Shown: one piece after another, positions 1 through 36,106 of the stretch | Layout: each line of letters opens with the position of its first letter | Position numbering within the stretch: position 1 is the stretch's first letter | DNA from: an uncultured Flavonifractor sp. | GTDB taxonomy: Bacteria > Bacillota > Clostridia > Oscillospirales > Oscillospiraceae | Length of the DNA stretch: 36,106 nucleotides | Direction of reading: 5' to 3' | Assembly: GCF_944387675.1 (NCBI RefSeq) | Contig: NZ_CALXFV010000009.1 | Coordinates: 1-36,106 of the forward strand | Made by a program: the position numbers and the translations under genes | Notes under the pieces: generated by a model | What the model was told of the DNA's origin: nothing | Seen by the model: only the letters and a program-made list of their open reading frames with translations | Database searches by the model: none

Positions 1-210
1 GTGGGCCGGGACACCTCCTTCCCGGACCTGGCCCGATGCAACGACAACGAGGATATCTCCCCCTGGGCGGACGACTCCCTGCACTGGGCCGCCGGTATCG
101 GGCTGATGGAATGGTCGGAGGGCGGCCGGCTGGACCCCCAGGGAACGTTGAATCAGGCTCAGCTGGACCGGATTCTGTCCCGCTTCACTCAGCAGGGAAC
201 GGACACGTAA
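1..210 (+). CDS. SLH-domain protein, C-terminal fragment (5' end outside window)
   Basis: The frame is open from the first base of the window and stops at TAA 208-210, giving about 69 residues of the end of a longer protein. It holds most of one S-layer-homology repeat: a FPDLA start, a central segment with SPWADDSLHWAAGIGLM, and the closing pattern in which LDPQGTLNQAQLDRIL replaces the usual 'F.P...ITR.E' block. SLH repeats anchor exported proteins to pyruvylated secondary cell-wall polymer, so the full protein is probably on the cell surface. The GTG at base 1 is not taken as a start because the SLH repeat is already under way. Nothing can be said about the rest of the protein. Two more SLH proteins lie at 15643-18861. 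Confidence 0.75.
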   Translation: MGRDTSFPDLARCNDNEDISPWADDSLHWAAGIGLMEWSEGGRLDPQGTLNQAQLDRILSRFTQQGTDT

Positions 211-226
211 CAAAAAGAAAACCGTA

Positions 227-259
227 CGGCCGGGCCGCCCCTCTGGGGCGGCCCGGCCG
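227..259. terminator. Bidirectional intrinsic terminator
   Basis: A perfect 14-bp GC-rich stem (227-240 with 246-259) has a 5-nt loop. On the minus strand it is followed by TACGGTTTTCTTTTTG, so it should end the V-ATPase operon whose last stop codon is at 285. On the plus strand it follows the SLH fragment, with only a short T run. Confidence 0.85.
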
Positions 260-284
260 TTTCGGCACCACTGCGCCGGTTGGC

Positions 285-896
285 TTACGAATTGCCGCTG
301 GTGCGCTTAATTACCTTCATGCGGACAAACTCCTCCCGCTCCTTCTCCTCCAACGCGTCGGTGATGAAGCGGATGGTCCCGTTCAGCTCGGGTATGACAA
401 TGTTTTGCAGGGCGTTGGCCCGCTTTTGGGCCTTTTTGATGGCCTGGGCCAGGCGGTAGATGGAGGTCTCCACCTCCGCCAGGCGGCGGGTCAACTCCTT
501 GACCTGGTGGAACTTCAAATAGCAGTCGTCCAGCAGAGAAGAGGTATCCGCCAGACCGTACTCCGGCCGGGGGGGCGGGGAGGCGCCGGGAATGTGGGGC
601 AGCTCCACCCCCATCACCGAGCGGTAGCGGATCTCCAGGGAGTCGTCCACATCCACAGATTGGGCGATGCGGTCACAGATGCCCAACCGGATATTGGCCG
701 CCTGGAGCGCGGCATAGGCCTGGGTAAAGACCGTGTCGATCTGGCTTTGCAGGTCTTTGGCGGTATCCATCAGACTCATCAGCTCCCGGATGAGGATGTT
801 CCGTTTCCGGTCCATCAGTTCATATCCGGTCTGGGCCAGGCTCCGGGACCGCTTGGCGGCCATCAGGTTTCCCTTGGTGGGCAGCAGACTGGCCAT
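285..896 (-). CDS. atpD: V/A-type ATP synthase subunit D
   Basis: Subunit D is the central rotor stalk of the V/A-type ATPase. It forms a long coiled coil inside the A3B3 head and joins F and the membrane ring. The 203-residue product has the family length. It opens with MASLLPTKGNL, typical of subunit D, continues as a long helix rich in heptads (residues about 10-80), has a short central loop with a Pro-rich stretch (ASPPPRPEYG), and ends in a second long helix (about 115-190). A purine-rich ribosome site (AAGGGGGG) lies just upstream of ATG 894-896. It is the last gene of the minus-strand operon, 12 bp after atpB, and is followed by a strong terminator. Confidence 0.95.
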   Translation of the reverse strand: MASLLPTKGNLMAAKRSRSLAQTGYELMDRKRNILIRELMSLMDTAKDLQSQIDTVFTQAYAALQAANIRLGICDRIAQSVDVDDSLEIRYRSVMGVELPHIPGASPPPRPEYGLADTSSLLDDCYLKFHQVKELTRRLAEVETSIYRLAQAIKKAQKRANALQNIVIPELNGTIRFITDALEEKEREEFVRMKVIKRTSGNS

Positions 897-908
897 AGGC
901 TGCCCCCC

Positions 909-2324
909 TTACGCCGGCTGGGAACCGCCGCCGGTTCCCAGGCTCTCCCAGGCCCCCTCCACGTAATGGGCGTCCAGGGTCTTGCCGTCCACACGGTCCA
1001 GCTCGCCCCTGGGGAGGATAGTGAGCAGCTTCCAGCCCAGGTCCAGGGTCTGCTCTATGGTGCGCTCCTCCCCGGCATCCTGGTTGATATAGTGCCGCTC
1101 AAAGGCCTCGCCGAATTTCAGGTAGCGCTTGTCTGTGTCGCTCAACTCCTCCTCACCGATGACGCTGGCCAGGCTGCGGGCCTCCTGCACCTTGGAATAG
1201 GAGGCAAACAGCTGGTTGGACAGGTCAAAGTGGTCCTCCCGGGTGAAGCCCTTGCCCACACCGTCCTTCATCAGGCGGGACAGAGAGGGCAAAATGGCCA
1301 CCGGGGGATAGATTCCCTTTTGCTCCATCTCCCGCTCCAGCACAATCTGGCCCTCGGTGATGTAGCCCGTCAGATCGGGGATGGGGTGGGTGATGTCGTC
1401 GTTGGGCATGGTGAGCACCGGCACCTGGGTCACCGAACCCTTCCGGCCCCGGATCATGCCCGCCCGCTCGTAGAGGGAGGCCAGGTCCGAATACAGATAG
1501 GCGGGGAAGCCCTTTCGGGAGGGGATCTCGCCCTTGGAGGAGGAGAACTCCCGCAGCGCCTCGCAATAGGAGGTCATATCGGTCATAATGACCAGCACAT
1601 GATAACCGTGGTCAAAGGCCAGATACTCCGCCGCAGTGAGGGCGCAGCGGGGAGTGAGAATCCGCTCGATGATGGGGTCGGAGGCCAGGTTGAGGAACAT
1701 GACCACCCGCTGCAGGGCGCCTGCCTCCTCAAAATTCCGGCGGAAGAACTCCGCCGTGTCGTTCTTCACCCCCATGGCGGCAAAGACAATGGCGAAGTCC
1801 CCCTGCTGGTCCGGCACCTTGGCCTGGCGGACAATCTGGGCGGCCAGCTCATTGTGCTTCATGCCCGAGCCGGAGAAGATGGGCAGTTTCTGGCCCCGGA
1901 TCAGGGTGGCGCAGCCGTCTATGGCGGAAACGCCGGTATAGATGCAGCTGCGGGGATACTGCCGGGATACCGGATTGATGGCGGAGCCGTTGATGTTCCG
2001 CCGCGCCTCGGGAAAGATCTCGCCCAGGCCGTCCGCCGGCCGGCCGGCCCCGTCAAACACACGGCCCAGCATCTCCTTGGACAGGGCGATGTCCATGGGC
2101 TTACCGGTAAAATGGGTACGGGCGTTTTCCAGGGAAATGCCCTTGGCCCCCTCAAAGACCTGGAGCACCACCCGGTCCCCGTCAATCAGGATGACCCGGC
2201 CATAGCGCCGCTCTCCGCTGTCCAGCGTCACCTCGGCCATCTCGTCGTAGGCCACCCCCTTCACTCCCTCCAGCACAATGAGGGAGCCGGACAGCTCCGA
2301 CAGGCCGATATATTCCAGTCTCAT
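909..2324 (-). CDS. atpB: V/A-type ATP synthase subunit B (non-catalytic nucleotide-binding)
   Basis: This is the regulatory, non-catalytic subunit of the A3B3 head. The 471-residue product matches family length and starts [11 protein letters not shown] at ATG 2322-2324, with AGGAG about 8 nt upstream; an in-frame ATG further up at 2423 would add 33 residues inside atpA and is rejected. The degenerate P-loop region reads [16 protein letters not shown] (about residues 150-165) instead of GAGKT, as expected for subunit B. Downstream are the conserved [15 protein letters not shown] and [17 protein letters not shown] blocks, and [25 protein letters not shown] split over the ATPase core. It lies 37 bp after atpA and 12 bp before atpD. 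Confidence 0.95.
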
Positions 2325-2361
2325 AGTATCAGCTCCTGACGTAACAGAGAATAGGCGGCGG

Positions 2362-4146
<1,785 letters not shown>

Positions 4147-4158
4147 CCTTTCTCGCTC

Positions 4159-4764
4159 TTATTCGTCCGACAGGGAGAGTCCGAACAGCTCGGCAAAATG
4201 GCCGGCCAGTTCCTCGGCGGCGCTGTCAAAGGAGTTGTCCACCCGCAGCCCCAGTCCGGGTGAAAGGGCCACCAGCCCGCCCAGCCGGAACTCCCCCCGC
4301 TGAAAGCTGAGCTTGCGCCCCTCCGCCGCCTGGGTCAGGCGGGGAATCCACTCCTGATCCTCCTCCCGCAGGCACACCTGCATGTCATCCGCACCGGGCA
4401 GCTGCTTCAGCGCTTCCCGCAGCAGTTCCTCCAGCCGCGCCCCATAGGCCGGCGTGCGGGTAAAGGCGGTCAGCCTGGCCCGCACCCGGGCAAAGGTCTC
4501 CTGGGCCATCTCCTCCCGCCGCAGGTGGAGCGCCCGCTGATTTTCCAGCATCCGGCGGGACACGCTGCGCCCTGCCTCCGCCTTGACCCGGGCCACCTCA
4601 CTGTGGATGTGCTGGTAGGCCTCCCGGAGCATCTGACTCTCCGCCTTGCGCAGCGCGGCGTCCCGCTGCTGCTGCACCTGATCCATGGCGCGCTGGCTCT
4701 CCGCCGAGGCCTCCGCCAGGATTTTCGCGGTAAAGCGATCCAGTTTGTCTGTCATCTCTGCCAT
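4159..4764 (-). CDS. atpE: V/A-type ATP synthase subunit E (peripheral stalk)
   Basis: Subunit E pairs with G/H to form the peripheral stalk that holds the A3B3 head still. The product is 201 residues. The N-terminal half (about 1-105) is a charged, Ala/Glu/Arg/Gln-rich coiled coil, and the C-terminal half is a compact domain ending GLVALSPGLGLRVDNSF and a final helix, the usual E-subunit layout. AGGAGG lies about 8 nt before ATG 4762-4764, a textbook ribosome site. It sits between F and A; in Thermus and Enterococcus type operons E lies directly after K and before C, so the order differs here. Confidence 0.9.
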   Translation of the reverse strand: MAEMTDKLDRFTAKILAEASAESQRAMDQVQQQRDAALRKAESQMLREAYQHIHSEVARVKAEAGRSVSRRMLENQRALHLRREEMAQETFARVRARLTAFTRTPAYGARLEELLREALKQLPGADDMQVCLREEDQEWIPRLTQAAEGRKLSFQRGEFRLGGLVALSPGLGLRVDNSFDSAAEELAGHFAELFGLSLSDE

Positions 4765-4788
4765 GAAGGGTATCCTCCTTTTGGGCCG

Positions 4789-5097
4789 TCACAGCTTGAT
4801 GCCGATGGCCTCACGGATATAGCGGGTAATGGAGTCCGAGGCCCGTCCGGCGCTGTGCCGGTCGGGAATTTCCACCACCAGGGGCCGCTGGGCGGCCAGC
4901 TTCATGGGGGCGATCAGGTCCTGGCACATGGCGGCCAGCTTCTCGGTAATAAGCAGCACCCCAATCTCCCGGTCGGCGGCGGCGGTCTGAATGGCCTGCC
5001 GCACCTGGTCTGGTTCCCGCACCACCACGCCTTCCACCCCGGCCAGGCGCAGGCCCACCTGGGTGTCGGTGGAGTCAGTAATGACAAAGTATCTCAT
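4789..5097 (-). CDS. atpF: V/A-type ATP synthase subunit F
   Basis: Subunit F is a small Rossmann-like protein that binds the D rotor stalk and modulates ATPase activity. The product is 102 residues, the normal length. It starts MRYFVITDSTDTQVGLRLAG, has the alternating strand-helix pattern and a conserved GVLLITEKLA segment, and ends in a helix. Its ATG (5095-5097) overlaps the TGA of atpK by 4 nt (ATGA), indicating translational coupling. Next comes atpE. Confidence 0.92.
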   Translation of the reverse strand: MRYFVITDSTDTQVGLRLAGVEGVVVREPDQVRQAIQTAAADREIGVLLITEKLAAMCQDLIAPMKLAAQRPLVVEIPDRHSAGRASDSITRYIREAIGIKL

Positions 5098-5537
5098 ACA
5101 AACAGCAGCAGCAGGGCCACGATAAGGCCATACAGGGCCACGCCCTCCGCCAGGCCCACGAAGATCAGGGCCTTACCAAAGGCCTTGTCATTCTCCGAAA
5201 TGGCGCCCAGAGCCGCCGAAGCGGAGGAGGCCACGGCGATGCCGCCGCCGATGCCGCTCAGGCCCACGGCCAGCGCCGCACCTACATATTTCAGGCCCTC
5301 CGCCAGTCCGGCGCCGGAGGCGGCCGCAGCGGCGGCGCCCTCCGCGACGGCGTCCGCGGCGGAAGCACTGCCGCCGATCCCTACCACGCTGGCCAGGATC
5401 AGGCAGGCAAAGAAGGACAGCACGTTGATCCCCAGCGCCCGCTTGGCCTTCCGGCCGGTGTATCTGCGCAGGCCGATGAGAAACAGCGGAGAGAGCACCG
5501 CCAGGGCGGCAAAACACAGGGCAATAAATTTCAGCAT
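5094..5537 (-). CDS. atpK: V/A-type ATP synthase subunit K (proteolipid ring subunit)
   Basis: This protein forms the ion-carrying membrane ring. The 147-residue product has an N-terminal membrane segment (about 2-24), a second hydrophobic stretch (about 34-55), an Ala-rich linker (about 58-80), and one typical c-type hairpin at the C-end: a glycine-rich helix (LAVGLSGIGGGIAV), a polar loop with SENDKAFG, and a second helix with the carboxylate in GLAEGVALYGL. Only one hairpin shows the proteolipid signature. The ion-site Glu is followed by Gly and no Gln is seen in the preceding helix, which argues weakly for protons rather than sodium; this is an inference. GGAGG lies 9 nt before ATG 5535-5537. 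Confidence 0.92.
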   Translation of the reverse strand: MLKFIALCFAALAVLSPLFLIGLRRYTGRKAKRALGINVLSFFACLILASVVGIGGSASAADAVAEGAAAAAASGAGLAEGLKYVGAALAVGLSGIGGGIAVASSASAALGAISENDKAFGKALIFVGLAEGVALYGLIVALLLLFV

Positions 5538-5576
5538 GATTGTTGACCTCCTCAGAATGATGAATGCGTCATGGGG

Positions 5577-7526
5577 TCAGTCCCCCTGACTGGTATAGCT
5601 GACCTTTTTCGGTACAAAGGGCGTGCCGCCGTCATCATAGAAGCGGCCAAACAGCTCGTAGAATTCCAGACGAAGCACCTGAATCCCCACCAGCAGGCCC
5701 TCAAAGCCCATGACAAAGGCATTGCCCGCCACCAGGATCAGAATCCCCACCGGGCCGCCCACTCCGCCGGCCAGGTTGGCCAGCATGTGGACCACCAGCA
5801 TCAGGCCCACGTGTGTGATGGCATAGGCCCCGATACGCATGAAGGACAGGGTGTTGGTCAGGTAGCTGAGCAGGGTCTCAAACAGTTCAAACACCCCGGT
5901 CCCCAGCACCTCTCCCGGGGAGAACCGGCGCCACTCCGGGTCACCGGCCAGCAGGCGGGACAGAGGCTCCCGCAGGAGCATCAGCACCAGGGGCAGCACC
6001 AGCACCGGCAGCACATAGGCCGGCACCAGCAGGTCCACCCCGAAGGCAATGCCGGACAGGGCCGCAAAGAGCACCCCGGCGTAAAACAGAATACCCGCCG
6101 CTCCGTTGGGACCAAAGAGAATCTTTTCAAAATTCCGCTGCTTCACGCCGTTGATGATGTTGATCACCATCACCAGCAGCAGCATGAAGATGCCCAGCGC
6201 AATGGACATCACCAGCAACAGCAGCACGTTGCTCACCACGCCCAGTCCCTCCAGCTGGGTCTGCTCCATAATCTTAAAGCCGGGCAGAATCTCCTCAAAA
6301 CCGAACACCGAGCCGTAAACACAGCCGAACAGGGCGCCGGACAGGCCGCAGCAGGTAATGATGCTACCCAGCCACATGCCCTTCACCTTCACCAGCACCA
6401 GGCCCAGCAGCGCCAGGCACAGGCCCTGGCCCAGATCGCCGAACATGATGCCGAAAAACAGACAATACGTAATCGCCATAAACAGAGAGGGGTCGATCTC
6501 ATTGTAGGCCGGCAGGCCGTACATCTCCAAAAAAGGCTGAAATACCCGGCCCAGGAAGGGGTTTTTCAGCTTGGTAGGGGGCGTAAAGCCCTCGGCGTCC
6601 TCCGCCACGTCAATGACGCAGGACAGCTCACTGAACTGGGCCATGCGCTCCTGAATACCCTTTAGGGCGTCCTCCGGCACCCAGCCGGTGAGATAGAAGC
6701 TCTCCCGGCTGCGGCAGGCATACCGGCGCAGGTCCCGGCACTCGCTGTGGTAGCGCAGATAGGCGCAGTTGGACAGCAGCCGCTCCCGCTCCTGGGTCCG
6801 CAGTCCATCCAGCTCCGCCTGCACCTGCTCCGCCTCCCGCCGGGTCTGCTCCGCCTGGGCGGTGAGCTCGGCGATGGCCTGCTCCACCGTGCCGTGGGGC
6901 TGCACCTGCAGGTTCATCCGGGTAAAGTGCAGGGAGGAGAAGAGCATGTCCACCCGATCCCTGGAGCCCTTGGTGGTAAAATACACCCCGTATACCCGGC
7001 GTGGCCCCACCGTGGTGGGAATAAAGAGGATGTCCTCCTCCTGGTTCAGGGTCTCCTGAAAGCTGTCGAAAGTCTCCCGGGGCAGGTAGCCGTACTGGAA
7101 GCGGGAATACTCCAGCGCCCACAGCTCGTCCAGATCGGTACCGATCCCCCGCAGGTACTCCAGCTGCTCCGCCACGGCGGCCGACTCCGACGCCTGGTGC
7201 TCCAGCTCCTCCCGGCGGCGGGTCAGCTCGGTCACCTTGGACTCCACCCCATCAAAATAGTCCGCCAGCTCCTTCCGAGACAGCTTCTCCGGGAAGGGGG
7301 CATAATCCAGCTCCACTCCCGCCTGACGGACCACTTCCTCGGCACGGCGCAGCAGCGCCGCATAGGGATTGCTGCTCTCCATCGGCAGCACTCCCCGCAC
7401 CCCGCCCATGAGTCGCAGGGCGTTTTCCGGATGAAACTGCTGGTCTATGACACAGGCGCTTACCACCTGGTCGAACTGCTCCAGCGGTCCGGCCAGTGTG
7501 AGCAGCTTCATGGGAACGACCGACAT
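5577..7526 (-). CDS. atpI: V/A-type ATP synthase subunit I (a-type stator)
   Basis: Subunit I is the membrane stator that provides the half-channels next to the K ring. The 649-residue product has the expected two halves: a cytoplasmic N-terminal domain with long coiled coils (about residues 60-125 and 215-260), then a membrane domain from about residue 335 with seven to eight hydrophobic helices. The conserved block RLEFYELFGRFY lies at about 619-630 and includes the arginine thought essential for rotation in this family. AAGGAG sits 9 nt before ATG 7524-7526. It lies between atpC (55 bp upstream) and atpK (39 bp downstream). Confidence 0.94.
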   Translation of the reverse strand: MSVVPMKLLTLAGPLEQFDQVVSACVIDQQFHPENALRLMGGVRGVLPMESSNPYAALLRRAEEVVRQAGVELDYAPFPEKLSRKELADYFDGVESKVTELTRRREELEHQASESAAVAEQLEYLRGIGTDLDELWALEYSRFQYGYLPRETFDSFQETLNQEEDILFIPTTVGPRRVYGVYFTTKGSRDRVDMLFSSLHFTRMNLQVQPHGTVEQAIAELTAQAEQTRREAEQVQAELDGLRTQERERLLSNCAYLRYHSECRDLRRYACRSRESFYLTGWVPEDALKGIQERMAQFSELSCVIDVAEDAEGFTPPTKLKNPFLGRVFQPFLEMYGLPAYNEIDPSLFMAITYCLFFGIMFGDLGQGLCLALLGLVLVKVKGMWLGSIITCCGLSGALFGCVYGSVFGFEEILPGFKIMEQTQLEGLGVVSNVLLLLVMSIALGIFMLLLVMVINIINGVKQRNFEKILFGPNGAAGILFYAGVLFAALSGIAFGVDLLVPAYVLPVLVLPLVLMLLREPLSRLLAGDPEWRRFSPGEVLGTGVFELFETLLSYLTNTLSFMRIGAYAITHVGLMLVVHMLANLAGGVGGPVGILILVAGNAFVMGFEGLLVGIQVLRLEFYELFGRFYDDGGTPFVPKKVSYTSQGD

Positions 7527-7581
7527 GGCCTCATCTCCTTTTTTCGTAATCCCGGCGGCTTCCCGCCGCCGGACCAGGCGC

Positions 7582-8640
7582 TCAGGCCCCTACCAGTTCC
7601 GCCAGTCCTGCGTGGTAGGGTACGCCGTATTTTACCGACTCGATCACGTTGACCAGCACCATCATCTCCATCTCCTTCAGGTCCAGATAGGCCATGGCCG
7701 TGTAGATGGAGGGGGGTGCACAGATCAGCTGGTGCTTGTTGAAGGTGTACATGGCCCGGCGGTAGTATTCCTCCGCCTCCTGCACCTCCACCCCCTCGAA
7801 GCAATCCCGGTAGGGCGTGTGCTCAAGCAGTTCAAATACCTCCCCCGCGTCCGCTGCGGCACACAGCCGGCGGGTCTGCTCCGGCTGGAGCCGGTAGTGA
7901 AAGGGGAAGAGAATGGTGAGATAATCCTCCTGAGGAATGTCCGGAAAATAGGTCTTCAGCCGCAGGATGTGGATGATGTTCAGCAGGTCCACCTGCCCGC
8001 CCAGAGCCTGAAGCAGGGCCTTCTGGGTGGCGCCCCTGTATGTCTGCTTGGCAATGCGGAACATATGGGAAAAATAGGCCGTACGCAGCAGGCACTCCGC
8101 CGTGGTGTAGTCCGGCAGGGGACCGCCGGCCTCCGGCCGCAGGTGGAGCAGCACGGAATAATAAATGCTCCCCCGGACGGCGGCAAGCAGCTGGTCATAG
8201 CTGGTACACGTTTGCAGGGCCTTGTGGTCCAGCTTGCCCCGCAGCACAATTCTGGGCGCCTCCGGCATTGCGCTGCCGTGGCCGTTCCCCGCCTTCAGGC
8301 GGCGCAGGGCATTGAGAATGGCGGTGCGCTCGGCCACACGGATACGAAACTGCATCAGCGGTTGGTCCTCCCGGGGGACGTAGTGGGTGAGGCTGAGATA
8401 CTCCAGCCGCAGTTCCTCCCGCAGCGCCTGCTCCACCTCCACCCGGCCTACATAGCTCCAGCTGCCGGGGCTGTGCTGCGCCAGCGCCTTGCTCCAGCCA
8501 GGGTGCTGCCGCAGCGCCTCCAGAATTTCCGCCTCGTCCTTTAAACTCGCCAGCCAGGCAAACTCCTGAGTGCGCAGCCGCTTGCCGTACAGAGCGTGGA
8601 CCTTGGCGGACAGGGCGCCATACCGCATCTCCGCCCCCAT
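7582..8640 (-). CDS. atpC: V/A-type ATP synthase subunit C (central-stalk d-type adaptor)
   Basis: Subunit C is the funnel-shaped adaptor between the rotor stalk and the K ring. The 352-residue, mostly helical product has family length and the three-fold internal build of V-type C/d subunits; EMRYGALSAKVHALYGKRL is the usual opening. ATG 8638-8640 overlaps the upstream stop codon by one base (TGATG); GTG at 8641-8643 and ATG at 8626-8628 are other possible starts, and ribosome-site evidence does not decide. In most bacterial V-type operons C lies between E and F, but here it is second, before I. Confidence 0.88.
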   Translation of the reverse strand: MGAEMRYGALSAKVHALYGKRLRTQEFAWLASLKDEAEILEALRQHPGWSKALAQHSPGSWSYVGRVEVEQALREELRLEYLSLTHYVPREDQPLMQFRIRVAERTAILNALRRLKAGNGHGSAMPEAPRIVLRGKLDHKALQTCTSYDQLLAAVRGSIYYSVLLHLRPEAGGPLPDYTTAECLLRTAYFSHMFRIAKQTYRGATQKALLQALGGQVDLLNIIHILRLKTYFPDIPQEDYLTILFPFHYRLQPEQTRRLCAAADAGEVFELLEHTPYRDCFEGVEVQEAEEYYRRAMYTFNKHQLICAPPSIYTAMAYLDLKEMEMMVLVNVIESVKYGVPYHAGLAELVGA

Positions 8641-8963
8641 CACGGCCGCGTCCCCGCGATCATAGTAAACAGCGTGTCCGCCCAGCGGTCCCGATTCTTC
8701 TCATACACCGCCTCCACGCGCTCCATGGCCTGCCGCTGCTTTTCATCCAGCCGGGCAATGGCTTCCTCCGCGCTGGCCTGCTCAAGCTGCTTCACCACTT
8801 CGATCCGGTGTCCGGCCCGCTGGAGGTAGTCCTCCCGCAGCCGGGCGATCTCCTGCTCCACCCCGGCGCTCAATTCCTCCTGCCGCTGGCGGCTCTCCTC
8901 CACCAGCGTTTTGGCGTTGTGCTCGGCGGCTACGATCTGGTCTATCATGTCAATGTATTCCAC
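8640..8963 (-). CDS. V/A-type ATP synthase subunit G/H (peripheral stalk)
   Basis: This short, highly charged coiled-coil protein (107 residues) heads the operon, where the G/H peripheral-stalk subunit is normally found. Almost the whole length from about residue 10 is helical, with Ala/Glu/Arg/Gln heptads, which fits a partner for subunit E. The start is taken as GTG 8961-8963, giving VEYIDMIDQIV, with AAGGGGG 7 nt upstream. An in-frame ATG at 9012-9014, with AGGAG about 11 nt upstream, would add 17 residues (TYHYSDCGAERK...) that look less like the family. The assignment rests mainly on position and composition. Confidence 0.8.
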   Translation of the reverse strand: MEYIDMIDQIVAAEHNAKTLVEESRQRQEELSAGVEQEIARLREDYLQRAGHRIEVVKQLEQASAEEAIARLDEKQRQAMERVEAVYEKNRDRWADTLFTMIAGTRP

Positions 8964-9080
8964 ACTGGCGCCCCCTTTCCTCTCCGCGCCGCAATCACTG
9001 TAATGATATGTCATGATAACACGTTCTCCTAGCTTTTTCTAGTGGAATTTGGATAAACTTTTATCCGCCCCCCGCTTTTT

Positions 9081-9114
9081 CCCCCATCTCCTCCGGCCAC
9101 GGAGGAGATGGGGG
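9081..9114. repeat. Perfect 15-bp inverted repeat between divergent operons
   Basis: Arms 9081-9095 and 9100-9114 pair perfectly around a 4-nt loop. The T run is on the 5' side (CGCTTTTT before the stem), so neither strand shows a normal terminator. One arm carries GGAGGAG. It lies between the ATPase operon start and the promoter of the Lrp gene, about 45 bp from the latter's -35 box. Confidence 0.6.
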
Positions 9115-9134
9115 CCTGTTTGCCCATTGCGCTA

Positions 9135-9163
9135 TTGTAATTCTTCCCCAGGTCGTATATAAT
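9135..9163 (+). promoter_or_regulatory. Sigma-A promoter for the Lrp-aminotransferase operon
   Basis: TTGTAA (9135-9140), a 17-bp spacer and a perfect TATAAT (9158-9163). The predicted start is near 9170, about 55 nt before the ATG at 9226. Confidence 0.85.
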
Positions 9164-9225
9164 AAGGGGTAATCATCTTTTTCCGCCCATCTGATGGGGA
9201 AGGGATAGAAACAGGAGGAACCACT

Positions 9226-9705
9226 ATGAGAAATCTGCTTCAGCTGTTGGAGACAGACTGTACGCTCACCCCCGAACAGCTGGCATCCATGGCCGACATG
9301 TCCGTGGAGGATGTGAAGGCGGCCATTCAGCGATATGAGGAAGAAAAAATCATCCTGGGCTACAAGGCCATCGTGGACTGGGACCGCACCGACCGGGAGG
9401 CGGTCACCGCCCTGATCGAGGTGAAAGTCACTCCCCAGCGGGGGGAGGGCTTTGACCGGGTGGCCGAGCGGATCTACCAGTATGACGAGGTGGAGAGCGT
9501 CTATCTGATGAGCGGTGCCTATGATTTGACGGTGATTATTTCAGGCCGCAGCCTGAAGGAAGTGGCCCAGTTCGTGGGGGAGCGCCTGTCCACTCTGGAG
9601 GATGTGACCGGCACCGCCACCCATTTCATCCTGCACAAATACAAAGAAAAGCACCTGATTTTTGAAAAGCAGGAGAAGCAGCCGAAGGAGTGGATTTTCT
9701 CATGA
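9226..9705 (+). CDS. Lrp/AsnC-family transcriptional regulator, AlaR-like
   Basis: This 159-residue protein has the two-part Lrp/AsnC build. The N-terminal winged helix-turn-helix (about 1-60) includes LTPEQLASMADMSVEDV as the helix-turn-helix and an EEEKIILGYKAIVD wing. The C-terminal RAM/AsnC ligand-binding domain (about 65-140) has ALIEVKVTP, the SVYLMSGAYDLTVII strand pair and a final strand. The domain usually binds amino acids and controls octamer formation. The tail (about 140-159) is charged. AGGAGG lies 8 nt before ATG. The gene overlaps the following aminotransferase by 4 nt (ATGA), the same pairing as alaR-alaT of Bacillus subtilis, so it probably controls its own operon in response to alanine or a related amino acid; that last step is inference. 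Confidence 0.88.
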   Translation: MRNLLQLLETDCTLTPEQLASMADMSVEDVKAAIQRYEEEKIILGYKAIVDWDRTDREAVTALIEVKVTPQRGEGFDRVAERIYQYDEVESVYLMSGAYDLTVIISGRSLKEVAQFVGERLSTLEDVTGTATHFILHKYKEKHLIFEKQEKQPKEWIFS

Positions 9706-10889
9706 ATTACGATGAAATACTCAGCCAGCGCATCCAGGCGGTCAAGCCCTCCGGCATCCGGCGCTTTTTCGACATTTTGGAGGAGATGAAGGACGCCATC
9801 TCCCTGGGTATTGGAGAGCCGGACTTCGTCACCCCCTGGCACATCCGGGACGCGGGCATCTATTCTCTGGAGAAGGGCTTTACCAAGTACACCGGCAACG
9901 CCGGTATGGCCGAGCTGCGGCGGGAGATTGCCGCCTACCTGGAGCGCCGGTTCGACCTGCACTACGACTTCGCCCACCAGATCATCGTCACCGTGGGCGG
10001 CAGCGAGGCCATTGACCTGTCCCTGCGCTGCCTGCTCAACCCCGGGGACGAGGTGATTGTCCCCATCCCCTCCTTTGTGTGCTATGGCCCCCTGGCCTCC
10101 ATGGCAGGCGGCACCCCGGTGTATGTGGAGCTGAAGGCGGAAAATGAGTTTCGCCTCACTCCGGAGCAGCTGCGCACCGCCATCACCCCCCGCACCAAGG
10201 TGCTGGTCCTCCCCTTCCCCTCCAACCCCACCGGCGGGATCATGGAGCGGGCGGATCTGGAGGCCATTGCCGACGTGCTCCGGGGGACCAATATCATGGT
10301 GCTCTCCGATGAGATCTATGCCGAGCTGACCTATGGCCAGCACCACGTATCCATGGCCAACCTGCCCGACATGTACGAGCGCACCGTGGTGGTCAACGGC
10401 TTCTCCAAAAGCCACGCCATGACCGGCTGGCGTATGGGCTACGTCTGCGGTCCCGCCCCGGTGGTTCAGCAGATGCTCAAGCTCCACCAGTTCGGCATCA
10501 TGTCCGCCCCCACCACCAGCCAGTACGCCGCCATCGAGGCCATGCGCAACGGCGACCGGGACATTGAGCACATGCGGGATGAGTATGACGGACGCCGCCG
10601 CTACCTGGTGGAGGGCCTGCGCCGCATCGGCCTGCCCTGCTTCGAGCCCAAGGGTGCCTTCTATGTGTTCCCCGACATCCGGGGGACCGGGCTGACCTCC
10701 GACGACTTCTGTGAGCGCTTTTTAATGGAGGAGCGGGTGGCGGTCATCTCCGGCTCCGCCTTCGGCCCCGGCGGCGAGGGCTTTGTCCGCTGCTGCTACG
10801 CCACCTCCATGAAGGACATCGCCGAGGCCCTGACCCGGCTGGATAATTTCCTCACCAACCTGAAGAAAAAGCAGGAGCGGGACGGATAA
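9702..10889 (+). CDS. PLP-dependent class I/II aminotransferase, AlaT/aromatic-type
   Basis: A fold-type I aminotransferase of 395 residues, cytoplasmic, transferring an amino group between an amino acid and a 2-oxoacid. Family marks include SLGIGEPDFVTPWHIRDAG near the N-end, the YTGNAGMAELR cofactor-side motif, PFPSNPTGG, DEIYAEL (PLP-ring Asp), GFSKSHAMTGWRMGY with the Schiff-base Lys, and the substrate-carboxylate Arg region GFVRCCYATS. ATG 9702-9704 overlaps the stop of the Lrp gene and AAGGAG lies 11 nt upstream; a GTG four codons earlier is less likely. The pairing with an Lrp regulator resembles alaR-alaT, suggesting pyruvate/alanine, but ThrH downstream leaves a role linked to serine or homoserine open. 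Substrate cannot be set from sequence. Confidence 0.9.
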   Translation: MNYDEILSQRIQAVKPSGIRRFFDILEEMKDAISLGIGEPDFVTPWHIRDAGIYSLEKGFTKYTGNAGMAELRREIAAYLERRFDLHYDFAHQIIVTVGGSEAIDLSLRCLLNPGDEVIVPIPSFVCYGPLASMAGGTPVYVELKAENEFRLTPEQLRTAITPRTKVLVLPFPSNPTGGIMERADLEAIADVLRGTNIMVLSDEIYAELTYGQHHVSMANLPDMYERTVVVNGFSKSHAMTGWRMGYVCGPAPVVQQMLKLHQFGIMSAPTTSQYAAIEAMRNGDRDIEHMRDEYDGRRRYLVEGLRRIGLPCFEPKGAFYVFPDIRGTGLTSDDFCERFLMEERVAVISGSAFGPGGEGFVRCCYATSMKDIAEALTRLDNFLTNLKKKQERDG

Positions 10890-10902
10890 AGGAGGAGTAA
10901 AC

Positions 10903-11505
10903 ATGTACATCACCTGTCTGGATATGGAGGGGGTTCTGGTCCCGGAAATCTGGATTGCCTTCTCCCAGGCCACCGGCATCCCGGAGTTGCGCCGCACCAC
11001 CCGGGACGAGCCGGACTACAACAAGCTGATGAACTTCCGGCTGGACATTCTGAGGGAGCACCACCTGGGCCTGAAGGAGATTCAGCAGGTCATCGCCACC
11101 ATCGACCCGCTGCCCGGCGCCAAGGAATTTCTGGACGAGCTGCGTTCCTTCACCCAGGTGATCATTCTCAGCGACACCTTTGAGCAGTTTGCCCAGCCCC
11201 TGATGCGCAAGCTGGGCTGGCCCACCCTGTTCTGCAACACCCTGGAGGTGGCTCCCGACGGCGCCATCACCGGCTTCCAGATGCGCTGCCCCCAGTCCAA
11301 GCTGACCACGGTGAAGGCCCTCCAGTCCATCGGCTATGACACCATCGCCGCCGGGGACAGCTTCAACGATCTGGGTATGATCCAGGCCAGCAAGGCGGGC
11401 TTTTTATTCAAGAGTACCCCTCAGATCAAGGCCGACCATCCGGAGCTGCCCGCCTATGAGGAGTTCTCCGATCTGCTGGCCGCCATCCGGGGGGCCATGC
11501 GCTGA
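10903..11505 (+). CDS. thrH: ThrH-type phosphoserine phosphatase / homoserine phosphotransferase
   Basis: This 200-residue HAD-superfamily protein closely follows Pseudomonas ThrH, which removes phosphate from phosphoserine and can pass it to homoserine. Motif I reads CLDMEGVLVPEIW: nucleophile Asp7, with Glu9 at the usual second Asp, the ThrH hallmark. Next come RTTRDEPDYNKLM in the small cap, VIATIDPLPGAKEF, motif II ILSDTFEQF, the FPT-like GWPTLFCN region, Lys and the acidic motif AAGDSFNDLGM. GGAGG lies 7 nt before ATG. It follows the aminotransferase by 13 bp and precedes the DUF1015 gene, so it is probably co-transcribed and would complete serine synthesis (phosphoserine to serine). Confidence 0.93.
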   Translation: MYITCLDMEGVLVPEIWIAFSQATGIPELRRTTRDEPDYNKLMNFRLDILREHHLGLKEIQQVIATIDPLPGAKEFLDELRSFTQVIILSDTFEQFAQPLMRKLGWPTLFCNTLEVAPDGAITGFQMRCPQSKLTTVKALQSIGYDTIAAGDSFNDLGMIQASKAGFLFKSTPQIKADHPELPAYEEFSDLLAAIRGAMR

Positions 11506-11544
11506 CCCCATTTCCCCGGCTTTTGAACCGGGCAGAGGAAGTGA

Positions 11545-12834
11545 GTGAGAGAAATGACTCACGCATTTGACCAGCTCCCCTTCCGCCCCGCCGATATTCT
11601 GCTGCCCCAGAACTGCGCCTACGACAAGTGGTCAGTGGTGGCCTGCGACCAGTACACCTCCCAGCCGGAATACTGGCAGCGGGTGGAGGAATCGGTGGGT
11701 TCCGCCCCCTCCTCCCTGCGGCTGATCCTGCCGGAGAGCTGCCTGGACGGCCCCAACGTGGAGACCGACATTATGGAGGTCAACAACACCATGACCCGCT
11801 ACCTGCGGGAGGACCGATTCAAGACCCTGCCCAACGCTCTTATCTATGTAGAGCGGCGGCTGGAGGAGGGACAGATCCGCCGCGGCCTGGTGGGCATGGT
11901 GGATCTGGAGCAGTATGACTATGAGCCCGGCTCCGGCGCGGCCATCCGGGCCACCGAGGGGACCGTCCTCTCCCGCATCCCGCCCCGTGTGGCGGTGCGG
12001 AAGAACGCCCCCCTGGAGCTGCCCCATGCGATGCTGCTGGCCGACGACCCCCGGAAAACCGTTCTGGAACCTCTGGCCGGGCGTACCGGCCGGATGGAGC
12101 TGCTGTACGACTTTGACCTGATGGAGCGGGGCGGCCACATTACCGGCTGGAAGCTGGATACCGAGAGCATGGAGCTGGTAGCCCGGGCTCTGACCGCTCT
12201 GGCCGACCCGGCCACCTTCCGGGCGCGGTATCAGGTGGCGGATGCCCCGGTCATGCTTTTCGCCGTGGGGGACGGCAACCACTCCCTGGCCACCGCCAAG
12301 GAGTGCTATGAGCGGCAGAAGCGGCTCAATCCTCCGGAGCGCTGGGCCAGTCTGCCCGCCCGGTTCGCCCTGTGCGAGCTGGTCAACCTCCACGACCCCG
12401 CCCTGGAATTTGAGGCCATTCACCGGGTCCTTTTCGGAGTGGAACCGGTGGAGCTGGTGGCGGCCCTGTGCGCCGCCTTTCCCGGCGCCCATCCCGGCGG
12501 CGGGAAGGGACACGTGCTCCGCTACGTCCACGCCGGCGGCGAGGGTGCGCTCACCATTCCCAGCCCCACGACCCAGCTGGAGGTGGGGACGCTTCAGCCC
12601 TTCCTGGACCAGTATGTGAAGGGCCACGGCGGACGTATTGATTACATCCACGGGGAGGATGTGGCCAGGCAGCTGGCCAGGCAGCGGGGCAATCTGGCCT
12701 TTCTGCTTCCCCCCATGGGCAAGGACCAGCTCTTTCCCACCGTCATCCGGGACGGGGTGCTCCCCCGCAAGACCTTTTCCATGGGCCACGCCCATGACAA
12801 GCGCTTCTACCTGGAGGCGAGAAAGATCCGATAA
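11545..12834 (+). CDS. DUF1015 family protein
   Basis: A 429-residue soluble protein matching the DUF1015 family; its function is not established. Visible marks are PFRPADILLP near the N-end, the CAYDKWSVVACDQYTSQPEYW segment, VNNTMTRYLRED, and FAVGDGNHSLATAKECYE at about residues 239-255. That last motif resembles the DGHHR-type loop of ParB-like proteins, including the free-serine kinases SerK and SbnI; this comparison is from memory and is inference. The start is GTG 11545 with AGAGGA 5 nt upstream; ATG at 11554 is the alternative. It lies 39 bp after thrH and is followed by ispE after 12 bp. DUF1015 genes often lie with serine-biosynthesis genes in Clostridia, which fits here. Confidence 0.88.
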   Translation: MREMTHAFDQLPFRPADILLPQNCAYDKWSVVACDQYTSQPEYWQRVEESVGSAPSSLRLILPESCLDGPNVETDIMEVNNTMTRYLREDRFKTLPNALIYVERRLEEGQIRRGLVGMVDLEQYDYEPGSGAAIRATEGTVLSRIPPRVAVRKNAPLELPHAMLLADDPRKTVLEPLAGRTGRMELLYDFDLMERGGHITGWKLDTESMELVARALTALADPATFRARYQVADAPVMLFAVGDGNHSLATAKECYERQKRLNPPERWASLPARFALCELVNLHDPALEFEAIHRVLFGVEPVELVAALCAAFPGAHPGGGKGHVLRYVHAGGEGALTIPSPTTQLEVGTLQPFLDQYVKGHGGRIDYIHGEDVARQLARQRGNLAFLLPPMGKDQLFPTVIRDGVLPRKTFSMGHAHDKRFYLEARKIR

Positions 12835-12846
12835 GGAGGCAGGGAC

Positions 12847-13731
12847 ATGGCAGTGATGGAGGTTTTCGCGTATGCCAAGCTGAACCTCTCCCTGGATGTT
12901 CTGGAGCGGCGGCCGGACGGCTACCATGAGATGCGGATGGTGATGCAGACCGTCACGCTCCGGGACAAGCTCACCCTGGAGACCGGCACCGGTGCGCCCC
13001 TGCAAATGCACAGCAATCTGGGCTTTCTTCCCGCCGATGAGCACAATCTGGCGGCGGCGGCGGCTCTGCGGCTGTGCCGGGAGGCGGGGGCTGACCCCGG
13101 CGGGCTGTCCATCTCTCTGGACAAGCACATTCCGGTATGCGCCGGCATGGCCGGCGGCAGCGCCGATGCCGCCGCCGTACTCCGGGGCCTGAACCGGCTG
13201 ATGGGACTGGGCCTGTCCCGGCGGCGGCTGGAGGAGATCGGCGCCGCGGTGGGTTCCGACGTCCCCTACTGCGTGGGGGGCGGCACCGCCCTGGCGGAGG
13301 GGAGAGGAGAGCTTCTCACCCCCCTGCCCCCTCTGCCGGAGTGCCGGGTGGTGCTGTGCAAGCCCGCCTTCTCCGTGTCCACGCCGGAGCTGTTCAAGGC
13401 GCTGGATGGCTGCCGTATCCGCCGCAGGCCGGACACCACCGGTCTGGCGGAAGCACTGGCTGCGGGGGATCTGACCGGGGTGGCCAGGCGGATGTACAAC
13501 GTGTTTGAGGACGTGCTGCCCCAGCGGCGGTACCAGGAAATCTGCGCCATTAAAAACAGCTTGATTCAGCACGGGGCGCTGGGCGCCTCCATGAGCGGCA
13601 CCGGCCCCACCGTCTTCGGCCTGTTCCACTGCGGGGAGGCGGCAGAGCGGGCCTATGCCGCCCTGCGCCAGCAGTATCAGGAGACCTTCCTGGTGGAGTC
13701 GGCAGGCACGTTGATGGAAAAAGAGGTATAA
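12847..13731 (+). CDS. ispE: 4-diphosphocytidyl-2-C-methyl-D-erythritol kinase (IspE)
   Basis: IspE phosphorylates CDP-methylerythritol in the MEP pathway to isoprenoid precursors. The 294-residue product is a GHMP kinase of normal length. It has YAKLNLSLDVLERRPDGYHE at the N-end (substrate-binding Lys11), the ATP-binding glycine loop PVCAGMAGGSADAA at about 96-109, GSDVPYCVGGGTALAEGRGE with the catalytic Asp, and the C-terminal MSGTGPTVFGLF glycine motif. AGGAGG is 8 nt before ATG. It is last in the plus-strand operon and ends just before a hairpin terminator that overlaps the start region of spoIIR. Confidence 0.95.
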   Translation: MAVMEVFAYAKLNLSLDVLERRPDGYHEMRMVMQTVTLRDKLTLETGTGAPLQMHSNLGFLPADEHNLAAAAALRLCREAGADPGGLSISLDKHIPVCAGMAGGSADAAAVLRGLNRLMGLGLSRRRLEEIGAAVGSDVPYCVGGGTALAEGRGELLTPLPPLPECRVVLCKPAFSVSTPELFKALDGCRIRRRPDTTGLAEALAAGDLTGVARRMYNVFEDVLPQRRYQEICAIKNSLIQHGALGASMSGTGPTVFGLFHCGEAAERAYAALRQQYQETFLVESAGTLMEKEV

Positions 13732-13755
13732 AACAGAAGATCACCGTCCAAAATG
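13726..13755 (+). promoter_or_regulatory. Candidate sigma-F promoter for spoIIR
   Basis: GTATA (13726-13730), a 15-bp spacer and GTCCAAAATG (13746-13755). This follows the sigma-F pattern GywTA-15-GgnrAnAnTw at the key G, A, A and T positions. In Bacillus spoIIR is read by sigma-F in the forespore, so the match is in the expected place. Predicted start about 13761. Confidence 0.6.
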
Positions 13756-13786
13756 GAGTCAAATCCAAATTGGACGGTGACTTTTT
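13741..13786 (+). terminator. Intrinsic terminator of the ispE operon, overlapping the spoIIR start region
   Basis: An 11-bp perfect stem (13741-13751 with 13770-13780) with an 18-nt loop is followed by CTTTTT. The spoIIR ATG (13789) follows the T run directly, and the only ribosome-site-like sequence for spoIIR (GGACGG) is inside the 3' arm. Confidence 0.75.
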
Positions 13787-13788
13787 AC

Positions 13789-14430
13789 ATGAAACAAACT
13801 GCCTTGTCACATAGACTGCGCCGCTGGGAGCTGGCCCTGCTGCTGGGGACAGCTCTGGCCGCTCTGCTGGGGGTCTGGCTGGACGGCGGCCAGAGCGCCC
13901 TGGCCGACCGGGTCATCCGCCTGCACGTGCTGGCCAATTCCGACAGCCAGGCAGACCAAGTCCTGAAGCTGGAGGTGCGGGACCGGGTGCTGGCCGCCGC
14001 CGAAGCCTGCCTGCCGCCGGATGCCACCCGGGAGGAGACCGAGGCCATTCTCCAGACTCACCTGGAGGAGCTGGCCGCCGCCGGCGCCCACGCGGTGGCG
14101 GCGGCGGGATATGACTACCCGGTAACCGCCCAGCTGGTGGAGGACGCCTGGTTTCCCACCAAGCAATACGCAGATTTTGCCCTTCCCGCCGGGCAGTACA
14201 CCGCCCTGCGGGTAGTGATCGGAGCGGGCGCAGGGCAGAACTGGTGGTGCGTGCTCTTCCCACCTCTGTGCCTGGGCTCTGTCACTGAGTCCGCCGCCCA
14301 GACTGCCCTCAGCGCCGGGCTGAGCGAAGATCAGGTGGCCCTGATTACCGGAGAAGACGGGGGTTATGTGATCAAGTTCAGGGCCATGGAGCTGTGGGAC
14401 GCGGTGAAGCAGCGCCTGTCCGGCGGCTGA
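13789..14430 (+). CDS. spoIIR: Stage II sporulation protein R (SpoIIR)
   Basis: SpoIIR is made in the forespore under sigma-F and is exported to trigger SpoIIGA to cleave pro-sigma-E in the mother cell. The 213-residue product has a charged N-end followed by a hydrophobic segment (about 11-29), then the family signature RLHVLANSDSQADQVLKLEVRD, WFPTKQYADFALPAGQY, and WWCVLFPPLC near the C-end. The start is ATG 13789; an upstream in-frame ATG at 13753 would run through the terminator hairpin and is rejected. It has a weak ribosome site and a sigma-F-like promoter at 13726-13755. It converges on wecB with only 7 bp between the stops. The gene shows the host forms endospores. Confidence 0.93.
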   Translation: MKQTALSHRLRRWELALLLGTALAALLGVWLDGGQSALADRVIRLHVLANSDSQADQVLKLEVRDRVLAAAEACLPPDATREETEAILQTHLEELAAAGAHAVAAAGYDYPVTAQLVEDAWFPTKQYADFALPAGQYTALRVVIGAGAGQNWWCVLFPPLCLGSVTESAAQTALSAGLSEDQVALITGEDGGYVIKFRAMELWDAVKQRLSGG

Positions 14431-14437
14431 GCACCCT

Positions 14438-15544
14438 TTACACCTGGGTCTGACCCAGCTGGAGGATATCCGCAATCCGCCTGCTGGCCAGGCCGTCCCC
14501 ATAGGGGTTGCTGGCGGTGCTCATGCTCCGGTATACCGCCGGGTCCTCCAGCAGCTCCTGGAAGCTGCGGTAGATGGTCTGCTCATCCGTACCCACCAGA
14601 CGCAGCGTGCCGGCGGCGATGCCCTCCGGCCGTTCGGTGGTGTCCCGCATCACCAGCACCGGCTTGCCCAGGGAGGGTGCCTCCTCCTGGATGCCGCCGG
14701 AGTCGGTGAGAATCAGATAGCTCCGTGCCAGGAAGTTGTGAAAATCCAGCACATCCAGCGGTTCAATCATCCGAATACGGGGGTCGTCCCCCAAAATCCG
14801 GCCGGCGGTCTCCCGCACCGCCGGATTCATGTGGATGGGATAGATGGCCTTGACATCCGGGTGCTGGTCGCACACCCTGCGGATGGCCCGGAACATGTGC
14901 TCCATGGGCTGGCCCAGGTTTTCCCGCCGGTGGGCGGTAATGAGGATCAGGCGGCTGCCCGCCGCCCACTCCAGTTGGGGATGGGTATAGTCCGGGCGGA
15001 CGGTGGTTTTCAGCGCGTCAATGGCGGTGTTTCCGGTGACGTAGATCCGCTCCGCCGGCTTCCCCTCCCGCAGCAGATTTTCCCGGGCCAACTGGGTGGG
15101 AGCAAAGTTATATTGACTGATGATGCTTACCGCCTGGCGGTTGAACTCCTCCGGGAAGGGAGAGTAAATGTTGTAGGTGCGCAGGCCGGCCTCCACATGG
15201 CCCACAGGGATCTGGAGGTAGAAACAGGCCAGGGCGGTGACAAAGGTGGTGGAGGTGTCCCCGTGGACCAGAACCACGTCGGGCTGCTCCGCCTCCAGTA
15301 CCTGCCGGATGCTCAGCAGGATGCTGGCCGTCACGTCAAAGAGGGTCTGCCGGTCCTTCATTACCGAAAGGTCATAGTCGGGCGCCACCTGAAAAGCCTC
15401 CAGCACCTGGTCCAGCATCTGCCGGTGCTGGCCGGTGACGCACACCACCGTGCGCAGCCCCTCCCTGCCCTTGAGCTCGTTGACCAGGGGACACATTTTG
15501 ATGGCCTCAGGCCGGGTCCCAAACACAAGCATGATTTTCTTCAT
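14438..15544 (-). CDS. wecB: UDP-N-acetylglucosamine 2-epimerase, non-hydrolysing
   Basis: This cytoplasmic enzyme interconverts UDP-GlcNAc and UDP-ManNAc, the precursor for wall polymers. The 368-residue product has the family length and motifs: MLVFGTRPEAIKM at the N-end, VCVTGQHRQMLDQVL, VLVHGDTSTTFV, GHVEAGLRT, LITAHRRENLG, and LTDSGGIQEEAPSLGKPVLVMRDTTERPEG split across the nucleotide site. GGAGGAG lies about 11 nt before ATG 15542-15544. It is downstream of, and co-directional with, two SLH-protein genes. ManNAc-containing, pyruvylated wall polymer is the known ligand of SLH domains, so the enzyme may supply the polymer these proteins bind (inference). In Gram-positives the same gene is also called mnaA. 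Confidence 0.95.
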   Translation of the reverse strand: MKKIMLVFGTRPEAIKMCPLVNELKGREGLRTVVCVTGQHRQMLDQVLEAFQVAPDYDLSVMKDRQTLFDVTASILLSIRQVLEAEQPDVVLVHGDTSTTFVTALACFYLQIPVGHVEAGLRTYNIYSPFPEEFNRQAVSIISQYNFAPTQLARENLLREGKPAERIYVTGNTAIDALKTTVRPDYTHPQLEWAAGSRLILITAHRRENLGQPMEHMFRAIRRVCDQHPDVKAIYPIHMNPAVRETAGRILGDDPRIRMIEPLDVLDFHNFLARSYLILTDSGGIQEEAPSLGKPVLVMRDTTERPEGIAAGTLRLVGTDEQTIYRSFQELLEDPAVYRSMSTASNPYGDGLASRRIADILQLGQTQV

Positions 15545-15602
15545 CGTTCCACTGCTCCTCCGGCGGCTTCGGCTGGCCCGCCCAAACTTGTCCCAAGGAT
15601 GG

Positions 15603-15633
15603 AAGGGGGCGTTGCAAAACGCAACGCCCCCTT
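15603..15633. terminator. Intergenic hairpin between SLH gene and wecB
   Basis: A 13-bp perfect stem (15603-15615 with 15621-15633) has an AAAAC loop. The strongest T run (GGGTTTTT) is on the plus side; on the minus side it follows the SLH stop at 15643 and is followed by TTCCATCC, so termination of SLH transcripts may be partial, with read-through into wecB. Confidence 0.6.
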
Positions 15634-15642
15634 GGGTTTTTA

Positions 15643-16752
15643 CTACGCTATCTGTACGCCAAAGTAGTCCATGACGGTATAGATCTCTTCCGTAGTCCCC
15701 AGGCGCACCACCACATTGTTGATTTGGTTCAGTTGGTCTTCGGTCAGCTTGTTATAGTCCGCCTTCAGCTGGTCGATCTCGTCGGCATAGCGGGTCTGAA
15801 TGTAGTCCTTGTCCAGGAAATGACCCGCTTCCCGCTGGGCCAGGGCGTCCTCAACGCAGCCCATCAGAATGGCCATGCAATCCTGCACCTCCTGGTCGGT
15901 GGTGGGAAGGAATGCGGAATTGCGGTAGTTCTCCAGCATGGTGGTCAGATAGCCGGCTACCTGGGCCTCCTCGGCCTTCTCCTCCTCGGTGGGTTCCTCC
16001 GGCTTCACGGTCTCCTCAGGAGGAAGCACACCACCGCCGCCGGTCCCCCCCTCGGGGTCTTCAGTCTCCTGGGGCGGCACGGTCTCCTCGGGGGGCTGCT
16101 CCCCCCAGTTCTCCACAGCCTGGACCAGGCGCACCACAATGGTAGCCACCTCCGCCCGGCTGGCGGGCTGGTCGGGCCGAATGGCCACGCCGCCGTCCTG
16201 GGGGATGCCGGTGAGCAGACCCAGCGCCACGCAGGCGCTCACTTCCTTCACCGCATAATCGTGAATCAGGTCCTTGTCCACAAAGGCAGTCTCCTGGCTC
16301 TCATAGGCGGACAGGTCCTCCTGGACAAACTGCTTCAGGAACCGGGCCATCACCAGGCACATCTGCTCCCGGGTGATCTGGTCGTCGGGGAGGAAGCGGC
16401 CGTCCCCCACGCCCATGACCAGGCCGTTTTCATCCGCCCAGGCCACGTAGGGGGCGTAGTACGCATCCCCGCTCACATCGGAAAACGCCTGCTCCTGGGT
16501 GGCAGGCTCATAGTGGCCCAGCTTCTGGGCCGTCATGGCCAGCACTTTCACAAACATTCCGCGGGTAGTGGTCATCTCGGGGGAGAAGTTGTTCCCACCC
16601 GTCCCCTCAAAAATGCCCCAGTCGCTCACCTGGGAAATGGCCTGCTGGCCCCAATGCCCTTGCACGTCGTCAAAATCCCGGGCGGAGGCCGCGGAAACGA
16701 GCAGGGTGGCCGCCATCAGAACGGACAGGCAGCCGCTAAGGATGCGCTTCAT
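15643..16752 (-). CDS. Secreted protein with three SLH repeats
   Basis: A 369-residue exported protein with a signal peptide (MKRILSGCLSVLMAATLLVSAASA). Three S-layer-homology repeats follow: about 25-70 (FDDVQGHWGQQAISQVSDWG), about 85-135 (FSDVSGDAYYAPYVAWADENG) and about 150-205 (ending RAEVATIVVRLV). Then come a Pro/Glu/Gly-rich linker (about 212-260) and a C-terminal helical region of about 105 residues that I do not recognise. SLH repeats hold proteins to the secondary wall polymer, so this is likely a surface-attached protein. The start is ATG 16750-16752 with AAAGGAG 5 nt upstream; an upstream in-frame start at 16776 falls inside a hairpin and is rejected. Confidence 0.88.
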   Translation of the reverse strand: MKRILSGCLSVLMAATLLVSAASARDFDDVQGHWGQQAISQVSDWGIFEGTGGNNFSPEMTTTRGMFVKVLAMTAQKLGHYEPATQEQAFSDVSGDAYYAPYVAWADENGLVMGVGDGRFLPDDQITREQMCLVMARFLKQFVQEDLSAYESQETAFVDKDLIHDYAVKEVSACVALGLLTGIPQDGGVAIRPDQPASRAEVATIVVRLVQAVENWGEQPPEETVPPQETEDPEGGTGGGGVLPPEETVKPEEPTEEEKAEEAQVAGYLTTMLENYRNSAFLPTTDQEVQDCMAILMGCVEDALAQREAGHFLDKDYIQTRYADEIDQLKADYNKLTEDQLNQINNVVVRLGTTEEIYTVMDYFGVQIA

Positions 16753-16770
16753 ATGTTCTCCTTTCACACA

Positions 16771-16805
16771 GCCCACAGGACACGCATATTGCGTGTCCTG
16801 TGGGC
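16771..16805. repeat. 16-bp perfect inverted repeat upstream of the SLH gene
   Basis: Arms 16771-16786 and 16790-16805 pair perfectly with a 3-nt loop. It lies between the stop of the larger SLH gene (16837) and the ribosome site of the smaller one (about 16758-16764). No T run follows on the minus strand, so it may act as a processing, stability or attenuation element rather than a plain terminator. Confidence 0.7.
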
Positions 16806-16836
16806 GTGTTCTTATTCCATTTGCTCTGTGATCAGA

Positions 16837-18861
16837 TTACTTCTTCTCAATGCTCACCGTCACGGTGTAGTCGCCGATCAGCACATTGAGCGCGTCGGGC
16901 AGGCCGTTCACGGGGATCAGATCCGCCACATTGCCGCGGCCCATATTGGTCAGAAGCTCCACCAGCTTCTGGGCCATGGCGCTGTAGCTGTCGTCATCCA
17001 GGGTGACCGTGGCGGTCGCCAGAGTCACGCTTTCCTTGCCGTACAGCACGCCGTCCTTGTCGGCCAGGAAGCTGGCCAGGCTGTCATCGTACGTATATTT
17101 GACCTTGTAACCCTCGGTGTTCTTGTTGTCCAGGCGGTCCAGATAGCTCTGATAGAAGTCCGCGTCCTTATCCAGCACCTTCCAGAAGGCAACCGCACCG
17201 TTTACATTGCTCTCAACCAGGCTCGTATAGTCCGCGGCATCCTTGATCTTCAAGGTGCCATTCCCGGGATTGGTCACAAACTTGTCGGGGCTGTTCACAG
17301 CGTACAGAGCCTCGACCTTCTCCCGCTCAGCCTCGTTCAGGGTTACGCCCAGCTTCTCCTCCACCTTGGAGATGGCCTTGTCCAGGGTCTCCGGATCCTC
17401 GTACTTCGTAACCGCCTTCCGGTAATAGGCGCCCAGATTCACGTCGGTCATCACCATAACGGGCTTCTGCTCGGGCAGAACCACAGGCTGGCCGGCGGGC
17501 GTGTTGTTTACTACTTTCTGAATCTCCAACAGCTCCGTCTGATAGTCGCCAACCGCGGTCTTAATGGCAGTGGGGGTCATGCCTTCAACGGCCTGCTCCA
17601 GAGCAGCATTTCCGGCCACGTACTCGTTCAGCTTGGTCTCAATCTCCTCGTCAGTCCAGACGTTGACTACCTCATTGGCCTTCTCAATCAGCTTGTTCAG
17701 AGCAGCCACATCGGTCTCGGTCAGGGTCACGTTGCCGCCCTTCTGGAGCTTCTCTACCAGGTTCTCCAGATCAGCCTGGCTTACAGTGGTACGGCTGTTG
17801 CCGTTGTCGCTGTTCAGAGTGGCCAGATTCACGGCCACCTTCATGGAGATCACACCAGCCTTGGTGACGGTAATCTCTACCGTCTGGTCGTTCACGGTCT
17901 GGGTGGTGGTTCTGTCCTTGGCCAGGACCTTGCCCAGGGCAAAGTCAATGGCGTTGAACAGCGCAGTCTTGTTTTCTCCGCTGATCATGTCAGTGGCAAT
18001 CTGTTCCAGGGTCACGTCGTCTTCGGCAGACTCCATGGAGTAGCTGGCCAGCAGGTTCAGCGTCTTGTTGTCTGTGGCGTCGGACTTGGTCACCAGATCC
18101 GCCTTTACCAGATAGGTAACAGGACTCTCAGAGGGCTCCGTGGAGGGAGTAGGAGTGGGAGTGGGTGTGGGAGTGGGCTGGTCGCCACCACCACCGCCAC
18201 TGCTACCGCCGCCGCCACCCTTGACCATCCAGCTCAGGCGGGAGATCACAGCGGCCACCTCGGCACGGGTAGAGGTATCCAGAGGCTTAAAGTAACCCTT
18301 GTCGTTGCCCTCAATCAGGCCCCAGGCCCGGCAGTTCTTCACCGCGGTCACCGCGTAATCGCTGACATCCGCCGCGTCGGGGAAGGTCTCATTGGAACCG
18401 GCCTTCTCATGGGTCTTGTTATAGGTCTTCTCATAATAGGTGATGTACCGGTCCATGATCACGCACATCTGCTCACGGGTAATCGACGCCTCGGGGTTAA
18501 AGAGGTTGCCGCCGATGCCGTTGATGATCTCGTGCTCCGCGGCCCACTTCACCGCGTCGGTGTACCAAGTGTCCTCCGGCACATCCAGGAAGGTGGGCGC
18601 ATCCTTGCTGGGCTTGGCGTCCTCCAGACGGGCCAGCACGGTGACAAACATGGCACGGGTCATGTTCTCCTCAGGCGCAAACAGATCGCCGCTGATACCA
18701 ACCATGTACTCCTTCTCGGAGACATAGTCTACGTACTCATAGTACCAGTCCGTCTGTTTTACGTCCTTAAACACCTCGACGTCCACAGCCGCCACGGTGC
18801 CGAGGATGGTGGAACTCAGCAGGGCTACTGCCAAGCACACCGACAGGATCTTCTTCTTCAC
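16837..18861 (-). CDS. Large secreted SLH-domain protein, probable abundant surface protein
   Basis: A 674-residue exported protein. It has a signal peptide (residues 1-25, MKKKILSVCLAVALLSSTIL with an AxA-type end). Three SLH repeats follow: about 30-78 (FKDVKQTDWYYEYVDYVSE), about 90-140 (FLDVPEDTWYTDAVKWAAE) and about 160-213 (RAEVAAVISRLSW). Next is a very flexible linker of two Gly runs and a (PT)5-type stretch (about 216-245). The final 430 residues are rich in Asp, Val, Thr, Lys and Ala, lack cysteine, and match no family I recognise. GGAGA lies about 9 nt before the ATG. The strong promoter and long leader suggest high expression, as for S-layer proteins; that is inference. Confidence 0.88.
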   Translation of the reverse strand: MKKKILSVCLAVALLSSTILGTVAAVDVEVFKDVKQTDWYYEYVDYVSEKEYMVGISGDLFAPEENMTRAMFVTVLARLEDAKPSKDAPTFLDVPEDTWYTDAVKWAAEHEIINGIGGNLFNPEASITREQMCVIMDRYITYYEKTYNKTHEKAGSNETFPDAADVSDYAVTAVKNCRAWGLIEGNDKGYFKPLDTSTRAEVAAVISRLSWMVKGGGGGSSGGGGGDQPTPTPTPTPTPSTEPSESPVTYLVKADLVTKSDATDNKTLNLLASYSMESAEDDVTLEQIATDMISGENKTALFNAIDFALGKVLAKDRTTTQTVNDQTVEITVTKAGVISMKVAVNLATLNSDNGNSRTTVSQADLENLVEKLQKGGNVTLTETDVAALNKLIEKANEVVNVWTDEEIETKLNEYVAGNAALEQAVEGMTPTAIKTAVGDYQTELLEIQKVVNNTPAGQPVVLPEQKPVMVMTDVNLGAYYRKAVTKYEDPETLDKAISKVEEKLGVTLNEAEREKVEALYAVNSPDKFVTNPGNGTLKIKDAADYTSLVESNVNGAVAFWKVLDKDADFYQSYLDRLDNKNTEGYKVKYTYDDSLASFLADKDGVLYGKESVTLATATVTLDDDSYSAMAQKLVELLTNMGRGNVADLIPVNGLPDALNVLIGDYTVTVSIEKK

Positions 18862-19053
18862 GTTAACATCTCCTTCTTATTCCCCAATTTTATTTGTTCT
18901 TCCTTGTATTGATACGGCTCTGCAAAGCACGCGGCCGCTGCCCGATGCTCCGCTGGCCTTGGCACTCATCTCCTTTTCCGCCCACGGTCGGCAGATTTTC
19001 CGGTGTGGACGCTTTGTCGACCGCCAAGGCGGTATGCACCGACACTTTCTATG
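18862..19053 (-). promoter_or_regulatory. Long structured 5' leader of the SLH gene, candidate cis-regulatory RNA
   Basis: From the predicted start (about 19047) to the ATG is about 185 nt, unusually long and GC-rich. Several helices can be drawn: 19020-19025 with 19028-19033 (ACCGCC/GGCGGT) enclosed by 19001-19005 with 19037-19041, and 18988-18994 with 18938-18945 (one bulge). I could not match it to the c-di-GMP-I, c-di-AMP (ydaO) or cobalamin riboswitch consensus as I remember them. Confidence 0.4.
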
Positions 19054-19082
19054 ATGATACCAAACCTGCGCTCAAATATCAA
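19054..19082 (-). promoter_or_regulatory. Strong sigma-A promoter of the large SLH gene
   Basis: On the minus strand: TTGATA (19082-19077), a 17-bp spacer, TATCAT (19059-19054). An A-rich tract (about 19084-19099) directly upstream of the -35 box looks like an UP element. Confidence 0.8.
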
Positions 19083-19120
19083 GCAATTTTTCTTTTTTTA
19101 CACGATCTGGTATAATCAAT

Positions 19121-19675
19121 TTACTCAGGATCATTCAGCCGCACCAGATGAAGGTGGTCCTCCCACCGGTCGTTGATCCTCAAATAGTGCCTGGACAAGC
19201 CCTCCTCCTCATATCCTGCCTTCTCCGCCGCCCGGCGGGAGGCCAGATTCCGGGGCATGATGTTGGCCTCGATCCGATGAAGGCCCAGCACCCGAAAGCC
19301 CCAGCCGGTAACCGCCTCAATGGCCTCGCTGCCGTAGCCCCGGCCCCAGAGGGCGGCATCCACTTTATAGGAGAGAAAGCAGGACTGGAAGGCCCCCCGG
19401 ACAATTTCGTTCAGGCCCACCAAACCCACCACCTTTCCCGGCTGCCCGGGCCGCACCAGAAGGAAGCGAAAGCTGCGCCCCGCCTCCGCCTGCGCCAGGT
19501 CCCGGCTCAGCCGTTCCCGCTGCCCCCCGGCGGAGAAAAATTCCTCCGGCTGCACCGGGTCGAAGGGGGCAAACGCCGCCCGATTCCGGCGGTAAAAAGC
19601 GGCTGCCGCCTCCGCCAGGGCCGGCTGGGCGGCCAGGTAGTACAGGCGGGCGGAGCGGAATACATAGCGCACCAT
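19121..19675 (-). CDS. GNAT-family N-acetyltransferase (RimJ/RimL-like)
   Basis: A 184-residue acetyltransferase of the GNAT fold, which moves acetyl from acetyl-CoA to an amine. The RimJ/RimL-type pattern is clear: GKVVGLVGLNEIVRG strand pair, YKVDAALWGRGYGSEAI with the acetyl-CoA pyrophosphate loop (GRGYGSEA), HRIEANIMPRNLASRRAAEKAGYEEEG, and a closing strand with HLHLVRL. The substrate may be a ribosomal-protein N-terminus, an amino acid or a small amine; sequence does not tell. ATG 19673-19675 is chosen; GTG at 19687 or 19672 are alternatives, the latter with better ribosome-site spacing. It is a single gene with its own promoter, upstream of the SLH promoter. Confidence 0.88.
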   Translation of the reverse strand: MVRYVFRSARLYYLAAQPALAEAAAAFYRRNRAAFAPFDPVQPEEFFSAGGQRERLSRDLAQAEAGRSFRFLLVRPGQPGKVVGLVGLNEIVRGAFQSCFLSYKVDAALWGRGYGSEAIEAVTGWGFRVLGLHRIEANIMPRNLASRRAAEKAGYEEEGLSRHYLRINDRWEDHLHLVRLNDPE

Positions 19676-19707
19676 CTTCCTCCACACCTCTCCAGCCGGT
19701 TTTTTGT

Positions 19708-19736
19708 ATTATAACACAGTGTTTTGCTCTTTGCAC
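19708..19736 (-). promoter_or_regulatory. Promoter for the GNAT gene
   Basis: On the minus strand, GTGCAA (19736-19731), a 17-bp spacer and a perfect TATAAT (19713-19708). The -35 box is weak. Confidence 0.6.
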
Positions 19737-19799
19737 TCCCTAATTTTTTCCGCTCCGCCGCCTTTCGCCGTATTGGGAGAAATCCAGGGGGGTTAGGGG

Positions 19800-19829
19800 T
19801 TGACAGTGCCGGAACAAGCGCGCTATACT
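19800..19829 (+). promoter_or_regulatory. Sigma-A promoter of the six-gene surface-acylation operon
   Basis: Perfect TTGACA (19800-19805), an 18-bp spacer and TATACT (19824-19829). The predicted start is near 19836, giving a leader of about 94 nt before ATG 19930. No other promoter of this quality is seen until 26190. Confidence 0.82.
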
Positions 19830-19929
19830 GACCAAGGCAGAGGAAACTCTGCCTGTTTTGCTATACCTTTTTTACGCCGTCCTCCGTCCGGCACGGCGTA
19901 TATCAATCAAGAGAAAGAAGAGAAGAAAC

Positions 19930-21237
19930 ATGGTGGAAGGGCAAACGCATTCCGTCCGCTCCGGCCGGCGCAGGCCGCCCCCGCTTTGGCTGGCCGCCGG
20001 CCTGTGCGTCCTGGTGGCGCTGCTTCTGGGAATCGCCGCCCTGACCCGCAGCCCGGCCTCTGCGCCGGAGCACGCTTCCCTTATCTCAGACACCCCCGAG
20101 GCAGTCCAAGATACCCAGCCGCCGGTGATCTCCGGCGCTCGGGATCTGACGGTGGCGGTGGGAGAGAGCGTCGCCTACCGCGCCGGGGTCTCTGTCAGCG
20201 ACGACGTGGATGAGGACGTCCCGCTCCAGGTGGACGCCGGCGGAGTCAACCTGTCGGTACCCGGGGAATACCAGGCCCTCTACTGGGCGGAGGACACCGC
20301 CGGCAACCGGGCGGAGGTATCTGTCACCGTCACGGTGGTGGAGACCGTCACCGTAGACGACGAGAGCACCGGCGAGACCGAGGACGTGGTGGAGGCGGAC
20401 AGCACCGAGATCACCCTGGAGCTGGTAAATGAGCTGGCGGATGAGATCCTGGCCGACATCACCAACGTCTCCATGAGCCAGCGGGAAAAGGCCCTGGCCA
20501 TTTACAACTACGTCCATAACAACATGAACTATATCGGCACCTCCGACAAGTCCAGCTGGCTGGTGGGGGCATATGTGGGCTTCACCCGCCGCAGCGGGGA
20601 CTGCTACAACTACTTTGCCTGCTCCAAGGCCCTGCTCACCCGGGCTGGGATTCCCAACGTGGATCTGACCCGGGTGGGAGGCAACTCCCGCCACTACTGG
20701 CAGCTGGTGGACGTGGGGAGCGGCTACTACCACTTTGACGCCTGTCCCCACCCCAACAGCTACCCGCTGTACTCCTTCCTGCTCACCGAGGCGGAGGTGC
20801 AGGCCTACACCCAGCAGTGCAGCAGCATTCGCAAGAATTATTATGTCTACGACTACGACGCCTGTCCGGTAGAGGTGGTGCAGGGCAGCGCCCCGGTGAC
20901 CCCCGCACCCAAGCCGACCGCTGCTCCCACTCCCGTGCCGGAGGCCACGCCCACCGGGACGGCCTTGCCGGAGATCACGGCCACGGCCTCTCCGGAGGTC
21001 TCCCCCACCCTGACCCCCGCGCCGGAGGTCACGCCCACCGCCTCTCCCGCAATCACCCAAACCCCTGTGGTGACGGAGAGCCCGGCGGCCAGCGCTACTC
21101 CCGCCCCCTCGGCCTCCGCCGGACCGGAGGCCAGCCCCAGCCCGGCCCCTACCCCTCTCCCGCCGGCGGAGACCGGCACAGTTGAGACACCGGCCATGAC
21201 ACCGGAGAATCCGGAGGATACCGCAAGTGCAGCGTAA
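19930..21237 (+). CDS. Membrane-anchored transglutaminase-like protein with Ig-like domain and Pro/Thr-rich tail
   Basis: A 435-residue protein. It has a basic N-end and one membrane anchor (about 18-39), an Ig-like domain of the DUF5011 type (about 63-140: TQPPVISGARDLTVAVGESV to DTAGNRAEVSVTV), a linker with many acidic residues (about 142-160), and a transglutaminase-like domain (about 165-315) with the full triad: Cys225 in SGDCYNYF, His255 in SRHYWQLVD, Asp270 in YHFDAC. The last 115 residues are a low-complexity Pro/Thr/Ala/Ser/Glu tail suited to crossing the wall or carrying glycans. The domain probably faces outside and acts as a protease, amidase or crosslinker. The start ATG 19930 has a weak ribosome site. 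The stop overlaps the next gene by 11 nt. Confidence 0.85.
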   Translation: MVEGQTHSVRSGRRRPPPLWLAAGLCVLVALLLGIAALTRSPASAPEHASLISDTPEAVQDTQPPVISGARDLTVAVGESVAYRAGVSVSDDVDEDVPLQVDAGGVNLSVPGEYQALYWAEDTAGNRAEVSVTVTVVETVTVDDESTGETEDVVEADSTEITLELVNELADEILADITNVSMSQREKALAIYNYVHNNMNYIGTSDKSSWLVGAYVGFTRRSGDCYNYFACSKALLTRAGIPNVDLTRVGGNSRHYWQLVDVGSGYYHFDACPHPNSYPLYSFLLTEAEVQAYTQQCSSIRKNYYVYDYDACPVEVVQGSAPVTPAPKPTAAPTPVPEATPTGTALPEITATASPEVSPTLTPAPEVTPTASPAITQTPVVTESPAASATPAPSASAGPEASPSPAPTPLPPAETGTVETPAMTPENPEDTASAA

Positions 21238-22726
21238 CGTATTGGAATATCTGGAGGCCACCGCCCCCCGGCTGCCGGACAAGGTGGCCTTCACCAACGG
21301 CACCGACAGCCTCACCTTTTCCCAGCTCTCCCGAGCGGCCCGGGGCATCGGCACCTGGCTGGCGGGCCAGGGGCTGCGTCATGAGCCGGTGGTGGTGTTT
21401 ATGGAGAAGCATCCCCACTCCATCGCCGCCTTCTTCGGAGTGGTGTACGCCGGGTGCTTCTACGTCCCCATTGACGAGGAGATGCCTCCCTACCGGGTGG
21501 AGCTTATCTTCCAGACCCTGCGCCCCCGGGCGGTGCTGTGCGACGCAAAGACCCGCCCCCAGGCGGAGGCCCTGGGCTACGGGGGCATTTTGTGTCATTA
21601 TGAGGACGCGGCGGAGACAGAGCCGGACGACGGCGTTCTCGCCGCCATCCGGGCCGGGCAGCTGGACACCGACCCGCTGTACATCGTCTTCACTTCCGGC
21701 TCCACCGGGGTACCCAAGGGAGTGGTAGCCTGCCACCGGTCGGTGATCGACTACATTGAGCAGCTCTCCGCCACCCTGGGCTTCTCCCAGGAGACGGTGT
21801 TCGGCAACCAGACTCCCCTGTACTTTGACGCCTGTCTGAAGGAGCTCTACCCCACCATCAAGTTCGGTGCCACCACCTATTTGATTCCCAAGGGGCTGTT
21901 CCTCTTCCCCATCAAGCTGGTGGAGTATCTCAACCAGTATAAAATCAACACCGTGTGCTGGGTGGTGTCCGCCCTCACCATGATCTCCGGCCTGCGGGTA
22001 CTGGAGAAGCACGTGCCGGAGCACCTCCACACCATCGCCTTCGGCAGCGAGGTGTTCCCCATCCGGCAGTTCCAGCTGTGGCGGCAGGCCCTGCCCCATG
22101 CCAGCTTCACCAACCTGTACGGTCCCACCGAGGCCACGGGCATGAGCTGTTACTACCATGTGGAGCGGGACTTCGGCCCCGACGAGGTGATCCCCATCGG
22201 CCGGCCCTTTCCCAACACCGGCATTTTACTGCTCACCGAGGACAACCGGGAAGCCGCTCCCGGGGAGCTGGGGGAGATCTGCATCAAGGGTACCTGCCTC
22301 ACCATGGGCTATTACCGGATGCAGTCAAAGACGGCGGAGTGCTTTGTGCAGAATCCGCTGAACGACGCCTATCCCGAGCTTATTTACCGCACCGGCGATT
22401 TGGGCCGGTACAATGAGCGGGGGGAGCTGGTGTTCGTCTCCCGGAAGGACTTTCAGATTAAGCACATGGGCCACCGCATTGAATTGCAGGAGATTGAAGT
22501 GGTGGCCGCCATGCACCCCGAGACGGCCCAGGCCTGCGCGGTGTACGACGGGGCGAAGGATAAAATCTGTCTCTACTACACCGGTACGGCGGAGCCGGCC
22601 CGGCTCACCGCCTTTTTAAAGGAGAAGCTGCCCAGATACATGCTGCCCAACCGGCTGGAACGTCTGGACAGAATGCCCCTCACCCCCAACGGCAAGGTGG
22701 ACCGGAAGGCGTTGGCGGCAAATTAA
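21227..22726 (+). CDS. AMP-forming adenylation enzyme, DltA-like
   Basis: A 499-residue acyl-adenylating enzyme of the ANL superfamily. It should activate a carboxylic or amino acid with ATP and load it on the carrier encoded next. Core motifs are intact: FTSGSTGVPKGV (about 155-166), YFDACLKELYP (199-209), NLYGPTE (296-302), YRTGDLG (387-393), and PNGKVDR with catalytic Lys490. The whole layout is that of DltA/NRPS A domains: Asp201 in FDAC sits where these bind the substrate amine, which suggests an amino acid, but other pocket residues do not look like DltA. Start GTG 21227 with GGAGG 10 nt upstream; it overlaps the transglutaminase-like gene by 11 nt. The substrate is unknown. Confidence 0.88.
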   Translation: MQRNVLEYLEATAPRLPDKVAFTNGTDSLTFSQLSRAARGIGTWLAGQGLRHEPVVVFMEKHPHSIAAFFGVVYAGCFYVPIDEEMPPYRVELIFQTLRPRAVLCDAKTRPQAEALGYGGILCHYEDAAETEPDDGVLAAIRAGQLDTDPLYIVFTSGSTGVPKGVVACHRSVIDYIEQLSATLGFSQETVFGNQTPLYFDACLKELYPTIKFGATTYLIPKGLFLFPIKLVEYLNQYKINTVCWVVSALTMISGLRVLEKHVPEHLHTIAFGSEVFPIRQFQLWRQALPHASFTNLYGPTEATGMSCYYHVERDFGPDEVIPIGRPFPNTGILLLTEDNREAAPGELGEICIKGTCLTMGYYRMQSKTAECFVQNPLNDAYPELIYRTGDLGRYNERGELVFVSRKDFQIKHMGHRIELQEIEVVAAMHPETAQACAVYDGAKDKICLYYTGTAEPARLTAFLKEKLPRYMLPNRLERLDRMPLTPNGKVDRKALAAN

Positions 22727-22749
22727 GAAGAATAAAGGAGCGTTGCATC

Positions 22750-22977
22750 ATGGAAGAACTGCTGGACATTCTCAAGGAGCTCCACCCCGACGTGGACTTC
22801 GAGCACTGCACCACCCTCATTGACGACAAGATTCTGGACTCCATCGACATTGTCTCCCTGGTGGCGGAGATTAACGACGCCTTTGACGTGGCGGTACCCG
22901 CCGAGGAGATTGTGCCGGAAAACTTCAACTCCGCTCAGGCCCTGTGGGAGATGATCCAGCGGCTGGATGAGGCGTAA
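22750..22977 (+). CDS. Acyl/aminoacyl carrier protein, DltC-like
   Basis: A 75-residue acidic, four-helix carrier protein with the phosphopantetheine attachment site at Ser31 in DKILDSIDIVSLV (DSID in place of the common DSLD). It would receive the group activated by the upstream adenylation enzyme and hand it to the MBOAT protein. GGAG lies 10 nt before ATG. It lies 23 bp after the adenylation gene and 9 bp before the MBOAT gene. Length and charge fit DltC (about 78 residues) better than the longer fatty-acid ACP, and the neighbours decide the assignment. Confidence 0.88.
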   Translation: MEELLDILKELHPDVDFEHCTTLIDDKILDSIDIVSLVAEINDAFDVAVPAEEIVPENFNSAQALWEMIQRLDEA

Positions 22978-22986
22978 GCACGACCC

Positions 22987-24579
22987 ATGAGTTTTGCGTC
23001 TGCACAATTCCTGGGCTTTTTCGCGGTGCTCTTTCTTCTGTACTATCTCATCCCCAGGCGGCACCAGTGGAAGCTGCTGCTTTTGGGCAGTCTGTTCTTC
23101 TACTACTTCGCCGGATGGTACTGCCTCATTTACATCGGCGCCACCACCGTCACCACCTATCTGGCGGCCCGGAAGGTGGGGGCTCTCCAGCAGGAGCAGT
23201 ACGCCTGGCTGAAGGAGCACCGCTCCCAGCTGGACAAGGAGCAGCGCAAGGCCTGCAAGGCCGCCGGGAAGAAGGTGCGCTGGCGGTGGACCCTGGCCTG
23301 CCTGCTGGTGAACTTCGGCATTCTGGCGGTGGTGAAATACACCGACTTCGTGCTGGGCAACGTCAACGGCGTTCTCTCCGCCTTCGGCTCTGCCGCCCGG
23401 CTGCCCATGGCCGGTCTGGTGCTACCCATGGGCATTTCCTTCTATACCTTTCAGGCCATGGGCTACCTGATCGACGTATACTGGGGCAAGTATCCCCCGG
23501 AGCGCAGTCTGGGCAAGTTTGCCCTGTTCGTCACCTTCTTCCCCCAGCTCATTCAGGGTCCCATCAGCCGGTTCTCCGATCTGAGCCAGAGCCTGTACAG
23601 CGAGCACCGCTGGAACTCCCGGCAGATTGCCATGGGAGGCATGCGGGTGTTGTGGGGTCTGGCCAAAAAGCTCATTGTGGCCGACCGGCTGGCCATTCCC
23701 CTGCGGGAGCTGGTGGCCGCCCCGGAGGCATATACCGGGGTGTACGTACTGGCGGTGATGTTCCTCTACGCCGTGCAGCTGTACGCCGACTTCACCGGCG
23801 GCATCGACATCACCATCGGCGTGTCCCAGATGCTGGGCGTCCAGGTCACCGAGAACTTTGAGCGGCCCTTCTTCTCCAAGAACATCGCCGAGTACTGGCG
23901 GCGCTGGCACATCACCATGGGGACCTGGTTTCGGGACTACGTGTTCTATCCCCTGTCGGTGAGCAAGAGCGTGCTGAAGCTCCACCAGAAGGCGCGGGCC
24001 AAGCTGGGGGAGCCGGGCAAGCGGGTGTCTGTGTACCTGTGTACCATGCTGCTGTGGTTTGTCACCGGCGTGTGGCACGGGGCCAGCTGGAACTTCATCG
24101 TCTGGGGCCTGCTCAACGGGGTGGTCATCCTGGTCTCCCAGGAGTGCGAGCCCCTGTACGCCCGCTTCCACGGGCGCTTCCCCGGGCTGAAGGGTACCTT
24201 CGGCTACCGGCTGTTTGAGGTGGGCCGCACCTTTGTGCTGATGAGCGCCATCCGGGTGCTGGACGTGTACCGGGACGTACCCCTCACCTTCCGGCAGGTT
24301 GGCACCGTCTTTACCGCCTTCCGCCCCTCGGTGCTGTGGGACGGCTCCTTCCTGGCGCTGGGCCTCACCGGGGCGGACTGGCTTGTGGCAGCCCTCGGCA
24401 CCCTGACCATGCTGGCCTGTTCCCTGCTGGGCCGCCGGGAGCCCGTGCGGCAGCGGCTGGTCCGCCGCAACCCCAACCTGGCCTGGGGCGGCTGCGCGGC
24501 GCTGGTGGTGTGCATGGTCATCTTCGGCATCTACGGCATCGGTTTTGACGCCACCCAATTCATTTACAACCAGTTCTGA
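22987..24579 (+). CDS. MBOAT-family membrane O-acyltransferase, DltB/AlgI-like
   Basis: A 530-residue polytopic membrane protein of the MBOAT family, which moves an acyl or aminoacyl group across the membrane onto an extracellular acceptor. It starts MSFASAQFLGFFAVLFLLYY, typical of AlgI-type members, and has about ten hydrophobic segments. The signature EYWRRWHITMGTWFRDYVFYPL contains His308, and the catalytic His364 lies in GVWHGASWNFIVWG; both are present. An Arg/Lys-rich cytoplasmic loop at about 60-100 is longer than usual. At 530 residues it is longer than typical DltB (about 400) and closer to AlgI/PatA-type acyltransferases. It lies between the carrier and the SGNH-like gene. Confidence 0.9.
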   Translation: MSFASAQFLGFFAVLFLLYYLIPRRHQWKLLLLGSLFFYYFAGWYCLIYIGATTVTTYLAARKVGALQQEQYAWLKEHRSQLDKEQRKACKAAGKKVRWRWTLACLLVNFGILAVVKYTDFVLGNVNGVLSAFGSAARLPMAGLVLPMGISFYTFQAMGYLIDVYWGKYPPERSLGKFALFVTFFPQLIQGPISRFSDLSQSLYSEHRWNSRQIAMGGMRVLWGLAKKLIVADRLAIPLRELVAAPEAYTGVYVLAVMFLYAVQLYADFTGGIDITIGVSQMLGVQVTENFERPFFSKNIAEYWRRWHITMGTWFRDYVFYPLSVSKSVLKLHQKARAKLGEPGKRVSVYLCTMLLWFVTGVWHGASWNFIVWGLLNGVVILVSQECEPLYARFHGRFPGLKGTFGYRLFEVGRTFVLMSAIRVLDVYRDVPLTFRQVGTVFTAFRPSVLWDGSFLALGLTGADWLVAALGTLTMLACSLLGRREPVRQRLVRRNPNLAWGGCAALVVCMVIFGIYGIGFDATQFIYNQF

Positions 24580-24590
24580 GGAGGCCGGAG

Positions 24591-25652
24591 ATGAAAAAGA
24601 AGCTGATTTTCACCGGCGTCCTCTGGTGCGTTCTGCTGGCCCTGGCCCTGTGGCTGCTCAACGCCCTGTTCCTGCCCAAATACATGAGTGAGATCCCCGA
24701 GGGAGCCCTGATTGCCGAGTATTACGACGAGACCGCCGACCACGACGTGGTCTTTATCGGCGACTGCGAGGTGTACGAGAACTTCTCCCCCGACGTGCTG
24801 TGGCGGGAGTACGGCATCACCAGCTACATCCGCGGCTCGGCCCAGCAGCTCATCTGGCAGTCCTATTACCTGATGGAGGAGACTCTGAAGTACGAGACTC
24901 CCAAAGTCATGGTGTTCAACGTGCTGAGCATGCAGTACGGGGAGCCCCAGAGCGAGGCCTACAACCGCCTCAACCTGGACGGGATGCGCCTCTCCCCCCA
25001 GAAGCTGGCGGCGGTACAGGCCTCCATGACCGAGGAGGAGAGCATGCTCTCCTACCTCTTCCCCCTGCTGCGCTACCACACCCGCTGGGATGAGCTGACG
25101 CAGGAGGACGTGGAGTACCTGTTCCACCGGGACCAGGTGTCGGACAGCGGTTACCTGATGAATGTGGAGGTCCGCCCGGCGGAGAATGTACCCGAGGGCA
25201 AGCCCCTGGCAAACTACCAGTTTGCCGACATCTGCTACGACTACCTGGACAAGATGGTGGAGCTGTGCCAGGCCCACGGGGTGGAGCTGGTGCTGGTGAA
25301 GGCCCCCAGCCTGTACCCCTACTGGTACGAGGAGTGGGAGGCGCAGATGGAGGATTATGCCGCCGCCCACGATCTCCAGTACGTCAACTGCCTGGAGGTC
25401 ATTGATGAGGCGGGGCTGGACTTTTCTACCGACACCTACGACCACGGCCTGCACCTGAACCTGTACGGGGCGGAGAAGTTGGCCCGCTGGTTCGGGGCAT
25501 GGCTCACCGAGCACTGTCCCCAGGTGGCCGACCGCCGGAGGCAGGCGCCCTATGAGAGCATCTGGGCGGAGAAGAGCGCAATCTATGCCCAGCGGAAAAT
25601 TCAACTGGAGGCGGCCTGGGCCGCCGAACAAAAGGAGGATACCACGGAATGA
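24591..25652 (+). CDS. Membrane-anchored SGNH-like protein with Cys at the nucleophile position (DltD-like role)
   Basis: A 353-residue protein with one N-terminal membrane anchor (about 5-27) and a soluble domain outside. The order of elements is that of SGNH/GDSL proteins: strand VVFIGDCEVYENF with GDC at 57-59 where GDS is usual, a Gly/Asn pair at GSAQQ (82-86) and VFNVLSMQYG (Asn110), and a C-terminal D..H block DTYDHGLHLN at 281-290 (Asp284, His285, His288). Such proteins follow MBOAT genes in acylation systems, as DltD follows DltB, and finish transfer or act as esterase. Here Cys59 replaces the catalytic Ser. GGAGG lies 5 nt upstream. It overlaps the next gene by 4 nt. Function is inferred from context. 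Confidence 0.75.
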   Translation: MKKKLIFTGVLWCVLLALALWLLNALFLPKYMSEIPEGALIAEYYDETADHDVVFIGDCEVYENFSPDVLWREYGITSYIRGSAQQLIWQSYYLMEETLKYETPKVMVFNVLSMQYGEPQSEAYNRLNLDGMRLSPQKLAAVQASMTEEESMLSYLFPLLRYHTRWDELTQEDVEYLFHRDQVSDSGYLMNVEVRPAENVPEGKPLANYQFADICYDYLDKMVELCQAHGVELVLVKAPSLYPYWYEEWEAQMEDYAAAHDLQYVNCLEVIDEAGLDFSTDTYDHGLHLNLYGAEKLARWFGAWLTEHCPQVADRRRQAPYESIWAEKSAIYAQRKIQLEAAWAAEQKEDTTE

Positions 25653-26182
25653 AACGCAAACTCTCTGCGCTGGCCCTTGCTCTGGGCCTGGTCCTGTCCC
25701 TGGCCGCCTGCGGCAGCGGCGGCGACGCCCCCGCCGGCGGCAGCTCCACCGACCCGCAGCAGAACACCCAGACCGGCGGGGAGGCCGCCGCCTTCACCTT
25801 TGTTCCCGCCGACGGCAAGGAGGTGGCGGTAAACGCCGACATGGCCGACGTGCTGGCCCAGCTGGGGGCGGAGCAGAGCTACTTTGAGGCCGAGTCCTGC
25901 GCCTTCGAGGGTCTGGACAAGACCTACACCTATCCCGGATTCGTCATCACCACCCGGCCTGACGGGGAGAATGATTATGTCAACTCCATTCGTCTTACCG
26001 ACGACACCGTATCCACTCAGGAGGGGGTGTACATCGGCAGCAGTGAGGCCGAGGTTATCACCGCCTACGGCGAGAGTACCAGCGACACCGAGGGACTGCT
26101 CACCTATACCGCCGGAGACGTAATTCTCAGCTTCCTTCTGGAGGATGGAGTGGTCACCTCCATTGAGTATTTCCCCGCGTAA
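25649..26182 (+). CDS. Lipoprotein of unknown function
   Basis: A 177-residue exported lipoprotein. The signal peptide ends in the lipobox LAAC (Cys21), and a Gly/Ser/Thr-rich tether follows (about 22-48). The folded part (about 50-177) is strand-rich, with GVYIGSSEAEVITAYGES near the C-end, a pattern seen in small BamE-like or DUF4309-like lipoproteins of Firmicutes. I do not recognise a precise family. Its ATG overlaps the SGNH gene stop (ATGA), and AAGGAGG is 12 nt upstream, so it is translated with the acylation genes. A lipoprotein with the DltX-like role of helping the transfer step is possible but unproven. Confidence 0.8.
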   Translation: MKRKLSALALALGLVLSLAACGSGGDAPAGGSSTDPQQNTQTGGEAAAFTFVPADGKEVAVNADMADVLAQLGAEQSYFEAESCAFEGLDKTYTYPGFVITTRPDGENDYVNSIRLTDDTVSTQEGVYIGSSEAEVITAYGESTSDTEGLLTYTAGDVILSFLLEDGVVTSIEYFPA

Positions 26183-26189
26183 AGCGGGG

Positions 26190-26218
26190 TTGACCCGCCC
26201 GCCGGTTTCCGGTACAAT
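26190..26218 (+). promoter_or_regulatory. Sigma-A promoter for pcrA
   Basis: TTGACC (26190-26195), a 17-bp spacer and TACAAT (26213-26218). The predicted start is near 26225. A small 6-bp hairpin (26173-26178 with 26184-26189) overlaps the stop of the lipoprotein gene just before it. Confidence 0.8.
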
Positions 26219-26235
26219 AGCATTACAAACCAAAA

Positions 26236-26261
26236 GGAGCCGTCCATTCGTGGGCGGCTCC
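26236..26261 (+). repeat. Stable hairpin with TTCG loop in the pcrA leader
   Basis: An 11-bp stem (26236-26246 with 26251-26261, one G-T pair) with a TTCG tetraloop, near the 5' end of the predicted pcrA mRNA. No T run follows, so it is more likely an mRNA-stabilising or translation-affecting structure than a terminator. Confidence 0.6.
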
Positions 26262-26290
26262 GCCATTGCCAAGGGAGAACGGAAGATACT

Positions 26291-28750
26291 ATGCTGAACC
26301 GAGAGGAAGAACTGCGCTTCTGCAAGGCCCGCCGGGCGGCCATTGAGCTGGAGTTCCAGAACCTGAACAGCCAGCAGCGCCGGGCGGTGCTGGCCACGGA
26401 GGGTCCCCTGCTGCTGCTGGCCGGCGCGGGCAGCGGCAAGACCACGGTGCTCATCCACCGCATTGCCAACCTGATGAAGTACGGACGGGGATCCGATTTT
26501 GACCAGGCCCCCGACTGGGTGACCCCGGCCGATTTGGCCTTTCTGGAGGACTATGCGGCCCATCCGGACCCGGCCAAAAAGCCGGAGCAGGAGCGGCTGT
26601 GCGCCATGGACCCGGCGGTACCCTGGTCCATCATTGCCATCACCTTTACCAACAAGGCCGCCGGGGAGCTGAAGGGGCGGCTGGAGCGGCTGCTGGGTCC
26701 CGTCGCCAACGACATCTGGGCCTCCACCTTCCACTCCGCCTGCGTGCGTATCCTGCGGCGGGATATCGATCGGCTGGGCTTCTCCTCCTCCTTCACCATC
26801 TACGACACCGCCGACTCCGAGCGGGTCATCAAGGACATTGTGAAGGACTTTAACCTGGATGACAAGACCTTCTCCCCCCGCACCGTACTGGGGTACATCT
26901 CCCGGGCCAAGGATGCCATGCTCTCCGGGGCGGATTATCTGGCCCAGCGGGAGAAAGAGGGAGATTTCCGGCTGGTGAAGATCGCCAAGCTCTATGTGGA
27001 GTATGAGCGGCGGCTGAAGGAGGCCAACGCCCTGGATTTCGACGACATCATCCTGGACACGGTGCGGCTGCTCCAGCAGTTTGAGGACGTGCGGAACTAC
27101 TATCACCGGAAGTTCCGGTATGTGCTCATCGACGAGTACCAGGACACCAATCACCTTCAGTATCTGCTGGCCTCCACCCTGGCGGGTGGGTATGAGAACA
27201 TCTGCGTGGTGGGGGACGACGACCAGTCCATCTACCGCTTCCGGGGGGCCACCATCGAGAATATCCTCTCCTTCGAGAGCCAGTACAAGGGAGCCAGGGT
27301 CATCCGGCTGGAGCAGAACTACCGCTCCACCAAAAATATTCTGGAGGCCTCCAACGCCGTCATCCGCAACAACGAGGGCCGCAAAGGCAAGGAGCTGTGG
27401 ACCGACCACGGCGTGGGGGACAAGGTCCAGTGCTACACCGCCACCAACGAGCACGAGGAGGCCCAGTACGTGGCCGCCCAGATCCTGGCGGACTACTCCG
27501 CGGGCCGTCCGTGGAAGGACCACGCGGTGCTCTACCGGATGAACGCCCAGTCCAACCAGCTGGAGCAGGCCTTCAAGCGCAACGGCATCCCCTACCGCAT
27601 CATCGGGGGCATCCGCTTCTTCGACCGGGCGGAGGTGAAGGACATGCTGTCCTACCTGTGCGTGGTGAATTACCCGGGGGACGATCTGCGCCTCACCCGC
27701 GTCATCAACAACCCGCCCCGGGGGATCGGGGCCTCCACCATTGATCGGGCCCAAGCCATCGCCCGGCAGGAGGGGCTCTCCCTGTGGGAGGTGGTGAGCC
27801 GGCCCCAGCAGTGGCCGGAGCTGCAGAAGGCCGCCCCCAGGCTGGGGCAGTTTGCCGAGCTGATTTCCGACTTGCAGCGGCTGGCCGGAGAACTCTCTCT
27901 CCCCGACTTCTACGAGGAGGTCATGCTCCGCACCGGCTACGCCGCCATGCTGGAGCAGAAACACACTGTGGAGGACCGCACCCGGCTGGAGAACGTGCGG
28001 GAGCTGCTCTCCTCCATCCAGAACTATCTGGACAACACGCTGGAGGAACCCTCTCTGGCGGGCTTCCTGGACGAGATCGCCCTCTATACCGACATCGACA
28101 GCCACGACCCCAGCGAGGACTGCGTGGTGATGATGACCATGCACTCGGCCAAGGGCCTGGAGTTCCCGGTGGTGTTCGTGGTGGGGGTGGAGGAGGGCAT
28201 CTTCCCCGGCATCCGGGCCATCGGGGAGCCGGAGGAGATGGAGGAGGAGCGTCGGCTGTGCTATGTGGCCATGACCCGGGCCAGGGAAAAGCTGCACATG
28301 ACCTGCGCCTGCCAGCGGATGCTCTTCGGCCGCACCAACTCCAACCGCCCCTCCCGCTTTTTGGGGGAGATCCCGGAGACGTATGTGGAGAAGTCGGGCC
28401 GCCTACCCTACGGCCAGCACCCCGCCGGGGAGGAGCGGCCCCAGCGGCCCCGGCCTCCCCGCCGCACCTTCGACCGGGGGTACTCCATGGGCAGCTCCGC
28501 TTACAGCACCGGCTCCTCCGCGCCGTCCGCCCCCGACTGGAAAAGCGCCGCCGCCGGGGCCGCGGCGCCCGCGCCCGGCACCGGCTTCCGGACGGGTGAC
28601 TCCGTGGTTCACAAGGCCTTCGGCAGGGGACTCATCACCAAGCTCACCCCCATGGGGGGCGACGCTCTGGTGGAGATTGCCTTCGACACCGTGGGTACCA
28701 AGAAACTGATGCTGAAGTCCGCCGCCCAGTATATGAAAAAGGCGGAATAA
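26291..28750 (+). CDS. pcrA: PcrA/UvrD-type superfamily 1 DNA helicase
   Basis: An 819-residue 3'-5' DNA helicase that removes RecA and helps repair and plasmid replication. All SF1A motifs are seen: Q motif LNSQQRRAV, motif I AGAGSGKT (44-51), Ia ITFTNKAAGE, II LIDEYQDTN, III VVGDDDQSIYRFRGA, IV EQNYRSTKNI, V MTMHSAKGLEFPVVFV, VI AMTRAREKLH. A segment of about 45 residues (about 63-110) between motifs I and Ia is an insertion compared with Bacillus PcrA. The C-end has a disordered Pro/Ala/Ser linker, then a Tudor-like domain (GDSVVHKAFGRGLITKL) that binds RNA polymerase in PcrA. It has its own promoter; ribosome site weak (GGAAG). It stops just before a shared terminator. Confidence 0.95.
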   Translation: MLNREEELRFCKARRAAIELEFQNLNSQQRRAVLATEGPLLLLAGAGSGKTTVLIHRIANLMKYGRGSDFDQAPDWVTPADLAFLEDYAAHPDPAKKPEQERLCAMDPAVPWSIIAITFTNKAAGELKGRLERLLGPVANDIWASTFHSACVRILRRDIDRLGFSSSFTIYDTADSERVIKDIVKDFNLDDKTFSPRTVLGYISRAKDAMLSGADYLAQREKEGDFRLVKIAKLYVEYERRLKEANALDFDDIILDTVRLLQQFEDVRNYYHRKFRYVLIDEYQDTNHLQYLLASTLAGGYENICVVGDDDQSIYRFRGATIENILSFESQYKGARVIRLEQNYRSTKNILEASNAVIRNNEGRKGKELWTDHGVGDKVQCYTATNEHEEAQYVAAQILADYSAGRPWKDHAVLYRMNAQSNQLEQAFKRNGIPYRIIGGIRFFDRAEVKDMLSYLCVVNYPGDDLRLTRVINNPPRGIGASTIDRAQAIARQEGLSLWEVVSRPQQWPELQKAAPRLGQFAELISDLQRLAGELSLPDFYEEVMLRTGYAAMLEQKHTVEDRTRLENVRELLSSIQNYLDNTLEEPSLAGFLDEIALYTDIDSHDPSEDCVVMMTMHSAKGLEFPVVFVVGVEEGIFPGIRAIGEPEEMEEERRLCYVAMTRAREKLHMTCACQRMLFGRTNSNRPSRFLGEIPETYVEKSGRLPYGQHPAGEERPQRPRPPRRTFDRGYSMGSSAYSTGSSAPSAPDWKSAAAGAAAPAPGTGFRTGDSVVHKAFGRGLITKLTPMGGDALVEIAFDTVGTKKLMLKSAAQYMKKAE

Positions 28751-28755
28751 AGAAA

Positions 28756-28774
28756 GGGGCCGGTGTCCGGCCCC
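28756..28774. terminator. Shared terminator between pcrA and the HAD gene
   Basis: An 8-bp perfect GC stem (28756-28763 with 28767-28774), loop TGT. On the minus strand it is followed by TTTCTTTATT, so it should end the HAD/mpg operon; it also follows the pcrA stop codon. Confidence 0.75.
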
Positions 28775-29400
28775 TACAAAAGCTCCGCAAAGGATTTGAT
28801 ATACCGGTGGCAGAAGGTGCGCATCTCCTGCTCATGGTGGGCGTAAAAGGCATCGTACACCCCCACCACCGTCAGCCCCGCCGCCCTGGCGGTGCGGCAT
28901 ACGCCGGGGGAATCCTCAAAGAGGGTGCAGGCCTCCGGCCGCTCCCCCAGCCGCTCCAGGGCCAGGGAGAAGGCTCTGGGGTCCCGCTTCTCCACCCCCA
29001 GCTCCTGGACATAGATGACCTGCGCAAAATACCCCGTCAGGTCCAGCCGCTCCAGGGCCGCCTGGCAGAATTCCGGCACGCAGGCGGTAAGCAGGGCCAT
29101 CGGCTCTCCCGCCCGGCGGCATTTGTCCAGGTATTCCCCCGCCCCCGGCTTCAGCCCCACCTGATGGGCGTAGGCCGCCCGGCCCAGAGCCGTCCACTCC
29201 GCCATGATCTCCTCCGGACTTTCGGAGAGATGGTAGTAATCCTTGGTAAAGCGGGCGGCAATGGGGAAAATGGAGTGACCCACCGTCTCGCTGTACTCCC
29301 GAGTGGCCTCCAGGCCCCGGCGGGCCAGGAAGGTGTTGTCCACCTCCACCCACACTCCGTTGGAATCCACCAGGGTTCCGTCAAAGTCAAATAATTTCAC
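28774..29400 (-). CDS. HAD-superfamily phosphatase, subfamily IA (phosphoglycolate/beta-PGM-like)
   Basis: A 208-residue cytoplasmic hydrolase. Motif I is LFDFDGTLVDS with nucleophile Asp5 and Asp7, motif II ALLTACVPEF, the Lys in GVEKRDPRAF, and the acidic motif LFEDSPGVCRTA; a helical cap lies between about 15 and 85. This is the layout of phosphoglycolate or sugar-phosphate phosphatases; the substrate cannot be assigned. The start is GTG 29398-29400, with GGAGG 8 nt upstream, and overlaps the stop of the glycosylase gene by 4 nt (GTGA), so the two are translationally coupled. A longer reading frame upstream has no ribosome site. The gene ends in a hairpin terminator. Confidence 0.9.
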   Translation of the reverse strand: MKLFDFDGTLVDSNGVWVEVDNTFLARRGLEATREYSETVGHSIFPIAARFTKDYYHLSESPEEIMAEWTALGRAAYAHQVGLKPGAGEYLDKCRRAGEPMALLTACVPEFCQAALERLDLTGYFAQVIYVQELGVEKRDPRAFSLALERLGERPEACTLFEDSPGVCRTARAAGLTVVGVYDAFYAHHEQEMRTFCHRYIKSFAELL

Positions 29401-29981
29401 AGATAAAACCTCCAGGGGAAGGCAACCGCTTCCTCCGCGTAGTCGATGCCGATGCGCGTCCCGGTGTGAATGGGCGGGCAGGGCGCACCGTCGTCCAGGA
29501 GGAAAAGCTCCTCCCCCGTCAAATCCAGGCCGTTCTGCGCCCTTGTCAGGTCCAGGGCCATGCACACCTTCCCCGGGCCATCCAAAATATGCTTTTTCTG
29601 ATAGGAGGTGAGCTGCTCCGGCTCCTTCCCAAACCTGCGGCGGGCCATCTCGGCCAGTCCTTCCATCGGCTCCAGCCCCCGCAGGAGCACCGCGCTGGGC
29701 TCTCCCTCCGGCTCGGTGACAAAGTTGAGGCAGTGATAGATGCCGTAGATCAGGTAGATATAGGCGGTACCCGGCGGGGCGAAGAGAGTCTCCGTCCGGG
29801 GGGTACGCTTATAGCCATAGGCATGGCAGGCTTTGTCCATCCGCCCCACATAGGCCTCGGTCTCGGTGACGCGCCCGGACAGAATTTGTCCGTCCACCCG
29901 GCGCACCAGCACCTTTCCCAGCAGGTCCCGGGCCACCTGTACCGTGTCCCGGTTGAAAAAGTCCCGGCCCAGTTTCCCCAC
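29397..29981 (-). CDS. mpg: 3-methyladenine DNA glycosylase (Mpg/AAG family)
   Basis: A DNA-repair glycosylase of the AAG/Mpg family that removes alkylated purines such as 3-methyladenine. The product is 194 residues from GTG 29979-29981 with AAGGGG 8 nt upstream; an ATG at 30015-30017 would add 12 residues, but it lies within the promoter palindrome. Family motifs: LGRDFFNRDTVQVARDLLGK at the N-end, the catalytic-water Glu in VTETEAYVGRMDKACHAY, PPGTAYIYLIYGIYHCLN, AVLLRGLEP, and GPGKVCMALDLTR. It is the first gene of a two-gene operon with a HAD phosphatase and is divergent from the EamA transporter. Confidence 0.93.
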   Translation of the reverse strand: MGKLGRDFFNRDTVQVARDLLGKVLVRRVDGQILSGRVTETEAYVGRMDKACHAYGYKRTPRTETLFAPPGTAYIYLIYGIYHCLNFVTEPEGEPSAVLLRGLEPMEGLAEMARRRFGKEPEQLTSYQKKHILDGPGKVCMALDLTRAQNGLDLTGEELFLLDDGAPCPPIHTGTRIGIDYAEEAVAFPWRFYL

Positions 29982-30003
29982 AGCGACATCCCCTTTCGAC
30001 GGA

Positions 30004-30018
30004 TATGATCTTATCATA
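30004..30018. promoter_or_regulatory. Palindrome TATGAT-3-ATCATA between divergent genes
   Basis: TATGAT (30004-30009) and ATCATA (30013-30018) form a perfect 6-bp dyad. Each arm could be a -10 box for one of the two divergent transcripts (plus: EamA; minus: mpg), though no good -35 box is visible, or the dyad may be an operator. Confidence 0.4.
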
Positions 30019-30038
30019 GAAAAAGGAGCGGTACAACC

Positions 30039-30959
30039 ATGAGCCCACAAAAAGAGAGCGGCGTTCTGGCCCGGCTGGCCACCCCCCTGATTATCCTGGC
30101 CACCATCATCTGGGGCAGTTCCTTCGTAGTGATGAAGAGCAGCGTAGACGTGCTGCCCACCTTCTGGCTGCTGGCCATCCGGTTCAGCGCCTCGGCCATC
30201 GTGCTGGCCATTGTGTTCCTGCCCCGGTGGAAGGTGTGCGACCGGCAGTACCTCATCGGCGGCACCGTTATGGGCTTCTGCCTGTTTGTGGCCTACGCCT
30301 TTCAGACCTACGGTCTGGCGGGTACCACCCCGGGTAAAAACGCCTTCTTCACCGCCATCTACTGCGTTATCGTTCCCTTCCTCTACTGGGTCATCGCCCG
30401 GCGGCGGCCTGACCGCTTCAACATCCTGGCGGCCTTTCTGTGCATCGCCGGCATCGCCTTGGTGTCCATCACCGGGGACAACGCCTCCGCCTTCTGCCCG
30501 GGGGACGTGCTCACCCTTATCGGCGGTTTCTTCTTCGCCTGCCACATCGTGGCGGTGGCCAAATACTCCGAGGGGCGGGACATCTTCATCCTCACCACCC
30601 TCCAGTTCGCCTCCTTCGCCGTCTTCTCCTGGATCGGGGTGCTGGTCACCCGGACCCCCGTCTCCCCGGAGGTGTTTAATCAAAGCCTGCTTTTCGGTCT
30701 GGCCTACCTGGTGGTCTTCGCCTCCTGCGGCGCCCTGCTCTTCCAGAACATCGGCCAGAAATACACCGCCCCCGCCACCGCCGCCGTACTTCTCTCCCTG
30801 GAGGCTCCCTTCGGCGTGGTCTTTTCCATCCTGTTCGCAAATGAGCGGCCCACCGTCCTCATGTTCCTGGGCTTTGCCCTCATTTTCCTGGCGGTGGTGT
30901 GCTCCGAGACCAAGTTTTCCTTCCTTTTCCCCGGGAAAAAAGGGGTTGACAAAGGTTGA
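30039..30959 (+). CDS. EamA/DMT-superfamily transporter
   Basis: A 306-residue inner-membrane permease with ten predicted membrane helices made of two five-helix EamA repeats (about 13-140 and 155-295). WGSSFVVMKSSVD near the N-end and the C-terminal LLSLEAPFGVVFSILFANERP block are typical of the family, whose members export or import amino acids, nucleobases or metabolites. The substrate is not evident. AAGGAG lies about 11 nt before ATG. The stop lies within the spacer of the promoter for the next operon, so transcription from it may run into the T-box leader. A link to tryptophan export is possible only by position. Confidence 0.88.
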   Translation: MSPQKESGVLARLATPLIILATIIWGSSFVVMKSSVDVLPTFWLLAIRFSASAIVLAIVFLPRWKVCDRQYLIGGTVMGFCLFVAYAFQTYGLAGTTPGKNAFFTAIYCVIVPFLYWVIARRRPDRFNILAAFLCIAGIALVSITGDNASAFCPGDVLTLIGGFFFACHIVAVAKYSEGRDIFILTTLQFASFAVFSWIGVLVTRTPVSPEVFNQSLLFGLAYLVVFASCGALLFQNIGQKYTAPATAAVLLSLEAPFGVVFSILFANERPTVLMFLGFALIFLAVVCSETKFSFLFPGKKGVDKG

Positions 30960-30974
30960 GCAGGTGAGTATAAT
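30946..30974 (+). promoter_or_regulatory. Consensus promoter of the tryptophan-transport operon
   Basis: Perfect TTGACA (30946-30951), a 17-bp spacer and a perfect TATAAT (30969-30974). It overlaps the end of the EamA gene. The predicted start is near 30981. Confidence 0.9.
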
Positions 30975-30998
30975 CCATTACAACAGTTCCATAAAGAA

Positions 30999-31259
30999 AA
31001 CCTGTGAGGAAGAGAAGTACCCGGCTGACCTGATGCATAGAGAGCTCTGGATGGTGGAATCAGGGCGTGAGGGGACCGGCGAATGGACTTCCGAGGGCGG
31101 CTTGAACGGGCAACCAAGTAGATGCCGACGGGACCCCACCCGTTATCCATCGGGCGCGCATGATGGTGCGCGAAGCGAGTGGACGTCGTTGACGTCAATT
31201 TGGGTGGTATCGCAGAAGTGTAACGCTTTTGTCCCATATCTGGGGCAAAAGCGTTTTTT
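30999..31259 (+). promoter_or_regulatory. T-box leader, tryptophan-specific (UGG specifier)
   Basis: A full T-box riboswitch that reads the charging of tRNA. Stem I begins with the GAGGAAGAGAAGTA strand (31006-31019) and holds the AG-bulge AGAGAGC (31040-31046), distal loop ATGGTGGAA (31051-31059) and the specifier loop CGAATGGA, where GAA is followed by codon TGG at 31084-31086 (Trp). The conserved T-box sequence is TGGGTGGTATCGCAG (31201-31215). Uncharged tRNA-Trp should favour the antiterminator and switch on the transport genes. Stem II/III and the leader of about 110 nt between them are present but not worked out in detail. Confidence 0.93.
31222..31259 (+). terminator. T-box-controlled terminator
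   Basis: A 14-bp stem (31222-31235 with 31242-31255, one G-T pair) is followed by TTTTTT ending at 31259. It competes with the antiterminator that uses the T-box sequence just upstream. Confidence 0.9.
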
Positions 31260-31308
31260 ATCTTTTGCACCATCTGCCGCTCAAATTTATCTTATGGAGG
31301 AACTTCCT

Positions 31309-32349
31309 ATGAAAAAGCTGAATCAAATGCTGTCTCTCACCGCCGCTGCCGCCCTGGCCCTGTCTCTCACCGCCTGCTCCGGCGGCACCCAGGGCGCCGC
31401 CCAGACCCCCGCCGCCAATACCGGCTCCTCCGCCTCCTCCGGCGGGGCGGCGGACTACAAGGTGGCGGTGATCAAGCAGATGGACCACGCCTCCCTGGAT
31501 GAGATTGCCAACGCCATCACCGCCCGGCTGGACGAGATTGCCGCCGAGAACGGCGTCACCATCCAGTACGAGGTCACCTCCGGCCAGGGGGACCAGACCG
31601 TGCTGCGGCAGCTGGCCGACCAGGCCATTGCCGACGGGGCGGACGCTATCATCCCCATCGCCACCACCGCCGCTCAGGTGGCTGCCGTCTCCGCCGAGGA
31701 AACCCAGACCCCGGTGGTCTTCGCCGCTATCTCCGACCCCGCCGCCGCCGACCTCACCGGAATCGACTATGTCACCGGCACCAGCGACGCCCTGGATACC
31801 TCCCTGATCCTGGATATGATCTTCGCTCAGGACCCGGCGGCCGCCAAGATCGGCCTGCTCTACTCCCTGTCCGAGACCAACTCCGCCACCCCCATCGCCG
31901 ACGCCAAGGCCTACCTGGAGGAGAAGGGAGTCAGCTATGTGGAGGCCACCGCCAACACCAATGACGAGGTCATCGCCGCCGCCAGCTCTCTCATTGCCGA
32001 CGGGGTGGACGCTATCTTTACCCCCACCGACAACATCATCATGGCCGCCGAGCTGGCCATCTACGAGGATCTGATCGCCGCCGGCATCCCCCACTATACC
32101 GGCGCCGATTCCTTCGTCCGCAACGGCGCCTACGCCACCTGCGGCGTCAACTACACCGATCTGGGCGCCCAGACTGCCGATCTGGCCTATGAGGCCATAA
32201 CCCAGGGCATGGACGGCCTGGAGGATTTCTATCAGGTATCCGGCGGCATTCTCACCATCAACACCGAGACCGCCGACGGCCTGGGGCTGGATTACTCCGT
32301 ATTCGAGTCCATGGGCAGCCTGGTTACCGTCACCACCACTGAGGACTAA
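31309..32349 (+). CDS. trpX: Tryptophan ABC transporter substrate-binding lipoprotein (TrpX-like)
   Basis: A 346-residue lipoprotein that binds the substrate outside the membrane. The signal peptide ends in the lipobox LTAC (Cys22 or so), then a Gly/Ala/Ser/Thr tether, then a two-lobed periplasmic-binding fold of the ABC_sub_bind/BMP-like type: YKVAVIKQMDHASLDEI starts lobe 1, with TTAAQVAAVSAEETQTPVVF and DAIFTPTDNIIMAAE later. These match the TrpX group of binding proteins. GGAGG lies 8 nt before ATG 31309. It is directly downstream of a tryptophan T-box, which makes tryptophan the likely ligand; the family also includes tyrosine binders. A hairpin follows the gene and may limit read-through. 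Confidence 0.9.
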   Translation: MKKLNQMLSLTAAAALALSLTACSGGTQGAAQTPAANTGSSASSGGAADYKVAVIKQMDHASLDEIANAITARLDEIAAENGVTIQYEVTSGQGDQTVLRQLADQAIADGADAIIPIATTAAQVAAVSAEETQTPVVFAAISDPAAADLTGIDYVTGTSDALDTSLILDMIFAQDPAAAKIGLLYSLSETNSATPIADAKAYLEEKGVSYVEATANTNDEVIAAASSLIADGVDAIFTPTDNIIMAAELAIYEDLIAAGIPHYTGADSFVRNGAYATCGVNYTDLGAQTADLAYEAITQGMDGLEDFYQVSGGILTINTETADGLGLDYSVFESMGSLVTVTTTED

Positions 32350-32367
32350 TCTGAAACCTGACGCCAG

Positions 32368-32387
32368 CCCCCGGCTTTCGCCGGGGG
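32368..32387 (+). terminator. Intercistronic hairpin between binding protein and permease
   Basis: An 8-bp GC stem (32368-32375 with 32380-32387), loop TTTC, with an outer GCCA/TGGC pairing (32363-32366, 32391-32394). There is no long T run, so it probably protects or partly ends the mRNA, allowing more binding protein than permease. Confidence 0.55.
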
Positions 32388-32413
32388 ATTTGGCTTGAAA
32401 GGAGCGTTCCGCC

Positions 32414-33343
32414 GTGCTCTACATTGTCCAAACCGCCCTGGAATTGGGCTTTCAGTACGCCCTGGTGGCTATGGCCCTTTTCCTCAGCTATCGGGTGCTG
32501 GATATCGCGGATCTAACCACCGACGGCTGCTTCATCCTGGGCTGTGCTGTATCGGTGACCTGCGCCGCCGCCGGCCACCCCTTCCTGGCCATCCCCGCCG
32601 CCATGCTCTCCGGGGCGGGGGCTGGCTTCGTCACCGCCTTCCTCCAGACCAAGCTGGGGGTCCCCTCTATTCTGGCGGGCATCGTCACCAACACCGGACT
32701 GTACACCGTCAACCTGATGGCCATGGGGTGGAAGGCCAACCAGTCTCTGCTGCGGCAGGACACCATCTTCACTCTCTTTCGGGATACCGGCATCGGCGGG
32801 AATTGGTACGCCATCCTCCTCTCCGGCGCCGTCACCGTGGGAATGGGGATCATCCTGGTGCTCTTCCTGGGAACCAGGCTGGGGTTATCCATCCGGGCCA
32901 CAGGGGATAACCGGGATATGGTGCGCTCCTCCTCCATCAACCCCACCTTCACCATTACCGTGGGTCTGTGCCTGGCCAACGCCATGACCGCTCTTTCCGG
33001 GGCGGTGGTGGGTCAGGCCCAAAAGACCGCCGACATCAACGCGGGGACCGGCATTGTGGTCATCGGCCTGGCCTGCCTCATCATCGGGGAGACCGTGGTG
33101 GGCAGGGGTTCCATGCTTCGGGGCGCTGTCGCCGTCATCCTGGGCAGCATTCTCTACCGGGTGGTGTATGCCCTGGTGCTCCGCTCTCCCATCCCCATCG
33201 ACTGTCTGAAGCTGGTCACCGCCATTGTGGTGGCCCTGGCCATCGCCGCCCCCACCCTGCGGCAGTGGTGGGCCTTCCAGCGGCGGAAGCGGGCCGCCCT
33301 GTCCGCCTGCCGGAAACAGGCCGACGGAAAGGAGGCATCCTGA
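32414..33343 (+). CDS. trpY: ABC transporter permease of the tryptophan importer (TrpY-like)
   Basis: A 309-residue inner-membrane permease of the BPD_transp_2 (LivH/M-like) family with about nine hydrophobic helices. The family loop VLDIADLTTDGCFILG lies near the N-end and the LGLSIRATGDNRDMVRSSSIN segment, which meets the ATPase, is at about 155-177. The C-end is basic. It starts at GTG 32414 with GGAG 9 nt upstream and follows the binding-protein gene by 64 bp, which includes a hairpin. The ATPase gene starts 1 bp after its stop. Substrate assignment rests on the T-box and binding protein. Confidence 0.9.
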   Translation: MLYIVQTALELGFQYALVAMALFLSYRVLDIADLTTDGCFILGCAVSVTCAAAGHPFLAIPAAMLSGAGAGFVTAFLQTKLGVPSILAGIVTNTGLYTVNLMAMGWKANQSLLRQDTIFTLFRDTGIGGNWYAILLSGAVTVGMGIILVLFLGTRLGLSIRATGDNRDMVRSSSINPTFTITVGLCLANAMTALSGAVVGQAQKTADINAGTGIVVIGLACLIIGETVVGRGSMLRGAVAVILGSILYRVVYALVLRSPIPIDCLKLVTAIVVALAIAAPTLRQWWAFQRRKRAALSACRKQADGKEAS

Positions 33344-33344
33344 C

Positions 33345-34151
33345 ATGTTGGAGCTGCGCAAGGTCTCCAAGACGTTTAATCCCGGCACCGTCAATGAGCA
33401 CACCGCCCTGAACGGGGTGAGCGTCACCCTGGCCGAGGGAGATTTCGTCACCATCGTGGGCTCCAACGGTGCGGGCAAGTCCACCCTGTTCAACGCCGTG
33501 GCAGGGGACTTTTTCGTGGATCAGGGGGCCATCCTGCTGGACGGACAGGACATCACCTATCTGCCCGGCTACCGGCGCAGCCGCCAGATCGGGCGGCTCT
33601 TTCAGGACCCCATGCGGGGTACCGCCCCACACATGACCATTGAGGAGAACCTGGCCCTGGCCTACCTCCGCACCGCCAAGCACCAGAAGGCCTTTTTCAG
33701 CCGGGTATCCAAGGCGGACAAGGAGCTTTTCCGGGCGCAGCTGGCCAAGCTGGATATGGGGCTGGAGAACCGGATGCGCCAGCCGGTGGGACTGCTCTCC
33801 GGCGGACAGCGGCAGGCTCTTACCCTGCTGATGGCTACCATGGTACCCCCGAAACTGCTGCTGCTGGATGAGCACACCGCCGCTCTGGACCCCGGAACGG
33901 CGGAAAAGGTGCTGAAGCTCACCCGGGAGATTGTGGAGGGAGAGCATCTTACCTGCATGATGATTACCCACAATATGAAAAACGCCCTGGAGCTGGGCAA
34001 CCGCACCTTCATGATGGATGCCGGCCGCATTGTGCTGGACCTGAAGGGAGAGGAGCGGCGCGGCCTTACGGTGGACGACCTGCTGGTGCGCTTCCGAGCC
34101 GGTGCCGGCAAGGCCCTGGATAATGACCGCATTCTGCTCTCTGAAGGCTGA
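33345..34151 (+). CDS. trpZ: ABC transporter ATP-binding protein of the tryptophan importer (TrpZ-like)
   Basis: A 268-residue ABC ATPase that drives the importer. It has Walker A GSNGAGKST (about 38-46), the Q-loop RLFQDPMRGTAP, the signature LLSGGQRQALTL, Walker B LLLLDEHTAALDP and the switch His in MMITHNMKNALELG. AAAGGAGG lies 10 nt before ATG 33345, which is 1 bp after the permease stop; a longer reading frame upstream lies inside the permease gene and is rejected. It is the last gene, followed by a 12-bp hairpin. A second ATPase gene is not present, so it should act as a homodimer. Confidence 0.93.
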   Translation: MLELRKVSKTFNPGTVNEHTALNGVSVTLAEGDFVTIVGSNGAGKSTLFNAVAGDFFVDQGAILLDGQDITYLPGYRRSRQIGRLFQDPMRGTAPHMTIEENLALAYLRTAKHQKAFFSRVSKADKELFRAQLAKLDMGLENRMRQPVGLLSGGQRQALTLLMATMVPPKLLLLDEHTAALDPGTAEKVLKLTREIVEGEHLTCMMITHNMKNALELGNRTFMMDAGRIVLDLKGEERRGLTVDDLLVRFRAGAGKALDNDRILLSEG

Positions 34152-34159
34152 AAACCCTT

Positions 34160-34188
34160 CCTGCCCGCCGGTCCCCCCGGCGGGCAGG
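34160..34188 (+). terminator. Terminator of the tryptophan-transport operon
   Basis: A 12-bp perfect stem (34160-34171 with 34177-34188), loop TCCCC, followed by AAAATTT. The T run is short but the stem is very stable. Confidence 0.7.
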
Positions 34189-34217
34189 AAAATTTGAGGC
34201 CGGTCTCGAAAAAAACA

Positions 34218-34246
34218 TTGACATTCCGGCCTCCATGTGCTACTAT
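34218..34246 (+). promoter_or_regulatory. Promoter of the tRNA cluster
   Basis: Perfect TTGACA (34218-34223), a 17-bp spacer and TACTAT (34241-34246), preceded by an A-rich stretch. The predicted start is about 34253, 27 nt before the first tRNA. Confidence 0.85.
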
Positions 34247-34279
34247 ATCTTGGCTGACATGCTTTGGGTCAGTACCCAT

Positions 34280-34353
34280 GCGGGTGTAGTTCAATGGTAG
34301 AATCCCAGCCTTCCAAGCTGGTCGCGTGGGTTCGATTCCCATCACCCGCTCCA
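34280..34353 (+). tRNA. tRNA-Gly (anticodon TCC)
   Basis: A cloverleaf with acceptor GCGGGTG/CACCCGC, anticodon loop CTTCCAA on a CCAGC/GCTGG stem, T-loop TTCGATT and an encoded CCA (34351-34353). Confidence 0.95.
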
Positions 34354-34356
34354 TAC

Positions 34357-34433
<77 letters not shown>

Positions 34434-34536
34434 GTTATCTGAGGTTTTTCCTTTGGATGAAGCTCCAGCGCTGCTGGGCGGTGGCACCCCTGACGCGAAT
34501 CAGGCCTCGCCCCCGGCAAGTTCGCTTCGGCCCAGG

Positions 34537-34553
34537 CTTCAGGCGTACCAGTT
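34537..34553 (+). repeat. Degenerate copy of the tRNA-Arg 3' end
   Basis: CTTCAGGCGTACCAGTT here matches CTTCAGGCGTGCCAGTT at 34420-34436 (the tRNA 3' end and following bases) with one mismatch in 17. The 100 bp between the copies (34437-34536) hold no gene that I can see. Direct repeats of a tRNA 3' end can mark an old integration. Confidence 0.6.
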
Positions 34554-34571
34554 CCCACAAGTTTCCCCTAT

Positions 34572-34648
34572 GGTGGGTGTAGTTCAGTTGGTAGAGCATC
34601 GGATTGTGGTTCCGAGTGTCGCGGGTTCGAGTCCCGTCACCCACCCCA
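34572..34648 (+). tRNA. tRNA-His (anticodon GTG)
   Basis: Acceptor GTGGGTG/CACCCAC with the extra 5' G (34572) opposite discriminator C that marks tRNA-His, anticodon loop TTGTGGT, T-loop TTCGAGT, encoded CCA. Confidence 0.95.
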
Positions 34649-34662
34649 TATGACTCAAGGCG

Positions 34663-34692
34663 GAAGGGCCGGAGCGTCCGCTCCGGCCCTTC
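34663..34692 (+). repeat. 14-bp perfect inverted repeat between tRNA-His and tRNA-Gln
   Basis: Arms 34663-34676 and 34679-34692 are fully complementary, GC-rich, and followed by GCTTTA. It could partly end transcription after tRNA-His or act as a processing signal. Confidence 0.65.
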
Positions 34693-34708
34693 GCTTTACC
34701 AGCGAGAT

Positions 34709-34783
34709 TGGGGTGTAGCCAAGTGGTAAGGCACGGGACTTTGACTCCCGCATTCGCTGGTTCGAGTCCAGCCATCCCAGCCA
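34709..34783 (+). tRNA. tRNA-Gln (anticodon TTG)
   Basis: Acceptor TGGGGTG/CATCCCA, anticodon loop CTTTGAC on CGGGA/TCCCG, T-loop TTCGAGT, encoded CCA. Confidence 0.95.
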
Positions 34784-34786
34784 TAT

Positions 34787-34862
34787 GACTCGTTAGCTCA
34801 GTCGGCAGAGCAACTGCCTTTTAAGCAGTGGGTCCGGGGTTCGAATCCCCGACGGGTCACCA
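34787..34862 (+). tRNA. tRNA-Lys (anticodon TTT)
   Basis: Acceptor GACTCGT/ACGGGTC, anticodon loop CTTTTAA on ACTGC/GCAGT, T-loop TTCGAAT, encoded CCA. It is the last tRNA of the cluster. Confidence 0.95.
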
Positions 34863-34870
34863 TAAAATCA

Positions 34871-34931
34871 AAACGGTATAGATGCCACTGGCGAAAAGCC
34901 AGTGGCATCAACCGTTTCCGGGCTTTTTCAT
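34871..34931 (+). terminator. Terminator of the tRNA cluster
   Basis: A 12-bp inner stem (34881-34892 with 34898-34909, loop GAAAA) is extended by an outer AAACGGT/ACCGTTT pairing (34871-34877, 34911-34917) and followed by GGGCTTTTTC. Confidence 0.88.
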
Positions 34932-34982
34932 CTCAAAAATCCATTGATTCTTCCATAGATGCCAACCGCTGTCCCCCCCTAA

Positions 34983-35003
34983 CTGGTGGGACTCGAACCC
35001 CCA
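34983..35003 (-). repeat. Fragment of a tRNA 3' part (T-arm), minus strand
   Basis: Read on the minus strand the 21 bases contain GGGGGTTCGAGTCCCACCAG, the T-loop pattern of a tRNA. The 14-nt core GGGGTTCGAGTCCC is also in tRNA-Arg above. No acceptor, D- or anticodon arm is present, so it is a fragment, possibly an attachment-site scar. Confidence 0.5.
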
Positions 35004-35035
35004 TTTTTCAGCAGCTGGTAAAGACAAAACCATGT

Positions 35036-35073
35036 GGCGCCCTTTTTGAAAGCGTTTTTTCAAAAAGGGCGCC
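35036..35073. repeat. 16-bp perfect hairpin, first GGGCGCC unit
   Basis: Arms 35036-35051 and 35058-35073 pair perfectly, followed by GTTTTT on the plus strand. It would act as a strong terminator or shield for the downstream genes. Confidence 0.7.
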
Positions 35074-35105
35074 GTTTTTCATATGCAAATATTTTACGAA
35101 ATTGA

Positions 35106-35155
35106 GGGCGCCGTTTTGTTGGTCTTGATGATCATCAAAGCAGCGCCCTTTTTTT
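35106..35155 (+). terminator. Second GGGCGC hairpin with internal palindrome and T run
   Basis: GGGCGC (35106-35111) pairs with GCGCCC (35143-35148); inside is the perfect 14-bp palindrome TTGATGATCATCAA (35125-35138). TTTTTTT follows, ending at 35155. Confidence 0.55.
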
Positions 35156-35202
35156 GTTCCCCCCAAAACCAAAAAGGGCGCCAGCCCAAGGAGGTAAGTA
35201 AA

Positions 35203-35871
35203 ATGAACAAAGAACCGTATTTTAAAGAACTGGGGATTGTCCTGAGTCGGTCTGAATTCACCGTGCTGCCGGAACAGGACGGTTTCCTCCCTGTGGAGTA
35301 TGAAGGCCGACCGTTGTGCCGGGTTGATGCAGACGGCAGTGTATTCTACCACCAGGATGATGTGAATGCTTTGGAACGAGAGTCCGCCCGCAGAAGGGTG
35401 ACCGATCTGGCCACCACTGTGCAGGAATATATGGCGCTTTTAGAACGTGCCCCGATGATCCATGCCGCGGGATTAAGGGAGCCTTACAGGGCGCTGGCTG
35501 AATTCAACGGCACGGTATTGGCCGGGCGGCAGACAGACCACGGGGCTAAATTCGTCACCTGGGACTGGGACTTTAACCACACCGGGCTCAACCAAGGCAA
35601 CTATTACGAAGGAAACTATGCTGGTGCAAAGCAAGACTTTGCGGTTCGGTCTGGGCTTGTGCCCAAAGAGCGGCAGTTTACCCCTGAGCAGCTCACGGAG
35701 ATCTACCAGCAGTGCTCTTATGTGGCATTCAGCTGTGAGCTGTCCATGGAACAGGAAAAGACTATCCAGGAAATCCAAGACAGGATTCAGGAACTGGTAC
35801 CGGACTGCAGGGAGCGGATCATGCAGAGCCTGGATGAGCATACCGGCCCTGGACCGGAACCGACGATGTGA
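35203..35871 (+). CDS. Hypothetical protein, probable mobile-element accessory gene
   Basis: A 222-residue soluble protein that I do not recognise. The N-terminal part is compact and acidic (FTVLPEQDGFLPVEYEGRPLC), a helical stretch follows (about 55-85), then a segment rich in aromatic and polar residues (FVTWDWDFNHTGLNQGNYYEGNY split over about 122-144), then a Glu/Gln-rich helix and a tail PGPEPTM. The segment around residue 105-150 recalls accessory proteins of Firmicutes conjugative elements (YodL/LPD-type), but this is a weak impression. The start is ATG 35203 with AAGGAGG 9 nt upstream; an in-frame ATG at 35083 lacks a ribosome site. Codon use is more AT-rich than in the upstream genes, which suggests transfer. 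Confidence 0.7.
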   Translation: MNKEPYFKELGIVLSRSEFTVLPEQDGFLPVEYEGRPLCRVDADGSVFYHQDDVNALERESARRRVTDLATTVQEYMALLERAPMIHAAGLREPYRALAEFNGTVLAGRQTDHGAKFVTWDWDFNHTGLNQGNYYEGNYAGAKQDFAVRSGLVPKERQFTPEQLTEIYQQCSYVAFSCELSMEQEKTIQEIQDRIQELVPDCRERIMQSLDEHTGPGPEPTM

Positions 35872-35913
35872 CGCCTGCGGCAAAAGATGTGTAACTAGGA
35901 GGAGGAAAAAATC

Positions 35914-36106
35914 ATGCGAGTGGTTGCCGTATTGGCAAATAAGGAGCATCCGGAATTGGGTGCAATTTCAATCCCAATTCCCATCCGCACCGGAGAATAC
36001 AGCTCCGTTATGAAAATGCTGAGTGCGCTTATCCGCAAGGGTTGTCTGGAGGTCTACAACGACTACAACAGCAACCTGACCAATCTGTTCTGCTGTGTCA
36101 AGAACC
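35914..36106 (+). CDS. Hypothetical protein, N-terminal part (3' end outside window)
   Basis: Sixty-four codons are visible from ATG 35914, with AGGAGGAGG about 9 nt upstream, one of the strongest ribosome sites in the window. It starts MRVVAVLANKEHPELGAISI and continues into helical, then polar sequence; no stop is reached. It lies 42 bp after the preceding hypothetical gene, so the two are probably co-transcribed. I do not recognise a family. The lower GC and style match the preceding gene. Confidence 0.75.
   Translation, partial: MRVVAVLANKEHPELGAISIPIPIRTGEYSSVMKMLSALIRKGCLEVYNDYNSNLTNLFCCVKN

What the first reader, a model, noticed from the sequence alone, without database searches (positions are those of the whole stretch)
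19800..26182. Six-gene surface-acylation cassette: dlt logic with a transglutaminase-like partner
Seen: one promoter, six genes packed with overlaps or gaps of 24 bp or less: transglutaminase-like protein, adenylation enzyme, carrier, MBOAT, SGNH-like, lipoprotein. Known: DltA-DltC-DltB-DltD activate D-Ala, load it on a carrier, move it through an MBOAT, and finish with an SGNH protein. Differences here: order A-C-B-D, an MBOAT of about 530 residues (nearer AlgI/PatA), an SGNH protein with Cys for Ser, and two added exported proteins. Inference: a distinct pathway that attaches an amino acid or other acyl group to a surface polymer or to the Pro/Thr-rich protein itself.
Basis: partly seen in the sequence, partly recalled or inferred. 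Interest (0 to 1): 0.75.

Follow-up and report, generated by a model that had tools for sequence, protein, structure and literature searches.

The report
Surface-tagging pathway for acidic amino acid
Some gut Clostridia carry a gene set built like the one that attaches D-alanine to the bacterial surface, but probably attaching an acidic amino acid (most likely D-aspartate) through a cysteine-based transferase, which would be a new kind of surface chemistry to test.

Summary
The six genes are real, tightly packed and conserved: of 50 loci with enough flank, 49 have the transglutaminase-like gene and 33 all six families. It is not an ordinary dlt operon: adenylation, carrier and MBOAT proteins score far below the DltA, DltC and DltB cut-offs. 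The MBOAT ends in a built-in acyl-shuttle hexapeptide (FIYNQF), and the SGNH protein has Cys for Ser in 39 of 40 sequences and 35 of 35 in a second set. The activated group is probably an acidic amino acid: pocket position 239 is Lys in 60 and Arg in 2 of 63 cassette enzymes, and an aspartate-type racemase gene sits directly upstream of the adenylation gene in 28 loci, one a duplicate, following the adenylation gene across genomes: 24 of 27, against 1 of 8 and 46 of 256. The window's cassette lacks the racemase; its genome has one elsewhere. The Pro/Thr-rich protein as acceptor is not supported. Substrate, stereochemistry, acceptor and the transglutaminase-like role are inferred. New variant of a known kind.

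The parts
19800..19829 (+). sigma-70-like promoter TTGACA-18 nt-TATACT
   Evidence: consensus scan, 11 of 12 matches; not shown experimentally
19835..19854 (+). hairpin followed by a T-rich stretch near the expected transcript start (possible attenuator)
   Evidence: terminator-like scan hit; 9 such hits in the region against 5.0 expected
19930..21237 (+). TG: membrane-anchored Ig-like + transglutaminase-like protein, 435 aa, Cys225-His255-Asp270; Pro/Thr-rich tail not conserved outside the genus
   Evidence: PF16403 and PF01841 over cut-off; Cys and His 41 of 41, Asp 40 of 41; tail
21227..22726 (+). AD: stand-alone amino-acid adenylation enzyme, 499 aa, pocket code D-A-K-V-I-F-L-G-M-K
   Evidence: TIGR01733 over cut-off, DltA TIGR01734 253 of 560 bits; code
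22750..22977 (+). CP: carrier protein, 75 aa, phosphopantetheine Ser31
   Evidence: PF00550 over cut-off; Ser 40 of 40
22987..24579 (+). MB: MBOAT, 530 aa, His308/His364, C-terminal acyl-shuttle FIYNQF with Tyr527
   Evidence: PF03062 over cut-off; residues; DltB TIGR04091 160 of 375 bits
24591..25652 (+). SG: SGNH-like membrane-anchored protein with Cys59 in place of Ser, His288, Asp284
   Evidence: model and Foldseek; conservation
25649..26182 (+). LP: lipoprotein, 177 aa, two alpha-beta4 repeats, invariant Cys84
   Evidence: alignment of 27, model, Foldseek best E 1.5e-3; fused to SG in two genomes

Best explanation
A Dlt-like aminoacylation pathway for an acidic amino acid, most likely D-aspartate (glutamate second), acting on a surface polymer. 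Step 1 (inferred): an Asp-type racemase, inside the cassette of many relatives and elsewhere in the window's genome, makes the D-amino acid. Step 2 (families shown, substrate inferred): AD adenylates it and loads carrier Ser31. Step 3 (residues shown, chemistry inferred from PatA and DltX): MB passes the aminoacyl group through the membrane onto its own C-terminal Tyr527. Step 4 (inferred): SG takes it onto Cys59 as a thioester and hands it to an external hydroxyl or amine. Step 5 (association shown, role inferred): LP works with SG, perhaps presenting the acceptor, and TG, a second extracytoplasmic Cys-His-Asp protein, moves, links or removes the aminoacyl group on the polymer.
For: Cassette conserved: TG 49, LP 42 by best hit (44 with two SG-LP fusions), AD 41, CP 42, MB 45 of 50 loci with enough flank. 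Pocket position 239: Lys in 36 of 37; in a wider set of 63 cassette AD sequences 60 Lys, 2 Arg (L130, L133), 1 His (L038). The surfactin A1 code DAKDLGVV is assigned Glu/Asp in PMC10548584 (passage). Racemase: closest solved relative P. horikoshii aspartate racemase, 3.6e-54 (one sequence); over the TIGR00035 cut-off in 5 of 5 tested; Arg48 and both Cys positions kept in 39 of 39, Lys164 in 38 with one X (roles recalled). It lies at -139 to 97 bp upstream of AD in 28 of 36 racemase-AD pairs (27 distinct loci, L138 repeats L005). Genome survey: racemase in 24 of 27 strong-SG genomes with the AD type (AD seen in 26; in G289 the contig ends at SG), 1 of 8 with SG but no AD beside it, 46 of 256 others. 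An asparagine-synthase-type gene follows SG in L008, L029, L147 and, in two frames, L035, and follows MB in L030 where no SG was found (only the L147 protein was run against families). FXYXXF shuttle: PMC12148441 (abstract and passages). 62 cassette AD sequences form a clade (support 0.997) without DltA-like L175/L176.
Against: Substrate is not measured and the full code matches none that I saw. The cysteate-racemase model CuyB is also over cut-off in 4 of 5 cassette racemases and in the window genome's own, and outscores TIGR00035 in L020, L036 and the window genome's (in bits). No racemase at 1e-40 in 3 of 27 (G053, G122, G144). The window cassette has none, and the one elsewhere in its genome lies beside a Mur-ligase-like ORF, so it may serve peptidoglycan. 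L038 has another code (DVHVVFMYVK) and joins the cassette clade only at an unsupported node. Cys-SG, LP and TG occur without AD and CP beside them in 8 genomes, in 5 of these also without MB, so Cys is not tied to this donor. Fisher tests ignore relatedness. In the genus, none of the 9 genomes at least 90% complete has SG. Acceptor and TG role unknown.
Confidence: 0.6

Rival explanations
1. Same pathway, but the activated amino acid is glutamate (L or D), D-Glu being available from MurI. (Overlaps with the best explanation, which leaves glutamate second.)
For: The DAK start of the code is that of the surfactin A1 domain assigned Glu/Asp; the Asp code DLTKVGHI carries its Lys at another position.
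Against: The linked racemase is of the aspartate/cysteate type and follows AD; MurI would make such a partner unnecessary for D-Glu (inference).
Confidence: 0.2
2. Ordinary dlt variant: AD activates D-Ala and the cassette D-alanylates teichoic acid.
For: Same enzyme logic; DltD fold similarity; a true dlt operon (L176) is also preceded by LP-like and TG-like genes.
Against: AD, CP and MB are far below the DltA, DltC and DltB cut-offs; DltA-like L175/L176 read DLLTFFLVAK and DLLTFFTVLK in the same alignment and lie outside the cassette clade; D-Ala needs no aspartate-type racemase.
Confidence: 0.08
3. The acceptor is a protein, for example the Pro/Thr-rich TG protein itself.
For: TG is exported, adjacent, and present in two or more copies in 12 of 50 loci.
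Against: 20 of 22 aligned TG rows have no long tail (by eye). TG keeps its triad, as expected of an enzyme. In 5 of 7 genomes of one genus a glycosyltransferase-2-type gene sits directly before SG (Pfam run on 2 of the 5), favouring a glycan.
Confidence: 0.07
4. The cassette makes or exports a small aminoacylated molecule rather than modifying the envelope.
For: Stand-alone adenylation and carrier proteins also occur in small-molecule pathways (recalled).
Against: An MBOAT with shuttle motif plus a membrane-anchored SGNH protein is the envelope acylation arrangement (PMC12148441); TG and LP look exported; no small-molecule biosynthesis gene stands out among the 14 commonest neighbour clusters.
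Confidence: 0.08

Closest known systems
Dlt pathway (DltA-DltC-DltX/DltB-DltD, D-alanylation of teichoic acids)
   Same: Adenylation enzyme, carrier, MBOAT and SGNH protein in one operon; acyl-Tyr shuttle motif. A true dlt operon (L176: DltB and DltD over equivalog cut-offs, DltA over one of two models) is also preceded by LP-like and TG-like genes.
   Different: AD, CP and MB below the Dlt cut-offs; shuttle fused to a 530-aa MBOAT instead of DltX; Cys instead of Ser in SG; Lys/Arg pocket; linked aspartate-type racemase.
PatA/PatB and AlgI/AlgJ-type MBOAT-SGNH O-acetyltransferases
   Same: MBOAT with fused C-terminal FXYXXF hexapeptide; separate SGNH partner.
   Different: PMC12148441 (passages) states that such pathways lack a carrier protein and use acyl-CoA; this one has an adenylation enzyme and carrier, and Cys for Ser in SG.
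Stand-alone amino-acid adenylation domains of the NRPS type
   Same: TIGR01733 over cut-off; Asp235 and Lys517 positions kept.
   Different: Sits with an MBOAT-SGNH export pair, not a peptide synthetase line.
Aspartate racemase family (TIGR00035; P. horikoshii 1jfl)
   Same: Cassette racemases over cut-off in 5 of 5 tested, catalytic positions kept.
   Different: Absent from the window's cassette; 4 of 5 also pass the cysteate racemase model CuyB.

Membership tests
Dlt D-alanylation operon | DltA equivalog for the adenylation enzyme | tested here: not met
   TIGR01734 253 of 560 bits, NF003417 266 of 476; outside the branch of DltA-like L175/L176
Dlt D-alanylation operon | DltB equivalog | tested here: not met
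   TIGR04091 160 of 375 bits, aligned to residue 384 only
Dlt D-alanylation operon | DltC equivalog | tested here: not met
   NF003464 31.8 of 68, TIGR01688 23.2 of 52.4
Dlt D-alanylation operon | DltD with catalytic Ser | tested here: not met
   no DltD family match; Cys at the Ser position; fold resembles DltD
Dlt D-alanylation operon | activates D-Ala | not testable with these tools
   pocket code and racemase argue against it
MBOAT-SGNH envelope acyltransferase pair | MBOAT with conserved His | tested here: met
   PF03062 over cut-off; His308 and His364 43 of 43
MBOAT-SGNH envelope acyltransferase pair | FXYXXF acyl-shuttle motif | tested here: met
   FIYNQF; Tyr in 41 of 41 sequences with letters there, 2 of 43 truncated
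MBOAT-SGNH envelope acyltransferase pair | partner with SGNH fold | tested here: met
   Foldseek E 2e-4 to 9e-4 against SGNH hydrolases and DltD, with some designed proteins among the hits; TM-score by query length 0.34-0.41
SGNH hydrolase superfamily | Ser nucleophile in block I | tested here: not met
   Cys59; Ser read by eye in 11 of 13 ORFs of weaker homologs, 2 not visible in the print
Transglutaminase-like superfamily | Transglut_core with Cys-His-Asp triad | tested here: met
   PF01841 30.8 of 23 bits; triad
Aspartate racemase family (linked gene, not in the window) | family model and two catalytic Cys | tested here: met
   TIGR00035 175-238 bits against 93 in 5 of 5; both Cys 39 of 39

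The most novel reading that the evidence does not exclude
The cassette D-aspartylates a surface glycopolymer through a thioester-forming SGNH enzyme, and the transglutaminase-like partner then uses the still free beta-carboxyl of D-Asp (or moves the aminoacyl group) to make a second covalent bond. D-Asp would then be a two-ended linker that cross-links envelope polymers, adding charge opposite in sign to D-alanylation; in some species an AsnB-like enzyme would mask that carboxyl.
Probability: 0.12. Interest if true: 0.9.

Novelty: new variant of a known kind. Interest (0 to 1): 0.72.

Why it matters
D-Ala esters make Gram-positive surfaces less negative and protect against cationic peptides (established knowledge). 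A parallel pathway adding an acidic amino acid would do the reverse, or add a reactive carboxyl. In 291 genomes drawn evenly from the class, 35 (the window's own included) have the Cys-SGNH gene and 26 of these were seen to carry the cassette-type adenylation gene too. It is a hybrid of two types, carrier-fed and fused-shuttle, that PMC12148441 treats as separate, with a Cys in place of the usual Ser. It also ties a transglutaminase-like protein and a lipoprotein to envelope aminoacylation, including one true dlt operon, which makes their roles directly testable.

Tried and rejected
Rejected: 19800 as gene start (it is the promoter). The Pro/Thr-rich tail as conserved acceptor. A 2305-aa 'MBOAT fusion' in L193: an artefact, as the MBOAT match ends at residue 321 and the frame runs on into bases that read N/X. 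Ordinary DltA identity. I hoped for a DltA yardstick over the TIGR01734 cut-off; none of 20 relatives and none of 119 phylum genomes gave one, so L175 (545 bits) and L176 (477 bits, but over NF003417) served as DltA-like comparators. Teichoic acid as acceptor could not be settled: the window genome's one sulfatase-family hit resembles the phosphoglycerol transferase GacH more than LtaS.

Led nowhere: a search for recurring acceptor-synthesis genes. Among 488 neighbour ORFs of 74 loci, the 14 commonest clusters were looked at by their first residues; only AsnB (5 loci) and, in one genus, a glycosyltransferase before SG (5 loci) bear on the question. LP is not confined to MBOAT loci: of 10 fetched loci with LP in genomes without strong SG, 4 show no MBOAT (L189 to L192; L189 on a short contig), nor do 4 of 5 extra LP copies in SG genomes (L196, L197, L198, L200; the fifth, L199, has AD and TG). 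PDB comparison of TG gave nothing or matches in the part before the TG core; the SG profile gave none.

Papers: searches gave no paper that describes this cassette, judged from listings and abstract starts; one search listed 6 of 16. Code searches: 33 (no paper) and 38 (4 papers, 3 opened). Opened: PMC12148441 (abstract, outline, passages); PMC10548584, PMC3207962, PMC12283262, PMC9487903 (passages only).

Rows dropped: L041 left out of the core set (36% MBOAT identity, another AD code). L126 and L138 repeat L004 and L005 and were removed before the count of 74, but not (identical sequences removed there). 24 of 74 loci with short flanks were left out of the count of 50. G250 counts among the 9 weak SG genomes, though its hit is the end of a truncated gene with LP beside it and may be a true member; it was not fetched.
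Full report
Observation. The window holds six co-directional genes at 19930-26182 with junctions of -11, 23, 9, 11 and -4 bp, behind a promoter-like TTGACA-18-TATACT at 19800-19829. Pfam and NCBIfam name an Ig-like plus transglutaminase-like protein (TG), an amino-acid adenylation enzyme (AD), a carrier (CP) and an MBOAT (MB). The fifth (SG) and sixth (LP) reach no family cut-off. The SG model (mean pLDDT 90.3) matches SGNH acylhydrolases, some designed proteins, DltD (6pfx, E 9.1e-4) and, more weakly, PatB (7tlv, 6.2e-3), with modest TM-scores. The LP model (mean pLDDT 84) has two alpha-beta4 repeats; no PDB match reaches E 0.001, the best being YjgB (DUF4309, 1.5e-3), with YfeY and a putative beta-lactamase-inhibitor protein behind.

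Conservation. A scan with MB kept the best 80 loci of at least 595 candidates. 42 of these (L001-L043 without L041) carry the cassette in whole or part. A second survey, anchored on SG, searched 291 genomes drawn from the class: 44 match at 1e-40, with a gap between 35 strong (1e-140 or better, the window's genome included) and 9 weaker ones. I fetched the 34 other strong loci and mapped them with profiles built on the first set. After removing two duplicates 74 loci remain, 50 of them with enough flank. In those 50: SG 50, TG 49, MB 45, CP 42, LP 42 by best hit and 44 with two fusions, AD 41, racemase 28, all six families 33. The commonest orders are TG-RAC-AD-CP-MB-SG-LP (12 of 74) and TG-AD-CP-MB-SG-LP (7 of 74). 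In the window's genus 4 of 20 genomes have SG, none of them among the 9 genomes at least 90% complete. The other three show the same six-gene order, and G001 has a copy cut by the contig end.

Key residues. First set: SG has Cys in 39 of 40 (Ser in L024), and Asp and His in the 39 with letters. CP Ser is in 40 of 40, both MB His in 43 of 43, and the C-terminal Tyr in 41 of 41 with letters (FIY[NTS][QRK]F). TG Cys and His are in 41 of 41 and Asp in 40 of 41. Second set: SG Cys is in 35 of 35, the window included. Weaker SG homologs, mostly beside other MBOATs, show Ser in 11 of 13 ORFs read by eye, the other two not visible in the print, so Cys marks this group. PMC12148441 (abstract and passages) describes the FXYXXF shuttle and says that MBOAT-SGNH pathways other than Dlt lack a carrier and use acyl-CoA. 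A carrier together with a fused shuttle is therefore a hybrid.

Which acyl group? AD reads D-A-K-V-[IV]-F-L-G-M-K at the ten pocket positions. I placed these by motif from memory of GrsA; the position list and the role of Asp235 and Lys517 are in a passage of PMC12283262. Position 239 is Lys in 36 of 37. In a wider alignment of 76 AD sequences 63 are cassette enzymes: 60 Lys, 2 Arg, 1 His. The other 13 are comparators, and the two DltA-like ones read DLLTFFLVAK and DLLTFFTVLK. 62 cassette enzymes form one clade (support 0.997); L038 joins only at an unsupported node. DAKDLGVV of a surfactin A1 domain is assigned Glu/Asp in PMC10548584 (passage). The extra ORF in many loci is an aspartate-racemase-type enzyme with the four key positions kept (roles of Arg48 and Lys164 recalled). 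In 28 of 36 racemase-AD pairs it lies directly upstream of AD (27 distinct loci). By genome it is present in 24 of 27 with the cassette-type AD (AD seen in 26; in G308 on another contig; in G289 the contig ends at SG), 1 of 8 with SG and no AD beside it, and 46 of 256 others (Fisher 1.4e-13 and 1.3e-4, relatedness not corrected). Weaker AD relatives exist elsewhere in 2 of those 8 genomes. The window's cassette lacks the racemase, but its genome has one on contig C140 between an ATP-grasp-like ORF and a Mur-ligase-like ORF. An asparagine-synthase-type gene follows SG in L008, L029, L147 and L035 (two frames there), and MB in L030. Together these point to an acidic amino acid, D-Asp first. Against: CuyB (cysteate racemase) is also over cut-off in 4 of 5 cassette racemases tested and outscores the aspartate model in two of them and in the window genome's own; 3 of 27 genomes lack the racemase; L038 has another code.

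Partners. LP is in 33 of 35 strong-SG genomes and 11 of 256 others. Two genomes encode SG and LP as one protein (L148, L149). Of 10 fetched loci with LP in genomes without strong SG, 6 show an MBOAT (L186, L187, L188, L193, L194, L195) and 4 do not (in L193 the MBOAT frame runs into N). So LP often goes with MBOAT-SGNH systems, SG being its likely partner. TG stays where AD and CP are absent: 8 loci, 5 of them in one genus whose other two sampled members have the full AD type. A true dlt operon (L176) is preceded by an LP-like and a TG-like gene. This makes TG and LP a likely module of envelope aminoacylation rather than chance neighbours. The window TG's Pro/Thr-rich tail is seen in no other row (L001 has a long acidic one), but matches in four genus members reach residues 404-435.

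Mechanism and verdict. Shown: cassette, families, conserved catalytic positions, separation from DltA-like enzymes, linkage of racemase, LP and TG. Inferred: substrate, its D form, acyl-Tyr and Cys-thioester intermediates, acceptor, TG role. Works like: Dlt in the cytoplasm, PatA at the membrane. Member of: the MBOAT-SGNH envelope acylation kind, yes, with a changed nucleophile; Dlt, no, since its defining models were tested and not met. Novelty: new variant of a known kind. No paper describing it was seen in searches (listings; 6 of 16 shown).

Noticed in passing
window 19835-19854: Hairpin AGGCAGAGGAAACTCTGCCT followed by a T-rich stretch near the expected transcription start of the cassette; possible attenuator.
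   Followed up: no
own genome contigs C95 (L177) and C54 (L178): A second dlt-like operon with a 384-aa MBOAT, carrier-like ORF, GNAT protein and AD genes of another code (DNFVVFL..K); relatives G001, G003, G008 and G009 have two tandem adenylation genes.
   Followed up: partly
L176 2396-3937: LP-like lipoprotein and transglutaminase-like protein directly before a true dlt operon.
   Followed up: partly
L152, L155, L157, L158, L159: Five of seven sampled genomes of one genus keep Cys-SGNH, LP and several TG genes without AD, CP and MBOAT beside them; a GT2-type gene sits before SG.
   Followed up: partly
L148, L149: SG and LP encoded as one fused protein.
   Followed up: yes
L169 5578-10316: Four SGNH-like ORFs in a row beside one MBOAT.
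   Followed up: no
L160, L167, L180, L041: Other stand-alone adenylation enzymes near MBOAT or carrier genes with different codes (DSKVIFIVDK, DVKAVF[LV]CNK), perhaps further aminoacyl variants.
   Followed up: no
L116 / own genome C140: Aspartate-racemase-like gene between an ATP-grasp-like ORF (weak match) and a Mur-ligase-like ORF, perhaps D-Asp for peptidoglycan.
   Followed up: partly
own genome C6 (L201): Sulfatase-family protein closest to the phosphoglycerol transferase GacH.
   Followed up: partly
window 16837-18861 (-): SLH-domain surface protein upstream of the cassette on the other strand.
   Followed up: no
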